The notes beneath the pieces were generated by a model, which saw nothing but the letters and a program-made list of their open reading frames with translations, made no database searches and was not told the origin of the DNA. Positions 1 to 64,000 of a stretch of 64,000 nucleotides of DNA are shown piece by piece. A program made the translations under genes and the position numbers. Location: NCBI GenBank assembly GCA_027459625.1, contig DAIDHP010000018.1, positions 1-64,000 of the forward strand, written 5' to 3'. Source of the stretch: Chthonomonadales bacterium (lineage in GTDB: Bacteria > Armatimonadota > Chthonomonadetes > Chthonomonadales > CAJBBX01). The stretch's first letter is position 1; each line of letters opens with the position of its first letter.

Positions 1-1770
1 CCCAACCCCCCGGGCATCGATGGAACACTATCGCCCGACGGGAAATGGTCCGCATTCATAGAGGACTATAATTTTTGGATTCAGAATACAACCACGAAAA
101 TCAAAACGCAACTCTCCACCGATGGCGTGCAAAATAACAGCTACGGATCGGATTTTCAGTGGTCGCCGGATTCAAGTCGTATCGTCGCGCTTCGAACGGA
201 AGCCGGGGAAGATCATGAGGTCTACTTCGTGGAATCCTCGCCCCCGAACCAAGTCCAGCCCATTCTGCACCATATCTACTATCTCAAGCCGGGCGATAAG
301 ATTCCGATTATCAAGCCCCATCTCTTTGATGTTACTACGGTAAAAGAGATTCCGATAATCGACACCCTTTTCTACAACCCGTGGTCGGTCACGGAGGTTC
401 GCTGGGAGCCGGATTCAAGCCGTTTCACGTTTGTCTACAACCAGCGCGGGCATCAGGTGATGCGGGTTATCGGCGTGGATGCAAAGACGGGATACGTCCA
501 AGCGATTGTCAACGAGGAATGCAAGACCTTCTTCGATTACGCCGGAAAGTACTTTTGCGAATATCTGCCGGAGACCAATGAGATCATCTGGATGTCCGAA
601 CGGGACGGTTGGAACCATCTCTATCTCTACGATTCACGCACCGGAAAGGTGAAAAATCAGATCACCAAAGGCAAGTGGGTGGTTCGAGGAGTGGACAAGG
701 TCGATCATGCAAAACGGGAGATTTGGTTTCGAGCGGGAGGAATACATCCCAAGCAGGACCCTTATTACATTCACTATTGCAGAATCGGTTTCGATGGTGC
801 AGGATTGACCGTCCTGACTTCCGGCGACGGCACCCACACCGTCTCCTACTCGCCGGATCGGCGGTATTTCGTGGATGCCTATTCTCGCGTAGACTTACCG
901 CCCGTTTCGGAACTACGGGACGCCAAGGAAGGCAAACTGATATGCCTCCTGGAAAAGGCGGAAGCCAAGGAGCTTTACAAGACTGGTTGGACAGCTCCAA
1001 TTCGTTTCACCGCAAAAGGAAGGGATGGCGTAACGGACATCTACGGGGTGATCTGGAAGCCTCTGCACTACTCGCCGGATATTGAATATCCGGTCATTGA
1101 GAATATTTACGCGGGGCCTCAGGACTCCTATGTGCCCAAAAACTGGAACTCCTACTATTATCAGCAAGTGGTGGCGGAGATCGGATTCATTGTGGTTCAG
1201 ATAGATGGGATGGGCACCTCCAATCGATCCAAGGCTTTCCATGATATGTGCTGGAAAAACCTTAAGGACGCCGGCTTTCCCGACCGAATTCCATGGATTA
1301 AATCGGCGAAAACGGTCGTTCCGAACATGGATACGGAACGCGTGGGAATTTGGGGCATCTCCGCAGGCGGGCAAAACGCATTGGGGGCGTTGATATTTCA
1401 CTCTGAATTTTACAAGGTCGCACACGCGGACAGCGGTTGTCACGATAACCGAATGGACAAGATATGGTGGAATGAACTCTGGATGTCCTGGCCGGTCGGA
1501 CCCCAGTACGCGGAAAGTTCAAACGTTGTCAACGCCTATAAAATGCAAGGGAATCTGCTCATTACGGTTGGAGAGATGGATACGAACGTGGATCCCGCCT
1601 CCACCATGCAGGTTGTGAACGCGCTGATAAAAGCCGGAAAGGATTTCGAACTAATCGTTTTCCCAGGCATGAACCACGGCGCAGGGGACTGTCCTTACGG
1701 CAAACGCAGGCGAATCGATCTTTTTGTGCGGAATCTGCTCGGCTTGGAGCCTCCCCCATTCGAAGTGTGA
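1..1770 (+). CDS. S9 family (DPP-IV-like) serine peptidase, 5' truncated
   Basis: The reading frame is open from the first base, so the gene starts outside the window; 589 codons are visible. It matches prolyl oligopeptidase-family dipeptidyl peptidases: an N-terminal beta-propeller with SPDGKW- and SPDSSR-type blades, then an alpha/beta-hydrolase domain over roughly the last 250 residues. The catalytic serine lies in GIWGISAGG (near visible residue 454), the acid in GEMDTNVDP and the histidine in GMNHGAG, so the enzyme should be active. The family cleaves dipeptides or short peptides, usually after Pro or Ala, at the cell surface or in the periplasm. Whether it has a signal peptide cannot be seen. 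An internal GTG near position 127 is in frame but lies inside the propeller and is not a true start. The next gene is tRNA-Ala. Confidence 0.9.
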   Translation, partial: PNPPGIDGTLSPDGKWSAFIEDYNFWIQNTTTKIKTQLSTDGVQNNSYGSDFQWSPDSSRIVALRTEAGEDHEVYFVESSPPNQVQPILHHIYYLKPGDKIPIIKPHLFDVTTVKEIPIIDTLFYNPWSVTEVRWEPDSSRFTFVYNQRGHQVMRVIGVDAKTGYVQAIVNEECKTFFDYAGKYFCEYLPETNEIIWMSERDGWNHLYLYDSRTGKVKNQITKGKWVVRGVDKVDHAKREIWFRAGGIHPKQDPYYIHYCRIGFDGAGLTVLTSGDGTHTVSYSPDRRYFVDAYSRVDLPPVSELRDAKEGKLICLLEKAEAKELYKTGWTAPIRFTAKGRDGVTDIYGVIWKPLHYSPDIEYPVIENIYAGPQDSYVPKNWNSYYYQQVVAEIGFIVVQIDGMGTSNRSKAFHDMCWKNLKDAGFPDRIPWIKSAKTVVPNMDTERVGIWGISAGGQNALGALIFHSEFYKVAHADSGCHDNRMDKIWWNELWMSWPVGPQYAESSNVVNAYKMQGNLLITVGEMDTNVDPASTMQVVNALIKAGKDFELIVFPGMNHGAGDCPYGKRRRIDLFVRNLLGLEPPPFEV

Positions 1771-1791
1771 TGCATCGCGCTTCATTGGCAG

Positions 1792-1821
1792 TTGCCACAA
1801 GGGTTTTTAGTATGCTATAAT
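1792..1821 (+). promoter_or_regulatory. Promoter of tRNA-Ala
   Basis: TTGCCA at 1792-1797 and TATAAT at 1816-1821 are 18 bp apart. The -10 is extended (TATGCTATAAT, 1811-1821). Initiation would fall a few bases before the tRNA at 1833. The same 11-mer precedes mreB and yebC. Confidence 0.7.
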
Positions 1822-1832
1822 AACTTGTTTAT

Positions 1833-1905
1833 GGGGCTGTGGCTCAGTTGGCAGAGCGCATCGTTCGCATCGATGAAGTCGGGGGTTCGAGTCCCCCCAG
1901 CTCCA
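1833..1905 (+). tRNA. tRNA-Ala (anticodon CGC)
   Basis: A full cloverleaf can be folded by eye. The acceptor stem GGGGCTG/CAGCTCC contains the G3-U70 pair that identifies alanine tRNAs. The D stem is GCTC/GAGC. The anticodon stem CATCG/CGATG has loop TTCGCAT, giving anticodon CGC, which reads GCG codons. The T arm GGGGG-TTCGAGT-CCCCC is perfect. The discriminator base is A at 1905 and no CCA is encoded. It is a single tRNA with its own promoter and terminator. Confidence 0.95.
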
Positions 1906-1963
1906 TATAATCTACAGTCAATCGCTGGTGATGAGTCCATCATCTCCTTCCTGCTTGGAAATG

Positions 1964-1999
1964 AATGTGACGATCCGTTATTTCGAACGTCACATTTTT
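1964..1999 (+). terminator. Terminator after tRNA-Ala
   Basis: AATGTGACG (1964-1972) pairs with CGTCACATT (1988-1996), followed by TTT. On the opposite strand the same hairpin lies just past the stop of the leftward GH74-like gene, so it may serve both convergent genes. Confidence 0.65.
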
Positions 2000-2049
2000 A
2001 CGCGCTTATTCCCCAATCAGAATACTTTACGCTTGAAAAGCAAGTCGGG

Positions 2050-4326
2050 CTATCCTGGCTTGCCGTAGACATAACTCTGCCCTCCGAAACCTATGTACAC
2101 CAATCCGAATGTGTCCCAACTCGCCGCCATGCAAGTGGGTTGATCGAATATCCCAGCTGGATAGTAGCTGATTCTAGCCCATGTCGCACCACCGTCAATC
2201 GAACGGAATACACCCCATCTCTCATCTCCGGCTCGCTTCCCGTATACATAGACGGAATACGAAACACCATGAACACCGACGCCAAGAGCCAGAGTGATAA
2301 CGTAATCCATTTCTTTCAAACGCTTCCACGTGACGCCTCCATTAATCGAATGGAAGACCCCATGCGGATCCGTGAACGCTCCTGCATACGCCCCCTCCCA
2401 GCCGTCGCATAGCCAGAGGTCGTTGCGTAACGTGTAGTTTACGTCAAGTTGTCCGTGATGAGTAACGGGCAGCGTATTCGATACTCGTCGCCAATTTTCG
2501 CCGCCATCGATCGAAACCCAGAAGCCAAGGCTGGTGAGTTTGAGGTAGTAACGATCTGGCGTAAACGGGTCCGCACGGAGCTGTCGCTGTTTGAGAAAAT
2601 ATCCCCAATAACCGTCCTGTCCACCCTGGAAAGCACCGTTCGAGCCGATCGGGAAACCCGATCCTGGACGCCAAGTCTTACCACCATCCTTGCTGAAATA
2701 GGGTGGTCGGTTATTCGCTGGTAGGATCACCATATGGTCAGCCCCTTCATTCCATCCGCCTCGCCGACTGACGGCGATGGATCCGGTGAACAATTCAGGA
2801 GGGTACTTCTCTGCGAAACACTTCCAAGTTTTACCGCCATCGTTGGTATACCCGTGCGCATCGCTGACAGCGATTGCCACGTATTGGGGATCGTTAGGAC
2901 ATGCTGCCACCCCGCAGCCATGGGCAATAAGGCTCTTCGTCTCCAGCCCAATCCACTCAGCGGTGAAAGAAGCCGGATCGCTGATAACCATGCCGGTCGC
3001 GTCATTCACCGCAACATACGCCTTCTTTCCGCCTCCTTTGGGAATAATGACATCCTGGGTACATAGCTCCTCGATTCCTGCTGAGTCGATCTTCCACTTG
3101 ATAGGGTTAGATTCGTTCTCGGAGTTATCTTTAGACAGCATGCAGCGGAGGATACCTTCGTTTCCCTGAGCCACCCAGAGCTCTCCATCACGATCGAAAA
3201 ATACTCCAGAATTAGATCTCCAGCCAGGTACAGCTTGAGGCAGCCAACCCAGCTTGTTTGAAAAGACGAATTGGCGCGCGATCACAGTCCAGGTCGCACC
3301 TCCGTCAATGGACCGTAGCATGTTGCCACCCCTGCCAAGTACGAAAATTCGGTTAGCATTCATGGGATCAACCGCAACGTTCTGCACTCCATCCCATAGG
3401 TCTAGGTGCCCAGACGGCGTCCATGCACCTCGGGAATATCTCCAATACATGTTCGTATCGTTCCCGGACACATAGAGCGTGCCATGCTGGTCCAGCGTGC
3501 TCTGTGCGGCATGCCCTGATAGACCCGTGTCCTTCGTGATGTTCTCCCAGTTCTGCCCGCCATCCTCGCTCCGGAAGACATCACCGTCGCCGACTGCAAA
3601 ATAAATGATCCTAGACGTAGCCTGACCCTCGACATTCACTGTCCCTTCCCCAGGGCTGATCTGAACGTTGATGATGTTGCCGCCCATAGGAACCCCGCTA
3701 TTTAATACCAAGCTCCAATTGTGACCTCCATCTTTGCTTCGGAAAAGACCCGATTTAGGCGTGCCGAAATAGACAATGCGGGAATTATGCGGGTCTATCT
3801 TCAGTCGTTCACCGAAGTATCGCCTTTTACCGTTTGGATCGCCAGGCAGGCTAAAGGAACTCTTGGTGAAGGTCAGGCCCCCATCTTCGCTTCGATAGAC
3901 GCTTGTACCAATGGATGGCGTCGTCGCGGCGATGTCCTGAGAGTGGTTGATGGGAAAGGCTACGAGCACCACTCTCTTGTTGGAGGGGTCCATGGCGATG
4001 CTATCAATCCCTGTGCCTCCCGGGGCGCGTACGATAACTGCTGCAATGCCCTTCCTGTCGCTACTGCACACTATCATAGGCGCCCACCGGTTCAAGCTAT
4101 TGTCCCAACGATATGCGTTTCCCACATCGGTACGGCAGTACCGGACGGATGCATCAAGAGGATGAGATACAAACCCGGTCACCCAACCGCCAGCGCCGAT
4201 GGCAACGGGATGCCATTGATATGAAACAGCCGAGTTGACACGAGAGATAAGTGGAGCGGCAGCGGAAATCTGCACCACCCGATTCAAAAAATCACGACGG
4301 GTAATTCGATTATTTTGAACAGTCAT
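2050..4326 (-). CDS. GH74-like Asp-box beta-propeller glycosidase, Tat-exported
   Basis: 758 residues. The N-terminus carries a twin-arginine signal (TRRDFLNRVVQ, then a hydrophobic stretch), so export in folded form by Tat is expected. The mature part opens with GAGGWVTGFVSHP and TDVGNAYRWD, the signature of GH74 xyloglucanases/endoglucanases, and has many Asp-box repeats (SEDGG, SKDGG, SIDGG, TNDGG) of a double seven-bladed propeller. By alignment with family landmarks, Asp67 (RTDVG) would be the base and Asp442 (NDATGM) the acid. The second site is divergent from the classical GDxxGFRHDD, so the substrate is open. A good ribosome site (AAGGAG) precedes the ATG. It is transcribed away from the beta-helix gene, with a 573-bp intergenic region between them. 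A non-catalytic photosystem-assembly-like or sialidase-like propeller is less likely. Confidence 0.8.
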   Translation of the reverse strand: MTVQNNRITRRDFLNRVVQISAAAPLISRVNSAVSYQWHPVAIGAGGWVTGFVSHPLDASVRYCRTDVGNAYRWDNSLNRWAPMIVCSSDRKGIAAVIVRAPGGTGIDSIAMDPSNKRVVLVAFPINHSQDIAATTPSIGTSVYRSEDGGLTFTKSSFSLPGDPNGKRRYFGERLKIDPHNSRIVYFGTPKSGLFRSKDGGHNWSLVLNSGVPMGGNIINVQISPGEGTVNVEGQATSRIIYFAVGDGDVFRSEDGGQNWENITKDTGLSGHAAQSTLDQHGTLYVSGNDTNMYWRYSRGAWTPSGHLDLWDGVQNVAVDPMNANRIFVLGRGGNMLRSIDGGATWTVIARQFVFSNKLGWLPQAVPGWRSNSGVFFDRDGELWVAQGNEGILRCMLSKDNSENESNPIKWKIDSAGIEELCTQDVIIPKGGGKKAYVAVNDATGMVISDPASFTAEWIGLETKSLIAHGCGVAACPNDPQYVAIAVSDAHGYTNDGGKTWKCFAEKYPPELFTGSIAVSRRGGWNEGADHMVILPANNRPPYFSKDGGKTWRPGSGFPIGSNGAFQGGQDGYWGYFLKQRQLRADPFTPDRYYLKLTSLGFWVSIDGGENWRRVSNTLPVTHHGQLDVNYTLRNDLWLCDGWEGAYAGAFTDPHGVFHSINGGVTWKRLKEMDYVITLALGVGVHGVSYSVYVYGKRAGDERWGVFRSIDGGATWARISYYPAGIFDQPTCMAASWDTFGLVYIGFGGQSYVYGKPG

Positions 4327-4899
4327 GTTCGCTCCTTAAATGAGATGGCACATATTAATGATAGATGTATGACATTATACTCGGTACGTATCAATGGAAA
4401 TGAGGCAGTTGTGTCATTTTATATTTCTAGCGTTTCGTTGTAATCGTTGTCACTCGCGGGTCTGTTGATCCATACGAAATCCTTATGAGTGGGCGACTTT
4501 GGCACGCCCTTGACAAATCATTGAGGATGTCTCATATAAGCCAGTTTCAGCGTTTCTGCGCGTCCGGGTTGAACCTCAATTCCCCCGCTATGCAATAAGC
4601 GAAGCCCATTACATATCCTTTATATCTTGTGAATTAGGCGATATGTCCGATCGGTCCGATACGTCCGAATCTCGGTGCCAGAAATCCGACACCCCCATAC
4701 GTTCGCGGAAATGAACTTCCGCATAGTGGCAGACGAAATCCCCTGAATGGGATTACCCGCTCTCCAAATCTGATACCCGACACTTCCCGGTCATGTTGGA
4801 AAATGTCCGATAAATATGAAAAAGCGATCCAATGGGAATATAATTATTTCATTCCTTGCAGTTGACGGACAAATCCGTTCTTATTGGAGACGAAAGCAA
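4327..4899. other. Divergent intergenic region with three 9-bp GTCCGA repeats
   Basis: No credible gene. It separates the leftward GH74-like gene from the rightward beta-helix gene and should hold both promoters. GTCCGA occurs at 4645, 4654 and 4663, exactly 9 bp apart, and a further TGTCCGATA lies at about 4804, near the beta-helix gene. A 6-bp hairpin GCGGAA/TTCCGC is near 4708-4725. The repeats could be a regulator binding site, but no known operator is recognised. Confidence 0.4.
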
Positions 4900-7704
4900 A
4901 TGAAACCAATCACTCTACTTATTGCGATCATTGTCGTCATCGTTACAGTACTTGCGATGCAAACGGTGTATGCAGCGAACTATTACGTAAGCAACTCAAC
5001 TGGGAACGATCAATACGACGGTCTCGCACCCAAATGGAATGGCTCTCATGGACCATGGAAAACTTTGGCGAAGGCGTCAGAGACCACCTATCAGCCAGGT
5101 GACCAACTTCTGCTGAAATGTGGCGATGCATGGAACGAAACCCTCACTTTGCAAGGGGGCGGAACCGCTCGAAACCCCGTCACAATCGGATCATATGGCT
5201 CCGGAGATCTCCCCTATATTCATCGCACATTGGGAGGGAACGATGACTGCATAACCGTCATCAATGGCGCAGGGTATCGATTCCGCGATTTGGAATTGGG
5301 GGACGCATTAAACGGCGTCCACATTCGGTTGGATGAACCTGGCAGGAAGTACTTTGACTTTTATCATTTCAATGGTTGTTTCATTCATGACATAGAGAAT
5401 CCCACATTCCCTTCGGTTCCCGGTCCTTGGGGGTGGGCTCTCTTATGGGACGGGTCGGGCGTGCCCCGGGATATCAGCGTCAAGCATTGCATCGGATTAC
5501 GCACCCAAGGGTTCTTTTGCAATTCAGTCAGGGGACGAGTTCTGTTCGACGGCGACACGATTTCCCATGGCAGTCTCAATCAGGTGTGCCAAACCTACTC
5601 CACCGGATTTGACATTGTCAATTGCGTTTACACATACAATTACCCGTGGCTATATGACAAATGGGGCACCACGCAGGTCATGGCGGGCATTCTGAAGGGG
5701 GCGCCTGGGATTCGCAATATCGTGGAAAACAATGAATTCGGCTGGCCTGGCGATTATCCAGGTTCCCCCGATGGCTGTGGCTATGACTTCGAGGTCTCCA
5801 CGGGCGATGTCACTTTCCGAAACAACTTCGTTCACGACAGCTACGGGGAGGCGGTGCTTTTTATGGGGGATCGGGTGCAGCAAAATCTCATATTCGACAA
5901 CAATATATTCAAGGACAACACCCGCTTCAGTCCGCGATGGCCGTGCACTGTCTCGCTGCCCGTGAGCGTTACCGGCAGCGGAATTTTCAGCCATAACGTA
6001 TTCTATCTCTGGCCAGGCAAAACCGCGTTCGGCTCCATCGATCAGCCGAAAGGGAAGGTTCTTCGTCCCACTAGCTTTACATATCTGGATAACAACGAGC
6101 ACCCGGTGAAACCATTTGTCGCCATGCCGATGGTCAAGCGTATCGAGTATCGCGCCGGGGAGCGCATCTACACCCTTGATTGTAAAACCAAGGGGGTGAC
6201 CATTAGGTATACGACGGACGCAAGCTTACCAACTCAAAACAGTCCGATATATCGCAAACCGATCGTTATGCGGCGAACCGGCGAACTGAATGCGAAGGCG
6301 TTCAAGAACGGTTACTATCCCAGTTATGTGAACTCTATCGCCGTGGAGTTACGCAAACCACAGGTCGGACCGCCTGCGGCGTGGTGGAAACTGAACCAGT
6401 TACAAGGACGGCTTGCCAAGGATGCTGCCGGAGGGAATAACGGCGAGGTGACCAATGCGCGATGGATACGGGAAAGTGCGCCATGCCTGAATTTTAACGG
6501 AAAGAACTCTTTTGTCTCGTTTCCATCCAAAAGACTCGCCACCATATCCAATACTTTCACCATCTCCTTCTGGACGAAACCGGAGGAGCCGCGAGCGGAG
6601 ACGCCGGAGGTTGGCAGCGGCGTGGGACTATCCGGAACAGGTTGGTGGAAAATGAACGAGGGAACGGGCGACATTCTGAATGACTCCGCTGGTGGAACCG
6701 TTGGCGCGATTACAGGATGCACTTGGACGAAAGGCAATTTCGGACCGGCTCTTAAATTCGACGGAGAGAAGGATATGGTCTCTCTTAGCAATTACGGGGC
6801 GGGTCTGGACACCGTATCGAATAACTTCACCATCTCCTTCTGGGCGGATCCGGATGCCACTCGCGCGGAAACACCGGAGACGAACAAAGGAATCTCGGGC
6901 ATTTCGGGTCAAAGATACGCTCTGTTCCCGCAACAGTTCAGTACCGCCAGTGGGGCGGCTGGCGCGGGCGTTTCGGTGGGAACTAACGGCGTCAGCGTCT
7001 TTGAGTTGGCGGATAGCTATCTCCCCTCCCCCTTGGTCTACAACCATGATCTTTCGGGATGGAATTGCATCACCGTGGCATACCGAGATGGGAAACCCAG
7101 CCTGTACATAAACGGTAAGCTTGTGAAAGTGGGGGTGCGCAGCGATAAGATCGTGCATCCTGTTTTCAATTTGGGCGGCGGCACGTATGGATGGTACAAA
7201 GGCGAACTTGAAGATCTCCGCGTATACCCCTACGCTCTCAGCGATAATCAAATCAGCAGGCTTGCGGCGCAAGGCGAGGATGCCATCATTCCTTGGACGC
7301 GGAATAAAAGCGCCGGCACGAGCGGATTGACCTATGCTTTGGGACCTACGCGAAACGGCGGAACGCATGATCCAAACAACGCGGGCGTCGGTGTCTCGGT
7401 CGGAACGAACGGCATCAGCGTCTGCGAATCCTCTGATGCTTATCTGCCTTCGGTATTGGTGGATAACAGGCCCTTGAAAGGCTGGCATCAGATCACGGTG
7501 GTGTACCAGGACGGGCAGCCCACGCTCTATTTGGACGGTGTCTTTGAGACGGTGGGATGCCGCAGCCTTAAAACCGTCCATCCCGTTTTCGACCTGGGCG
7601 GCGGCAATGGGTTAGGATGGTACAAGGGGGATATCAGGGATGTGAGGGTCTATGACGGCGCCCTCACGGACGCAGAGGTGCAGGAGACCGCTCAGGTGAG
7701 ATGA
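4900..7704 (+). CDS. Secreted beta-helix protein with LamG-type lectin domains
   Basis: 934 residues from ATG 4900, chosen because GGAGACGAAAGCAA precedes it and a clean signal peptide follows (MKPITLLIAIIVVIVTVLAM, cleaved near VYAA-NY). In-frame ATG 4816 lacks a site and would bury the signal. The order is: right-handed parallel beta-helix (about 25-390, opening YYVSNSTGNDQYDG, as in polysaccharide lyases and surface beta-helix proteins); a CHB_HEX_C-like domain (about 405-480, with TIRYTTDASLPTQNSPIY); then LamG/concanavalin-like segments from about 495 to the end. The LamG region looks nested: an N-terminal half (495-581), a complete unit (582-795), then a C-terminal half (796-934). Role: probably binding or cleaving polysaccharide outside the cell. 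No catalytic residues could be assigned. Confidence 0.8.
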   Translation: MKPITLLIAIIVVIVTVLAMQTVYAANYYVSNSTGNDQYDGLAPKWNGSHGPWKTLAKASETTYQPGDQLLLKCGDAWNETLTLQGGGTARNPVTIGSYGSGDLPYIHRTLGGNDDCITVINGAGYRFRDLELGDALNGVHIRLDEPGRKYFDFYHFNGCFIHDIENPTFPSVPGPWGWALLWDGSGVPRDISVKHCIGLRTQGFFCNSVRGRVLFDGDTISHGSLNQVCQTYSTGFDIVNCVYTYNYPWLYDKWGTTQVMAGILKGAPGIRNIVENNEFGWPGDYPGSPDGCGYDFEVSTGDVTFRNNFVHDSYGEAVLFMGDRVQQNLIFDNNIFKDNTRFSPRWPCTVSLPVSVTGSGIFSHNVFYLWPGKTAFGSIDQPKGKVLRPTSFTYLDNNEHPVKPFVAMPMVKRIEYRAGERIYTLDCKTKGVTIRYTTDASLPTQNSPIYRKPIVMRRTGELNAKAFKNGYYPSYVNSIAVELRKPQVGPPAAWWKLNQLQGRLAKDAAGGNNGEVTNARWIRESAPCLNFNGKNSFVSFPSKRLATISNTFTISFWTKPEEPRAETPEVGSGVGLSGTGWWKMNEGTGDILNDSAGGTVGAITGCTWTKGNFGPALKFDGEKDMVSLSNYGAGLDTVSNNFTISFWADPDATRAETPETNKGISGISGQRYALFPQQFSTASGAAGAGVSVGTNGVSVFELADSYLPSPLVYNHDLSGWNCITVAYRDGKPSLYINGKLVKVGVRSDKIVHPVFNLGGGTYGWYKGELEDLRVYPYALSDNQISRLAAQGEDAIIPWTRNKSAGTSGLTYALGPTRNGGTHDPNNAGVGVSVGTNGISVCESSDAYLPSVLVDNRPLKGWHQITVVYQDGQPTLYLDGVFETVGCRSLKTVHPVFDLGGGNGLGWYKGDIRDVRVYDGALTDAEVQETAQVR

Positions 7705-7888
7705 TATTCCCTAATGACGGAAAGCGGTGCGGCATACCTGGGCACACCTTGATTGGATTTCTTTTCATACGAGTGAGGGGTATCCTGTTAGAACCGGAGG
7801 TATCGCTCTTTACCTCTTGAACTGATGAGTGGATGAATCGAATCTAATTCCGCGAGAGTATTACTCGCACAAATTACAGGAGTCTTTA

Positions 7889-9601
7889 ATGAAAGTCTTT
7901 GCTCGAATGGTTTTTTCTGTCATGCTGTTCTACGCATGCGCTCTACCCTTCCGTGCGTTCGCCGCTGTCGCGCCGTTGTCACAGGTTAACGTGAGGGATT
8001 ACGGCGCCAAGGGGGACGGTGTTACGGACGATACCGCCGCTTTTCAGAATGCAATGGATGCATTGTCCCCACAAGGGGGAATTGTGAACGTTCCCGTCGG
8101 TAACTACCTCATCAAAACGCACCTTTCCATTCCAGAAAACGTCACATTGGAGGGCGTATGGAAAGTGCCCACAGCATTCTCGCAATATCACGGTTCCACC
8201 CTGCTTGCAGTGGAGGGAGCCGGGTCGGAGAACGGCACGCCTTTCATTTCCATGCACACCAACTCCGTTTTGAAGGGCATCACCATCTATTATCCAAACC
8301 AAAACCCTTCGCATATCATCCCCTACCCTTGGTGCGTCTCATGCGCTGGCGGCGATAATATATCTGTTATCGATTGTCTATTGGTGAACCCTTATCAGGG
8401 AGTGGATTTGGGCACGCATCCTTCGGGAAGGCATTTTATCAACGGACTGTACGGTCAGCCGCTTAGAAGAGGCATTTTTGTGGATCAGTGCTACGATATC
8501 GGAAGGATCCAAAACGTGCATTTCTGGACTTTCTGGAAATGGGACGCACAGTCGGGCATTCGGGACTGGATGTGGAAACATTCCGAGGCGTTCATTTTTG
8601 GGCGGACGGATTGGGAGTATGTATTCAACACTTTTGTATTCGGTTACCATATCGGCTATCGCTTCATCCAGACCAAAACCGGCGCGATGAACGGAAATTT
8701 GGTTGGTATCGGGGCGGACGCCAGCCAAATTGCGGTGGATGTGGAGCAGACTCAAACACCCGGGTTGTTAATCACTAACGGGGAGTTCGTGAGCTTCGCC
8801 GGGGAGAAGCCCACGGAGGTTGTTGTAGCTCCCTCGCACACCGGGGTGGTGCAATTCAGCAACTGCTCCTTCTGGGGGCCGGCGTATCAAATCGCCCATC
8901 TGGATGGAACCGGAACCGTATCTTTCACCGGCTGCAATTTTGTGGATTGGGATAACAACGGCAAAGGGGTTCCCGCCATAGATTTGGAGGGAGGAAATCT
9001 CATTGTAAACGGATGCAATTTCATCAAGCCCGCACCTCAGATTTTATTGGGTGGAAAGGCGGAATCCGCAGTGGTGATGGGTAATCACATGGCTGGTCCT
9101 TTGAAAATATCCAATCCCGCCCATGCTAACCTCCAGGCAGGTCTGAACGTGGCGGGGAAAGCGCCGTTCATCCCCAAAGCAAAGCCCGGTACTGTTCAAG
9201 TTGATGACAGCGAATCGTCGCCCTATTTTAAGTTGATCGGAACTTGGAACTTTGTATCAGGCGGAGGTAACTTCGGTTTAGGCGCACATTGGGCTCCAAA
9301 GGGAAACGGATCATCCAAAGCCATATTTCGACCCAGAATTCTCAAAAATGGAAAATACACTGTTAGCGTTTTTATCGGCCCAGATCCTAATGGGGATCAC
9401 GCCACTAACGAGCCAGTCACCGTTCGATACGGCTCGGGCGTGAAAACCAAGTTGATCAACACCCATGCGGAAGCTGGACGTTGGGTTTCGTTAGGTGAAT
9501 TCTCATTAAAAGCCGGAATGTCCTCTTTCATCGTGATAAGCAATAAAGCGAATGGCAATGTCCTTGCGGATGCAGTTCGCGTGACGCCAATCAGGAGGTG
9601 A
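7889..9601 (+). CDS. Secreted pectate-lyase-fold protein with golvesin-type C-terminal domain
   Basis: 570 residues from ATG 7889, preceded by CAGGAG; an upstream in-frame ATG (7829) has no site. A signal peptide (MKVFARMVFSVMLFYACALPF, ending near AFA-AV) leads into VNVRDYGAKGDGVTDDTAAFQ, the hallmark of the Pectate_lyase_3/polygalacturonase-like beta-helix family (about residues 30-420). The last 130 residues (from about VQVDDSES) match the golvesin/Xly carbohydrate-binding-like domain, with TVSVFIGPDPNGDHATNEPVTV, GRWVSLGEF and VLADAVRVTP. It probably cleaves or binds plant-type or bacterial polysaccharide outside the cell. It follows the LamG protein on the same strand 184 bp downstream and ends at a strong terminator. 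Confidence 0.82.
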   Translation: MKVFARMVFSVMLFYACALPFRAFAAVAPLSQVNVRDYGAKGDGVTDDTAAFQNAMDALSPQGGIVNVPVGNYLIKTHLSIPENVTLEGVWKVPTAFSQYHGSTLLAVEGAGSENGTPFISMHTNSVLKGITIYYPNQNPSHIIPYPWCVSCAGGDNISVIDCLLVNPYQGVDLGTHPSGRHFINGLYGQPLRRGIFVDQCYDIGRIQNVHFWTFWKWDAQSGIRDWMWKHSEAFIFGRTDWEYVFNTFVFGYHIGYRFIQTKTGAMNGNLVGIGADASQIAVDVEQTQTPGLLITNGEFVSFAGEKPTEVVVAPSHTGVVQFSNCSFWGPAYQIAHLDGTGTVSFTGCNFVDWDNNGKGVPAIDLEGGNLIVNGCNFIKPAPQILLGGKAESAVVMGNHMAGPLKISNPAHANLQAGLNVAGKAPFIPKAKPGTVQVDDSESSPYFKLIGTWNFVSGGGNFGLGAHWAPKGNGSSKAIFRPRILKNGKYTVSVFIGPDPNGDHATNEPVTVRYGSGVKTKLINTHAEAGRWVSLGEFSLKAGMSSFIVISNKANGNVLADAVRVTPIRR

Positions 9602-9644
9602 GGATCGTCCGCCTGCGGAATAATATCTCCGCTCACACATAATG

Positions 9645-9678
9645 AAAGCGAGAGGGTTTCATCCCCTCTCGCTTTTAT
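9645..9678 (+). terminator. Rho-independent terminator
   Basis: AAAGCGAGAGGG (9645-9656), loop, then CCCTCTCGCTTTT. A 12-bp stem runs into a T-rich tail and ends the pectate-lyase-fold gene. Confidence 0.85.
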
Positions 9679-9999
9679 TATGAATATCTTCAAGATGAGG
9701 AATCATCATCTGGCGCAGAGTGCTTATCGTTTCCAAATTACAGTCGAAACTCATTTGACTCGGTTGACAACTTGGATGATATTGTTGAGAGCCAAGTTGA
9801 ATCATGGCTTTCATTTTGCGGACTTCCCGTGCGCACGTGAAACGTATGTGGTTGACAGAGGGGGAACATGCACAACCTAAGTAAAATATAAGATAGTGGA
9901 GAATAAGTATTGCCTGATTTAGGATGCAAAAAAATGATCGCAATACAGAATACAACAAGAAGGCGGGGCTATAACAAGTTTTAATTAATGTGAGTAATT
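9679..9999. other. Intergenic region left of the IS630 remnant
   Basis: About 320 bp with no credible gene. Short frames on both strands lack ribosome sites and known motifs. The composition becomes AT-rich toward the IS end at 10000. Confidence 0.5.
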
Positions 10000-10917
10000 A
10001 ACTCGGCAATTAAATATTGTTCTCACGCAGCATACTTAATCTTCGGATGATGAAATTTTCTCCTTACCCGATCTGGAAGCTTCTGAATCTTGTGCATGCA
10101 TGAATTAACACTGTCTTTCAAATCCTGCTCTCTGCGCCAGGCGTCCTTGATTAATCGCTCCAGGAACCTGACGAACAACTTCGCATTCATCGTCTCTCTG
10201 TAAACCATGAATCTCAACTTTCCTTGGTTGGTTACGGAGGAAATCATACTGACGCTCTTTTTGGCTGCGTTCAATCGGATTGTCGGAGTCCTCCCCGCAG
10301 GGGCGTATCCACAACCCTCGCTCTCATAGATGCGAACCCCTGTCTCGTCGCACCAGTGTATCTCGGGGCGCCCTTTTCCCTGGATCTTTGGCATATCGCC
10401 GGATACTCCTCATTCAACCACCTTACAACCTCCTTCGGATTTTGCTCGTAAGCCCGTCTTTGAGGCTTTTGAGGAGTGAAACCCCAACGGCGCAAGTATT
10501 CGCCAACCGTGCTTATCGGCATCCATATCCCGTATTGACGTTGTATCAACTCACGCTCCGCCGGACGTGTCCAAAGACCATAGAGGAATTTCAACTGATC
10601 GGGCGTCTTGTAGGCGATCAAACTCCTGATTGTCGCCTCCTGACTTGCGTTCAGCGTGCGATTATGCCCAATTCGTCTTCCCCGTTCGCCTTTCGCTATC
10701 GCATTGTCCCCGTCTCGCTTATCGCGATTGTAAAGTGTGCAGTCGTAATTGGTGCTCACCCCGGAAATTTCACCAATCTCGCGGTAGGACATCCCGTTTT
10801 CTCGAAGCCGCGCAACCATCTTGCGGATTTGAAATTGCTCATCCTGGTTCAGTGTTCGTGAATCTGTTTTTTCCATGCTTTATCATGCACATTATTCTAT
10901 TATTTAATTGCCGAGTT
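10000..10917 (-). mobile_element. Decayed IS630-family element
   Basis: Near-terminal inverted repeats AACTCGGCAATTAAATA (10000-10016) and its exact complement (10901-10917), 17 of 17 matching, enclose a leftward transposase gene. The length (about 920 bp) is short for IS630. TA duplication is usual for this family but cannot be placed without doubt here, because the flanks are AT-rich and differ. The element sits between the pectate-lyase-fold gene and the GH36 gene. No second copy is in the window. Confidence 0.85.
10023..10876 (-). pseudogene. IS630 transposase, frameshifted and internally deleted
   Basis: The first frame (ATG 10876) has the helix-turn-helix part (SYREIGEISGVS), a winged-helix region and LNEEYPAIC. 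The frame then shifts by -1 near 10385, where the second frame continues with GRPEIHWCDETGVR, the first DDE aspartate block. IS630 elements can use programmed frameshifting at this place, so the shift alone does not prove decay. The second part is decisive: after FVRFLERLIKDA it jumps straight to RREQDLKDSVNS and ends in the typical HHPKIKYAA. The block that should carry the second aspartate (VDN) and the glutamate (NPxE) is missing, roughly 60-70 residues by comparison with the family. The enzyme cannot be active. Confidence 0.88.
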
Positions 10918-11082
10918 TATAATATCTGCATATTTGGTGATTTTCCGGGAAATGGAGGAGCCTTATATTAGCCTCAAATCGTGTTTGAAAGAATTGGGCG
11001 AAAACGCCATGATACAGTACAATATCCATGGCAAGACCGGTTCGCAAGACACTCATCACACTCGCTGAAGGGGGTTGCAATT

Positions 11083-13200
11083 ATGAAAGATCCGATTAAG
11101 TTAACTAGACGAAGTTTTTTGTTTGGCGGTGGCTCCCTGGCATTAATGTTATTCGCCCCATCGGAAGCAAACGCCGGCGCAGAGTCGCCTGCGAAATTCG
11201 ATTCTGAAATGATCGCTGGCAAAAAAAGTAATCCTGCATTACAAACGGACAAATTGCGTGAGATGGCGCATGGAAGGGAACTCCCCTTCTCGTTTATTTA
11301 CGATGGAAAACACTCTTCCGCTTTTTTGAAAGACTGGCTTCTTACCGAGGAGATGATACCCTCTGGAAGATCATGGAATGAATGCCGTTTTATCTATCAT
11401 GATCCCGTAACGGATTTACAGGTGGCGTTCGATTGTCGATTATACAAGGATTTTCCCGCCACGGAATGGGTTCTCAATTTCCAAAACAAGGGATCAGAGG
11501 ACACGCCCATCATCGAAAACGTCCAGGCGTTGGATATTTCGCTGGAAAGGAGGGTGCGAGGGGACTTCGTCTTTCATCATTCGTTAGGCAGCAATGCGTC
11601 GAAAAACGATTTCGCCCCGCTGTCTGATCCATTACGGATGAGCGCCCCGACTCACATAGCGCCGGTCGGCGGACGCTCATCGAGCACAACCGCATTGCCG
11701 TTCTTTAACATAGAGGCGGTTGGAGAGGGCGGAGTGATCCTGGGGATCGGATGGACAGGGCAATGGGCGGCGAACATTATGCGGAGCGACGATAAAATCG
11801 TGTCCGTTCAAGCCGGAATGGAGTTGACTCATCTGAAATTGCATCCTCAGGAGAAGATTCGCAGCCCTCGTATTTCGCTGTTGAATTGGAACGGGGATGA
11901 TTATATGGAGGGGCACAATCTCTTCCGGCGATTTGCGATCCGGCATCATTCTCCGCATATCAACGGAAAAACACCACTTTGTCCGTTCGCCTGCGGTGCC
12001 TCGGGTCCTCCTGACGAAGCGAATACCGCCACAGTCGAAAATCAACTCGCTTATGCGGCAAAATTCAAGCAATATGGGGTGGAATACTATTGGATCGATG
12101 CGGGGTGGTACGAGGGAGGATGGCCTAATGGCGTTGGAAACTGGGTTCCTCGAAAAAACGGCTTTCCGCACGGCATGAAACCCCTAACGGACGCCTTGAA
12201 GAAGATGGGGATGAAAGGGCTGATCTTATGGTTCGAGCCCGAACGTGTGTTTCAAGGAACGGATATAGACAAGGAGCATTATGATTGGGTGATTCATCTT
12301 CCCGGCAATCCCAACGGACTATTGAATTTGGGGAATGATGAAGCCCGAAAATGGCTTACCAACCACATATCGGACATGATACGGACACAAAGTATAAGCG
12401 TCTATCGTCAGGACTTTAACATCGATCCCCTCCCCTTCTGGAGAGCGAACGACACACAGGATCGACAAGGGATCACCGAGATACGGCATGTGGAGGGATT
12501 ATACGCCTATTGGGACGACCTGCTAAAACAAAATCCGGGGTTGATCATAGATAACTGCGCCAGCGGCGGCAGAAGAATCGACTTGGAGACCATAGACCGA
12601 TGCGTGTTTCTCTGGCGTTCGGACTACCAGTATTACGAACCGGAGGGAATGCAATCACAGACCTACGGTATCAGCCATTACATTCCTACGACCAGCACGG
12701 GGTGCGGGTATCCCGATCCCTATTCCTTTCTGAGTGCCATCAACAGCGGCGTGGTGATCTGGGTTCCGTGGACCGGGGTGGCGCCCTATGATGTTTACGA
12801 TAAGTATCTTCCCTGGGTGCATTGGGATCCGAAAGCCCCCTTCCCCTACAAAGAGGCATTGGAACTGGCCAAGGAGTTTGAAAAAGTTCGAAATCTCTAT
12901 TACGGGGATTATTATCCGCTCACCCCTTACAGCACGGAGAGCGATATTTGGATGGCTTATCAATACCATGATGAAGCGCATGACAAGGGCATGGCGCTCG
13001 CCTTTCGCAGAGCCCAATCTCCGGAGAACGCCTTGACCATTCATTTCAAAAAAATCAAATCCGGGAAAAAATATCTTGTGCACGTGACCGGCTATGTTGA
13101 GGATCGAATACTCTCCGGAGCCGATATGATGAAAGGTGTCACCTTAACCACTGAAAAAGCGCCCGACGCCATTCTGATGACATATGAGATGCTCGATTGA
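11083..13200 (+). CDS. GH36-type alpha-galactosidase-like glycosidase, Tat-exported
   Basis: 705 residues from ATG 11083 (preceded by AAGGGGGTTGCAATT); the upstream extension to 10981 is rejected because it precedes the signal. A twin-arginine signal (TRRSFLFGGGSLALMLF) indicates Tat export. After a beta-sandwich domain, the barrel holds YYWIDAGWYEGGW, GLILWFEPERV, YRQDFNI (nucleophile Asp444) and FLWRSDYQ (acid/base Asp514), plus NCASGGRRID, all typical of GH36/clan GH-D alpha-galactosidases. GH36 also contains alpha-N-acetylgalactosaminidases and raffinose-family enzymes, so the exact sugar is open. It is the second Tat-exported glycosidase in this region. The IS630 remnant lies just upstream, and a small hairpin follows the stop. 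Confidence 0.88.
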   Translation: MKDPIKLTRRSFLFGGGSLALMLFAPSEANAGAESPAKFDSEMIAGKKSNPALQTDKLREMAHGRELPFSFIYDGKHSSAFLKDWLLTEEMIPSGRSWNECRFIYHDPVTDLQVAFDCRLYKDFPATEWVLNFQNKGSEDTPIIENVQALDISLERRVRGDFVFHHSLGSNASKNDFAPLSDPLRMSAPTHIAPVGGRSSSTTALPFFNIEAVGEGGVILGIGWTGQWAANIMRSDDKIVSVQAGMELTHLKLHPQEKIRSPRISLLNWNGDDYMEGHNLFRRFAIRHHSPHINGKTPLCPFACGASGPPDEANTATVENQLAYAAKFKQYGVEYYWIDAGWYEGGWPNGVGNWVPRKNGFPHGMKPLTDALKKMGMKGLILWFEPERVFQGTDIDKEHYDWVIHLPGNPNGLLNLGNDEARKWLTNHISDMIRTQSISVYRQDFNIDPLPFWRANDTQDRQGITEIRHVEGLYAYWDDLLKQNPGLIIDNCASGGRRIDLETIDRCVFLWRSDYQYYEPEGMQSQTYGISHYIPTTSTGCGYPDPYSFLSAINSGVVIWVPWTGVAPYDVYDKYLPWVHWDPKAPFPYKEALELAKEFEKVRNLYYGDYYPLTPYSTESDIWMAYQYHDEAHDKGMALAFRRAQSPENALTIHFKKIKSGKKYLVHVTGYVEDRILSGADMMKGVTLTTEKAPDAILMTYEMLD

Positions 13201-13212
13201 TCTATTTCGCTG

Positions 13213-13240
13213 GCGTAATTGCGCGATTTGTGCAATTACC
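13213..13240 (+). terminator. Possible terminator after the GH36 gene
   Basis: TAATTGC (13216-13222) pairs with GCAATTA (13232-13238). There is no T-run, so this is a weak call. Confidence 0.3.
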
Positions 13241-13417
13241 GTAGCGAAGAGAAACGTATAATATAATACCGAACGAAAATTTATTCGCCAAACACTATAT
13301 TTGTTGTATTCACAGGTAATTGTAGAATTCGCGGCTTTAGTGTTTTACCGATGATGAAATAGGCGCGATTCGCTTCATTTGCCGAATTTTGCATTTAACT
13401 CATTTAAGGAGAACATT

Positions 13418-14404
13418 ATGCAGTATCGCAAACTTGGGTATACGAACACAGACATATCCGCTCTAGGGCTGGGATGCATGGGAATGTCCGATTTTTACGG
13501 ACCCGGAAATGACGAGGAATCCATCGCAACCATCCATAAATCCCTGGATATGGGCTGCACATTTCTTGACACTTCGGATATGTATGGCAGAGGACTGAAC
13601 GAGCTTTTGGTGGGTAAAGCCATTAAAGGAAGAAGAGACGAGGTTTTCCTCGCCACCAAATTCGGTATTGTGCGCACGGACGATCCAACGATCCGGTTCG
13701 TAAACGGAAAGCCCGAATATGTGAAATCAGCCTGCGAGGCGAGTCTGAAAAGGCTCGGGGTGGACGTTATCGACCTGTACTATCAGCATCGCGTGGACCC
13801 AAACACGCCGATTGAGGAAACCGTAGGCACAATGGCGGAACTGGTTAAAGAGGGCAAGGTGAGATATCTCGGGCTCTCGGAAGCCAGTTCGCAAACCATG
13901 CGCCGAGCATGCGCGGTACATCCTATCGCCGCTTTGCAGACCGAGTATTCGTTGTGGACCAGAGATCCCGAGGATGGGATTTTGCAGACGTGCAGGGAGT
14001 TGGGAATCGGATTCGTGGCTTACAGTCCCTTGGGCAGAGGCTTCCTAACCGGACAAATTAAGTCCCCTGATGATTTCGCGCCGGATGATTTCCGCCGGAA
14101 TCAGCCTCGGTTTACGGGTGAGAATTTCAGAAAGAATCTAGAGTTGGTTCAGAGGATTGAAAAGATGGCAAAGGAGAAGGGATGCACGCCGGCGCAATTG
14201 GCTTTGGCATGGGTGCTTAAGCAAGGCGAGGATATCATCCCAATTCCCGGAACCAGGAAGATATCCCGGCTTGAGGAGAACCTTGGAGCCTTGGACGTGA
14301 CATTGACTGAAACGGATTTAGCGGAAATTGATTCCATTATTCCAAAGGGTGCGACTTACGGTTCGCGCTATCCAGAAGCGGCAATGAAGATGGTTAATTG
14401 TTAA
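13418..14404 (+). CDS. Aldo/keto reductase (YakC/AKR13-like)
   Basis: 328 residues from ATG 13418, preceded by AAGGAGAACATT. It is an NADPH-dependent TIM-barrel oxidoreductase. The tetrad is visible: Asp and Tyr in [14 protein letters not shown], Lys in FLATKFGI and His in YYQHRVDP. The cofactor region [15 protein letters not shown] near the C-terminus matches AKR13-type enzymes acting on aldehydes or sugar-derived carbonyls. It is a single gene between a 217-bp leader and a strong terminator. The substrate is unknown; nearby glycosidases suggest a sugar, but this is inference only. Confidence 0.9.
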
Positions 14405-14416
14405 TATGGAATATCC

Positions 14417-14450
14417 AAAGGCATGCGTCCCTAAGAACGCATGCCTTTTT
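14417..14450 (+). terminator. Rho-independent terminator
   Basis: AAAGGCATGCGT (14417-14428) pairs with ACGCATGCCTTT, followed by TT. It ends the aldo/keto reductase gene and may also serve the convergent OYE gene ending at 14461. Confidence 0.85.
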
Positions 14451-14460
14451 CATGGAAGGT

Positions 14461-15528
14461 TCACCACGCGCGAGAGTATTGTACGGGTGTGGGAATCGTT
14501 TGCCGTAGCTTTCGGGCGGCTTTTTGAGGCCAATAAGGGTCTCTCAGCATTTGCCTCGCAAGCAATACAACATCCGCCTGTTCCGTTCGTATGATGTGGT
14601 CCGCCTGTTCCGCGGAGGTGATAAAGCCCACCGCGCCCGTTTTCATGCAGCAATCGTACCGTATCTCATGAGCGAACACGGTTTGAAAACCTGTGCCTGC
14701 GGGAATCACAGCATTGGGAACCAACGCTCCCGAGGAGCAATCAATCAAATCCACCCCAAGCGATTTCGCCATTCTCGCTAACTCTTTGCTTTGCTCCAAA
14801 TCCCATCCACCATCCATCCAGTCCGTGACGGATAGTCGAATGAACAACGGGTATTCATCATCCCAATTGTTGCGTACGCTTGATATCACCTCACGTACAA
14901 TTCGCGTCCGATTTTCGAAGCTGCCTCCGTACTCGTCCGTTCTTTTATTGCTTAATGGGGAAAGAAATTCATGAAGCAGATATCCGTGTGCTGCGTGAAT
15001 TTCCACGAGTTTGAAGCCCGCCTCCTTGGCTCGTTTCGCAGCTTGACCGAAAGAAGATATAATGCGTTGGATGTCATTCGCATCTAGTTCTTCTGGGACG
15101 GGATATCCCGTGTTAAAAGGGATAGGGCTTGGAGCCACGACCGGCCTCCAACCACCATGGGTTTCATCCGCCGTGCCATCCCCGTCCCACGGTCGCTGGC
15201 AACTTGCCTTACGTCCGGCATGAGCGATTTGAATTCCTGCAACCGCACCATGGTTCTCCACGAAACGAGTTATTCTCCGTAAAGGTTCGACATGCTCATC
15301 CAAATAAATACCGAGATCATTCGGACTAATACGTCCCTCCGGAGACACCGCCGACGCCTCCATTATGACGGCTCCCGCTCCGCCAATTGCCCGCGATCCG
15401 TAATGTACAAGATGCCAGTCTTCCGCGAATCCATTCTCGCTGGAATACTGACACATCGGGGATACCACGATTCGATTTCTAAAGCTCACCTTCCTTATTT
15501 GAAGGGGGGTGAATAGATTTGCCGACAT
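14461..15528 (-). CDS. Old yellow enzyme family ene-reductase (YqjM/NamA-like)
   Basis: 355 residues; ATG 15528 is preceded by GGAGG. It is an FMN-dependent NADPH:enone oxidoreductase with an 8-stranded barrel. NRIVVSPMCQYS carries the cysteine typical of thermophilic-like YqjM enzymes. EIHAAHGYLLHEFLSPLSN holds the His pair and the proton-donor Tyr, NKRTDEYGGSFENRTR the next signature, and VGFITSAEQAD the C-terminal FMN phosphate region. These enzymes reduce activated C=C bonds in enals, enones and nitro compounds. It is convergent with the aldo/keto reductase. 312 bp separate it from the divergent membrane-protein gene. Confidence 0.93.
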   Translation of the reverse strand: MSANLFTPLQIRKVSFRNRIVVSPMCQYSSENGFAEDWHLVHYGSRAIGGAGAVIMEASAVSPEGRISPNDLGIYLDEHVEPLRRITRFVENHGAVAGIQIAHAGRKASCQRPWDGDGTADETHGGWRPVVAPSPIPFNTGYPVPEELDANDIQRIISSFGQAAKRAKEAGFKLVEIHAAHGYLLHEFLSPLSNKRTDEYGGSFENRTRIVREVISSVRNNWDDEYPLFIRLSVTDWMDGGWDLEQSKELARMAKSLGVDLIDCSSGALVPNAVIPAGTGFQTVFAHEIRYDCCMKTGAVGFITSAEQADHIIRTEQADVVLLARQMLRDPYWPQKAARKLRQTIPTPVQYSRAW

Positions 15529-15840
15529 TCATTCCTCCGTAATTATTATTGATAGCTTCAAACACCATTCATTATCTAAGCCCTCACCTTGGCGGACTGT
15601 CTGATGGATACTATTGAAACCGGTGTGAGACACTTTTTATTTGATTTTACGAAACTCAACCTTGATAAAGTTGCCGTTCGCTTCATGTCTTAAGTGTGAT
15701 ATCATGGGTATGATATAAGCGGGGTTGAACCAATCCATCCCCTATGTCGTATGGTTATGCATGCGCAATGATATTATTTGCGGAACGAAATCATAACCGG
15801 ACTGGAAATTCACCATAAATCCAAAAATATGAGGTGAAAT
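15529..15840. other. Divergent intergenic region, OYE / membrane protein
   Basis: No gene seen. A possible extended -10 for the rightward gene is TGATATAAG at 15711-15719, with no convincing -35. Nothing else is recognised. Confidence 0.35.
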
Positions 15841-16341
15841 ATGCAATGGACTGTTTTTGTCGTTAAATGGCTTCATTTATTCAGTATCAGCGCCATAATC
15901 GGTGGGACGGGTTTCGCTTTTCTTATCCTTCCATTAAAGATTCCCGAGGAAAACTCGGAAATTGTCTCAATGATCAAGCAGCAATGGAAGAGATTTGGCA
16001 TCACCCTAGGGATTTTCTGGCTTCTTGCCATTGCGACTGGGATTTGCAACGTCTATTTCCTCATTCATAGCGTCAGTCAGATGTATATGATCTTCCTCGG
16101 CATGAAAATCGCCCTGGCGCTGATAGCATTTATCATCTCCATGTCCATCGGGCATCGGATGCCATTCTTCAAGTCCGCGTCGGAGAATCGGCGAGGATGG
16201 TTGCTTTTGACACTGGTTATATTGATCGTGATTCTTGGAATATCGGCCAAGCTCAATCTATCACGCATTAATGGAACCTGGTTGGCGCAACCCACTTATG
16301 TTCAAGGGGGAAATCCATCCGTTCCAGTGCAGGCGCCGTGA
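15841..16341 (+). CDS. Four-helix integral membrane protein, CopD/DUF2269-like
   Basis: 166 residues; GAGGTGAAAT precedes ATG 15841. About four transmembrane helices are visible (residues about 5-30, 48-72, 80-100 and 118-138). A first-helix histidine (VVKWLHLFSISAIIGGTGFA) resembles CopD/DUF2269/DUF2214-type membrane proteins, where such histidines may bind haem or copper. Assignment to one of these families is tentative. It overlaps the VOC gene at the stop codon, so the two are probably co-translated. Confidence 0.6.
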   Translation: MQWTVFVVKWLHLFSISAIIGGTGFAFLILPLKIPEENSEIVSMIKQQWKRFGITLGIFWLLAIATGICNVYFLIHSVSQMYMIFLGMKIALALIAFIISMSIGHRMPFFKSASENRRGWLLLTLVILIVILGISAKLNLSRINGTWLAQPTYVQGGNPSVPVQAP

Positions 16342-16688
16342 TGATGGATCGTATTTTCAGTGTGGTGATGGTGCGGGATATGGATCGCGCGATGCGTTTC
16401 TACCGGGACTCGCTAGGTTTGCATCTGGAGGAGGAGCAAGAGGACTGGGCGTTTTTTACGGAGGGAATCGGATTAATGATGTCAGACATTCCCGTTGCGC
16501 TGGATGATCTGAGAATGAACTCGGTCATTATTACATTGCATACCGATAACATTGAGGAATCCTTTCGTGATTTGATGGCGAAAGGGGTGGTGTTCTCAGT
16601 GACCCCCACGGATGTGGGAGGAGCCAAGGTCGCGTCCTTCAATGATTCGGAGGGGAATTACCTTCAACTGCTTCAGTTCACGGATTAA
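16341..16688 (+). CDS. VOC (glyoxalase/dioxygenase) superfamily protein
   Basis: 115 residues. The start (GTG 16338, ATG 16341 or 16344) overlaps the stop of the membrane-protein gene, showing translational coupling; ATG 16341 is chosen. The sequence follows the paired beta-alpha-beta-beta-beta VOC pattern: VVMVRDMDRAMRFYRDSLG, then SVIITLHTDNIEESFRDLMAKG and KVASFNDSEGNYLQLLQF. The C-terminal Glu in the EGN segment is a usual metal ligand. A divalent-metal lyase, dioxygenase or resistance function is possible; no substrate can be inferred. Confidence 0.85.
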   Translation: MMDRIFSVVMVRDMDRAMRFYRDSLGLHLEEEQEDWAFFTEGIGLMMSDIPVALDDLRMNSVIITLHTDNIEESFRDLMAKGVVFSVTPTDVGGAKVASFNDSEGNYLQLLQFTD

Positions 16689-16713
16689 GCGGGATCTCGT
16701 TCAATGGAACTAT

Positions 16714-17292
16714 TCACGAATTCAACGCCGCTATGGGTGCGCTCGACATCAGAGTGTTGAATTCAATGCTCGTCTCGAAAATGATATCCAATCTTCCCGG
16801 ATGAATATCCACGCTCGTCATCTTTACAGGGACGGGTAAATCTTTCGCTTGAAGCAACTCTTTTAATTTGAAGTTGATATTTTTCACTATAATTTCGGTC
16901 GTGCTTTGCGGCAACTGAAACCCAAGACATTTTAAAGCGATTGGATTGATTTTTATGATGGAATGGCTGTCGATTTCAAGAAACGCATCCAACTGAAAAG
17001 GAGCTTTAAGGGAGCGAAAAAGGGCGTATCCGCCTTTGAAGGTGACGCTTTGAGAATTCAAGGTGATTTGAAGATTGCTCAAGTTTCCAATCGCTATTTT
17101 TGTTAACCAATTGTTCAAGCGTGATTCCGACAGGATCACATGGACGTTCGTGTTCCGCGAGGATACGGCAGCGCCGGATTCGAAACATACCGAGGATCCC
17201 TCAGCATGGACTGCAACCTCGTCCAAAAGGATGTTATCACCCACTTGGACGTCCCTGAACACCATTTGAACGGTTTTCGCTTCTAATCTCAT
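16714..17292 (-). CDS. DUF2993/LmeA-like lipid-binding-fold protein
   Basis: 192 residues, leftward and divergent from mreB. It shows the alternating hydrophobic strand pattern of DUF2993 proteins: MRLEAKTVQMVFRDVQVGDNILLDEVAVHAEG, then a stretch with ILSESRLNNWLTK (typical 'ESxLNxxL' helix), then the SVDIHPGRLDI C-terminal segment. Family members such as mycobacterial LmeA act in envelope lipoglycan metabolism and are usually exported. No signal peptide is visible here. The family assignment rests on pattern only. Convergent with the VOC gene, with 25 bp between stops. Confidence 0.5.
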   Translation of the reverse strand: MRLEAKTVQMVFRDVQVGDNILLDEVAVHAEGSSVCFESGAAVSSRNTNVHVILSESRLNNWLTKIAIGNLSNLQITLNSQSVTFKGGYALFRSLKAPFQLDAFLEIDSHSIIKINPIALKCLGFQLPQSTTEIIVKNINFKLKELLQAKDLPVPVKMTSVDIHPGRLDIIFETSIEFNTLMSSAPIAALNS

Positions 17293-17360
17293 CGAATTCT
17301 CTCATTAAACTCCTTGTCTGTTATTGTGACATACTTCTAGCATAAGATAGAGGGACGGAT

Positions 17361-17371
17361 TATGCTATAAT
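17361..17371 (+). promoter_or_regulatory. Extended -10 promoter of mreB
   Basis: TATGCTATAAT with no good -35 box about 17 bp upstream, as expected for extended -10 promoters. The start would be near 17378, about 90 nt before mreB. Identical to the tRNA-Ala and yebC cores. Confidence 0.6.
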
Positions 17372-17463
17372 TTTGTTGGTGCACGGCGTAGCCGAGGACG
17401 TTTACCTTTGTGTTTTTCTCCTCGCTTCAATCTTCCATAAACTGCAATGATATATCAGGATAA

Positions 17464-18510
<1,047 letters not shown>

Positions 18511-18533
18511 ACCCTATCTGACCAGGTGACATC

Positions 18534-19370
18534 GTGTTACTCAAAGAGAAAAACAATCATCGTAACCATTGGTGGGCGTTGATTTTTTGCGTTGCACTTG
18601 GTATCGGGCTTGGGGTATGGCATAATCACGCATCTCGCCATGGGAAAGCGGACCCACTTTCCGCTGCGGTACGCACCGTCACGTCCCCTATCATACACAT
18701 CCTAGTCGCCACAACGGATTGGATGAATCACGAGTTCGGGTGGATTATACAAGGTCCTTCTCTTTCGCGAAAGTATGCGGCACTACGTTTGCAAAACGAA
18801 AATCTTCAAGCGCAGATCGCACAATTGCAAGAGGACGCGATTGATGCACAAAGGCTGAAATCGGAACTCGGCTTTGCCATGTCCCCTCCTTTGCATAAGA
18901 TCCCCGCCATCATTTTATCTATGCGACCCATTCCTAATTTTGAAACCATGGTGATCTCTAGGGGAAGCCGTAATGGAGTGAAACCTGACAGCGTCGTTGT
19001 GGCGCCCTTGGGGGTTGTGGGACATGTGTTCGACGTTGCTCCGACCACCTCTTCTGTGATCCTATTAACGGATCCGAATTCGGCTATAGGAGCGATGGTG
19101 CAGCGCGCCAGCTCTAGGGCGGTGTGCATTTGCAAAGGTAATGGGACGCCTTTTTTATCCATTGCTTATCTTGGTCAAAACGCGGACATACGCATCGGAG
19201 ATACGATGATCTCCTCCGGATTGGGAGGTGGGCAGGGAGTTTATCCCAAGGGGTTGGTTATTGGAACGGTGGTTTCCATCACAAATGATCCTTCAACTGC
19301 GTCTCGCCAGATACTAGTAAGGCCTGCGGTTGATTTTGATCGCTTGGAAGAGGTGTATATCCTCCAATGA
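18534..19370 (+). CDS. mreC: Rod shape-determining protein MreC
   Basis: 278 residues from GTG 18534. A short cytoplasmic tail, one membrane helix (WWALIFCVALGIGLGVW), a coiled coil (about 85-110, KYAALRLQNENLQAQIAQLQ) and the periplasmic beta-rich MreC core (PAIILSMRPIPNFETMVISRGS, VVAPLGVVGHVFDV, GLVIGTVVSI) are all in the expected order. It forms a scaffold linking MreB, MreD and penicillin-binding proteins. It overlaps mreD by 4 bp (ATGA). Confidence 0.95.
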   Translation: MLLKEKNNHRNHWWALIFCVALGIGLGVWHNHASRHGKADPLSAAVRTVTSPIIHILVATTDWMNHEFGWIIQGPSLSRKYAALRLQNENLQAQIAQLQEDAIDAQRLKSELGFAMSPPLHKIPAIILSMRPIPNFETMVISRGSRNGVKPDSVVVAPLGVVGHVFDVAPTTSSVILLTDPNSAIGAMVQRASSRAVCICKGNGTPFLSIAYLGQNADIRIGDTMISSGLGGGQGVYPKGLVIGTVVSITNDPSTASRQILVRPAVDFDRLEEVYILQ

Positions 19371-19834
19371 AGGGCGCAAAAAGCAACCTGCGTTTGACCT
19401 TGATCGTTATCATTCTCTTCTTTCTCCATGAAGCATACGCCTCGCATCTAGCCATCCGAGGGGCGCAACCCAATATCGCGCTCACCGGTTTACTTACATG
19501 CAGCCTGTTCACGGACGCCACTTTTGCCGCATGGCTGGGATTTATGACGGGTATTTTGGAATCGGCATATTTGGGGATGTATATCGGAAGCCTTATCGTA
19601 ACTCGCTCGTTAGCGGGGTGGATCATCGGCGCCATGGAGCCACACGTGTTTCGTGATAACGTGGTCATCGCCATCGGGATTTGTTTTTTAGGAACTTTTT
19701 TAACTGGAATGTGTTTTTATCTCTTTGCACCTCAGGCAAACACCCTATTGTGGGTCAAGGAGACTCTAGAGGAATCCATTTATAACTGCGTGATATCGAT
19801 ACCGATCTACTACATTGTAAAATTCACCGTTTGA
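19367..19834 (+). CDS. mreD: Rod shape-determining protein MreD
   Basis: 155 residues with about five membrane helices. The ATG overlaps the mreC stop (ATGA), so translation is coupled. Sequence divergence is normal for MreD; the call rests on position, size, the N-terminal RLTLIVIILFFLHEAYASHLAIRGAQPN segment and the membrane pattern. PBP2 and RodA, often next in this cluster, are not present. The next gene is convergent. Confidence 0.9.
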   Translation: MKGAKSNLRLTLIVIILFFLHEAYASHLAIRGAQPNIALTGLLTCSLFTDATFAAWLGFMTGILESAYLGMYIGSLIVTRSLAGWIIGAMEPHVFRDNVVIAIGICFLGTFLTGMCFYLFAPQANTLLWVKETLEESIYNCVISIPIYYIVKFTV

Positions 19835-20004
19835 GCGATGAAGGGCGATCCACCATAGCAGGAGACACATGGACTACTCCGATGGACGGTGAATGCAAAA
19901 ATCATTTAGTATGATGAATTCCTTCATTCACGTATCATTTATAGAGACATATTTGAGATTTGCAATCACCTATTCATCATTTTGAATCCATTTGATGCGA
20001 TCCC

Positions 20005-21417
20005 TCAATCCTCCGCATTTGCAAGCTTGTATAGCGCAAGTGCGTAGATTTTGGCGGCTTTGATGAGGTTATTTATCGAAATACGCTCATCTCTTTCGTG
20101 TGCGGGGCCATCTTCTGCACCCGGGAAGTGAGGACCGTATGCGACAGCTTTCGGTGTGGAGCGAGCGTAGGTGCCACCGCCCATTGTTATGGGCTTTGAT
20201 TCGTAATCGCCTGTCTCCTGTCGGTATATCTCAAGCAGAGTTTTAACGGGCTCCTCGTCCAAGGGCACGTATAACGGTTTGCTATCGGTGAAACGAGCCA
20301 CTTTCCATCCAAGTTCCTCGATTTTCGTCGAGCATACCTTCATTTTTTCCTGAAGATCCCAAGTAACAGGATATCGGATGTTTAGGGTGATGAGCCCCTT
20401 GCCGCCCTTAATCTCAAATACGCCGAGATTGGATGTCAACACTCCCGACACATCATCGCTTCCATCCAAGCCCAGTTTTCGTCCGGTGCTGTCAGCGGCA
20501 TCCAATGTGGCTTGTATCCAACCCTTATCGTCCTTGAGATTGAGAGTTAGCAGGGTTTTCATCAAGCGCGATACGGCGTTATCCCCGTTTTCCGGTGTGC
20601 TCCCATGGGCGGATTTGCCCTTGAGAGTCACTTTGATGAAATCGGGTTCCAATGTATAACTCATATTGGAGTCCCAAAATTGATTTAGTTTTGCAACCGC
20701 TTCATAAAGCTCATCGGGATTCCCCTTAATGATGGCTTTCGCGTGATCGGGCACCATGTTCGGGCGTTCGCCACCCTTGGCGCTATCCACGCGTAATCTC
20801 TCTTCACGCACAGGAATATCCCACTCCAGATATATGTTGGAGATGCCTTTTTCAGCATATATTAAGGGGAACTCCGCATCGGGGGAAAATGCAAGAGCCG
20901 GCCGTTCCTCTTTGGCTTTATTCCAATAGTATTCAACACACCCGAAACCACTCTCTTCGTCACAACCGAAGATGACGCGCACACGTCTTTTCAGCGGCAA
21001 GCCGCTTTCCATCAGAGCCTTGGCGGCTAATAAAGCCGCATATAAAGGGCCTTTATCGTCTGCGGATCCGCGTGCGTATATGAAACCTTTATCAATCACG
21101 GCTCCGAAGGGAGACTTGGTCCACCCGCCCCCTTCCGGTACGACATCAAGATGCCCGATCGCAGCCACATACTCTTTCCCTCTTCCGAATTCCGCATGTC
21201 CGGCGTATCCATCCACGTCCTTTACGGTAAATCCAAGTTGACGGCAGATGTTCAGAGTGTGATCCAACGCCTGACGTATTGGTAATCCGAACGGGGCGTT
21301 ATCCCCCGACGGAGGCTCTTTTTTACTTGGGATTTTCAGAGACTCACAGAGACTGGAAATCATAAGGTCGGAATATTTGTCAACCAAATCATATAAAACT
21401 TGAGATTCCTTGCACAT
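20005..21417 (-). CDS. pepV: M20 family dipeptidase, PepV-like
   Basis: 470 residues; AAGGAG precedes ATG 21417. It is a dinuclear zinc dipeptidase with the M20 catalytic domain and a lid domain. Metal ligands can be seen: His in AAIGHLDVVPEGGGW, the bridging Asp in GSADDKGP, catalytic Glu-Glu in GCDEESGFG, Asp in FSPDAEFP, and the last His in PAHERDE. GGGTYARS is typical of PepV/Sapep. Length and motif order match PepV (about 470). It hydrolyses Xaa-dipeptides in the cytoplasm. It is a single gene with an extended -10 promoter (TGCTATAAT) about 40 bp upstream. The symbol is by similarity to the lactobacillar enzyme. Confidence 0.9.
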   Translation of the reverse strand: MCKESQVLYDLVDKYSDLMISSLCESLKIPSKKEPPSGDNAPFGLPIRQALDHTLNICRQLGFTVKDVDGYAGHAEFGRGKEYVAAIGHLDVVPEGGGWTKSPFGAVIDKGFIYARGSADDKGPLYAALLAAKALMESGLPLKRRVRVIFGCDEESGFGCVEYYWNKAKEERPALAFSPDAEFPLIYAEKGISNIYLEWDIPVREERLRVDSAKGGERPNMVPDHAKAIIKGNPDELYEAVAKLNQFWDSNMSYTLEPDFIKVTLKGKSAHGSTPENGDNAVSRLMKTLLTLNLKDDKGWIQATLDAADSTGRKLGLDGSDDVSGVLTSNLGVFEIKGGKGLITLNIRYPVTWDLQEKMKVCSTKIEELGWKVARFTDSKPLYVPLDEEPVKTLLEIYRQETGDYESKPITMGGGTYARSTPKAVAYGPHFPGAEDGPAHERDERISINNLIKAAKIYALALYKLANAED

Positions 21418-21783
21418 TTTTGCGCTCCTTGAACCGGTATAGCGATGCTTGATAGATTATAGCACCATGCACTGCGTCCGTTTTAGTCCCTTGACAATAC
21501 GGGTGAATGAGATATATGTTTCTGTTGGATTTACGCAAGCCGCGAATTGTGAGGTGTATGCCCCTTTTATCTGTTTTTAGTGGAATCCTCATTATTCAAT
21601 TGCTGGCTATGGGGAGATTTTGCGTATTGCGATCAAGCAACGTGATTACCTGACCGGATGAGTATTCTTAATGTTTTATAAGCTTGTTTCCTATGGAAAA
21701 TTGAGACATTTGACGAATATAAGAACGTAATGAAATTGCTATCCAAGAGTTTCGTCTATAAAAAAACCTCAATAAGGAACCAT
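21418..21783. other. Divergent intergenic region, pepV / DUF347 gene
   Basis: No gene. Leftward, an extended -10 (TGCTATAAT, complement of 21456-21464) serves pepV. Rightward, TTGACA (21491-21496) with TATATG (21513-21518), spacer 16, is a plausible promoter, giving a leader of about 260 nt. Confidence 0.5.
21456..21464 (-). promoter_or_regulatory. Extended -10 promoter of pepV
   Basis: TGCTATAAT on the minus strand, 39 bp upstream of the pepV ATG. It has the same core as the tRNA, mreB and yebC promoters. No -35 box is evident. Confidence 0.5.
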
Positions 21784-22548
21784 ATGCAAACCAGAATTGC
21801 ACTGGATCACCAAAGAGTCAAAGTCCCGAATGTCAATGTCTTTTTTTGGATCATCAAGCTTTTAACCACCGCCATGGGGGAAGCCGCCTCGGATTTCCTT
21901 GTGTTCCATATGAATCCTTACTTGGCGGTTGGCATAGGTTTTTTTAGTTTTGTTGCCGCTATGGTTTTACAGCTTTGGGTGAAAAAGTTCATTCCGTGGA
22001 TTTACTGGCTTAACGCCGCCATGGTGGCGTTATTTGGAACTATGGTTGCGGATGTCATGCATGTGGTGATGGGCATACCTTATGCGGTATCAACGAGTCT
22101 CTTCGCCGTGTTGCTCGTCATTGTTTTCTCAGTATGGTTCAAGTCGGAAAGGACGTTGTCCATCCACAGCATATACACCTTTAAGAGAGAGCTCTTTTAT
22201 TGGGCAACAGTGGTGACCACATTCGCCTTGGGCACAGCTTTGGGCGATCTTACCGCCTTCACCTTTCATTTGGGTTTTCTAACCTCAGGAATGTTATTCC
22301 TGGTGGTTTTCGCGACACCCGGTATCATGAGGACAGTCTTTAAGTGTAACGATATCCTTACCTTTTGGTTCGCCTATATCATGACGCGCCCTCTGGGGGC
22401 ATCCTTTGCCGATTGGACATCAAAGCCGAAAAGCATGGGAGGACTAGCTTACGGTGATGGTTTGGTCGCATTGGTGCTGACAGCATTCATTATTGTTTTT
22501 GTAGGGTATGTCACCATTTTTCAGCAAGGAGGCGTCACCCTTCAATAG
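21784..22548 (+). CDS. DUF347 (COG4705-type) multipass membrane protein
   Basis: 254 residues from ATG 21784, favoured by AAGGAACC just upstream; in-frame ATG 21730 has no site. Four copies of the DUF347 repeat are visible, each starting with an aromatic residue and ending in a Gly...Asp pair: FWIIKLLTTAMGEAASDFL, YWLNAAMVALFGTMVADVM, YWATVVTTFALGTALGDLT and FWFAYIMTRPLGASFADWT. Each repeat spans two membrane helices, giving about eight. The conserved acidic residue in each repeat lies in the membrane, which suggests ion or metal transport. I know of no firm function. Monocistronic. Confidence 0.85.
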   Translation: MQTRIALDHQRVKVPNVNVFFWIIKLLTTAMGEAASDFLVFHMNPYLAVGIGFFSFVAAMVLQLWVKKFIPWIYWLNAAMVALFGTMVADVMHVVMGIPYAVSTSLFAVLLVIVFSVWFKSERTLSIHSIYTFKRELFYWATVVTTFALGTALGDLTAFTFHLGFLTSGMLFLVVFATPGIMRTVFKCNDILTFWFAYIMTRPLGASFADWTSKPKSMGGLAYGDGLVALVLTAFIIVFVGYVTIFQQGGVTLQ

Positions 22549-22821
22549 CACGCAAGCGGCTGACGACCGGGATCGATTTTAAAGGGATTCTACTTTCAAA
22601 CGACTATGACAATATACCGTAGTATCATCTGTGAGCCCCGTGGTCGCTCATTCTAATTACTTCCTCTATAGGAGCAAGTTTTTCTCGAATTTCTTCGTCT
22701 TCATTTCTTTTTCATGCAATTAGCGTAATGTAATTATTGTTGATATGATCTTTCAAAGCCGATGCTACTTTTTCACTTCGGAGTGCGTAATGAAACTTGG
22801 TATAGGAAAGGGTGTTGTATC
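22549..22821. other. Leader region before the enzyme I-like/Rieske pair
   Basis: No gene. In-frame ATG 22762 for the next protein is not preceded by a ribosome site and would add 20 residues unlike enzyme I. No clear promoter is found. Confidence 0.35.
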
Positions 22822-24036
22822 ATGAAAAGTTTTAAGGGAATATCACTCTATCCCGGAGCTGCTTTTGGAAGCGCAAGCGTCATTCGTGTTCCGAACGGAA
22901 TTCCACTTCTGCCTGCTCGCATGGTTGAGATGTTGGCGAAATCCTGTTCCGATTCGCCTCTTGAACCCATGGATGTAATTCTTGTCGCCCAGGACTATGA
23001 ATATGCAAGCGCCATGACGTTCCCTTGGGCGCATGTTGTTGGCATCGTGGCGGAACACGCATCGATCGAAGCTCCTTTGGGAAATGTTCCGGCAATTATT
23101 AGTGTGCCTGATCTACTCGTCAATATAGAGGATGGGGACCTCCTCCTTATCGACGGTGACCATGGTGCCATTTTCGTGAATCCTGACGGTATGACTATCG
23201 CAGCATATCAATCCGATAAAGAACACATTAGTCCGAAAAGACGGTTTTATCTAGATTATCAAGATCAGCCTGCGGTCACCATTGATGGCAGGGAGATCCG
23301 GGTTATCGCACGGATTAACACCATCGATGATTTCGAACAGGCGCAGCGAAACGGCGCGGATGCGTTTTACATAACTGCGGGAGCCGACCTTCTTCCATTT
23401 GAGATATCGGATAGGGAGCAGTTGTCGAAATTGATCAGTTTGGCTGAGTTGGCAGATGGGAAACCTATTACCGTGATGGGTGGCAGGAATGCTTTCGATT
23501 ACGCCGCACTCCTCAAAGTTGCAACTCGAGCGGAATTAACCCTGTGCCTTCCCGGAAAATATCGACTGAAGGGATTCAACGATATTCAGCATTACATGCG
23601 TGAATTAAGCGGGGAATTAATTTCAGACAATTATTTCGTGTCCGATGTTCGTTTGGCTGCTTATCTGCGGATTGGGGATATCCTCGATGATGATCTTACC
23701 GGTTATCCGATTAGCAGGATTGTGATAGATGGCTCCGATACCACGGAATTTGGAGATGGCGAAAAGGAATGGATACGCCAAGTGAGTTCCATATGCCGGT
23801 CCATGTTAACGCCCTTGGAATTGATTGTTCCCTTCCCAACCGCCTCGGTAATAACTCAAGCGATATCCCTAGGCGTTTCCGGTATGATTATTTCATCCGA
23901 ACAGGTGCCATCAGTGAAAACATCGATTAGAGAAACGGATGAATGGGGAAACTTTAACGTTTCATATAACGACGCCGAAGACGAATCCCACCATCCCAAA
24001 TATGTGCTTCCAGAGGATAAGAAATTACAGCCATGA
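22822..24036 (+). CDS. Degenerate PTS enzyme I-like protein, probably catalytically dead
   Basis: 404 residues from ATG 22822, against about 570 in true enzyme I. The N-terminus FKGISLYPGAAFGSASVI copies the enzyme I opening. The HPr-binding helical domain is missing, and the sequence goes straight to the swivelling phosphohistidine domain (MDVILVAQDYE, VVGIVAEHASIEAP, VPAIISVPDLL, GDLLLIDGDHGAIFVNP). The GGRTSH loop is about six residues shorter; His79 is the only candidate for the phosphohistidine. The barrel opens like enzyme I (PAVTIDGREIRVIARINTIDDFEQAQRNGAD), but the YRTEF block is ITAGADLL. No VETPAA, TNDLTQY or MCGE motif is found, so metal- and PEP-binding residues appear lost. Its stop overlaps the start of the Rieske gene by 4 bp. 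Function is unknown. Confidence 0.7.
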   Translation: MKSFKGISLYPGAAFGSASVIRVPNGIPLLPARMVEMLAKSCSDSPLEPMDVILVAQDYEYASAMTFPWAHVVGIVAEHASIEAPLGNVPAIISVPDLLVNIEDGDLLLIDGDHGAIFVNPDGMTIAAYQSDKEHISPKRRFYLDYQDQPAVTIDGREIRVIARINTIDDFEQAQRNGADAFYITAGADLLPFEISDREQLSKLISLAELADGKPITVMGGRNAFDYAALLKVATRAELTLCLPGKYRLKGFNDIQHYMRELSGELISDNYFVSDVRLAAYLRIGDILDDDLTGYPISRIVIDGSDTTEFGDGEKEWIRQVSSICRSMLTPLELIVPFPTASVITQAISLGVSGMIISSEQVPSVKTSIRETDEWGNFNVSYNDAEDESHHPKYVLPEDKKLQP

Positions 24037-24356
24037 AACAAGCTCTGAAACCTCTTGCGGGGTGCAAGGATATGCCAAATAACTCCTCCATATTAGTAAA
24101 CATTTATAACGATGAGGACTTTATCCTCTATCGCAACGAGAATGGCGATTTAATGCTTTCCTCCTCATTGTGCCCGCATCAAAACGAACCTTTGGATCAC
24201 GGTCATTTTCAAGACAGCCAAGTGATCTGCAGGAGGCATCACCTCATATTTGATCTGAAGACAGGCGAATGCTTGAACGCATGCGGATACACTCTTCAAA
24301 CACTCCCTGTAGTAATTCGCGATGGTGTCATCTGCGCACTTTACTGGGAGGATTGA
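24033..24356 (+). CDS. Rieske [2Fe-2S] ferredoxin-type protein
   Basis: 107 residues, one complete Rieske domain with nothing else. Cluster ligands are Cys47-x-His49 (LCPHQ) and Cys66-x2-His69 (ICRRH), 16 residues between the pairs, followed by FDLKTGECLNACGYTLQTLPV, typical of soluble dioxygenase-type or NirD-type ferredoxins. The disulfide cysteines of bc1-type Rieske proteins are absent, so a low-potential electron carrier is expected. The ATG overlaps the stop of the enzyme I-like gene (ATGA). No dioxygenase or reductase partner is next to it; nirA is 27 kb away. Confidence 0.9.
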   Translation: MKQALKPLAGCKDMPNNSSILVNIYNDEDFILYRNENGDLMLSSSLCPHQNEPLDHGHFQDSQVICRRHHLIFDLKTGECLNACGYTLQTLPVVIRDGVICALYWED

Positions 24357-24708
24357 TATGTGTTCACCATAATCACCATCCCCCTTGGTTCATTGACAGA
24401 CAGCTTCATTCCTCGCTAAAATATATATCGAAAATGGCAGGTAGGGTATCGCTAAATATGCTATCAAGCGTATCATCAACAAAAAGATAGTGACATTTGC
24501 CCGATCTCATGAGCTTGGCAATTACCTCGGAATAATGAATTTCCATTCGAAGGATGCTTCAAAGTCGTTTATCCTATATTCAAATGCACGTTTCAAAGAA
24601 TATTGAAAACGCCATGGGTGGTTGTAAATGCAGTTCCAATCATGAGTCCAGGCTGGCTTGTTGGCATAGCCGCATAAAGCGGAATATTTGCATCATCCCC
24701 TTATTAAT
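24357..24708. other. Long leader region of queA
   Basis: About 350 bp with no credible gene. A promoter lies at 24393-24422, so the queA mRNA would have an untranslated leader of about 280 nt. I do not see a preQ1 riboswitch pattern. In-frame TTG 24688 precedes ATG 24709. Confidence 0.4.
24393..24422 (+). promoter_or_regulatory. Putative promoter upstream of queA
   Basis: TTGACA (24393-24398) and TAAAAT (24417-24422), spacer 18 bp. Start predicted near 24429. Confidence 0.55.
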
Positions 24709-25725
24709 ATGCTTCTAGATGATTTCGATTACAACCTTCCGGTTGAATTAATAGCTCAAACGCCCGCACCCAGAGGGGAATCACGTCTTCTCTGTTTAAA
24801 TCGCGGAAACGGTGAGGTAAAAGACACCACATTTCCGCATCTGCTGGATTACATTCATCGGGATGATGTGGTGGTCATAAATGATACGCGAGTATCCGCT
24901 CGTCGAATGAAAGCCGTGCGCGATAACGGTGGGAATGCCGAGATACTTCTCATCCAACCTGTCGGGCGAAATCGCTGGAAGGCGATGGTACATCCTGGAA
25001 GAGGACTGCAAATTGGACGGTTTGTGAATATTCTTTTAAATGATGGCAATCGTGTAAAGGCTCAGTCGGTCGATGTTACGGAGGATGGAGGTCGGATCCT
25101 TCTATTTGAGAGCGCTGAAGCGAGAGATTCTCTCTTATGGCAGGGGGAAATCCCTTTGCCGCCATATATTCATTCCCATCTGGCGGACGAGGAACGCTAT
25201 CAAACGATCTACTCCAATCTTCCCGGATCCGCTGCGGCTCCCACTGCGGGATTGCATTTCACTCGGCAGTTACTACAAGATATTGACTCCATGGGCGCTA
25301 CACTGACGCGTATCACTCTTCATGTTGGCATTGACACATTCCGTCCGGTTAAGGAGAGAGTGATTGAACACCATAAAATGCACGGCGAGTGGTACACGAT
25401 TACGAAGGAAACAGCGGATACCATTAATAACGCTTCGGGTAGGATTATCGCCATTGGTACCTCCACGGTGAGAGCGTTGGAATCCGCGGCGATTTCAGAC
25501 GGAGTGGTCGAGTCGAAAACCGAAGAGACCAGGTTATTTATCACACCTGGCTACCGCTTCAGGATTATCGACGCCATGTTGACGAATTTTCATTTGCCGA
25601 AATCCACTCTGCTGATGCTTGTATCGGCTTTTGGAGGAATGGAATACGTTCGAAACGCCTATGAATTCGCAGTTAGGAATCAATTACGTTTTTTTAGTTT
25701 CGGTGACGCCATGCTGATTTACTGA
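24709..25725 (+). CDS. queA: tRNA ribosyltransferase-isomerase QueA
   Basis: 338 residues. It transfers and isomerises the ribosyl part of S-adenosylmethionine onto preQ1 at tRNA position 34, giving epoxyqueuosine. Family hallmarks: MLLDDFDYNLPVELIAQTPA at the N-terminus, VVINDTRVSARRM, GSAAAPTAGLHFT, THVGIDTFRPV-type segment (LHVGIDTFRPVKE), IAIGTSTVRALES and MLTNFHLPKSTLLMLVSAFGG. ATG 24709 fits the usual QueA start; TTG 24688 is an alternative. No tgt, queG or queF lies nearby. The leader is unusually long. Confidence 0.97.
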   Translation: MLLDDFDYNLPVELIAQTPAPRGESRLLCLNRGNGEVKDTTFPHLLDYIHRDDVVVINDTRVSARRMKAVRDNGGNAEILLIQPVGRNRWKAMVHPGRGLQIGRFVNILLNDGNRVKAQSVDVTEDGGRILLFESAEARDSLLWQGEIPLPPYIHSHLADEERYQTIYSNLPGSAAAPTAGLHFTRQLLQDIDSMGATLTRITLHVGIDTFRPVKERVIEHHKMHGEWYTITKETADTINNASGRIIAIGTSTVRALESAAISDGVVESKTEETRLFITPGYRFRIIDAMLTNFHLPKSTLLMLVSAFGGMEYVRNAYEFAVRNQLRFFSFGDAMLIY

Positions 25726-25939
25726 TAGAGGTCAATGTATTTACGATCTGTAATTCTTTCCGACAGGATGCGGTATCGGTGTATCATGTTGTAAAATAAA
25801 CTTGTTGTTATGGTAATGGCAAATTTCCGGAAAAATAGCTATCCTATCAAATGTTCTGCGTGGTGAATATCCTTGATAGCTTACGCTGCAATTAACTAAG
25901 TTTTTCGTAGTATGAATTGTTGGACTTTGGGAGATTGGT

Positions 25940-26986
25940 ATGCTTTTCGAAGAGTGGCAAAAATGGCTTGATTCACAATTTCTGGATTCACAAAACCCCG
26001 ATGAGATGCAGGAAGTCGCAGATACGGCTGTCTCCGTTACGCCTGGCGACCGGATATCTCCAGTTAGCGACATAAGCCAGTCAGCCCAACAGATTAATAC
26101 TGCTGCGGAAAATGTAGTAGTCCCTCAAAACCGAGAGCCCATATCCAATACTTCGATACGGCAGGGCGAATCCTCGGTATTAGAGAACCTATCCGAATCC
26201 GTGGACGTCCCCACTATCGACAAGTACCTGCCCCAGTTTAGAAATGCCGCGCATGCGGATATTCCGGTTGCGACCGTTACGCCGCAGGAGTTGCCGGTTC
26301 CGGAGAAAAAAGAGGAACAATTCGAAGCGGTCCAGGAAAATGTGGCGCATGAAGATATTCCACAGGCGGCTGAAAATGAAAAGAACGAGGACATTCAGCA
26401 AACGCAGTCTTCTGAGACATGTGAATCGGATTCGATCCCTAATTCCTCCCCTCTCATTGAAGACATGGATGTGAAACAAGAAACAACCGTGGTTGCCACT
26501 TCCAACACCGAGGGCTCTGCAGTTGAAACGGAAATTCTCTCCAACCCCACTCAAATAATACCCGTTGAACCTGTGATGGTCGAGGCGGAACCGAAACCCA
26601 TGGAGGTCAAAACGGTTCGCACCCTGAAGCAAACCAGAAATGCGCGTCGGCCCAGAAAAGACATCGGTTTGAAATTAATTAATCTGTGGGAAATAACACC
26701 ACGTCGTTTGGAAGTTCTATTATCCATGAATCCCAGTTCCGCCACATACAGCCGCGAATTGAAAGAGCAAAGGATACAAAGCATCAAAGTGCTCACCGAT
26801 CCAACAATTTCTCATATGGACGCCTCGCGCATCCTGAAATCACCCATATACGTTGCTCGCGGTGTCACAAATGGGAATCACATCATACATCTTGAATTCG
26901 CTCAAGGAGGAGAGTCCACCAAGATGGCTGAGATCATGTCGTTTTTAGAATCACAAAGTAAAATACACGTTTCTAATACTCAATAG
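25940..26986 (+). CDS. Long disordered protein with conserved-looking C-terminal domain, unknown
   Basis: 348 residues; GGGAGA precedes ATG 25940. Not recognised. Residues about 15-225 are rich in Glu, Gln, Pro, Val, Ser and Thr with no hydrophobic core, so likely disordered. Before it is a short amphipathic start (MLFEEWQKWLDSQFLDSQN). A basic linker (TRNARRPRKD, about 232-242) leads to a folded-looking C-terminal part of about 110 residues (IGLKLINLWEITPRRLEVLL, SPIYVARGVTNGNHIIHLEF). No signal peptide or membrane helix, so cytoplasmic. Terminal short folded parts joined by an acidic tether recall scaffold or cell-division proteins, but that is only an analogy. It lies between queA and a glycosyltransferase. 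Confidence 0.8.
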   Translation: MLFEEWQKWLDSQFLDSQNPDEMQEVADTAVSVTPGDRISPVSDISQSAQQINTAAENVVVPQNREPISNTSIRQGESSVLENLSESVDVPTIDKYLPQFRNAAHADIPVATVTPQELPVPEKKEEQFEAVQENVAHEDIPQAAENEKNEDIQQTQSSETCESDSIPNSSPLIEDMDVKQETTVVATSNTEGSAVETEILSNPTQIIPVEPVMVEAEPKPMEVKTVRTLKQTRNARRPRKDIGLKLINLWEITPRRLEVLLSMNPSSATYSRELKEQRIQSIKVLTDPTISHMDASRILKSPIYVARGVTNGNHIIHLEFAQGGESTKMAEIMSFLESQSKIHVSNTQ

Positions 26987-27023
26987 ACCCGTCTCCTTTC
27001 AAGGAAATAAATATTAAACCACC

Positions 27024-28217
27024 ATGCGCATCGGCATCTTCTCCGAATCTTTCGAACCCGTTCAAAACGGTGTAAGCACGTCCGTCCGTACACTGTTAGA
27101 CGAATTGCGAGCGCATCATCACAGAGTAGTGGTGGTGGCACCCCATTACCCCGATTACGTGGACGATTCCCCGTTTATTTTACGCGTGCCATCCGTTCGC
27201 ACGCCTTTCAACCCGAATTATCCTCTTTCTTACCCTTGGTTCCCCAATTTGCGTCGTAATCTCACGCGTATCTCTCCGGATATTTTGCATTCGCATACCC
27301 CATTCTTTTTAGGTTTGTTGGCGTCTCGCATCGCAAAGCAGGATAATATCCCGCTCGTATCAACCTACCATACCTTGTACAATCATTATGGTCATTATCT
27401 GGTGTTTCTTCCTCAGCAAGCAGTGGATGGATTGTTGGAATGGTGGATACCGGAGTATTACAACCGATGCAGTCATGTCATTGTGCCTTCGAGAATCGCG
27501 GAGCAATCGTTGCGGCAATACAAGGTGGAGACTCCGATTACCGTGATTCCAACTGCGGTGCCATTGCCCCTTGAGACGGATGTGAGCGAGCAGTCTCGAC
27601 GGAATGCGAGAGAGCGGTTTAAAATCCCAATGGATGGGAAATTGCTTTTGTACGTGGGTAGAATGGCGCAGGAAAAAAATATTGAACTTGCCATGGAGTC
27701 ATTCCAGGCGGTCGCGCAAAAACATAAGGACGCATATTTGCTAATAATCGGCGGTGGTCCGCATTATGAGGCGTGTCGCAAAATCGTTGAGAGTTTTCCG
27801 GATGGCGACCGTATCATTCTTGCCGGTCCCATGGTAAGATCGGAGTTGGATCCCTTCTACTCCGCTGCGGATGTCTTCATATTCCCATCCTCAACTGAGA
27901 CGCAAGGGCTTGTGATCGCGGAAGCGCGCGCCGCCGGGACTCCGTGCGTGGTGGTGGACGAAGGCGGAGCTTGTGAGACTGTTGTCAATGAAGAGGACGG
28001 TATCATCACCCAGTCCGATACTGAGGCGTTTTCCAATGCGATTGTTTCCCTGCTTGACAATCCTTCCTGGATAGAAGGAATGCGGCAAAAATGCTTGCTT
28101 AATGCGCAAAAATACACCCCATCATCCATGGGAGAGAAAATCATCGGAATTTATGAAGCTGTAATCGAAGACCGAAATCAGCGTTACCCCGCTTTACAAA
28201 AAAAACACCATGATTGA
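27024..28217 (+). CDS. GT4 glycosyltransferase (diacylglycerol glucosyltransferase-like)
   Basis: 397 residues, GT-B fold. The N-terminus MRIGIFSESFEPVQNGVSTSVRTL and the HSHTPFFLGLLA and STYHTLYNHYGHYL segments resemble processive or monoglucosyl-diacylglycerol synthases and mannosyltransferases such as PimB and MgtA. The C-terminal donor site has LLYVGRMAQEKNIELAMESF and the FIFPSSTETQGLVIAEARAAG motif with its retaining-GT4 Glu pair. A nucleotide-sugar donor and a membrane-lipid acceptor are likely, but the acceptor is inferred. DedA lies 27 bp downstream on the same strand and may be in one operon. Confidence 0.88.
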   Translation: MRIGIFSESFEPVQNGVSTSVRTLLDELRAHHHRVVVVAPHYPDYVDDSPFILRVPSVRTPFNPNYPLSYPWFPNLRRNLTRISPDILHSHTPFFLGLLASRIAKQDNIPLVSTYHTLYNHYGHYLVFLPQQAVDGLLEWWIPEYYNRCSHVIVPSRIAEQSLRQYKVETPITVIPTAVPLPLETDVSEQSRRNARERFKIPMDGKLLLYVGRMAQEKNIELAMESFQAVAQKHKDAYLLIIGGGPHYEACRKIVESFPDGDRIILAGPMVRSELDPFYSAADVFIFPSSTETQGLVIAEARAAGTPCVVVDEGGACETVVNEEDGIITQSDTEAFSNAIVSLLDNPSWIEGMRQKCLLNAQKYTPSSMGEKIIGIYEAVIEDRNQRYPALQKKHHD

Positions 28218-28244
28218 TTCGCACACCTGCGGAAGGAGACAACG

Positions 28245-28907
28245 TTGCACAGCATAACGGAAATTATTGCACTGTGGATTATGCACGTCATCAGAACGTT
28301 AGGATATCCTGGCATTATTACGCTTATGGCGATAGAGAGCGCCTGTATTCCTCTGCCTAGCGAAGTCATTATGCCATTCTCCGGAGCGTTGACTGTCGCC
28401 ATTGTGGCAAGCGCCCAAACTCCTCCAATGCAACCATTCAATCTTCTATTCGTGGCGCTGGCGGGGGCTCTGGGCTGTGCGGTGGGTTCCGCGCTTGCAT
28501 GGTGGGTGGGAATCATTGGCGGGCGTCCTTTTGTTGAAAAGTATGGCAAATACCTCCTCATTCGAAAAAGGGACATCCAGCACGGTGACGTCTGGTTCGC
28601 CAGGTGGGGGGGCTGGGCGGTATTTGTTTCAAGATTACTCCCCGTCGTAAGGACATTTATTTCGCTGCCCGCAGGCGTCTCCAAAATGAAATTCGCACCC
28701 TTCATTGCACTTACCTTTATCGGCTCCCTCCCCTGGTGCTATTTTCTGGCATGGATTGGGATGAAACTCGGGCAGCAGTGGGATATATTGAAAACCTATT
28801 TTCACAAAGCCGACGCGCTTATTCTTGCCGTATTATTGATACTCTTCATCATGTGGTTATGGCATCATCTTCGACCGGAGCCGGAAGTCTCAAGCGAAAA
28901 GGCGTAA
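28245..28907 (+). CDS. DedA family membrane protein
   Basis: 220 residues. The start is TTG 28245: GGAAGGAGACAACG sits at ideal distance and no in-frame ATG is better placed. DedA (SNARE-associated/VTT) landmarks are GYPGIITLMAIESACIPLPSEVIMPFSG, GCAVGSALAWWVGIIGGRPFVEKYGKYLLI, FARWGGWAVFVSRLLPVVRTFISLPAGVSKM and the ENxxxPxPxE-like acidic residue. DedA proteins move lipid carriers or phospholipids such as undecaprenyl phosphate across the membrane. This fits the upstream lipid-sugar glycosyltransferase. Confidence 0.93.
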   Translation: MHSITEIIALWIMHVIRTLGYPGIITLMAIESACIPLPSEVIMPFSGALTVAIVASAQTPPMQPFNLLFVALAGALGCAVGSALAWWVGIIGGRPFVEKYGKYLLIRKRDIQHGDVWFARWGGWAVFVSRLLPVVRTFISLPAGVSKMKFAPFIALTFIGSLPWCYFLAWIGMKLGQQWDILKTYFHKADALILAVLLILFIMWLWHHLRPEPEVSSEKA

Positions 28908-29077
28908 AAAGCATAGCCATGGTGTGGCATTCAGTTCCTGCCATCGCATGCATCTCATCAAAGCGCGTTTGGTGTTTGAACATAATCCAATGTGACGAGC
29001 ATCCATGATTATTCAGCGACTTACTTTATGATTGCCCTTCAAGGATTGTCGATATAAATCTCCCATAAGGTTAGGGA

Positions 29078-29848
29078 ATGAGTCTAACAACAGTACAATG
29101 GTTTTTTGGCGTCTTTGCGGCTGTTTTGCTCGGTTTTTCAAAAACAGGGCTTCCAGGCGCGGGGATATTGGTTGCTCCGCTCATCGCTGTCATATTTCGT
29201 GGCAGATTAGCGGCGGGCGCGATGTTACCGATGCTGATACTCGGTGATATTTTCGCCGTGCTTTATTATCGACGACATGCGCAATGGGATAAGCTTCTGA
29301 AATTGATTCCTTGGGTGTTGACGGGATTCGTCGCCGGGACAATCTTATTCCTTAAAACTCCTCCCAAGGCGCCGCATCACAAGGATATTACGGATGTGAT
29401 TATCGGCACCATTGTATTGATTATGCTCGCACTGCATCTTATAAGACAAAAATTCGGTGACAGGTTAACTCCGCATTCCACCGCTACCATTGCGGGAACA
29501 GGAGGCGCTGCTGGTTTTACTACGATGGTTGCCAACGCGGCGGGGCCGGTGATGACTATTTATCTGCAGGCGATGGATATGTCCAAGGAAGAGTTTATGG
29601 GCACTAGCGCGTGGTTCTTTTTTATGGTGAATGTAACGAAACTGCCCTTATATATCGGATTGTCATACGCCCTGCCTCATTCACCTATGATGACTTCCGT
29701 ATCCCTCAGGTTTGACCTTATCATGTTTCCTATCGTTGGCGTCGGCATTCTATTTGGCAAATGGCTCCTCCCCATCATTCCTCAGAAAGCGTTCAACTCA
29801 GCCGTTTTGATCCTCGCCGGTATTACGGCGCTGAATCTTGTGATATAA
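29078..29848 (+). CDS. TSUP (TauE/SafE) family anion permease
   Basis: 256 residues, seven to eight membrane helices. The GFSKTGLPGAGILVAPLIA segment near the N-terminus is the family signature, and its repeat GAAGFTTMVANAAGPVMTIYL opens the second half, as expected for the inverted two-half TSUP fold. Members export or import sulfite, sulfoacetate, thiosulfate or other organosulfur anions. No sulfur genes adjoin it; a cysteine desulfurase follows two genes later. A 170-bp gap without features separates it from dedA. Confidence 0.9.
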   Translation: MSLTTVQWFFGVFAAVLLGFSKTGLPGAGILVAPLIAVIFRGRLAAGAMLPMLILGDIFAVLYYRRHAQWDKLLKLIPWVLTGFVAGTILFLKTPPKAPHHKDITDVIIGTIVLIMLALHLIRQKFGDRLTPHSTATIAGTGGAAGFTTMVANAAGPVMTIYLQAMDMSKEEFMGTSAWFFFMVNVTKLPLYIGLSYALPHSPMMTSVSLRFDLIMFPIVGVGILFGKWLLPIIPQKAFNSAVLILAGITALNLVI

Positions 29849-29975
29849 CAAAGGGAGATTGGATGAGAATTTCATCAATCTTCACGTAATGAATGGCGTA
29901 ATATGGTGATTTCAGTTCAAACAAAGCGTCAAGAGACACAATAGTGGGATTTACAATCACCCCGGGAATAAAGTG

Positions 29976-31862
29976 ATGCCAAAGTTTTCTCAATCCTGCC
30001 CGACCTGCTGGATTATCCTATTTCTTATACTTAGCGGTTTGAATTCCTGCTTCGCAGGGACGATAGTAAACGGTTCAACAACCTCCATCAACCCGTTTCA
30101 AGGCGATGAGCGAATGGAAGCGCCCAAATCATTTGCATTTCATGATAAATCCATGCTGGATTTTCTTGCTGATCTGGAGGAGACTTCGGGTATTAAGTTC
30201 TTCCCTGACAAATCGGTTACCGAAGTTCACTTCACTCTAATCGCCCATAATTTGCCTCTGAGTCAAATTCTGCAATCCATTGCCGCCTTCTTTCATTTCA
30301 CATGGGAAAAAGAAATGATGGGGAAACGAATATCCTATCGTCTTTATCAAACATCAGAGCAACAGAAAGCCCAGACTGCTGAATTGACGAAGGAAGAGGC
30401 GGGTATTATCAGTCAGCCGATTGATGCATTGCAGGATGAGTTAAGAGTGTTTCGGGATGTGGACAAATACCCTGACAGTCAGCTTCTTCCAGAGATGAAT
30501 ACTTTGAATGTGCAACTACTTTCGGCTCAAACTCCATCTCAAGCAAGACAAATCAGGCTGGAGATGGCGGTGATAAGAAATATGCTGCAAGATACCCCCG
30601 GGATGCGATTCGTATATCGTTTTTTATGCACTCTTACAACCAACCAACTCAACGGATTATTTCATGTTCCCTTCGTCACTTTTCAACGGCATTATATCCA
30701 GGAGGTTTCGGATATCCCGTTGAGCGTCATAGCGGGATACCCTTTTGCGCAATCGGATCCATTCACTCCTCCGGATGTAAAAGATGCGAAACCATCAAAG
30801 GAGTATGTTAATCTGTCCATTTCCTTCGAAAACTTCACCCCCAATAGCCAAACCCTTCACTGGTACACCACCTTGGTAAGTGACTTGGGGGAATACGCCC
30901 CCAACATGCAACGTGGACAGTTGCCAAGCCCCATGTTTTACGGCTCCGTTCAAAGTGCAAGGGAATCCACACCCCAGCCACTGCAAAGTCCGGATTTGGA
31001 TACCAAAATCACATTGACCTCAGCATCCAATAAAACTCGCGTGAGCCTTGGAGATGAGTTACTGGAGTTGGACAAGACGCATCCTGTCAATGTCATTGCG
31101 GATTCCTTTTGGGATTCCACGTTGCCTCCGCCTAATTTTCAAAATGAAGCGGTTTCCACAATCCTTACTCAGTTAGCGGTTTCCACTAACCATGAAGCTG
31201 CGCTTAATCCTCCGTTTGTTTTTGTGAAGAGCCCTCTCTATGCGCTAAAAATCGCCGAGGAGCCTCCCGCCGAGGATGTGAAACGTTGGGAAAAAGAAGA
31301 CAAAAACGAGAGTTGGAACATCGATACGTTCGCGGATATGTGCAGTCTTCCGGACTTGCAATACGACACATTGAAAAAAATGGTGTTGCAATGGCCCATC
31401 GTGCCTCATATGGATGTGTTGGATTCAGTTCGTCCCGTCCTGCAATTCTGGCATGCGTTGAATGGATCTCAACGAAATGAAATGAAGACAACAGGGTTGG
31501 CTTATAGCTCCCTGTCTCCCTCGCTGCAAAATCTATTCGCCTTGGCGTGTAACACCGTTTCCGACGACATCACCATCACACCCAGCGATCTGGATCATGC
31601 AGTGTGCTCCGTCGTCGTTGGTCAAACGCCCGGATGGGGTTATCGCAAGGAGGGAGTGATGAATTTCATCGAAAATCAGAGTGAGGATCAGGCATTGATC
31701 TATTTCCTGCAAACCGATCCGACCATTACGAAACAGGATATTCGCCCCTATCTCTCAGTCAGTGTTAATGTCTCTTTTTCCACCCCGGAAAAGATGCTCG
31801 CTCAGACAATGTTCCTCTATTACCAATCGCAGGATATGTCCGATGCTGGAGTGGGTATGTAA
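29976..31862 (+). CDS. Secreted protein with STN/secretin-N-like domain, unknown function
   Basis: 628 residues from ATG 29976 (GTG 29973 is adjacent). A signal peptide (CWIILFLILSGLNSCFAG) may be a lipoprotein signal (LNSC), but cleavage after CFA is also possible. Residues about 45-115 (SFAFHDKSMLDFLADLEETSGIKFF, HNLPLSQILQSIAAFF) fit the STN fold found in secretins and TonB receptors. The rest (about 510 residues) has no recognised domain and no beta-barrel C-terminus, so it is neither a secretin nor a receptor. The stop is 2 bp before nifS, suggesting one transcript. Confidence 0.75.
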   Translation: MPKFSQSCPTCWIILFLILSGLNSCFAGTIVNGSTTSINPFQGDERMEAPKSFAFHDKSMLDFLADLEETSGIKFFPDKSVTEVHFTLIAHNLPLSQILQSIAAFFHFTWEKEMMGKRISYRLYQTSEQQKAQTAELTKEEAGIISQPIDALQDELRVFRDVDKYPDSQLLPEMNTLNVQLLSAQTPSQARQIRLEMAVIRNMLQDTPGMRFVYRFLCTLTTNQLNGLFHVPFVTFQRHYIQEVSDIPLSVIAGYPFAQSDPFTPPDVKDAKPSKEYVNLSISFENFTPNSQTLHWYTTLVSDLGEYAPNMQRGQLPSPMFYGSVQSARESTPQPLQSPDLDTKITLTSASNKTRVSLGDELLELDKTHPVNVIADSFWDSTLPPPNFQNEAVSTILTQLAVSTNHEAALNPPFVFVKSPLYALKIAEEPPAEDVKRWEKEDKNESWNIDTFADMCSLPDLQYDTLKKMVLQWPIVPHMDVLDSVRPVLQFWHALNGSQRNEMKTTGLAYSSLSPSLQNLFALACNTVSDDITITPSDLDHAVCSVVVGQTPGWGYRKEGVMNFIENQSEDQALIYFLQTDPTITKQDIRPYLSVSVNVSFSTPEKMLAQTMFLYYQSQDMSDAGVGM

Positions 31863-31864
31863 GC

Positions 31865-33028
31865 ATGATGCAAAATCGTATCTATTTGGACTATTCCGCC
31901 ACAACTCCCTTGGACCCGCGCGTCCTTGAGGAGATGGAGCCATACCTTCAATCCTGTTTCGGTAATCCGTCCAGCCAGCATGTCATAGGCCGCGAGGCTA
32001 AAATGGCGCTGGATACGGCGCGGGATCGAATAGCGGAATGCTTAAATACGGAATATGGCGAACTATGCTTTACATCCGGAGGATCCGAGGCGGATAATCA
32101 GGCGATTATTGGAGTAATGCTCGCCGCCCCAAAGGATCGAAATCACTTCATTGTTTCCGCCATTGAACATCATGCGGTGCTTCACACGGCCCTCTGGCTT
32201 AGAGAATTGGGTTTTGAATTAACGATATTGCCCGTGGATGAAGATGGACGGGTGAATCCGGATGATTTGCGTAACGCACTGACCCCGCGCACCGCCTTGG
32301 TCTCCATCATGCATGCCAATAACGAAATAGGCGTTGTTCAGGATATAGCGCAACTTGCGAAAATCGCACATGAAAACGGTTCCCTATTCCACACCGATAG
32401 CGTCCAGAGCTTCGTCCATTTGCCGATCCATCTGGGAGGACAATCCGCCAAATCCGGTATTGGATGCGATCTTGCCAGTTTTTCATCCCATAAAATATAT
32501 GGTCCAAAAGGTTCAGGAGTTCTTTACATACGCGAGGGAGTGAAACTCCACGCCTTGATACACGGAGGATCGCAAGAGCGAGAGAGGCGGGCGGGAACGG
32601 AGAATGTCGCGGGGATTGTGGGGTTTGGCAAGGCTTGCGAGTTGCTTTACGCCGAAAGGGAGTCTGAGAGTTTACGATTGGCGGAATTGCGCGATCGTTT
32701 TATTCAACACTTGTTTGAAGAAGTCCCTGATATCAAGCTTCACGGGCATCGCACATATCGCTTGCAAAACAATGTTCATATCAGCGTAAAAGGTGTAAAC
32801 GGGGCGACATTGCTCATGCTTTTGGATCGGTACGGGATCGCCGCCTCATCAGGCTCCGCATGCTCCTCCGGATCCATCGAGCCTTCGCATGTGCTGATCG
32901 CGCTTGGGCTTTCAAAGGAGGAGGCGTCTTCCGGAATTCGTTTCAGTCTTGGCAAAGAGACCACATGGCGGCAATTAGAGATCGTAACCGAAACGCTTAA
33001 GGAGCATGTAACGCGGTTGAGAATCTAA
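31865..33028 (+). CDS. Cysteine desulfurase, NifS/IscS-like
   Basis: 387 residues; PLP fold type I. N-terminus IYLDYSATTPLDPRVLEEM, FTSGGSEADNQAI, HADS-type Asp-Gln segment FHTDSVQSF, PLP-lysine in FSSHKIYGPKGSGVLYIR, and the sulfur-carrying Cys in SSGSACSSGSIEPSHVL, on the long loop of group I (NifS/IscS). It supplies persulfide sulfur for Fe-S clusters or thiolated tRNA. There is no iscU/nifU neighbour. Its last 4 bp overlap the stop of the convergent ThrE small subunit. ATG 31868 is an equally possible start. Confidence 0.95.
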   Translation: MMQNRIYLDYSATTPLDPRVLEEMEPYLQSCFGNPSSQHVIGREAKMALDTARDRIAECLNTEYGELCFTSGGSEADNQAIIGVMLAAPKDRNHFIVSAIEHHAVLHTALWLRELGFELTILPVDEDGRVNPDDLRNALTPRTALVSIMHANNEIGVVQDIAQLAKIAHENGSLFHTDSVQSFVHLPIHLGGQSAKSGIGCDLASFSSHKIYGPKGSGVLYIREGVKLHALIHGGSQERERRAGTENVAGIVGFGKACELLYAERESESLRLAELRDRFIQHLFEEVPDIKLHGHRTYRLQNNVHISVKGVNGATLLMLLDRYGIAASSGSACSSGSIEPSHVLIALGLSKEEASSGIRFSLGKETTWRQLEIVTETLKEHVTRLRI

Positions 33029-33480
33029 TCGTCCGAATGCTCTTCGACGGTTCTCCATTCCAACTCCGTTAACGCCCTTGCAAGCGATAATCCCCCAGCT
33101 ATCGCACCTGTGATTAAAGCCACTTTAAATCCGCTCTGCATCCCCTGAAGAACATCGTAATTTCGAAAATAGAGAAGCATCTCGTAAGCGGGCACACCGG
33201 GAACCATGGCGATGATGCCGGTAATGGTAAAAACCAAGCGCGGAGTGTTTATCCTGCGGGCTTGCCAAAATCCAGCCAACCCAATAAAAAGCGAGCCACA
33301 GAGCGTAGCCAACTCCAGGATGACTCCATCCGCTTTCATAACGCCTCGTAACAGTAATCCAAATGCACCGATCACGGAGACGCTCATAAGCGCTTTCATA
33401 GGGACATTAAAAAGCACTGCAAACCCTAGGGTTACGATGAATCCCACCAGCCATAATATTATCGCGTCCGCTAATTGCAT
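33025..33480 (-). CDS. ThrE-type exporter, small subunit (DUF3815, YjjB-like)
   Basis: 151 residues, about five helices. GVMKADGVILELATLCGSLFIGLAGF and ITGIIAMVPGVPAYEMLLYF match the C-terminal half of threonine/serine exporters, which in many bacteria is a separate small protein (YjjB). It lies 8 bp after the larger half and both are on the minus strand, so the two should form one transporter. The final codon overlaps the nifS stop on the opposite strand. Confidence 0.88.
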   Translation of the reverse strand: MQLADAIILWLVGFIVTLGFAVLFNVPMKALMSVSVIGAFGLLLRGVMKADGVILELATLCGSLFIGLAGFWQARRINTPRLVFTITGIIAMVPGVPAYEMLLYFRNYDVLQGMQSGFKVALITGAIAGGLSLARALTELEWRTVEEHSDD

Positions 33481-33488
33481 GATTTTCC

Positions 33489-34859
33489 CTAAAAGAGATT
33501 ATAACCAGTCAAACCCAAGATAACCAGCATACCCAAAGCAATTCCGATGAATAGCATTAAGGCAAGCATGCCCCTGTTCACACCCGGAAGTATGTCCAGC
33601 CTGGAAAGGTCCACGATGGAAGTCACCAACGGCACCCCTGGCACCAAAAACAACACCGAAGCGGCGATCGCCGCTTTGGGATGAACCGGGTGAATAACAA
33701 CGACAAGCAGCAAACAGACTGCCGTAGCCAACGCGGAACAAAGCGTGGTTAGCAAGAATGGGTTCATTCGCATATGGGTTAACTTGATTCTCAGCATCTG
33801 TGAGATTCCAGCCCCCACACCCGCCGCGACAATTTCCCCAATGCCTCCCCCAAGCACCACCGCCAAGGCTCCGCATGCGGTGCCTGCCGCCAAGACATAA
33901 GCCGTTTTGGAGTAAGCTGGGCCTTCCCCATCCAAGTCGGAGAGAAACCGTCTTATTTCTTCCGGATCCGTGTCGGGTATGAGATGATGCGTGTAATTTT
34001 CCAAGGCAGTCACTCTATTCATTGCTACGCTGAGCCTGGATATCCTAGCGACCTGCGTGCGATGCTCGGTTCCGGAATACGCCGACCCAATGATACCGTT
34101 AGGTGTGAGGTAGGTTTCCATCCTGCCCACCCTCAAGGCTGCGGCTACCCTCTGCATCGCCTGTTCGGTGCGGAAACTGGCGGCTCCCGATTCGAGCATC
34201 ATACGCCCAACTCGCATCGTCAACCCCAGCGCAAGAGCCATCTCTCCGGATGTCAGGGTCTTGCCTGAAGCCGAGGGCTGCACTCCCGAAGGGATTCGGA
34301 TAAATGACGGATTGGGGTCTTGTACGTAAGCCCCAAGAAAAACCCCGGCCTGTGTCAGTAGCGTAAAAACGTATATCATCTGCGCAATTTGAGGCTTCCA
34401 AAGCGTATGCGCGGCGATTAAAAAGACGGGGTGAAAAAGGATTAGAAAACATAATATTATCGCGATGAATGCATATCCGCCTTTCGCTTTTTCCGGAGGT
34501 ACGATCAGTTGAAGGAGGATGATGGGAATGAAGAAGGAAAAAAGCCATATGTTGACTGGTTGATTTCTCGCTATGGGGAGACAGAGAAATAACGATCTAA
34601 TTGTCAGGGCAATGGCGTAGAACCCGACTACGAGGTTGGATGACCACCTGTTACGCACATATAAAAGGCAGAGATAGGCGAAAAGTGATATGATTGTGGC
34701 GATGAGCACAAATGCGTCTTTTTGAACGGTGAGTGAGTGAGTGATGTGAAGATACGCCCATGCGAGAACGAGCAGGAGCGTGTCGATAAAGCCTGTGGCG
34801 GGGAAGGATTTTGAAAACCGATCCATGTTGAATTTCTCACTATTAAGATATGAGTCCAT
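33489..34859 (-). CDS. ThrE-type exporter, large subunit with extra membrane domain
   Basis: 456 residues. Residues about 200-456 are the DUF1212/YjjP part: GEMALALGLTMRVGRMMLESGAASFRTEQAMQRVAAALG-like N-terminal helix, YLTPNGIIGSAYS, then five helices with FLVPGVPLVTSIVDLSRLDILPGVNRG. An additional hydrophobic part of about 170 residues (five to six helices, from TGFIDTLLLVLAWAYL to FTLLTQAGVFLGAY) precedes it. Typical YjjP is about 255 residues, so this is a fusion or extension. Family members export threonine/serine or other dicarboxylic metabolites. The small subunit follows immediately. Confidence 0.87.
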   Translation of the reverse strand: MDSYLNSEKFNMDRFSKSFPATGFIDTLLLVLAWAYLHITHSLTVQKDAFVLIATIISLFAYLCLLYVRNRWSSNLVVGFYAIALTIRSLFLCLPIARNQPVNIWLFSFFIPIILLQLIVPPEKAKGGYAFIAIILCFLILFHPVFLIAAHTLWKPQIAQMIYVFTLLTQAGVFLGAYVQDPNPSFIRIPSGVQPSASGKTLTSGEMALALGLTMRVGRMMLESGAASFRTEQAMQRVAAALRVGRMETYLTPNGIIGSAYSGTEHRTQVARISRLSVAMNRVTALENYTHHLIPDTDPEEIRRFLSDLDGEGPAYSKTAYVLAAGTACGALAVVLGGGIGEIVAAGVGAGISQMLRIKLTHMRMNPFLLTTLCSALATAVCLLLVVVIHPVHPKAAIAASVLFLVPGVPLVTSIVDLSRLDILPGVNRGMLALMLFIGIALGMLVILGLTGYNLF

Positions 34860-35047
34860 ATCCTCCTCTGTTCGTATGCGACTAAGTGTTAACGATATGC
34901 ATTTTTAATCTGGTTCAAATCGCAGCTTAAATAGGGGCAATGCGATTCACCATGCAATCGCTTCAGGTACATAATTAATATACCTGATCGAAAATCGTCA
35001 ACCACGTTAGACGCACATGCAATAACGGACGGGCAATCCCTCAAAAC

Positions 35048-35076
35048 TTGACTGCTTCAGCGGACATGATTAAAAT
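35048..35076 (+). promoter_or_regulatory. Promoter of aldo/keto reductase-ferredoxin gene
   Basis: TTGACT (35048-35053) and TAAAAT (35071-35076), spacer 17 bp, about 33 bp before the ATG. AAGGAG follows. Confidence 0.65.
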
Positions 35077-35108
35077 AAGATGGTGTTATCATCATCAAGG
35101 AGAATCCC

Positions 35109-36296
35109 ATGTATCTTCGTCGTTTCGGCAAAACCGAACTCAAAATATCCGTCTTAACCCTCGGGGCCATGCGAATTCCCGAGGAGCAGGGGGAAGACCC
35201 GATCCTCCATCATGAGCGTGTGTCCAAGACTTTGAGAAGAGGTTTGGATCTCGGTATTAACCATATTGAAACGGCGAGAGGCTATGGTTCCAGTGAGAGT
35301 CTGATTGGTCGCGCCTTATCGGATGGCTTGATTAAAAGAGAGGAATTCATCCTCACCACAAAGATCGGTCCCACTCAAACCGCTGAGGATTTTTGTAAAA
35401 ATCTGGAAGATTCGATGAGTCGGATGAATGTTGACTATGTGGATATCCTAGATATACATGGCATTAACACCCAGGGATTATTGGATTTAACGATGAAAAA
35501 AGGCGGTTGCATGGATGCCGTTCAAAAGGCGATTGATGAAAAGATCATTGGTCACATAGGCTTTTCAACGCATGGTCCATTACAGGTTATCATGAATACC
35601 ATCAACACGAACGCGTTCGAGTCCGTTAACCTTCACTACTACTATTTTAATCAATACAACCGTCCAGCGGTGGATTTGGCGACGGAAAAGGACATGGGTG
35701 TCTTCATCATATCCCCCTCGGACAAAGGAGGGTTGCTTTTTAACCCACCCCAAAAGCTTGTGGATTTATGCGCCCCCTATTTCCCAATTCAAATGAATCA
35801 ACGGTGGCTTTTGTCTCAGGAAAAAGTGCACACACTCTCCCTTGGCGCGGCAAAAGCCGAAGAGTTTGATGCTCATCTTCCCGGGGTGGAGAAGGAAGGA
35901 CCGTTAACCCCGCATGAGGAGGAGATTTTCGAGCGATTGCACGCCGCTTTGGAGATACTCGGCGACACCTACTGCAGTTTCTGTCATGCCTGCCTTCCCT
36001 GCCCTGAAGATGTGCACATTCCCGAAATATTGAGATTACGCAATATGGCGTCCGCCTATGACATGGTGGAATTTGGAAAATACCGGTATAAAATGTTCGC
36101 CCAGCATGATCCCGAAACCGGTAAGCGCGTGGGAGGCGCGGATCACTGGTTCCCTGGCTCGCAAGGGGATTTTTGCACCAATTGCGGAGAGTGTTTGCCT
36201 CGCTGTCCGCTGAATCTGCCGATTCCTGCGCTGCTTAAGGAGACACACCAGGCTTTGGCAGGCGAAGTGGGAAAGAGACTTTGGGAGGATAAATAG
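35109..36296 (+). CDS. Aldo/keto reductase with C-terminal 2x[4Fe-4S] domain
   Basis: 395 residues; AAGGAG precedes ATG 35109. The N-terminal 270 residues are an aldo/keto reductase barrel (MYLRRFGKTELKISVLTLGAMR; Asp/Tyr region INHIETARGYGSSESLIG; Lys in LTTKIG; His in DILDIHGIN). The C-terminal 120 residues carry two clusters: CSFCHACLPCP (about 300) and CTNCGECLPRCP (about 362). Such iron-sulfur aldo/keto reductases are common in anaerobes and in Armatimonadota- and Planctomycetes-like genomes; the electron partner is unknown. HIETARGYG replaces the usual D-x-A-x-x-Y start by E, so the Asp of the tetrad may be replaced. Confidence 0.92.
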   Translation: MYLRRFGKTELKISVLTLGAMRIPEEQGEDPILHHERVSKTLRRGLDLGINHIETARGYGSSESLIGRALSDGLIKREEFILTTKIGPTQTAEDFCKNLEDSMSRMNVDYVDILDIHGINTQGLLDLTMKKGGCMDAVQKAIDEKIIGHIGFSTHGPLQVIMNTINTNAFESVNLHYYYFNQYNRPAVDLATEKDMGVFIISPSDKGGLLFNPPQKLVDLCAPYFPIQMNQRWLLSQEKVHTLSLGAAKAEEFDAHLPGVEKEGPLTPHEEEIFERLHAALEILGDTYCSFCHACLPCPEDVHIPEILRLRNMASAYDMVEFGKYRYKMFAQHDPETGKRVGGADHWFPGSQGDFCTNCGECLPRCPLNLPIPALLKETHQALAGEVGKRLWEDK

Positions 36297-36426
36297 AGGA
36301 CGTATTTTCCGGACGAATCTCACACTGATGTTTGAAAGGCAAGTCGATTCGCTGTTTTTACTCGGATAAGGCTGCGGCAGTAGTTGTAAGTGTCAATATC
36401 AAACCGGACATTCTACAGGAGCGCTT

Positions 36427-37164
36427 GTGGCTAAAAACAAACAATTGATCATTATCCCCACCTACAATGAGAAGGAAAACATCACCACACTCATTGACAG
36501 GCTCTTGGCGGAGATTCCCTCAACCGACATCCTAGTGGTGGATGATCAATCTCCTGACGGCACCGCCAGTCTCGTTAAGAACACTTACAAGGATGATCAA
36601 CGAATCAGCGTGATGATCCGCACGGGAATACGGGGATTGGGTCGAAGCTATGTGGACGGATATCTCCACGCGGTGCGACAGGATTACGATCGAGTGGCGC
36701 AGATGGACGCCGATATGTCTCATGATCCGAAATATCTTCCTCGAATGTTTTCCGAAGCAACCGAGTATGAGTTAGTTATTGGATCTCGATACTGTCCCGA
36801 TGGAGGAGTGGCCAATTGGCCCTATCATCGCTTTTTGCTTAGCCGTTTTGCGAACTCTTATGTGGCAAATATCACCGGGTTACGGGTTACGGACGCCACC
36901 AGCGGATTTCGTGTCTACACACGAGAGGCATTGAATAGAATTCCCTTGGAGCGAATCCATTCGAACGGTTACGCATTCCAAGTGGAAATGACCTATGTTG
37001 CATTCCACTTGGGTTTGAAAATAGTCGAAAGTCCTATAGTTTTCACGGATAGAAGATTGGGCAAGTCTAAGATTTCCCGCAAGGTTATGATCGAATCAAT
37101 GATAATGCCATGGAGGCTGAGATTCGGCAGATCCATGCATGAAATTTATAAAAGCGTAAAATAA
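36427..37164 (+). CDS. Polyprenol-phosphate mannose synthase-like GT2
   Basis: 245 residues from GTG 36427, selected by CAGGAGCGCTT just upstream. Dpm1-type GT2: LIIIPTYNEKENITTLIDRL, ILVVDDQSPDGTASLV, GLGRSYVDGYLHA, MDADMSHDPKYLP (metal-binding DAD), SRYCPDGGVANWP, and DATSGFRVYTREAL. No C-terminal membrane domain, so it is the short soluble, membrane-associated form. It makes a polyprenyl-P-sugar for glycan transfer outside the cytoplasm, which could feed the GT39/ArnT-like transferase at 46.9 kb. Confidence 0.92.
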   Translation: MAKNKQLIIIPTYNEKENITTLIDRLLAEIPSTDILVVDDQSPDGTASLVKNTYKDDQRISVMIRTGIRGLGRSYVDGYLHAVRQDYDRVAQMDADMSHDPKYLPRMFSEATEYELVIGSRYCPDGGVANWPYHRFLLSRFANSYVANITGLRVTDATSGFRVYTREALNRIPLERIHSNGYAFQVEMTYVAFHLGLKIVESPIVFTDRRLGKSKISRKVMIESMIMPWRLRFGRSMHEIYKSVK

Positions 37165-37411
37165 ATACATCCGCTGTGATTCCGGTATTCGAAAGAGAAT
37201 ACTCTTATCGATCGATTTACGTTTGGTAAGTTACATCATGCGGAATTTACAATTACCTGATCTTTTGGGATTTATCATTCCTCTTTGGATGGTATATCAA
37301 ATCAGGCATCTGCGGAATTCAAAAGTGAGTGTTGATTGCGTATCAAATCAAGCGACAACTCTCCGTTTTCATGAATTTACAATATCTCATATCATCTCAA
37401 AGGAGCTTGAA
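37165..37411. other. Leader region of the fumarase gene
   Basis: An open in-frame extension to 37223 exists, but its translation is unlike fumarase, whereas AAAGGAGCTTGAA immediately precedes ATG 37412. No clear promoter was identified. Confidence 0.4.
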
Positions 37412-38926
37412 ATGAACTCACTGCAAGCCAACATCCTCGAACTTGTAATTCAAACCTCCACAAATCTCCCATCCGATGTGCGTCAAGTCATATCCAAGGC
37501 GGCTTTATTGGAGAAACAAGGTTCCAGGTCAGGACAGGCGATGTCCATCATCAATAAAAATATCGATATGGCGTGCGATAGCGTTCTTCCAATCTGCCAG
37601 GATACGGGTATGCCCACATTCTTCATCCACTGTCCGGTAGCAACAAATCAGATAGAGATGAAAAAGGCAATCCATTGGGCGATAGACGAGGCGACCCGCC
37701 GTGGAAAATTGCGCCCAAACTCCGTGGATAGCATTACTGGCAGGAACTCAGGGAATAACCTTGGACCGGGCTCGCCGGTCGTGCATTTCGAGCAATGGGA
37801 GAAAGACGAGATTGAAATAATGCTCCTATTGAAGGGTGGAGGATGCGAGAACAAAAATATACAATACTCCGTCCCCTGCGAATTGGAGGGTATTGGCAGA
37901 GCGAACCGCGATCTTGACGGAGTTCATAAATGTATTCTCCACGCAGTCTATCAAGCCCAGGGGCAAGGATGCAGTGCGGGCATACTGGGTGTGTGCGTTG
38001 GCGGTGATCGAACTAGCGGATACAATCACGCCAAGGAGCAATTATTACGTTCCATGAATGATACCAACCCGATACCCGAACTCGCCAAACTTGAAACCAT
38101 GATTATGGAGGAGGCGAACAAGCTTGGAATCGGAACCATGGGTTTTGGCGGAAACGTGACACTACTGGGATGCAAGATAGGCACGCTGAACCGCTTGCCT
38201 GCCAGCTTTTTCGTCTCGGTGGCTTATAACTGCTGGGCTTATAGGCGGATGGGTGTTAAAATGGATCCGGATACCTTTGAAATAAGAGAGTGGATATTCA
38301 GGAATTCAAAACCTAACTTAATGGTGAGACCTGATGAACATATCATCACTGGAACAGAGATCCACCTTACGACTCCTCTTTCGGAGGAACAGGCGAGGAA
38401 ACTCAAGGTGGGGGATGTTGTCTCCATCAGCGGTCCGATGCACACTGGCAGAGACGCGCTTCATAAATATCTTACATCTCATGATTCTCCGGTGAATCTG
38501 GAGGGTGCGGCGCTTTACCATTGTGGTCCGGTGATGGTGAAGGATGAAAATGGAAAATGGCGTGTGAACGCCGCAGGGCCCACCACCTCTATACGTGAAG
38601 AACCGTATCAGGCGGATATTCTGAAAAAGTTCGGCATTCGAGTTGTGATCGGCAAGGGTGGCATGGGAGCCAAAACGCTGAAGGCTCTGCAGGATGTCGG
38701 AGCGGTCTACTTGAACGCAATCGGAGGTGCCGCTCAGTTTTACGCGCAAAGCATACCCGATGTCATCGGAGTGGATTTCCTCGAGGAGTTTGGCGTACCG
38801 GAGGCGATGTGGCATCTCCAAGCAAAAGACTTTATCGCCGTGGTGACGATGGATTCTCATGGCAATAGCCTCCATAAGGATATCGAGGATTCCTCCCTGC
38901 ATGAATTGGAAAAGATTGCGGGTTAA
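37412..38926 (+). CDS. Class I fumarate hydratase, single-chain alpha-beta
   Basis: 504 residues from ATG 37412. An oxygen-sensitive [4Fe-4S] hydratase of the TCA cycle. The alpha part holds LPICQDTGMPTFFI (first cluster Cys), GCSAGILGVCVGGDRTSGYNHAKEQL (second Cys) and NVTLLGCKIGT (third Cys). The beta part starts near residue 290 (LTTPLSEEQARKLKVGDVVSISGPMHTGRDALHKYL) and contains GPTTSIREEPYQ and GKGGMGAKTLKALQDVGAVYLN. Archaeal and many bacterial forms have two subunits; here they are fused as in E. coli FumA/B, though a tartrate or related hydratase cannot be fully excluded. The lipoprotein gene starts 9 bp after the stop. Confidence 0.94.
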   Translation: MNSLQANILELVIQTSTNLPSDVRQVISKAALLEKQGSRSGQAMSIINKNIDMACDSVLPICQDTGMPTFFIHCPVATNQIEMKKAIHWAIDEATRRGKLRPNSVDSITGRNSGNNLGPGSPVVHFEQWEKDEIEIMLLLKGGGCENKNIQYSVPCELEGIGRANRDLDGVHKCILHAVYQAQGQGCSAGILGVCVGGDRTSGYNHAKEQLLRSMNDTNPIPELAKLETMIMEEANKLGIGTMGFGGNVTLLGCKIGTLNRLPASFFVSVAYNCWAYRRMGVKMDPDTFEIREWIFRNSKPNLMVRPDEHIITGTEIHLTTPLSEEQARKLKVGDVVSISGPMHTGRDALHKYLTSHDSPVNLEGAALYHCGPVMVKDENGKWRVNAAGPTTSIREEPYQADILKKFGIRVVIGKGGMGAKTLKALQDVGAVYLNAIGGAAQFYAQSIPDVIGVDFLEEFGVPEAMWHLQAKDFIAVVTMDSHGNSLHKDIEDSSLHELEKIAG

Positions 38927-38935
38927 CAAATTCCA

Positions 38936-40150
38936 ATGGAGTGTTCCGTCCAGCATAGCAATGTTCATATCATAAAGAGAGCCAAACAAACCAGCAAACC
39001 CATCGTAAGTTTTTGGGCAATGGTTGTTATGGCTCTCTTGTTATGCGAATTAACATCCTGTGGGAAAAGGGGTAAGGCCCCTGTCAATTTATCTAACGTT
39101 CCCTATGAGGATATCGCACCGCGATGGTCGCATAATGGGAAATTCATCTGTTTTATTCGCCTTTATGAGAATGGCTACATGAGGTTGTATCTTACTGATG
39201 CAGCTTTGAGTAAAGCGACTCCCCTTACCCCTTCCTTTGAACTGGATCACAATCGTGTGTTCCGTCCGGATTATGCGCAATGGATGGCAAGGGAGGGGCC
39301 TGCATGGAGCGAGAATGACCGATCCATAGCTTATCAGGTGGGAAATTGGAATGAAATAGGCGGAAAAAAGGTGCGATGCGTGAACCTGTATCGCGTATCC
39401 TTGTCCGGCGACCTGAACACTCCGCTCGCGCTGCACGGACATGATTTCAAGGGTACCCTCACTTATTACAGATCCATCGCGTTTTCTCCCGACGGGCGGC
39501 ATTTCGCTTTCATGGGCGACGGCGAGCAAGACGAATCCGATATGTTCCTGCGTGAGTTTCCCATTACCAATCCCGATGACGCAACTCCCTTGTATGATCA
39601 GTATGCGGACACGGATTTTCCCTCATGGTCCCCGAACGGTAATCGTCTGGCTTACCGTCAAGGGATACTGCGAAGCCTCACCTGCAAGAAGATGGAGGAG
39701 TTGTATATCGTTCCCGTCGGTTATGCGAAATTCCAGAGATTCTTCATTCCAGAGGGATTACCGCATCGAATTGTCGGTATCACTTGGAATCCTAATGGGA
39801 AGAGTATTCTTCTCACTCTCGCGAACGATCCATTGAATGCTCGATCGTACTCACTATGGATTGTAACACTCTCCACCGGAAAATTCAAAAGGGTGTCTCC
39901 TGCTGACAACTCCGGTTATTTCGGATGCGCATTTCTTGCTTCAAATATCATTGGGGCTCTGCGACAGAGTCATGAAAACATAGAAGCGGTTGCAATTAAT
40001 TCTCGGAACGAAAAAGTGAACGACATCTGCAGCGTCAAAACCCCGGATGTGGATTGGTCCGCTGTAAATAATGCGTTGGTGTGGGCATCACCAGGGAAAA
40101 TGAATCATACCGTCAAATTGTCGGTCAAGGTTTTCAAAAACACATATTAG
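38936..40150 (+). CDS. TolB-like beta-propeller lipoprotein
   Basis: 404 residues. An N-terminal basic stretch, a hydrophobic core (FWAMVVMALLLCE) and the lipobox LTSC place it as a membrane-anchored lipoprotein. The body carries WD40-like PD40 repeats as in TolB and DPP-IV propellers: IAPRWSHNGKFICFIR, GPAWSENDRSIAYQ, SIAFSPDGRHFAFMGD, FPSWSPNGNRLAYRQ, ITWNPNGKSILLTL. It lacks the TolB N-terminal domain and no tol-pal genes are near, so a scaffold or binding role is likely but unknown. It follows fumarase by 9 bp and has no strong ribosome site of its own, so translation may be coupled. Confidence 0.8.
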   Translation: MECSVQHSNVHIIKRAKQTSKPIVSFWAMVVMALLLCELTSCGKRGKAPVNLSNVPYEDIAPRWSHNGKFICFIRLYENGYMRLYLTDAALSKATPLTPSFELDHNRVFRPDYAQWMAREGPAWSENDRSIAYQVGNWNEIGGKKVRCVNLYRVSLSGDLNTPLALHGHDFKGTLTYYRSIAFSPDGRHFAFMGDGEQDESDMFLREFPITNPDDATPLYDQYADTDFPSWSPNGNRLAYRQGILRSLTCKKMEELYIVPVGYAKFQRFFIPEGLPHRIVGITWNPNGKSILLTLANDPLNARSYSLWIVTLSTGKFKRVSPADNSGYFGCAFLASNIIGALRQSHENIEAVAINSRNEKVNDICSVKTPDVDWSAVNNALVWASPGKMNHTVKLSVKVFKNTY

Positions 40151-40210
40151 AAAGAAATGCCAGCAATCCTTGGATGCTAGTGATGCAAATACCGGACAAT
40201 ATGAGAACTT

Positions 40211-41212
40211 TTATTCCATTTTATCAATAATGGCGTTTGTGATTTCCGTCGTGGTTGCAACACCCCCTAAATCGCGAGTTAGGAACTTACCCTCCTCCAA
40301 CACAGCATGAACCGCCTTCTCAATCATATCCGCCTTCTCTGTTTCATGAATGTGCCGCAGCATTAAAACCGACGAAAGGATCATGGCGATCGGATTCGCC
40401 AAGTTTTTTCCTGCTATGTCCGGCGCGGATCCATGAACCGCCTCGAACAGCGCGGTTCCACCGGCGCCGTAGTTTCCGCTTGGCGTAACCCCCAATCCGC
40501 CCACAAGTCCTGAGCAAAGGTCGGAGATAATGTCACCGTAGAGGTTCTCCATAACCATCACGTCGAAACGCTCAGGGCGGGTGACCAACTGCATGCAGGT
40601 GTTATCGACGATAAGCTCTTCGTATTCGATCTCGGGATAATCCCTGGCGCATTTACGCATGCATTCTAGGAACAACCCGTCCGCCATCTTCATGATGTTC
40701 GCCTTGTGCACTGCGGTCACTTTTGTCCGGTGCCATTCCCTTGCGATCTCAAAAGCGAAATTCCCAATCCGCATGCAGGCAACCTCGGTGATGATTTTCA
40801 GACTCTCCACCACACCGGGAATCACCACATGCTCCAAACCCGAATACAGATCTTCGCTGTTTTCGCGAAGAATCACGATGTCCACGTTATCGAAACGCGT
40901 CTTGATTCCAGGAATGTTCTTCACTGGGCGAACGTTGGCGTAAAGGCTTAGTCTTTTTCTAAGTGTGACATTCGCACTGGCAAAGCCGCTCCCGATTGGT
41001 GTGGTGATGGGTCCCTTCAACGCTACGCGGTTTCGGGATATGGAGTTGATGACCTGATCGGGTACCGGGGTGCCGTGTTTTTGCATTACTTCGGCTCCAG
41101 CCTCCATTCTCTCCCAATCGATATCCACATGTGCGTGATCCATGATTTGGACTACCGCGTTGCTGACTTCGGGACCGATACCGTCCCCTGGAATTAACGT
41201 GATCTTATGCAT
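40211..41212 (-). CDS. NAD-type isocitrate dehydrogenase
   Basis: 333 residues; GGGAGATTGTATTA precedes ATG 41212. Beta-decarboxylating dehydrogenase family: LIPGDGIGPEV at the N-terminus, the substrate helix ASANVTLRKRLSLYANVRPVK with Ser and Asn positions used by isocitrate dehydrogenases, RENSEDLYSGLEH, AVHKANIMKMADG (catalytic Lys), MENLYGDIISDLCSGLVGGLG (metal Asp residues) and VHGSAPDIAGKNLANP. This motif set is typical of NAD-dependent, IDH3-like enzymes; isopropylmalate or homoisocitrate dehydrogenase is a less likely alternative. No leu or lys genes are near, while fumarase is divergent one gene away. Confidence 0.9.
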   Translation of the reverse strand: MHKITLIPGDGIGPEVSNAVVQIMDHAHVDIDWERMEAGAEVMQKHGTPVPDQVINSISRNRVALKGPITTPIGSGFASANVTLRKRLSLYANVRPVKNIPGIKTRFDNVDIVILRENSEDLYSGLEHVVIPGVVESLKIITEVACMRIGNFAFEIAREWHRTKVTAVHKANIMKMADGLFLECMRKCARDYPEIEYEELIVDNTCMQLVTRPERFDVMVMENLYGDIISDLCSGLVGGLGVTPSGNYGAGGTALFEAVHGSAPDIAGKNLANPIAMILSSVLMLRHIHETEKADMIEKAVHAVLEEGKFLTRDLGGVATTTEITNAIIDKME

Positions 41213-41402
41213 TAATACAATCTCCCTGTGTTTTCATGAAGGCGATGTTGGATTTTTCCTTATGAATGAATGTACGTAATGTATCGTGCAATTGCTCGCA
41301 CAATCAACTATGAACCGCTTGCCGCTGCAAAATAAAGCTTGATCGCTCGTGAATCCAAAGCTGTTTTTGAAAAGAAACGAAGTTCGTGACTTCACTATAC
41401 CG

Positions 41403-42635
41403 TCAGCTCTCATCAGACATCTCATTTTCTGCGTGAAGCCTCTCTCGTACTTGATTTAACATACGATCCGCGTACCCCTTGAAATCGCTATCTGGATAAT
41501 CTGAGATAAAATCCGCCAAGCGCTCCGCCGCTTCCAGATTATGCGAACCGCTATTCGTCAGAAGGGTCGCAATTCGCAAATGCACCATCTCTGTCTCCGG
41601 TGTGGAATGAGACGAATCCAGTAAGGCCTGCAGAATATCCAAGCTGGCTCTCCAATCCCCGTTTTCCTCCATGTATGAGGCGACTTTGAGCGTTTCTGAT
41701 GAAGAGAGAATAAGCTGAGGATCAATGGTGCGCATATCAGCGTAAATAGCCAACGCCTCCTTTTGATTTCCTTCTTTCAGCAGGGCGCTCAACAAACGCC
41801 CATATCTCTGGAGCCCAGGCTCCCTTTCTCCGGCGAGAATCCAGCAACGAGCCGATTCCTTGAGCGCCTTGAGATTCTCCGGTTGCAACGCAAGAAGATG
41901 ATCCCATTTCATCGCCGCTGAGACATGTGACCCGTGCTTCATGTCCTTTTCAGCGGATGTTGTGACGTAATCTCTCCGCCCTTCGTGATACATATGAAAC
42001 GATTGCCCCGCAAGTATGCCAAAAAGGAAACCTGTTATATGCGCCCAATGCGCCACTGCATTGAAGAGTTGGTTGAATTCGTGATGAAGCGACAGAGCCG
42101 CCATCGTCATCTCCGAGATGAGAAAAATCGCCAGCACTAGAATGGCGGGTATTTGAAAAGGAACACCCACGAATCGAATTTTCGAACGGTAAAATCTTAC
42201 TGCGTATAAACCCATCAAAGCTGAAATCGCCCCGGAAGCTCCGATTATGGGCATCATATGGTCGGTCCCGGGAATCATTAATACAATGATCGCTTGAATC
42301 GCGCCGGTGACCATCATTGCCATAAGGTAAAAAAGTAGGAATTTCAACCAGCCTATCGCATCCTCGACACTGCTGCCAAAAACCCACAGGAAAAGCATAT
42401 TGACTGAGAGGTGAAATACATCCTCATGCAAAAAGCCATACGTAATAAAGGAGTACCAATGCATCTGGTATGGTACCAAGGATAGGTTCGTGAAAAGAAC
42501 AAGCAGGGAGTTCCCATTTGTTAGTTTCCAGAATATCGCGAAGACGCCAAATATTAAGTAATGGATCAGAATGAGAATTATGACCGTTATGGGTACATTC
42601 TTAGGCGGACGGTCACTTGAATAGGGAAGCAGCAT
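41403..42635 (-). CDS. Rhomboid intramembrane protease with C-terminal TPR region
   Basis: 410 residues. Residues 15-215 hold a six-helix rhomboid core with HLSVNMLFLWVFG (helix 2), the serine motif IIGASGAISALMG (Ser134) and HWAHITGFLFG (His199), so the Ser-His dyad is complete. Residues about 225-410 are cytoplasmic helical repeats resembling TPRs (WDHLLALQPENLKALKESARCWILAGE, YGRLLSALLKEGNQKEALAIYADM). The TPR part probably recruits partners or substrates. It is divergent from hrcA, with a promoter region between them. Confidence 0.92.
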   Translation of the reverse strand: MLLPYSSDRPPKNVPITVIILILIHYLIFGVFAIFWKLTNGNSLLVLFTNLSLVPYQMHWYSFITYGFLHEDVFHLSVNMLFLWVFGSSVEDAIGWLKFLLFYLMAMMVTGAIQAIIVLMIPGTDHMMPIIGASGAISALMGLYAVRFYRSKIRFVGVPFQIPAILVLAIFLISEMTMAALSLHHEFNQLFNAVAHWAHITGFLFGILAGQSFHMYHEGRRDYVTTSAEKDMKHGSHVSAAMKWDHLLALQPENLKALKESARCWILAGEREPGLQRYGRLLSALLKEGNQKEALAIYADMRTIDPQLILSSSETLKVASYMEENGDWRASLDILQALLDSSHSTPETEMVHLRIATLLTNSGSHNLEAAERLADFISDYPDSDFKGYADRMLNQVRERLHAENEMSDES

Positions 42636-42746
42636 TGATGAACAGATCGCTCTCTTTTATCCTTGAATGCATTATTATATACGAAAAATGCGGTTGGTGT
42701 AGCAACCAGCATATGAGCAATGGATTGCACTCCTCCTACCTATCGG

Positions 42747-42776
42747 TTGACTTATAACCGCCAAGAGGATTATAAT
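42747..42776 (+). promoter_or_regulatory. Promoter of hrcA
   Basis: TTGACT (42747-42752) and TATAAT (42771-42776), spacer 18 bp, about 115 bp upstream of hrcA. I looked for the CIRCE operator TTAGCACTC-N9-GAGTGCTAA and found no paired copy. Confidence 0.65.
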
Positions 42777-42892
42777 AAACAATGGAAATCGTAAAAAACA
42801 CAGTTTACGCCGTTATTGAAATTGCTTGCGATTAAGCAGGGATATTTGCAATTCTCTTTATTATATACCCTTGTTTCCCAGGGATGATAGCA

Positions 42893-43921
42893 ATGGATCA
42901 TAGGAAAGGACAGATTCTACACGCCATAATCAATGATTATGTGGAGACAGCTTCTCCAATTGGTTCGGACTGGCTGGTATCACATTATGACTTTGGATGT
43001 AAGTCCGCTACAATACGCAATGAGATGGCTGAAATGCTGGATATGGGGTATTTGCTTCAACCTCACACATCGGCTGGACGCATCCCCTCCAATTTGGGTT
43101 ATCGATATTACGTGGATTGTCTTATGAAGCCGAGTGTGATTGAGGATGAAGTCACGAAATCTTTTCGCGCCTTTGATGAATCATCCGTTGCTGCGGAGGA
43201 GTTGATACAATTAACGTGTAAATTTCTCGCATATATGACTCAATATCCTTCCGTGGCGATCTTTCCCTCCATTTCGGAAGCATCCGTGCAGAGGATTTTC
43301 CTATCCTCCGCCAGTACGCATCACATTCTTTTCGTGACACTCTTCCAATCAGGACATATTGAACACCATTTGATAGAGGTGGATCAGGCGGTTAAAGATT
43401 CACAACTTCAAAAAATCACAAACATAGTGAACATGAATGTCTCTGGGCGCAATTTAAAGGATATCACGAAAATGGACCTGATTGTTTTGTCCAATGATAT
43501 CCTTGCAGATAGGCAAATCCTGTCAGCGATACAACAGATCATTAAGGAAATGACCACACATTTGTCAAATGATAAAGTTTTTCTTGAAGGTGCAGTGAAT
43601 TTATTGCGCCAGAGAGAGTTTCACGATGTTATGAAATTGGAGCAACTTCTGAACCTCCTGGATCAGCGCAGTATTCTTTGGCGGGTTTTTCTGCGAATAC
43701 CCACCAATCAAGGTGTGACCGTATTCATTGGCAATGAAACGGATGTCACGGACATGTCGGAATGCAGTCTTGTGGTTTCCAGTTATCACATACGCGAAAG
43801 AACTGCTGGTTATTTGGGGGTGTTAGGTCCCACTCGGATGCATTATGATCGCGCCGTCGCGGCTGTGGATACGATGTCGCGTCAATTGTCAAATATGCTG
43901 TCACGCACCGTTTTGGATTGA
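42893..43921 (+). CDS. hrcA: Heat-inducible transcription repressor HrcA
   Basis: 342 residues from ATG 42893 (AGGG at proper distance); ATG 42884 is less likely. The N-terminal winged helix is clear: MDHRKGQILHAIINDYVETASPIGSDWL, SATIRNEMAEMLDMGYLLQPHTSAGRIPSNLGYRYYVD. The rest is the HrcA dimerisation and inserted-domain body. HrcA binds CIRCE operators to repress groE and dnaK operons and needs GroEL to fold. No CIRCE is seen upstream, so autoregulation is not supported. A terminator separates it from grpE, so the two are not one simple operon. Confidence 0.96.
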   Translation: MDHRKGQILHAIINDYVETASPIGSDWLVSHYDFGCKSATIRNEMAEMLDMGYLLQPHTSAGRIPSNLGYRYYVDCLMKPSVIEDEVTKSFRAFDESSVAAEELIQLTCKFLAYMTQYPSVAIFPSISEASVQRIFLSSASTHHILFVTLFQSGHIEHHLIEVDQAVKDSQLQKITNIVNMNVSGRNLKDITKMDLIVLSNDILADRQILSAIQQIIKEMTTHLSNDKVFLEGAVNLLRQREFHDVMKLEQLLNLLDQRSILWRVFLRIPTNQGVTVFIGNETDVTDMSECSLVVSSYHIRERTAGYLGVLGPTRMHYDRAVAAVDTMSRQLSNMLSRTVLD

Positions 43922-43930
43922 GTTAAGTTT

Positions 43931-43961
43931 GGGTTCAGCGTTCGATGTGCTGAACCCTTTT
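43931..43961 (+). terminator. Rho-independent terminator after hrcA
   Basis: GGGTTCAGC (43931-43939) pairs with GCTGAACCC (43949-43957), followed by TTTT. It lies between hrcA and grpE. Confidence 0.85.
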
Positions 43962-44086
43962 GTGTGCATATCGCGCTTGGCGATGGTGCGGTGATATTTT
44001 CAGATACGTCAATGTTTTGCAGTCTCTACAGGATTTGATGTCATGAATGTAGGGCTGGCTTTTCAGACCATAAAAGGAGTTGAATA

Positions 44087-44761
44087 ATGACTCGTCATAC
44101 GAAACACGATAACCATAAGGATAATCACGATGAACCGGAACCCGCAGCATCCGTGGAGATTTCGCCGGAGGCGATAAAATCGAATGATGAGCCACTCTCC
44201 ATTGAGGAGGAGGCTGCCGAGGAGCCAAGAAATGATAAGAACATGGTTACATCCGAGGATGTGAACCAGAGCACAGATGATCGTCTAAGTCCGAATGCAG
44301 ATTTAAACAATAAGATTACAGAACTGCAAAAGCAGGTGGATACGGAGCATGACCTCTACATGCGCGCCATAGCGGAATATCAAAACTTCCGCCGTCGCAA
44401 TGAGGAGCAGAAAAAGGAGGCAATCTCATTCGCCAATTCCGAGCTTCTTCGATCCCTTCTGCCTATCTTGGACAATTTCGAAAGAGCGATCGCCTCTGCG
44501 GAAAAAAATCAGGCATTCGAAGCGTTGTCAAATGGTGTGACGCTGATAATGAGACAGATGCAGGATTTTCTTTCCAAAAACGGTGTGGAACCAATAGAAT
44601 CCGTGGGTGAAATATTCGATCCGAACCTCCATGAAGCCATAATTCGGGTTGAGGATGAGGAGCACGATGAAAACACAATCCTTGACGAGATCCAGAAAGG
44701 TTATACGTTAAAAGGCCGAGTGTTACGCCCCGCTCAAGTGAGGGTGGCTGTAAAAGAATGA
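44087..44761 (+). CDS. grpE: Nucleotide exchange factor GrpE
   Basis: 224 residues; AAAAGGAGTTGAATA precedes ATG 44087. A long acidic disordered N-terminus (about 75 residues, longer than E. coli's) leads to the coiled coil (ITELQKQVDTEHDLYMRAIAEYQNFRRRNEEQK) and the C-terminal beta wing (NGVEPIESVGEIFDPNLHEAIIRVEDEEHDENTI, GYTLKGRVLRPAQVRVAVKE). GrpE is the ADP/ATP exchange partner of DnaK. dnaK and dnaJ are not downstream; instead glmM overlaps by 4 bp (ATGA). Confidence 0.96.
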   Translation: MTRHTKHDNHKDNHDEPEPAASVEISPEAIKSNDEPLSIEEEAAEEPRNDKNMVTSEDVNQSTDDRLSPNADLNNKITELQKQVDTEHDLYMRAIAEYQNFRRRNEEQKKEAISFANSELLRSLLPILDNFERAIASAEKNQAFEALSNGVTLIMRQMQDFLSKNGVEPIESVGEIFDPNLHEAIIRVEDEEHDENTILDEIQKGYTLKGRVLRPAQVRVAVKE

Positions 44762-46101
44762 GCGCACCTTTCCCAAAGTTTGGCACTGATGGCATTCGAG
44801 GGGTGGCGAACGAAACTTTAACCCCTCATGTGGCGATGGTCCTTGGCATGGCGGCGGCGTATGTGTTGGGACGTCACTCCTCGGAACGTCATTTTCTCGT
44901 TGGCAGAGACACTCGCCTCTCGGGATTGATGCTCGAAGCTGGACTGAACGCCGGATTATCCAGCATGGGGGCTATTCCTATCAGTATTGGCGTTATTCCG
45001 ACCCCTGCGGTCGCCAGGCTCACACTGCGCCACAAAGCCGTTTCGGGCGTGGTAATTTCCGCATCGCATAACCCTTACGAGGATAACGGTATCAAATTCT
45101 TCGGCAATGATGGAAGGAAGCTTAGCGATGAAGTCGAAGAGGAGATTGAGAACGCGATGAGCCAATGGGAGACGCTTCCTCGCCCATTAGCCGCCAGCAT
45201 AGGCGTCCCCCGCCAAGATGAAAGCATGCGCGATGAATACCTTGAAAACCTATTGCGAATGGTGGATTTCTCACTCAAGGGTGTGCGAATCGTTTTGGAT
45301 TGCGCAAACGGGGCTGCGTATGACATTGCTCCGAAACTTTTTTCAGAACTTGGCGCGGAGGTCTGCGTCATTCATCACGAACCTGACGGGGTGAATATCA
45401 ATTTGGATTGTGGCTCCACTCATCCAGCGCATCTCTCCCAAAAAACGAAGGAGTTTGGCGCGGCTGCGGGTTTGGCATTTGACGGGGATTGCGACAGAGT
45501 TATGATGTGCGATGAAAACGGCGACATCGTCGACGGCGACAAAATGATGGCGATTTGCGCACTCAACATGAAGAAGATGCGGGTCTTAAATCCCGCCGCC
45601 GTTGTGGCAACGGTGATGAGCAACGCAGGGTTGGAGGTCGCGCTTAACAACGCGGGCATTCAACTGATACGCACGGATGTGGGCGACCGTTATGTGGCGG
45701 AGGAGATGCATCGCATCCACGCCCTCATTGGCGGAGAACAATCCGGTCATATTCTCCTACCAAATTTAACTCTGACCGGAGATGGGATGGTGACAGGATT
45801 ACAGATATTGAAGGTGATGCGAAACGAAGGGAAACCTTTGTTCGAGCTTGCTTCAGTAGTGAGAACCTGTCCGCAGTTACTGAAAAATGTGCGAGTGAAA
45901 GACCGGTTGGCGTGGAAATCGGATCCTGCAATTCAAAAGGCCATTTCCGATGCGAGATCGAAATTAACCAAACCGGAATGGCTTTCAGTTAGACCATCGG
46001 GAACGGAACCGCTCGTTCGCGTTATGGCGCAAGATACGGATGCAGAGCGTGTGGAGGAGGTTGTACATTCCCTATGCGACCTCATCAGTGCGACTGCATG
46101 A
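44758..46101 (+). CDS. glmM: Phosphoglucosamine mutase GlmM
   Basis: 447 residues, the usual GlmM size. It converts glucosamine-6-phosphate to glucosamine-1-phosphate for UDP-GlcNAc synthesis. FGTDGIRGVANETLTPHVAM opens the protein; the phosphoserine loop is GVVISASHNPYEDNGIKFFG, metal loop FDGDCDRVMM, sugar-binding GGEQSGHIL and phosphate-binding RPSGTEPLVRVM. The start codon overlaps the grpE stop, so the two are co-translated. It converges with a polysaccharide deacetylase that belongs to a glycan operon. Confidence 0.97.
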   Translation: MSAPFPKFGTDGIRGVANETLTPHVAMVLGMAAAYVLGRHSSERHFLVGRDTRLSGLMLEAGLNAGLSSMGAIPISIGVIPTPAVARLTLRHKAVSGVVISASHNPYEDNGIKFFGNDGRKLSDEVEEEIENAMSQWETLPRPLAASIGVPRQDESMRDEYLENLLRMVDFSLKGVRIVLDCANGAAYDIAPKLFSELGAEVCVIHHEPDGVNINLDCGSTHPAHLSQKTKEFGAAAGLAFDGDCDRVMMCDENGDIVDGDKMMAICALNMKKMRVLNPAAVVATVMSNAGLEVALNNAGIQLIRTDVGDRYVAEEMHRIHALIGGEQSGHILLPNLTLTGDGMVTGLQILKVMRNEGKPLFELASVVRTCPQLLKNVRVKDRLAWKSDPAIQKAISDARSKLTKPEWLSVRPSGTEPLVRVMAQDTDAERVEEVVHSLCDLISATA

Positions 46102-46114
46102 CGAATATCATCTT

Positions 46115-46837
46115 TCAACCTAAAAACGGGCGTATCCACATGCGATAAATGAGACCGGCTATTCCGTCTCTCGTAGCGATTTTAACCCTGGGAATAAGAA
46201 ACGGGTCCTCCGTTTTCATAGCAATTCCGCTTTTGGTTGTGCAAGCTCCAACATATCCGTATTTTTTTACTAATGCGATCGTATCCTGATTATAACCACC
46301 ATACGGATAGCAGAATGTATGGGGCGCCCGCCCTATTATCGCCTCGATGCCTGAAGTTCCGAAAGCTATCTCCTTTTCAGCCTCATCAATTCCAATCCGG
46401 TCCAGGTGAACGTGGCTGTGAGTATGACCGGCGATCTCCCATCCCTGTTTATGCAATTCCCTGATGTCATCCAATCCAATGAGTTGAGACAGAGGTTTCT
46501 CATGGTGCTTACACCAGTGGTTCAACTGTCCGATCCATTTGGTTGGTATAAAAAGGGTCGCCTTCCATCCAAACTCATCCAGAATAGGTTTGGCGTGCTT
46601 CATAAGACCCAGGTAACCATCGTCAAATGTAAGACACAGAGGCTTTTTGGGAAGGGGGGCGTCATCATACACCCCTGCCACGGTTTCGGCAAATGTTACA
46701 GCTTCGTAACCCAACCCATGCAAAAAACGAATCTGCTTGCGAAAATCACTCTCGCTAATGTTTAAAATTTTGTTAACGGTGGGTTCCCCAATTTTGTGAT
46801 ACATCAGAACTGGAACAGTGATGGCTTTTTTTTTCAT
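46115..46837 (-). CDS. Polysaccharide deacetylase (NodB/CE4 fold)
   Basis: 240 residues. NodB-homology motifs: LTFDDGYLGLM (Asp base and metal Asp), GHTHSHVHL (metal-binding His pair), and RAPHTFCYPYGGYNQDTI (MT3). This is the compact PgaB/IcaB-like type without a visible signal peptide, so the cellular site is uncertain. It probably N-deacetylates a GlcNAc-containing surface glycan or lipid-linked sugar. It is the last gene of a leftward set, 23 bp after the ArnT-like gene. Confidence 0.9.
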   Translation of the reverse strand: MKKKAITVPVLMYHKIGEPTVNKILNISESDFRKQIRFLHGLGYEAVTFAETVAGVYDDAPLPKKPLCLTFDDGYLGLMKHAKPILDEFGWKATLFIPTKWIGQLNHWCKHHEKPLSQLIGLDDIRELHKQGWEIAGHTHSHVHLDRIGIDEAEKEIAFGTSGIEAIIGRAPHTFCYPYGGYNQDTIALVKKYGYVGACTTKSGIAMKTEDPFLIPRVKIATRDGIAGLIYRMWIRPFLG

Positions 46838-46860
46838 TTTCTATTTCTAACCAAGGTGCG

Positions 46861-48423
46861 TTATCCTCCCTTAGTCACTTCAACTGCAGGATTGGGTTTG
46901 TAATCAAAACAGCGATAGACATAATAGGTTTCAATCGGTTTCACATACCATGGCTTGCGATATATCTCAAGTCTCCTCACCAACACAACCCTCTTGAATA
47001 TGGCGCTGTATTGGGGAAATTTGGGGGTTGATGGCGATAAATTATCCACAACTACGGCGTCCCCTCCGGGTTTAAGCCCCGCTTCATCGTTCCATAACAA
47101 ATAACTGTTTGCCCTGGTGGAAAGGAAAAAACAGCGTGTATGAGGATGGCTGGGCAAATAGAATGCCAATCTGCTGGCGATATCATAGGTGGCGGCGCCG
47201 ACAACCGGCGTTCGCCCAGTCATTTTTTGCATTGCATCAATTTGCATCGATACGGCAAGAGCCAATTCGGATCCGCCATACATTTTGTTGATTTTATCCA
47301 TTTTCATGGGAAGCTTGACGCCCGCCATCGAACGGATTCGAGGAAAAGCCGCCAGGATCGTCATGGAAAATGATACGACGAAGGCTATAACCATAAACCC
47401 ACGAGATCGCATTAGATTATATTTGCGGTGTGGTTCGCTTTTAAGCGTAACTACGGAATATAATATCGCCGGAGTAAGCCATGCGCAAGCGGCCCAATTA
47501 CCCTGCACCTTCGATTTTACCGCAAGCAGCGTAAAAAACAGAAGCACCGGAATCGAAAAACAAGCGAGATACAGCTCTTTGATGTTATCGTCTTTCCTCC
47601 AACGAACACATGCGATGATTCCTGAATACAAAAATCCAATGAACAACAAGGGAGTGAGCAAAATCGCCTGAGAGCCTGCAAAATCGCCGAATTGACGCAG
47701 GAAGTGATTCGCCTGGCTTGTTCGGGATATATGGAGGAGATGAGAAAATGTCATCCATTGATGCTGTGATTGCCATATGAGATTGGGAGAAAAAATGAGA
47801 AAACCAATGATAAACGCCATGTAGGGTTCCGGTCTGGCGAGCCAATGACGCATTGTCGGCTGGATAGCCAAATAGCATAACAGGCATAGAGCGAACAGAC
47901 CCATCGAATCCTTGCTCAGCATCCCGACTCCAAAGGCTATTCCCGCCAGAATCCAAGGCGTTTTACCCCCTTTGAATAATGCGACATAGGTGTGATAAAG
48001 ACACGCCACCCAGCAAAAAATGAGGCATGTGTCGTATGTGGATACGAAACCACCCACTGTGGCGAGAGGCGTAAAACTAATGAGAAGAACGGACCAAAAT
48101 GCGATGCGCGAGTCATAAATGGATTTCGCCAAGAGGAATAGATATATTTGCATTCCCAGCATGCAGAGAAGAATACCTGCACGCACGCCTAGGGCGGTGT
48201 CGCCAAATATTCCGCAGAAGATATGGATCAGTGCGGCGATCGCCGGCCCTTGATCGTAATATCCCCACGCCAGCCTTCTGCTCCATTCCCAGTAATAGGT
48301 TTCATCGGGATCAAGAGGAAGATGGACGGCAAGATAGAGATGAAGAAGAAAGGAAAAAAGAATTACGAATATGGAGTAAGTAATGTAACGTGTATTTTCC
48401 TTTTTTTCCTTCAGGATCGACAA
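46861..48423 (-). CDS. ArnT/GT39-GT83-like integral membrane glycosyltransferase
   Basis: 520 residues with about eleven to twelve membrane helices. HLPLDPDETYYWEWSRRLAWGYYDQGPAIAALIHIFCGIFGD is the typical first periplasmic loop of PMT_2 (pfam13231) transferases, with the acidic pair used for catalysis. These enzymes move a sugar from a polyprenyl-phosphate donor onto lipid A, protein or glycan outside the cytoplasm. The Dpm1-like GT2 at 36.4 kb could supply the donor. Its start overlaps the end of the upstream GT4 gene by 13 bp, showing tight coupling. Confidence 0.9.
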   Translation of the reverse strand: MSILKEKKENTRYITYSIFVILFSFLLHLYLAVHLPLDPDETYYWEWSRRLAWGYYDQGPAIAALIHIFCGIFGDTALGVRAGILLCMLGMQIYLFLLAKSIYDSRIAFWSVLLISFTPLATVGGFVSTYDTCLIFCWVACLYHTYVALFKGGKTPWILAGIAFGVGMLSKDSMGLFALCLLCYLAIQPTMRHWLARPEPYMAFIIGFLIFSPNLIWQSQHQWMTFSHLLHISRTSQANHFLRQFGDFAGSQAILLTPLLFIGFLYSGIIACVRWRKDDNIKELYLACFSIPVLLFFTLLAVKSKVQGNWAACAWLTPAILYSVVTLKSEPHRKYNLMRSRGFMVIAFVVSFSMTILAAFPRIRSMAGVKLPMKMDKINKMYGGSELALAVSMQIDAMQKMTGRTPVVGAATYDIASRLAFYLPSHPHTRCFFLSTRANSYLLWNDEAGLKPGGDAVVVDNLSPSTPKFPQYSAIFKRVVLVRRLEIYRKPWYVKPIETYYVYRCFDYKPNPAVEVTKGG

Positions 48424-49532
48424 TGATCTAATACCCCTTGGTAGTAGTTCAAAATGTTCTGCGCCATAAGTTGAGCGGTGAAATGCTCGCGCGCTCTAAT
48501 TATCGCCGCATTACCCATTTCCGTGCGGAGATTTGAGTTTTCTAGAAGTAACAGAATGGCGTCGGACAATGACTTAGGGTCGCGATCGACCAGCAATCCC
48601 GTATGATGATCCTCGATAATTTCAGGAATGCCACCAGCGCGCGTGGCGATAACCGGCTTGCCGGAAGCCATCGCTTCGATGATAACCATCCCGAAAGTCT
48701 CGGTCAGCGATGGAGCGGTGATGATGTCCATCGCCTCCATCAGGCGGTGCACATCATCTCTCACCCCCAAGAACCTAAGACGATCCTCCACTCCCTCCTG
48801 CGCCGCCAACTCCCAAAGAGCCTGTTGAATGCCAGGCTCAGCATATCCCACAAAAACGAAGAACGCTCGCTTTCTTTTCTCCACCACCGACTTGATGGAT
48901 CTCACGAGTAACGGTGCGCCTTTGAAGCTGTCGACGCGCCCGAATTGCCCCACCAACTCTGCATGCGCGGGTAATCCAAGTTCGGCTCTGAGGCAAAGGG
49001 AGACGGCGGGCGTGACTATATCATGAGGCGACAGGTTCATATCCTTGCAAGTAATCTCATCCTCAAGGAAATCCGTGCCGTTGTAGATGGTTTGAACACG
49101 GTTGGAGGGATACCCCCTGGCAATGATAGCCTGCCTCAAATATTCCGAAACCGCCACGAGCCAATGGTTCTGCTTTGGAAGATATCGGTATGCGAAATCT
49201 CTTGTGAGGACGTGAACGGTTGAGATTACGGGAACCCTTGCTATAAAGCCTGCAAAATAGCCTATGTAGGTGGCGCGGGTTAGATGGGTATGGATGATAT
49301 CAATCCGTTTTTCGCGCGCCATATGGCTCAGTTGAAAAATCGGCTTCACCCCATGAAGCGGCATCTCCACGGAAGCGATTCCCGCCGCTCGCAACTGTTC
49401 GTGCAGCCACTCTCCCGGGGGGCATACGACCAGCACATTGTGCCCGAGCTTCTGGAGCCATTCGCTAAGCACGACCATGTGCTTTTCCGCACCGGAAGTT
49501 TTTGAACTTGATATAACTTGCAGGATATTCAT
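48411..49532 (-). CDS. GT4 glycosyltransferase
   Basis: 373 residues from ATG 49532. GT-B fold: MNILQVISSSKTSGAEKHMVVLSEWLQKLGHNV, HTHLTRATYIGYFAGFIARVP, STVHVLTRDFAYR, VGQFGRVDSFKGAPLLV, and the donor motif APSLTETFGMVIIEAMASGKPVIATRAGGIPEII. An acceptor cannot be inferred; gene neighbours suggest a cell-surface glycan. It is the first gene of the leftward three-gene set (GT4, ArnT-like, deacetylase) and begins about 27 bp from the end of the ABC-F gene on the same strand. Confidence 0.9.
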   Translation of the reverse strand: MNILQVISSSKTSGAEKHMVVLSEWLQKLGHNVLVVCPPGEWLHEQLRAAGIASVEMPLHGVKPIFQLSHMAREKRIDIIHTHLTRATYIGYFAGFIARVPVISTVHVLTRDFAYRYLPKQNHWLVAVSEYLRQAIIARGYPSNRVQTIYNGTDFLEDEITCKDMNLSPHDIVTPAVSLCLRAELGLPAHAELVGQFGRVDSFKGAPLLVRSIKSVVEKRKRAFFVFVGYAEPGIQQALWELAAQEGVEDRLRFLGVRDDVHRLMEAMDIITAPSLTETFGMVIIEAMASGKPVIATRAGGIPEIIEDHHTGLLVDRDPKSLSDAILLLLENSNLRTEMGNAAIIRAREHFTAQLMAQNILNYYQGVLDHCRS

Positions 49533-49558
49533 GCGATACCTGATCATTCAGAAAGGAA

Positions 49559-51502
49559 TTACACCTTCGCGCCTATTTCCGATGCGTGATGAATGGCGCG
49601 TTCCCATTCATCCAACGCCTTCGTCAATTCGCTTTGTATGATTTCATACTCTTGGGATAATTGAACCATATCCGTATTGGGCTCCGGGCAGGAGAGGATA
49701 CTCTCAATACGTTTTTGCTCTTCCTCCAATTGAGACACCTTCTCCTCAAGATTAGTGACATCCTTCGCAGCTTTTTTTCTCTCACGGGAGAGTTGAAAAA
49801 CATTCAACTTATCAGTTTTGTCCGAATCGTCCGATTTTTCGGACGCAACCGACTTCTTGCGAGAATCACGATTAGCATCCATACTGAGGCGATTGCGATG
49901 CTCGATATAGCTCTGATAGGAGCCATCAAACAGCGTGGCGCCTCCATCCGATATTACCATGGTTTGATGTGTCACTTGGTTCAGCAGATAACGATCATGC
50001 GAAACCAAGACCAGCGTTCCGTCATATGCCTTAAGCATCTCTGTAAGGGCGTCTCTGGAATCAATATCGAGATGGTTGGTTGGCTCGTCAAGTACTAGAA
50101 GATTTGGATGAACAAGAATGATTTGCGCCAGCGCCAGTCGATTTTTTTCCCCGCCCGACAGACTGTCTACGGAGCGCATGACTTGATCGCCTCTGAATTG
50201 AAAGCTAGCGAGGTAGTTTCGCGTCTTGCCCACATCCATATCCGAGATATTCATCACGGATTCCAGCACGGTGCTGTTAAGGTTCAGGGAAGAAGTCTCC
50301 TGTGCGAAGTACCCGATGGATAGGTTCGCCCCAAGCCTTACCGATCCGGATGTCGGCGGTTCCTCTCCCAATAAAATTCGCAGAAATGATGTTTTGCCTG
50401 AACCATTTGAGCCGATGACTCCTATCTTGTCGCCCCGTTTGACATTGAATGATAGATTTTGGAAAAGTGTCTTTCCGCCAATTGCTTTGGAAAGACGCTC
50501 GAATGCAATGACATCATTGCCGCTACGATATCGCTCCTTGAGGTTCAGGTTAATAGAATCACCCTCCGCGGGTCTATCGACTGCGTTCTCTCTCAACCGA
50601 TTTGCGGCTTTCAGTCGACTCCATGCCATGTTCCTGTTCTGACCAGCCTTGTTTCTGCGCCAAAACTCCTCAAGCCGTGCAATTTCCTCCTGCTGACGGT
50701 TGTATAACTCTTCCTGGCGTTTTTTTCTTTCCTCCCGCTGTCTCCAGAAATCGGTAAAGTTGCCCGAATAGATGGTGATAGAGCCATTATCAAGCTCCCC
50801 GACGCTGTTCACCACCGCATCAAGGAAATAGCGATCATGCGATACGAGCAATACCGCGCCTCCGAACTGGCGTAGAAAACCTTCAAGCCATTCCGTTGCC
50901 CCCAGATCAAGATGGTTTGTTGGCTCGTCCAATATAAGAATATCGGGGGAGGAAAGTAACAAACGCGCCACTGCGAGACGCGTCTTTTCACCTCCGGAAA
51001 GAATGGACACCCTTTTGGACATGTCCTCATCTCTAAATCCGAAACTCCGGAGAACATGTTCGATATCTCTTAGGCTGTCATATCCGCCCATCCATTCAAA
51101 ACGCTCGCGAAGGAGACCATATTCCTCCATTATGGATGAGAGTGAGGATTCGCTTTCATGGGCGTCGTGCATCCTCATCTCCAAACTCCTCAAACGTTCC
51201 TCCATCTGCAACACGGGAGCAAACGCCTGCTTTGCAGCCTTGTAAACGGTCCCCTCCTCATCTCTTATGGGTTGCTGACTAAGATAACCATATTGAATGC
51301 CTCGGGCGTACTGAACCGATCCCTTGTCCGCCTCCATGAGATTGCACAGGATCTTCAGCAGAGTGGTTTTGCCCACACCGTTCCTGCCCACCAATCCCAT
51401 TTTCCGTCCCCATTCCAAACGGAAACTGACATCCTTTAGAATGCTTTCAACGCCAAAACTTTTCTCCACATTTGTAACTGTCAGCAAACTCATAATACTC
51501 AT
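49559..51502 (-). CDS. ABC-F family ATPase (Uup/YdiF-like)
   Basis: 647 residues from ATG 51502 (ATG 51493 is an alternative). Two ABC domains without membrane parts: Walker A GRNGVGKTT and GSNGSGKTS, signatures LSGGEKTRLAVARLL and LSGGEKNRLALAQII, Walker B LILDEPTNHLD and LVLDEPTNHLD. The inter-domain linker is long and charged (RQREERKKRQEELYNRQQEEIARLEE). A C-terminal coiled coil follows (RERKKAAKDVTNLEEKVSQLEEEQKRIESIL), as in Uup and YdiF types. ABC-F proteins act on the ribosomal E site in translation or antibiotic protection. A resistance role cannot be decided from sequence. Confidence 0.95.
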   Translation of the reverse strand: MSIMSLLTVTNVEKSFGVESILKDVSFRLEWGRKMGLVGRNGVGKTTLLKILCNLMEADKGSVQYARGIQYGYLSQQPIRDEEGTVYKAAKQAFAPVLQMEERLRSLEMRMHDAHESESSLSSIMEEYGLLRERFEWMGGYDSLRDIEHVLRSFGFRDEDMSKRVSILSGGEKTRLAVARLLLSSPDILILDEPTNHLDLGATEWLEGFLRQFGGAVLLVSHDRYFLDAVVNSVGELDNGSITIYSGNFTDFWRQREERKKRQEELYNRQQEEIARLEEFWRRNKAGQNRNMAWSRLKAANRLRENAVDRPAEGDSINLNLKERYRSGNDVIAFERLSKAIGGKTLFQNLSFNVKRGDKIGVIGSNGSGKTSFLRILLGEEPPTSGSVRLGANLSIGYFAQETSSLNLNSTVLESVMNISDMDVGKTRNYLASFQFRGDQVMRSVDSLSGGEKNRLALAQIILVHPNLLVLDEPTNHLDIDSRDALTEMLKAYDGTLVLVSHDRYLLNQVTHQTMVISDGGATLFDGSYQSYIEHRNRLSMDANRDSRKKSVASEKSDDSDKTDKLNVFQLSRERKKAAKDVTNLEEKVSQLEEEQKRIESILSCPEPNTDMVQLSQEYEIIQSELTKALDEWERAIHHASEIGAKV

Positions 51503-51591
51503 TTTACCATGCAACGGTCGTGGTGAAAAGGGAATGGTGAACGCCTTGATTGCAAGACGCCTCTATGGAGCGAATAATAACGACTGTAAAT

Positions 51592-51627
51592 CATACAGGC
51601 GCACGGTTCGATCCGTGCGCCTGTATG
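51592..51627. terminator. Strong 15-bp perfect hairpin between nirA and the ABC-F gene
   Basis: CATACAGGCGCACGG (51592-51606), loop TTCGAT, then its perfect complement (51613-51627). It lies 30 bp past the stop of the nitrite/sulfite reductase on the minus strand. The tail is not a strong T-run, so function as a terminator or as an mRNA-processing stem is possible. Confidence 0.6.
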
Positions 51628-51657
51628 CAATCCAAACGAAATGCGTTTATGGGAATG

Positions 51658-53241
51658 TCAGCTTTCTTCCGCTAAAACCACTCCAATGTTGTCTCCCAAA
51701 TATTGTCCCAGCTCATCATCCGTATGTCTATCCACGAAGTCCGAGAAACTGTCATACTCCGTTCGCTCATTTTGATAGGATAGAAGGAGGTTCTCCAACG
51801 CATATTTTACATTTTCGGCGGGGACCTTTCGCCGAATGGGTCTGGTAAATTTTGCGTTGCTCCCTAACCTTCCCCCGAGACAGATATCATAGGCTTCGGT
51901 TTTGGTTCCGTTGACAATTGTCAGTGCGCCTTGCAAGCCGATGTCGCCGATATGATGTTGTCCGCAAGCGTTCGGGCACCCGTTTAAATTGATCCGTATG
52001 TCCTCGTCCCAATCCAACTTTTCCTCCAAATAGCCGATTATCTCCTTCAATCGGAGCTTGGTTTCGGTGATGGCAAGGTTGCAAAACTCCGTTCCCGTAC
52101 ATGAAAGGGCGGATCGTCGGAATATGGACACATCCCAATTCAAATTCACTTTCTCCAACTCGGCTTGAACATCGGAGAGATCGTCTTCGGTGATATTCGT
52201 CAGCAGGAGATTCTGTTGGTTTGTGGTGCGCAAGGATCCGTCGCAGTATTTCTCCGCAATCGTTGCCGTTTTAAGCATCTGCTCGGAAGTCATACGTCCG
52301 GTAAGGATCGCCACCCCTATCCAATGAAGGCCGTGCTGTTTTTGTGCGTGCACACCTATATGGTCCGCATACACTCGCATTGGCGAATCGGATTCCACCG
52401 CAGGATCGGGCGTCCAACCCAATTTTTCGATCATCTTGTCCAAAAAACGATCCGCGCCCCAGTCATCCATAAGGAACTTCAAGCGTGCGTGATTTCGCCT
52501 TTCCCTGTAACCGTAATCACGAAATATCTCCGCAATCACTCTACATGCATCCTTTATCTGCTCCGGTTTCAGGCAGACATTCAATTTGCGTGAGAATCGG
52601 GGTTGTGTGGAAAGCCCACCCCCCACCCTAACCTCGAAGCCAATATCCCCGTTAGGCTTTCTGACAGCGGATAGGCCTATGTCATTGATTTCCGGCTGAT
52701 GGCATTGATGCATGCACCCGGCAATGGTTATTTTGAATTTCCGAGGCAAATCTGAAAAATCCTTGTTTCCGACGAAGAAATGATTTACATCCTCAATTAT
52801 CTTAGTGCAATCGTAAAGCTCATCCGGGTCAATTCCGGCGACGGGACATCCTGCGATGTTTCGGGGAATGTCGCCGCAAGCCCCCAATGTCGTGATGCCA
52901 ACCGAGTTGAGTCTCCGTATAATCTCCGGGATGACCTCGATGGTGATCCAATGAAACTGCACATTTTGTCTGGTGGTGATGTCCGCAATGCCACCGCCGA
53001 AATCACATGAAATCTCCCCCAAAGTCCTCCATTGATTGGAGCTTATCGCTCCGCCGGGAATTTTCACCCGCATCATGAAATGCCCGTTTCGCGGTTTCTG
53101 TTCATATATGCCGAACCATCGCATCCTTGAAAGATCATCGGCTGGAATTGATTCGTAGCCTAGCTTGCTATAGCGCAGAATATCCGGAAATAAATCCAAT
53201 CCATCCTTTTCTTTTTTGAGTTGTTCCACCTTGTTCGCCAT
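51658..53241 (-). CDS. Ferredoxin-dependent nitrite/sulfite reductase
   Basis: 527 residues; AGGAAAGAGAG precedes ATG 53241. Two-fold repeated siroheme protein: ferredoxin-like half-domains (GHFMMRVKIPGGAISSNQW; HGLHWIGVAILTGRM), siroheme-binding Arg segments (ITTRQNVQFHWI; RTTNQQNLLLTNI), and the cluster-siroheme cysteines SCTGTEFCNLAITETK and NGCPNACGQHHIGDIGLQG (C-x5-C, C-x3-C). It reduces nitrite to ammonia or sulfite to sulfide by six electrons from ferredoxin. The absence of a Tyr-Cys crosslink motif slightly favours nitrite, but discrimination is not certain. No nitrate or siroheme genes adjoin. The opposite-strand hemW-like gene is divergent. Confidence 0.93.
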   Translation of the reverse strand: MANKVEQLKKEKDGLDLFPDILRYSKLGYESIPADDLSRMRWFGIYEQKPRNGHFMMRVKIPGGAISSNQWRTLGEISCDFGGGIADITTRQNVQFHWITIEVIPEIIRRLNSVGITTLGACGDIPRNIAGCPVAGIDPDELYDCTKIIEDVNHFFVGNKDFSDLPRKFKITIAGCMHQCHQPEINDIGLSAVRKPNGDIGFEVRVGGGLSTQPRFSRKLNVCLKPEQIKDACRVIAEIFRDYGYRERRNHARLKFLMDDWGADRFLDKMIEKLGWTPDPAVESDSPMRVYADHIGVHAQKQHGLHWIGVAILTGRMTSEQMLKTATIAEKYCDGSLRTTNQQNLLLTNITEDDLSDVQAELEKVNLNWDVSIFRRSALSCTGTEFCNLAITETKLRLKEIIGYLEEKLDWDEDIRINLNGCPNACGQHHIGDIGLQGALTIVNGTKTEAYDICLGGRLGSNAKFTRPIRRKVPAENVKYALENLLLSYQNERTEYDSFSDFVDRHTDDELGQYLGDNIGVVLAEES

Positions 53242-53316
53242 TTTATATCTCTCTTTCCTGCAAAAGCCATATTTGACTGAATATATCGAATAAGTATTCT
53301 TTATTATACATCAGTT

Positions 53317-53344
53317 TTGCATTTCCGGCTTTCTCGTGTATTAT
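53317..53344 (+). promoter_or_regulatory. Putative promoter of the hemW-like gene
   Basis: TTGCAT (53317-53322) and TATTAT (53339-53344), spacer 16 bp. It overlaps AT-rich sequence (TATAAT on the minus strand near 53305) that could serve divergent nirA. Confidence 0.45.
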
Positions 53345-53455
53345 ATTGAAATAAAACAACATGATAAATCCAGTTTATTGTTGGGAAATGGTGGAATTTG
53401 CACTCTGAATGGCTTGTCTCACCCACATTCTTGTTTGGGGCGCCCACAACAAAAT

Positions 53456-54586
53456 ATGAAACCGATCGCCATCTACATTCACATCCCATTCTGCATCCAT
53501 AAATGCTCCTACTGCGACTTTAACTCATATGCCGGGTTGGATCACCTGACGATGGATTTCTGCGAAGCCATAAAACGGGAAATACGAGGCGTGCGTGAGT
53601 TAGAGAGAGAGGTCGCTTCCGTGTTTTTCGGGGGGGGAACCCCCACTTATTTGAAGGCTGAGCAGCTAAATTCGATCCTCAATGAAGTCAGAGATGTTTT
53701 CCCTGTCACAAAAGATGTGGAGATCACATCTGAAAGCAATCCTGCCAATTCTGATATGGAGCGATTTGAGGTCATGCGCCAGGGAGGATTCAATCGCTTA
53801 TCCATAGGCGTGCAGTCTTTCGACGACAGAATACTCCGCATTGCGGAACGCCGGCATACATCCGAAGAAGCCATGACGGCGATCGCATTTGCCAGGATCG
53901 CCGGATTCGAAAACTTGAACCTTGATCTGATTTTCGCGCTGCCGGAACAATCGCTGGATGATTGGAGGGCGTCATTATTAAGGGTCATCAACATAAATCC
54001 TGAGCACATATCCACATACGCCTTGAGCATTGAGGAGGGAACACGGTTTGAGAGGATGCATCGAAATCACGCTTTGCATCAGGCGGACGAAGATACTGAA
54101 CTGGAGATGTATGAAATGGCGATCGAACAACTAATCAAAGCCGGCTACGAGCACTACGAAGTCTCTAATTTTTGTCGCGCCGGGAAACAAGCGAGGCATA
54201 ATTTGACCTATTGGCTGAACGATGAGTACCTAGGATTTGGTCCCGGCGCCGTCTCGTATTTAGACGGTCGCAGATGGATGAATGAAAAACGCCCGGCTTC
54301 TTATATTCGAAAGGTGAAAGATGGGGAACCTCTCGCAATACAGGATGAAACTCTTTCTCCTGCTAAAGCGTTATCGGAGACTTTGATACTTGGACTCCGG
54401 CTTCGAGGCGGGGTGTCACTGAAATCCATTCATGACCGTTACTCCATTGATCCTCTTGAACGATATTCGGGGTTAATTGGAAATCTTATCAGCGAAGGAT
54501 TGGCTGAGTTAAATGGAGACACCTTACGTTTAACACACAAGGGTTTGCTCTTTTCGAATGATGTCTTCATCAGGATCCTCCCGTAA
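53456..54586 (+). CDS. hemW: Radical SAM protein HemW (CPO-like)
   Basis: 376 residues from ATG 53456; the in-frame extension to 53336 is not similar to HemW and its ribosome site is no better. Radical SAM core: IYIHIPFCIHKCSYCDFNSY with C-x3-C-x2-C, then VFFGGGTPTYL, ITSESNPAN and LSIGVQSFDDRILR. The C-terminal HemW wing has TYWLNDEYLGFGPGAVSYL and LSETLILGLRLRGGV. HemW is a heme chaperone related to, but not the same as, coproporphyrinogen dehydrogenase HemN; the second auxiliary Cys of HemN type (CxxxCxxCxC) is absent here (CDF). It is followed by plsY after a hairpin. Confidence 0.93.
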   Translation: MKPIAIYIHIPFCIHKCSYCDFNSYAGLDHLTMDFCEAIKREIRGVRELEREVASVFFGGGTPTYLKAEQLNSILNEVRDVFPVTKDVEITSESNPANSDMERFEVMRQGGFNRLSIGVQSFDDRILRIAERRHTSEEAMTAIAFARIAGFENLNLDLIFALPEQSLDDWRASLLRVININPEHISTYALSIEEGTRFERMHRNHALHQADEDTELEMYEMAIEQLIKAGYEHYEVSNFCRAGKQARHNLTYWLNDEYLGFGPGAVSYLDGRRWMNEKRPASYIRKVKDGEPLAIQDETLSPAKALSETLILGLRLRGGVSLKSIHDRYSIDPLERYSGLIGNLISEGLAELNGDTLRLTHKGLLFSNDVFIRILP

Positions 54587-54631
54587 ATTATTGAGTGAGT
54601 GAAGTATACTTAATTCAGACATCTGTGAATA

Positions 54632-54666
54632 ATTCGCTCGGCGCATTCATGTCAAGCCGAGTGAAT
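54632..54666 (+). terminator. Hairpin between hemW and plsY
   Basis: ATTCGCTCGGC (54632-54642) and GCCGAGTGAAT (54656-54666) form an 11-bp stem with one G-T pair and a 13-nt loop. There is no T-run, so it may be a weak terminator or an upstream regulatory stem. Confidence 0.4.
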
Positions 54667-54719
54667 GGTTTCAGCTTACATTAGATTTGGATTTTTCAAT
54701 TTCGTTGGTGGCGGTTATC

Positions 54720-55340
54720 ATGATCATTGTCGGTCTTTTGATTGGCTCCTATGTGTTAGGCTCTATACCGTTCGGTTTGCTCATCGCCAAATGGTGGGTC
54801 GGTATTGATGTAAGAGAACACGGAAGTGGCAATATCGGCGCCACGAACGTCTATAGAGTCGTGGGCAAGCCTGCGGGAGTATTGGTTTTCACGCTTGATG
54901 TTTTGAAGGGTTTCCTTCCGCCCTTTATCGCCGCTCATTTTTTACACACCCCTTCAACCTGGCAGGTGCTTTCCGGATTATGCTCCATTTTCGGGCACAG
55001 CTTATCCCCCTTCCTTGGTTTTAAGGGCGGTAAGAGTGTCGCCACAGGATTGGGTGTTCTTTTCGGGTTATCCTGGCAGACCGCCCTTGCATGTTTCGCA
55101 TTGTGGGGTGTTTTGCTGGCGATCACAGGATATGTTTCCGTTTCCTCCATATTCGCCGCACTCGCGTCGGTTCCGTTTATAATCGTCTTCAATCCTCATG
55201 ACACGCCGCGTTTGTCCATCGCCATAGCCGGATCGCTTCTTATTCTGTACAGGCATCGTTCAAATCTCAAAAGGTTGCGGGAAGGCACGGAAACAAGTAT
55301 CAGAAAACCGAAATCAAAAGGCGAAGGCAAGGCGTCATAA
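54720..55340 (+). CDS. plsY: Acylphosphate:glycerol-3-phosphate acyltransferase PlsY
   Basis: 206 residues from ATG 54720 (TTG 54687 would add 11 residues; ATG gives the usual N-terminus MIIVGLLIGSYVLGSIPFG). Multi-pass membrane protein with PlsY motifs SGNIGATNVYRVVG (motif 1), GFKGGKSVATGLGVLFG (motif 2) and HRSNLKRLREGTE (motif 3). It acylates glycerol-3-phosphate from acyl-phosphate, the first step of phospholipid synthesis, and needs PlsX elsewhere. Its C-terminus is basic. The hairpin/promoter region of yebC follows. Confidence 0.95.
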   Translation: MIIVGLLIGSYVLGSIPFGLLIAKWWVGIDVREHGSGNIGATNVYRVVGKPAGVLVFTLDVLKGFLPPFIAAHFLHTPSTWQVLSGLCSIFGHSLSPFLGFKGGKSVATGLGVLFGLSWQTALACFALWGVLLAITGYVSVSSIFAALASVPFIIVFNPHDTPRLSIAIAGSLLILYRHRSNLKRLREGTETSIRKPKSKGEGKAS

Positions 55341-55367
55341 ATCATTATGCGGGAGCCCCAACGTCCA

Positions 55368-55402
55368 CCGCGAAATAGGGGGGCTAACGCCCCCGCGAAA
55401 TA
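55368..55402. repeat. GC-rich hairpin flanked by direct repeats before yebC
   Basis: CCGCGAAATA occurs at 55368-55377 and 55393-55402. Between them GGGGGC-TAAC-GCCCCC (55379-55394) forms a 6-bp all-GC stem. The second repeat runs into the yebC extended -10, so it occupies the -35 position. Confidence 0.6.
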
Positions 55403-55411
55403 TGCTATAAT
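55401..55411 (+). promoter_or_regulatory. Extended -10 promoter of yebC
   Basis: TATGCTATAAT, identical to the tRNA-Ala and mreB cores; no -35 box because a GC-rich hairpin sits there. A leader of about 115 nt precedes yebC. Confidence 0.55.
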
Positions 55412-55533
55412 GTAAGGCAATTGTGAAATTCGTCATAATTCTTCTTTTTTCCACAGGATGTAACGATACACGGATTTCTCATTTCTGATCAATATCAGTT
55501 TTCCATCCGAGTGCTGAAAGGAGCCTCCCACGC

Positions 55534-56286
55534 ATGTCCGGACATTCCAAGTGGCATAATATTCGCCTGAAGAAAGGAAAAATGGACGCCGAACGCGGCG
55601 CCAAATTCACGAAACTGGCGAGAGAGATCATCGTTGCCGCGAAGAGTGGCGGTGGGAATCCGGACGCCAACTTGCGTCTTCGTCTTGCCATTCAGAAAGC
55701 CAAGGATAACTCCATGCCCGCCGACAAAATTAAAAACGCTATCCAGCGTGGAACCGGCGAAATCGAAGGGGCCATGATTGAGGAGTTGGTGTACGAAGGC
55801 TACGCCCCCGGCGGAGTGGCGATTTTAGTGGAATGCGCGACAGATAATAAAAACCGCACGGTTGCGGATATCCGCAGCATTTTTACGAAACGTGGCGGCA
55901 GACTTGGAGAGAGCGGATCCGTTGCTTACATGTTCAACTCCCCTCAAGGATTAATCACCATCCCCAAAGACGCGACGGATGAGGATAGTTTAATTGCGTT
56001 AGCCTTGGAGGCGGGAGCCGAGGATGTGAAGACAACTGAAGATTCTTTCGAGGTTTACACGTCACCAGGTGACCTGCCGGTTGTGGAGGACGCCATACGA
56101 AAAGCGGGCGTAACCATTTTGGAATCCGAGAGAACCATGCTGCCCACCTCCACGGTTACTGTCAACGCAAAAGAGGCGAGCCAAGTACTTGCATTGATTG
56201 AACAGTTGGAAGAGCACGATGATGTTCAGAATGTTTACTCCAATTTCGACATCCCCGATGAAATCATGGAATCCATATCTCATTGA
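55534..56286 (+). CDS. YebC/PmpR (TACO1) family protein
   Basis: 250 residues; AAAGGAGCCTCCCACGC precedes ATG 55534. The hallmark N-terminus MSGHSKWHNIRLKKGKMDAERGAKFTKLAREI is intact, as are YEGYAPGGVAILVECATDNKNRTVADIRSIFTKRGG and SVAYMFNSPQG. YebC proteins are transcriptional regulators and/or translation factors that help ribosomes at polyproline. The start is unambiguous. It is often near ruv genes, which are absent here. hisS starts 250 bp downstream. Confidence 0.97.
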   Translation: MSGHSKWHNIRLKKGKMDAERGAKFTKLAREIIVAAKSGGGNPDANLRLRLAIQKAKDNSMPADKIKNAIQRGTGEIEGAMIEELVYEGYAPGGVAILVECATDNKNRTVADIRSIFTKRGGRLGESGSVAYMFNSPQGLITIPKDATDEDSLIALALEAGAEDVKTTEDSFEVYTSPGDLPVVEDAIRKAGVTILESERTMLPTSTVTVNAKEASQVLALIEQLEEHDDVQNVYSNFDIPDEIMESISH

Positions 56287-56535
56287 TCTATTGAGGCGGG
56301 ACACTTCCGACCTTGGCGGAGGTTCATTGTATCGAATATTAAGTGTCACACTACGGAACGTCAGGCAAACGTTTTATACTTTTTTTCCATCGACTTCCAA
56401 AGAGATTATGATTTTAGCATTTCCAATTGAGACTGAACCCCTCATGCACTCAGCCCTCTTATACAACCGCTCATTTGACCCAATGGAACTTATATCGGTA
56501 CAATATCAAATATTAATATCAGGGAGAGATGTCGC

Positions 56536-57858
56536 ATGAAATACGCCGCGCCACCCTATATGCACGATGTACTGCCCTTTGAGCCTTCAAAGGACAAGTG
56601 GCTGCATAGCGCCAAATGGAGGACGCTGGAACGGATTTTCGAGGATATTTGCATCTCATACGGATACAAACAAATCCGCACACCCGTGATGGAGCAGACC
56701 GAGTTATTTCTTAGAAGCATTGGGCAAGGCACCGATATTGTGAGCAAGGAGATGTTCACCTTCACCGATCGCGGTGGAAGAAGCATGACTTTGCGTCCCG
56801 AGGGAACGGCTCCGGCAATTAGAGCTTATGTGGAGCACAATCTTCACACCGAAAATTCGCTTGTCAAGCTTTATTACATCGCCTCCATCTATAGGTACGA
56901 GCGCGGGCAAAAAGGACGTTTCAGGGAGCACCAACAAACAGGCGTTGAGGCCATAGGTTCCAAGGACCCCGCTCTTGATGCGGAGATTATCACGCTCGCG
57001 ATGGGTTTTTACGAATGTTTGGGAATCCCTTCAACCGAATTGAAACTCAATTCCGTCGGGTGCCCTGTATGCCGTCCGAAGTATCGTGAAGCCTTGCTGG
57101 AGTTCGCCCGTCCGCGTTTGGACAAAATGAGCGAAGATAACAGAATGCGTTTTGATGTTAATCCCTTGCGCATGCTTGACAGCAAGGATGAAAGAGACAA
57201 ACGCGCATTGGAAGGGGTTCCCATCTTCCTTGATCACCTTTGCGCGGAGTGTCAGGAGCACTTCAAAGCGTTAAAAAGTTATCTTGATGCATTATCCGTC
57301 CCATATGTTTTAGACACCAATCTTGTGAGAGGATTCGATTATTACACGAAAACCGCTTTTGAGATCATCTGTCCGGCATTGGGCGCTCAAAACGCAATAG
57401 GAGGAGGCGGACGTTACGACGGGCTTGTGGAGGTGATTGGCGGTACGCCAACCCCTGGAATCGGGTTCGGCATAGGGACAGAGCGATGCCTGCTTGCCTT
57501 GGATCAGCTTGGAATTTCCTTGCCCATGGATGACGCCTCACCTATGGTGTTTGTCGCAGCGTTGGGGGACGAAACAAAACTGACCGCCGCCAAGCTAGTA
57601 CATGAATTACGACGGTCGGGCGTCCCAACCGATACGGACTACTCCCAGCGAAGATTGAAGCTGCAAATGAGGCAGTCGGATAAGCTAGGCGCAAAATATA
57701 TGCTTATCATAGGACCTGAGGAAATTGAACGCGGTGAAGCCGTGGTGAAAAAAATGACAGGTGAAAAAGATCAGGTTAATATTCCAATTTCCAATGTTGT
57801 TCAATTCTTTCGAGAACTATACAAATCACGCGGCGCATCTTGCCAGGACGATGAATAG
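56536..57858 (+). CDS. hisS: Histidyl-tRNA synthetase
   Basis: 440 residues, class II synthetase; CAGGGAGAGATGTCGC precedes ATG 56536. Motif 1 is in EDICISYGYKQIRTPVMEQTELF; motif 2 is YYIASIYRYERGQKGRFREHQQTGVEAIG; histidine-specific loops are LVRGFDYYTKTAFEI and GGGGRYDGLVEVIGG; motif 3 is GFGIGTERCLLAL. The C-terminal anticodon-binding domain follows. The 249-bp region upstream has no gene; I see no clear T-box. The receiver-like gene starts 14 bp downstream. Confidence 0.97.
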   Translation: MKYAAPPYMHDVLPFEPSKDKWLHSAKWRTLERIFEDICISYGYKQIRTPVMEQTELFLRSIGQGTDIVSKEMFTFTDRGGRSMTLRPEGTAPAIRAYVEHNLHTENSLVKLYYIASIYRYERGQKGRFREHQQTGVEAIGSKDPALDAEIITLAMGFYECLGIPSTELKLNSVGCPVCRPKYREALLEFARPRLDKMSEDNRMRFDVNPLRMLDSKDERDKRALEGVPIFLDHLCAECQEHFKALKSYLDALSVPYVLDTNLVRGFDYYTKTAFEIICPALGAQNAIGGGGRYDGLVEVIGGTPTPGIGFGIGTERCLLALDQLGISLPMDDASPMVFVAALGDETKLTAAKLVHELRRSGVPTDTDYSQRRLKLQMRQSDKLGAKYMLIIGPEEIERGEAVVKKMTGEKDQVNIPISNVVQFFRELYKSRGASCQDDE

Positions 57859-57872
57859 TAAAGGATGATACG

Positions 57873-58379
57873 ATGCATAATGCAAAGGAAAGAGCATTAA
57901 GGGCGAGCAGAGCCGCTGCAAGAAGAAAATCCACGATTGAAGGGGGCTTGGCGGTAAAACCAAAACCGTTTAAAGTATTGGTCGCAATACACCGACCAAA
58001 GTATCGCTCACGAATGCTTCGAGGCCTATCCATGTTCGATTGGGATGTTCGCAGTTTGCTTAACAAGGAGGACCCCATCGGTATTCTCAACCAACACGAG
58101 ACGAACATACTCGTGCTGTCAGATGATTTCGGCAGAAACCGCGAATTGGGGTTTTTCAAGGCGGCACAACGATTTCGTCCTCAGGGCGTATATATCATTG
58201 GCGTTTTTGATACGGAAGAGGACGCCAATGCGGCATCTGAATTGTATGATATGTCACTTTATACGCCATGGAAATCCCTGCACGCCAAGGTGGTTTTAGC
58301 CGAACTGTTTCAGCGTATTAAAGGCGAACCGCCTGTCATAAGAAATGATGTCGTTCATGAGGAACTTGAGGAACAGTGA
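57873..58379 (+). CDS. Degenerate response-receiver-like protein between hisS and aspS
   Basis: 168 residues; starts 14 bp after hisS. A basic N-terminus (about 35 residues, RALRASRAAARRKSTI) precedes a CheY-like alpha/beta pattern: KVLVAIHRPKYRSRML (strand 1), NILVLSDDFGRNRELGFF (strand 3 with Asp-Asp at the phosphoacceptor position), VYIIGVFDTEEDANAAS (strand 4), MSLYTPWKSLHAKVVLAELF (strand 5 with a possible switch Lys). The acidic pair after strand 1 is replaced by His-Arg, so normal Mg-dependent phosphorylation is doubtful. No output domain and no kinase is nearby. The receiver call is from pattern only. Confidence 0.7.
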   Translation: MHNAKERALRASRAAARRKSTIEGGLAVKPKPFKVLVAIHRPKYRSRMLRGLSMFDWDVRSLLNKEDPIGILNQHETNILVLSDDFGRNRELGFFKAAQRFRPQGVYIIGVFDTEEDANAASELYDMSLYTPWKSLHAKVVLAELFQRIKGEPPVIRNDVVHEELEEQ

Positions 58380-58593
58380 TTATCATCCAATTCCGGAACT
58401 GACCTTGCATTGAGGCCTTATACGGATCACCATTGAGCCGTTCATTATTAAGTATTTTCAGTAATATAATCATAGATAAATCGATTGCATTATTCCAGTT
58501 TAAAACGGATAACGAGGGGATTTTTCTCTCAGTGTAGAATTCCCAAGGAATCGTGCAATCGCGGCGGCTATTCATATCAAAGGAGTCATCGTT
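58380..58593. other. aspS leader
   Basis: 214 bp without a gene. AATATAATC at 58463-58471 could be a -10 box with no clear -35. No riboswitch recognised. Confidence 0.3.
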
Positions 58594-60432
58594 TTGGAAT
58601 CTTGGCAGAGAACCATCTATTGCGGAGCCCCACGCGCTGAACACATAGGACAGATTGTAACTCTTAATGGATGGGCGAATAGTGTGCGTGATCACGGTGA
58701 TCTGGTTTTCATTGACCTTCGTGATCGAACGGGGATGGTGCAGGTTAGGGCGGATGCATCCGAATCGGCTGAAATGGTTCTGCTTGCCTCGTCAGTCCGT
58801 CCTGAATGCTCCATCTCAGCCACGGGTGAGATAAGGCGAAGGATGGACGGCATGGAGAATCCAAATCTCGCCACGGGAGATGTGGAGGTCCATATCCAAA
58901 ACATGATCATCCTCAACCCAAGCCGTCAGCCATTGCCATTTCAGTTAAGTGATGAAGCGCAAATGGCGTCCGTGAACGAGGAGTTGCGTCTCAAGTACAG
59001 ATATCTTGATCTACGCCGCCCCAAGATGCAGGCGATGCTAAAGCTTCGGCACGATGTGATCAACCTCATACGGGAATATCTGAACCGTCATGACTTCCTG
59101 GAGATTGAAACCCCAATCATTACCAAATCCACTCCTGAAGGGGCACGAGACTATCTTGTTCCCTACAGATTGGAAGCTGGCTTGTTTTACGCATTACCCC
59201 AATCCCCTCAGCAATACAAGCAGTTGCTGATGGTGGCTGGATGTGAAAGATATTATCAGATTGCTCGCTGTTTTCGAGACGAAGCTCAACGTGCGGATCG
59301 ACAGCCGGAGTTCACGCAGCTCGATTTGGAGATGTCCTATGTAACCCAGGAGGATATCCTTCAAATAACGGAAGGGCTTACCATTGAAATCATTCAAAAG
59401 CTATCTTCCAAACGGCTGGGAAGCGTACCATTCACGAGGCTTACTTACGATGAGTCGATGAGACGATTCGGCAACGATAAGCCGGATCTACGCTTTGGGC
59501 TTGAACTGATAGATCTGGGTGAAATATTAAGTAAAACGGAATGCGGAGTTTTTAAATCCGCTCTGGCTTCAGGAGGAAAGGTTAAAGCATTACGGTATCC
59601 TCAGGGCGCGTCGTTATCCCGCAAAGAGATCGACGATCTCACTGTTTTCGCCAAGAATTTTGGCGCCAAGGGACTTGCTTATCTTCTTGTGGAGAAGCCT
59701 GGAACGGGTGACGCGTCGATCCAACGTATAAAAGCGGGAGAACTGATGGTGCGTGGTCCTATCGGCAAGTTTCTTACCGAGGAGGAGTTGATTGGGATTC
59801 TTCGAGCATCCGAAGCCCAACCTGGAGACTTGGTGGCTTTTTGCGCAGATATGAGCGAAGTCGTAGCGAACGTTCTCGGCAGGCTTCGTAATGAAATCGG
59901 TAAAAGGTTGCAGCTTGCCGATCCGAAAGTGCTGCATTTCTGCTGGATAACGGATTTTCCGCTGGTCGAATGGAATGAAGAGGAAAAACGCTGGGACGCC
60001 ATGCACCATCCCTTCACGATGCCGCATCCCGAGGATATCGAATTTATGGAGAGGGCTCCCGCCAGGGTGCGCGCGGTGTGCTATGATCTGGTATGCAACG
60101 GGACCGAGTGGGCGTCAGGATCCATAAGAATTCATCGATCGGACATTCAACGCAAGGTCTTTGATCTCCTAGGCATATCCGAGGAGGTCCAGATGGAGCG
60201 TTTCGGTCATATGCTTGATGCGTTCCAGTACGGCGCTCCGCCCCATGGCGGAATCGCTCCAGGTATAGATCGTTTGCTGATGTTCCTAATGGATACCGAC
60301 AATATCAGGGAGGTGATCGCCTTTCCGAAAATCGGCGGCGGGAGTGATCCGCTCATGGACGCGCCCTCTCCGGTCGATGATAAGCAATTGGAGGAGTTGC
60401 ATCTGCAGGTTGTTTACCCCAAAGAGGATTAA
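58594..60432 (+). CDS. aspS: Aspartyl-tRNA synthetase, bacterial type
   Basis: 612 residues from TTG 58594, chosen because CAAAGGAGTCATCGTT directly precedes it. Order: OB-fold anticodon domain (QIVTLNGWANSVRDHGDLVFIDLRDRTGMVQV), class II motif 1 and 2 (FLEIETPIITKSTPEGARDYLVP; YQIARCFRDEAQRADRQPEFTQLDLEMSYV), GAD insertion domain (about residues 285-420), then motif 3 (HGGIAPGIDRLLMFL). The GAD insert marks the bacterial AspRS. Whether it is discriminating or charges both Asp and Asn tRNAs cannot be read here. It is convergent with an ABC permease. Confidence 0.97.
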   Translation: MESWQRTIYCGAPRAEHIGQIVTLNGWANSVRDHGDLVFIDLRDRTGMVQVRADASESAEMVLLASSVRPECSISATGEIRRRMDGMENPNLATGDVEVHIQNMIILNPSRQPLPFQLSDEAQMASVNEELRLKYRYLDLRRPKMQAMLKLRHDVINLIREYLNRHDFLEIETPIITKSTPEGARDYLVPYRLEAGLFYALPQSPQQYKQLLMVAGCERYYQIARCFRDEAQRADRQPEFTQLDLEMSYVTQEDILQITEGLTIEIIQKLSSKRLGSVPFTRLTYDESMRRFGNDKPDLRFGLELIDLGEILSKTECGVFKSALASGGKVKALRYPQGASLSRKEIDDLTVFAKNFGAKGLAYLLVEKPGTGDASIQRIKAGELMVRGPIGKFLTEEELIGILRASEAQPGDLVAFCADMSEVVANVLGRLRNEIGKRLQLADPKVLHFCWITDFPLVEWNEEEKRWDAMHHPFTMPHPEDIEFMERAPARVRAVCYDLVCNGTEWASGSIRIHRSDIQRKVFDLLGISEEVQMERFGHMLDAFQYGAPPHGGIAPGIDRLLMFLMDTDNIREVIAFPKIGGGSDPLMDAPSPVDDKQLEELHLQVVYPKED

Positions 60433-60436
60433 CCTT

Positions 60437-61540
60437 TTAACCCGATATCTTCCGAAACCGCAAGGTGGCGAGAGTGATAAGGACTGTAGCGATAACAATT
60501 AACCCAGTCCAGTCCTGCCATAAATCCATCACTCCCGCCCCTCTCACGATCATCCCTCGCAAGATTTCCAGGAAGAAAGTTGCTGGGAACACATACGATA
60601 GCAAATAGAGTATTCCCGGCATTGTCTGTCTCGGAAAGACGAATCCGGTCAAAAGGATCGTAGGGAGGGTGATAAGCATGGACAGTTGCATTGCTTGCGC
60701 CTGATTTTTAGCGATGGTGCTTATCAGCAACCCTAGTGACAATGTGGATACGATAAAAGGGATAGAGAGTAGCAGCAGAAAGAGCACATTCCCCGCTGGT
60801 TGAACATCAAAGATCGTTTTTCCCAGAAAAATCACACCGACCATTTCGATCAACGCTAACGCGGCGTAAGGCAACAATTTCCCTATCATCAATCCCAGTC
60901 TGCCCACCGGTGTCACCATCAACTGCTCAAGTGTGCCATTCTCCTTCTCCCTCACCAAGCTGAAACTTGTGAGCGAGATGGTGACAAGCTGCATAATGAC
61001 CCCAATGAGTCCGGGAATCATGAAGGTTTCAGTGCGCATATCCGGATTGTAGAGGATATTGAAACGTACGTTTACGGATCCACTTGGCGGAGTGGGAGGC
61101 GGCTTGTTGAATGCGATTTGAGCACGAAGCGCCACTTGACTGTCCGATCCGTCGATGAGGGCTCTGACCTCCGGAATCTGTCCGGAATCATACTTGCGGG
61201 AGAAATCCGGCGGTATGATGATCCCCACGCGAGCGTACCCCGAACGCAGATCTCTTTCCAACTCCGCCGGTGTAACGGCGGTCCCGATAATATCCAGATA
61301 CTGAGTGTTGTGCAGAGATTCAAGGTATTGTCGGCTGTCATTGCTGCGATCCATGTCTAACACGACGGTTCGAATATGACGTACGTCGAAATTGATGGCG
61401 AAACCGAAGAGCGTAAGTTGAATTACGGGGATGAGCATTGCGATGAATAGAGTTGTTCTGTCCCGCGAGAGATGTATTATCTCTTTTCTGGCTATGCTGC
61501 CAAAACCGTAAAATGAGGTTTTCCATGAACTCTTCATCAA
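60437..61540 (-). CDS. ABC-2 type transporter permease (YbhS/YbhR-like)
   Basis: 367 residues; ABC2_membrane_3 type. One helix near the N-terminus (TTLFIAMLIPVIQLTLFGFAINFDV), a periplasmic domain of about 140 residues, and five helices to the end (ETFMIPGLIGVIMQLVTISLTSFSLVREKENGTLEQLMVTPV is the typical junction). The start overlaps the ATPase stop by 4 bp. In E. coli two such permeases (YbhS, YbhR) pair; here only one is present, so it would act as a homodimer. Its stop converges with aspS. Confidence 0.92.
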   Translation of the reverse strand: MMKSSWKTSFYGFGSIARKEIIHLSRDRTTLFIAMLIPVIQLTLFGFAINFDVRHIRTVVLDMDRSNDSRQYLESLHNTQYLDIIGTAVTPAELERDLRSGYARVGIIIPPDFSRKYDSGQIPEVRALIDGSDSQVALRAQIAFNKPPPTPPSGSVNVRFNILYNPDMRTETFMIPGLIGVIMQLVTISLTSFSLVREKENGTLEQLMVTPVGRLGLMIGKLLPYAALALIEMVGVIFLGKTIFDVQPAGNVLFLLLLSIPFIVSTLSLGLLISTIAKNQAQAMQLSMLITLPTILLTGFVFPRQTMPGILYLLSYVFPATFFLEILRGMIVRGAGVMDLWQDWTGLIVIATVLITLATLRFRKISG

Positions 61541-62487
61541 GATTTGCTCGCAAGCCTCCTAGTGATCGAGACGAATACATCCTCCAGAGAGGGCTCAATA
61601 TCACGTACGGAACATCTACCCAATCCGCTCTTCCGTAGCGCCTCCCCTACCTCTTCATCACCATGATCGGAAGGGAGCAGTATGTGCAATTCCGATTCCA
61701 CCATCGTGGCGTCCAAGACATATGGTAGTTTTTTGATAACCGCCAATGCTGTGGGCGGGTACTCCACTACAATTGAAATGCGGTGAGTGCCTTCCGGCGT
61801 TACCTCCGGCAAGGCTTTAAGCTCCATCGGGGTTCCTAGCGCAATCAATTTGGATAGAAAGATGTAAGCGATGTGATTGCACCTCTCCGCCTCGTCCATA
61901 TAGTGAGTCGTGACAAAAAGAGTCTTCCCCTCGCCGGCGAGATCAAAAAGCAAATCCCATAAATCCCTGCGCGCCACGGGATCAACGCCTGATGTTGGTT
62001 CATCCAGAAATATGATATCGGGATCATGAATCATCGAGACGGATATTGCGAGGCGTTGCTTCCATCCCCCCGAAAGGTTGCCACTCTCTCTTTCCAAGTA
62101 TGGCTCCAGACCGGTTAGATGAATCACGCGATCCTTTCTTTGTGTCAATTGGGAGCCTTTCAATCCGTAAATGCTTCCGAAGAAATTGAGATTCTCATTT
62201 ACCGTCAAATCCCTGTAAAGACTGAAGGATTGATTCATGTAACCAATGGATCGTTTGACCCCTTCTGTATCGGTCCGGATATCATATCCGTTCACATATG
62301 CGACTCCAGATGTGGGCTGAAGAAGACCGCACAGCATTCGAATGGCGGTGGTTTTTCCACTGCCGTTAGGACCAAGGAAACCGAAGATGGAACCTTTGGA
62401 GACATTGAATGAGAGGCTGTCGACGGCGGTGAAAGATCCGAAACGTTTGCTGAGTTCCTGAATCGCTATCGAGTATTCGTTTTGCAT
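61537..62487 (-). CDS. ABC transporter ATP-binding protein (YbhF/CcmA-like)
   Basis: 316 residues, one ABC domain: GPNGSGKTTAIRMLCGLLQPTSG (Walker A), GYMNQSFSLYRDLTVNENL (Q-loop), NLSGGWKQRLAISVSMIHDPDIIFLDEPTSGVDP (signature and Walker B), VTTHYMDEAERC (H-loop). The LSGGWKQ variant is typical of the YbhF/drug-exporter type. A C-terminal segment of about 90 residues follows. It powers the permease downstream and starts exactly after the adaptor stop (TGA-ATG). Expected substrate class: drug or lipid-like compounds, by family. Confidence 0.94.
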   Translation of the reverse strand: MQNEYSIAIQELSKRFGSFTAVDSLSFNVSKGSIFGFLGPNGSGKTTAIRMLCGLLQPTSGVAYVNGYDIRTDTEGVKRSIGYMNQSFSLYRDLTVNENLNFFGSIYGLKGSQLTQRKDRVIHLTGLEPYLERESGNLSGGWKQRLAISVSMIHDPDIIFLDEPTSGVDPVARRDLWDLLFDLAGEGKTLFVTTHYMDEAERCNHIAYIFLSKLIALGTPMELKALPEVTPEGTHRISIVVEYPPTALAVIKKLPYVLDATMVESELHILLPSDHGDEEVGEALRKSGLGRCSVRDIEPSLEDVFVSITRRLASKS

Positions 62488-63945
62488 TCAATAACGCCAC
62501 TTTCCTAGTTGTATCACAGTCGCATACATGCCCGCCTTGATTCGTGAATCGGGATGGTTTAATCGGATGCGCACACCGAACACCTGTTTGCCCCTCTCAT
62601 CTGGCGTTTGGAGATTGGCGGGAGTGTACTCCCCTCTTGCGGAGATACTTTCCACATGGGCGCGAATGGGTTGCTTTATGCCATCAACTCTCAGAAGCGC
62701 GGAGGAATTCACGGATACCAAGGAAAGAATTTTCTCCGGCACGTAGACACGAATCCAGATGTCATCCAGATTTTCAAGCGTCAACACAGGTGTGCCAGCC
62801 GATATCAAATCCCCAACTGAGACCAATTTACGATCAACTATTGCATGCATGCCGGCGTAAAGCATTCGCTCGCCCGAGATAAGCGAGGAATACTTCGCTT
62901 GGGCCTTTGCGGCTTCGAGGGCGTAATACGCCTGGAGAATGTCCTCTCTTCTATTTCCCGCCAAGAGTTCCTTTAATCCCTCCTGAGCCTCTCTCCACTT
63001 TGCTTTCGCAGCCACCAATTTCTCCTTGCGGGTTCCCGCCAAGAGCAAATTCAAATTTTCCTGCGCAGCGATAACATTATCTTTCGCCGTTTGTATATCC
63101 TCTTTTCGTGATCCGGCAAGTAGTAAATCCAGCGAATATTTGGCTTGCATCCAGAGTTGCCGGGCTTGAGCCAGTTCCTCTTTCGTCGTGCCCTTGCGGG
63201 CGCGTATGAACGCCTGATCCGCCTGGTCTCGATTTGCCTGCGCTTTTCGGAGAGTGGCGAGGGAGGTATCCAAATCTTGTTTGCTCACCGCTCCCTGAGC
63301 GTATAATCCTTGCATACGCATGTAGTTTTTTTGAGCCAATTGCATGTCCGAGAGAGCGGCGGAGAGTGCCGCTTTCAACTCATTCCGTTCCTCTTGGGTG
63401 GGTCCCCTGACGAGATCAGCCAAATGCGCTTTGGCAGCCAGTTCGCTGGCTCTGGCTGCGTCAATCTCCTGTTTTCGAGGCCCGTTCATGGTTTTTTTCA
63501 GATCGGCATCCGCAGCTGCCAGATTCGCCCGAGCAACGACGATCTCCTGCGGTCTCGGACCGTGTAGCAACTCAAAGTAGTTCGCTTGCGCTTGCTTGAC
63601 AATCTCCCGCTGTTTGGCGATGTCCTCCTGTCTTGGTCCGGCAAGCATCTCCTCCCACTTCGCCTGAGCCTCGTTAACTAACGCACGGGACTCCTCTGTT
63701 TGCTCTATGGCGGGATTCGCTTCGAAAACGATTAGAGGTTGCCCTTTGCGAACGCGATCCCCCTCATGAACCAGGATGCGACTTACTCTCCCGCCCACTC
63801 TCGAAGAGACATCCGTGGGCAGTGTTTCAAAAAACCCCGAGAGCCGACTCCTATCCTTCTCTCGTTCGTGATCCAGATACAACCCCCCAACGATCAGCCC
63901 GATAAGAATGAAAACCGGTATGAGTATTTTCGCCTTGGATTTCAT
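62488..63945 (-). CDS. HlyD/YbhG-type periplasmic adaptor with an enlarged hairpin
   Basis: 485 residues from ATG 63945 (TTG 63951 would add two). N-terminal membrane anchor (ILIPVFILIGLIVGGLYL), first half of the lipoyl/barrel-sandwich domain (VGGRVSRILVHEGDRVRKGQPLIVFE), a very long helical hairpin (about 85-350), the second lipoyl half (LYAGMHAIVDRKLVSVGDLISAGTPVL) and a beta-barrel with EYTPANLQTPDERGKQVFGVRIRL, which matches the YbhG C-terminus. The hairpin tip YMRMQGLYAQGAVSKQDLD resembles YbhG. Gly of the repeated L-x-x-G-P/S/T-R-x-E-[DE]-I motif lies at 103, 129, 155, 181 and at 252, 278, 304, 330: spacing exactly 26 in each arm, four repeats per arm, against one in E. coli YbhG. Confidence 0.93.
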   Translation of the reverse strand: MKSKAKILIPVFILIGLIVGGLYLDHEREKDRSRLSGFFETLPTDVSSRVGGRVSRILVHEGDRVRKGQPLIVFEANPAIEQTEESRALVNEAQAKWEEMLAGPRQEDIAKQREIVKQAQANYFELLHGPRPQEIVVARANLAAADADLKKTMNGPRKQEIDAARASELAAKAHLADLVRGPTQEERNELKAALSAALSDMQLAQKNYMRMQGLYAQGAVSKQDLDTSLATLRKAQANRDQADQAFIRARKGTTKEELAQARQLWMQAKYSLDLLLAGSRKEDIQTAKDNVIAAQENLNLLLAGTRKEKLVAAKAKWREAQEGLKELLAGNRREDILQAYYALEAAKAQAKYSSLISGERMLYAGMHAIVDRKLVSVGDLISAGTPVLTLENLDDIWIRVYVPEKILSLVSVNSSALLRVDGIKQPIRAHVESISARGEYTPANLQTPDERGKQVFGVRIRLNHPDSRIKAGMYATVIQLGKWRY

Positions 63946-64000
63946 ATTCAAGTTCCGTACGCTTGTGCAGTATTGAGATTTGCGGCTTTTACGATTATGT

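Follow-up and report, generated by a model that had tools for sequence, protein, structure and literature searches.

The longer of the two proteins at this locus has its closest described relative in enzyme I of the PTS (PtsI, TIGR01417; EI of E. coli). Both have an N-terminal strand, a swivelling domain, a PAxTxDG linker, a barrel that starts alike (GAD/GAE) and a C-terminal strand-helix, and they align in profile-profile comparison with an E value of 1e-32. The protein described here, a pseudo-EI, differs from EI in having neither the HPr-binding domain nor the motifs for PEP and Mg, in its shortened active-site loop and a 34-residue deletion in the barrel, and in being encoded by a genome without HPr.

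A second precedent is the nitrogen PTS (EI-Ntr/NPr/EIIA-Ntr). In E. coli, ptsO and ptsN share one operon with rpoN and LptB, and LPS synthesis is affected by dephosphorylated NPr (PMC4635465). An EI relative beside LPS-export genes, the position of the pseudo-EI gene in several families, therefore has a neighbourhood precedent; the likeness is one of neighbourhood only, however, with no HPr/NPr-type protein and no conserved phospho-histidine on the pseudo-EI side. By analogy a regulatory, envelope-linked role for the pseudo-EI is conceivable, as a lead only.

The shorter protein resembles small Rieske ferredoxins (HcaC, NirD and the toluene-4-monooxygenase ferredoxin) in size, in its CxH-x16-CxxH spacing and in its match to PF00355, but it scores under every NCBIfam equivalog cut-off, and the genes of its orthologs follow moaA and do not adjoin one for an oxygenase or nitrite reductase. 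Our overall reading, to which we give a probability of about 0.68, is that two unrelated conserved genes have become neighbours in one genus, and that the pseudo-EI is non-catalytic.

The EI-like protein and its gene

The window (the whole 64,000-nucleotide stretch of DNA that was analysed) contains the following features at the locus:

21730..22548, + strand: DUF347 membrane protein, 5' of the EI-like gene (Pfam); a neighbour in this genus only
22822..24036, + strand: CDS of the EI-like pseudoenzyme, 404 aa and a stop codon; homologs begin at the equivalent of M1
22837..22887, + strand: N-terminal strand, aa 6-22, counterpart of EI residues 4-20 (pairwise alignment; family columns)
22972..23166, + strand: swivelling (phosphohistidine-type) domain, aa 51-115, with an active-site loop six residues shorter (PF00391; alignments)
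23056..23058, + strand: His79 codon, pairwise opposite EI His189 (alignments; column composition)
23257..23937, + strand: degenerate PEP-binding barrel, aa 146-372, with a 34-residue internal deletion and without catalytic motifs (profile-profile alignment to EI; columns)
24033..24036, + strand: ATGA overlap of 4 bp (EI-like TGA, 24034-24036; Rieske ATG, 24033-24035)
24033..24356, + strand: stand-alone Rieske [2Fe-2S] protein, 107 aa (PF00355, E 3.9e-11; orthologs)

Both reading frames described in an earlier sequence-only reading are present, with stop and start overlapping as it stated; an alternative in-frame ATG upstream (22762) would lengthen the first product to 424 aa. The sister species, the sole other genome of the genus, encodes the same two proteins (93% and 96% identical), but there 8 nt separate the EI-like stop from the Rieske start codon, so the 4-bp overlap has not been conserved. 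Comparison of the two species gives a Nei-Gojobori dN/dS of 0.09 for the first gene and of 0.03 for the second, and both are therefore maintained by purifying selection. Scans for promoters and terminators around the pair returned no more matches than shuffled sequence. Upstream, at window 17470-19834, lies an mreB-mreC-mreD-like rod-shape cluster.

In Pfam, aa 51-115 match the PEP-utilizer mobile domain just over its cut-off (23.3 bits, cut-off 23.1; E 4.9e-5), the start of the PEP-binding barrel falls below cut-off, and the HPr-binding domain (PF05524) is not found. The pairwise score of the N-terminal strand against EI was equalled by 2 of 5000 shuffles, and G6, G12, A14 and G16 of this strand are conserved across the pseudo-EI family. 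PTS enzyme I provides both the closest solved structures (PDB; E 1.5e-13) and the top NCBIfam match, the latter far under any equivalog cut-off, and no Pfam or NCBIfam model specific to pseudo-EI matched the protein. An AlphaFold2 prediction for this protein, made with one relative, reached a mean pLDDT of only 42 and is not a usable model. A family profile built from 41 pseudo-EI members aligns by hhalign with a true-EI profile over aa 48-393, corresponding to EI 152-561; together with PF00391 above its cut-off, this identifies a swivelling domain and barrel of EI type. The earlier reading, which proposed a profile search as a check, is borne out on the EI strand, the swivelling domain and the loss of the HPr-binding domain. 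Its further statement, that the start of the barrel is retained, was too narrow: the start is present, but the alignment continues, with gaps, as far as EI 561.

The YRTEF, VETPAA, TNDLTQY and MCGE motifs reported missing are indeed absent from the 404-aa protein, and a motif survey of 62 loci, of which three are duplicates, yielded isolated, chance-like matches only, indicating that they have been lost throughout a phylum-wide family. In the 41-member profile alignment, EI R296, R332, E431 and C502 lie opposite A186, M219, R283 and I335, at positions that vary within the family. R299 stands opposite EI R465, and 29 of 41 members have Arg there. At the phospho-site, His79 can be aligned pairwise with EI His189 (HASI/HTSI) in both genomes of the genus, in keeping with the earlier description of a His in a shortened loop; GGRTS is deleted, so the GGxTSH active-site loop of EI is not formed. 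A minimal phosphocarrier, in which His79 would accept phosphate from PEP or another donor without HPr, is scarcely credible given that the four catalytic equivalents are replaced, that the sole acidic match near N454/D455 (D290/D291) lies in a gap-ridden, unconserved stretch, that His occurs at this position in only 2 of 41 aligned sequences, those of this genus, and that the genome encodes neither HPr nor a protein with the EI N-terminal domain. Residue 148 (P0001; window 23263-23265) is a family-specific His in 37 of 41 pseudo-EIs (xxHxPAxT) and Asp in the window's genus.

Genome searches returned no HPr family gene and no EI N-terminal domain (PF05524), and apart from the pseudo-EI the PEP-utilizer mobile domain occurs in a single 973-aa frame. 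Among 101 relatives HPr is found in ten, nine of which also match full-length EI; it coincides with a pseudo-EI in one relative only (G040, 9% contamination), which has both kinds of EI. As a group, then, pseudo-EI genomes are without HPr, nearly all of them lacking it. The absence of HPr and of the EI N-terminal domain implies that this EI-derived protein outlived the PTS or never needed it, and membership of the EI-like protein in a PTS was rejected on the same grounds.

The pseudo-EI family in Armatimonadota

Homologs of the EI-like protein were identified in 51 of 101 relatives. Their common features are the N-terminal strand, the core of the swivelling domain, the PAxTxDG linker, GAD at the second barrel strand, GKP and the C-terminal strand-helix. 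Across the phylum 92 of 291 genomes match the pseudo-EI profile, nine of them solely through a full-length EI (EI-sized frames, at least 514 aa long), which puts the short form in about 83. In a FastTree phylogeny of 59 pseudo-EIs, eight true EIs of the same phylum and E. coli EI, all 59 pseudo-EIs are separated from all true EIs by a long branch with support 1.0, and within the clade they group mostly by family-level group in a largely vertical-looking tree. The pseudo-EIs, roughly 340-480 aa long, thus form one EI-derived, catalytically dead clade that is kept in a phylum mostly without a PTS, and the designation of the window's protein as an enzyme I-like pseudoenzyme is upheld by motif loss across this monophyletic family and by the lack of HPr and of an EI N-terminal domain in the genome. 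Literature searches did not turn up a truncated pseudo-EI from this phylum.

The gene is missing from some close relatives (G003 and G018), as would be expected of a decaying relic heading for loss. That explanation is very improbable: it is already contradicted by the dN/dS of 0.09 between the two species, and open-frame homologs occur in at least ten family-level groups of the vertical-looking tree.

Two kinds of neighbour recur beside pseudo-EI genes. In 24 of 59 distinct loci, the 24 coming from four families, the next gene downstream encodes a D-2-hydroxyacid dehydrogenase and begins no more than about 200 nt away, and by eye these dehydrogenases have residues typical of active enzymes; in one further locus a GFO/IDH/MocA protein directly follows. 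LptA/LptC-like genes adjoin the pseudo-EI in 17 loci from six families. LptC-like and LptA/OstA-like neighbours are seen, for example, in L125, L124, L135, L132, L139, L130 and L117, and the two are fused into one ORF in L130, L138 and L139. In one family (L037:7861-17001) the order is FtsX, a 680-aa membrane protein, a PqqD-domain protein, FtsX, a LolD-like ATPase, pseudo-EI and 2-hydroxyacid dehydrogenase. None of these recurrent neighbours is found at the loci of the window's family, and the window's genus has no close ortholog of the dehydrogenase (best 28-30% identity, versus 42-43% in G003 and G004).

The pseudo-EI would most likely act without chemistry, its swivelling domain and barrel serving as a regulator or adaptor that binds protein or ligand. 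Judged from gene neighbourhood, the likeliest setting for such a non-catalytic regulator or adaptor would be envelope export or 2-oxoacid/2-hydroxyacid metabolism, where it might serve the dehydrogenase encoded beside it in many relatives, a suggestion that we consider tentative.

The Rieske gene and the place of moaA

The Rieske protein retains its four ligands (C47, H49, C66 and H69) as CxH...CxxH within the Rieske domain, and its best relatives, 42-47% identical, are found in the same family. In ten genomes of the same and a neighbouring family the ortholog lies directly 3' of moaA. The ancestral-type gene order is moaA-Rieske-queA-X-GT-DedA, with queA and the genes beyond it seen in several relatives where contigs reach. 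The window and the sister species keep Rieske-queA-X-GT-DedA and have the EI-like gene in the place of moaA (tblastn synteny). The downstream part of the block in the window comprises:

24688..25725, + strand: queA ortholog, downstream member of the moaA-Rieske-queA block (tblastn synteny)
25940..28907, + strand: rest of the block (tblastn synteny, Pfam), beginning with X (25940-26986)
27024-28217, + strand: family 4 glycosyltransferase (GT) of the block (tblastn synteny, Pfam)
28245-28907, + strand: DedA/VTT protein of the block (tblastn synteny, Pfam)

Loci in which moaA is followed by a small Rieske gene include L074:4776-6265, L075:4535-6001, L076, L077 and L079-L085; over ten or so genomes of the order the spacing between the two genes ranges from a few to about 190 bases. 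A literature search found no moaA-linked Rieske protein described for this phylum.

No moaA remnant was found in the window, and neither of the genus's two genomes, with completeness of 96.6% and 92%, encodes MoaA or MoaC, both of which are present in five genomes of the same family (G002-G006). With two independent assemblies and a contiguous locus, assembly gaps are an unlikely cause of this absence. MoaA and MoaC are also absent from the complete-looking genome G015, which keeps the Rieske ortholog in another setting; the Rieske protein must therefore have a use independent of moaA. From its family it is most likely still a small electron carrier, with a partner encoded elsewhere.

Of the EI-like loci that were examined, only those in the two genomes of this genus have such a Rieske gene next to them. 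About 430 kb of a single contig separate the two genes in G015, and in draft genomes that have both they are on different contigs. A conserved EI-Rieske operon was consequently rejected, adjacency being limited to one genus. The earlier suggestions of a redox-sensing pair, a scaffold pair or a new electron-transfer unit are likewise not supported, as the genes are never neighbours in any examined genome outside the genus, an outcome that the earlier reading had itself named as refuting; the check for co-occurrence proposed with them places the Rieske ortholog with moaA/queA, and the EI-like gene with other neighbours, outside the genus.

The adjacency is very probably a genus-level product of moaA loss and not an ancestral functional pair. 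Synteny shows that in this genus moaA is gone, as is moaC, while the remainder of the block persists, and that the pseudo-EI gene now occupies moaA's place; the order of these events is one that we infer. The tight junction between the EI-like and Rieske genes would then be a by-product of this rearrangement.

A link that arose within the genus is a different matter. The two genes lie within 8 nt of each other in both genomes, an adjacency kept despite a dS of 0.36-0.53, so that a new functional link is possible there; both genes are under strong purifying selection, and oxidoreductases directly follow the pseudo-EI elsewhere (the 24 loci with a 2-hydroxyacid dehydrogenase and the one with GFO/IDH/MocA). 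After moaA loss the Rieske protein might thus have been recruited as a co-translated redox partner or sensor of the pseudo-EI. We consider this unlikely, since no other genus is known to have the pair, the sister species has a gap instead of the overlap, and the Rieske gene retains its ancestral downstream neighbours, so that a new partner is not required. Somewhat less likely again is a broader proposal, in which the pseudo-EI would be a PTS-independent regulator or adaptor that was repurposed from enzyme I at an early stage of the phylum, acts together with an oxidoreductase encoded next to it (as a rule the 2-hydroxyacid dehydrogenase, but the Rieske protein in this genus) and links the state of central metabolites to envelope export. 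The preferred reading remains that of two unrelated genes brought together by the loss of moaA.

Significance for the family

Gene loss accounts for what looked like a redox pairing, which should not be filed as a new electron-transfer unit. The survival of the Rieske gene after moaA loss, together with the linkage of moaA and Rieske genes, is a separate and testable question. The pair itself is ordinary, and the phylum-wide pseudo-EI family is the more interesting object: an EI fold that has been kept and diversified for use other than phosphotransfer across a phylum mostly lacking the PTS.
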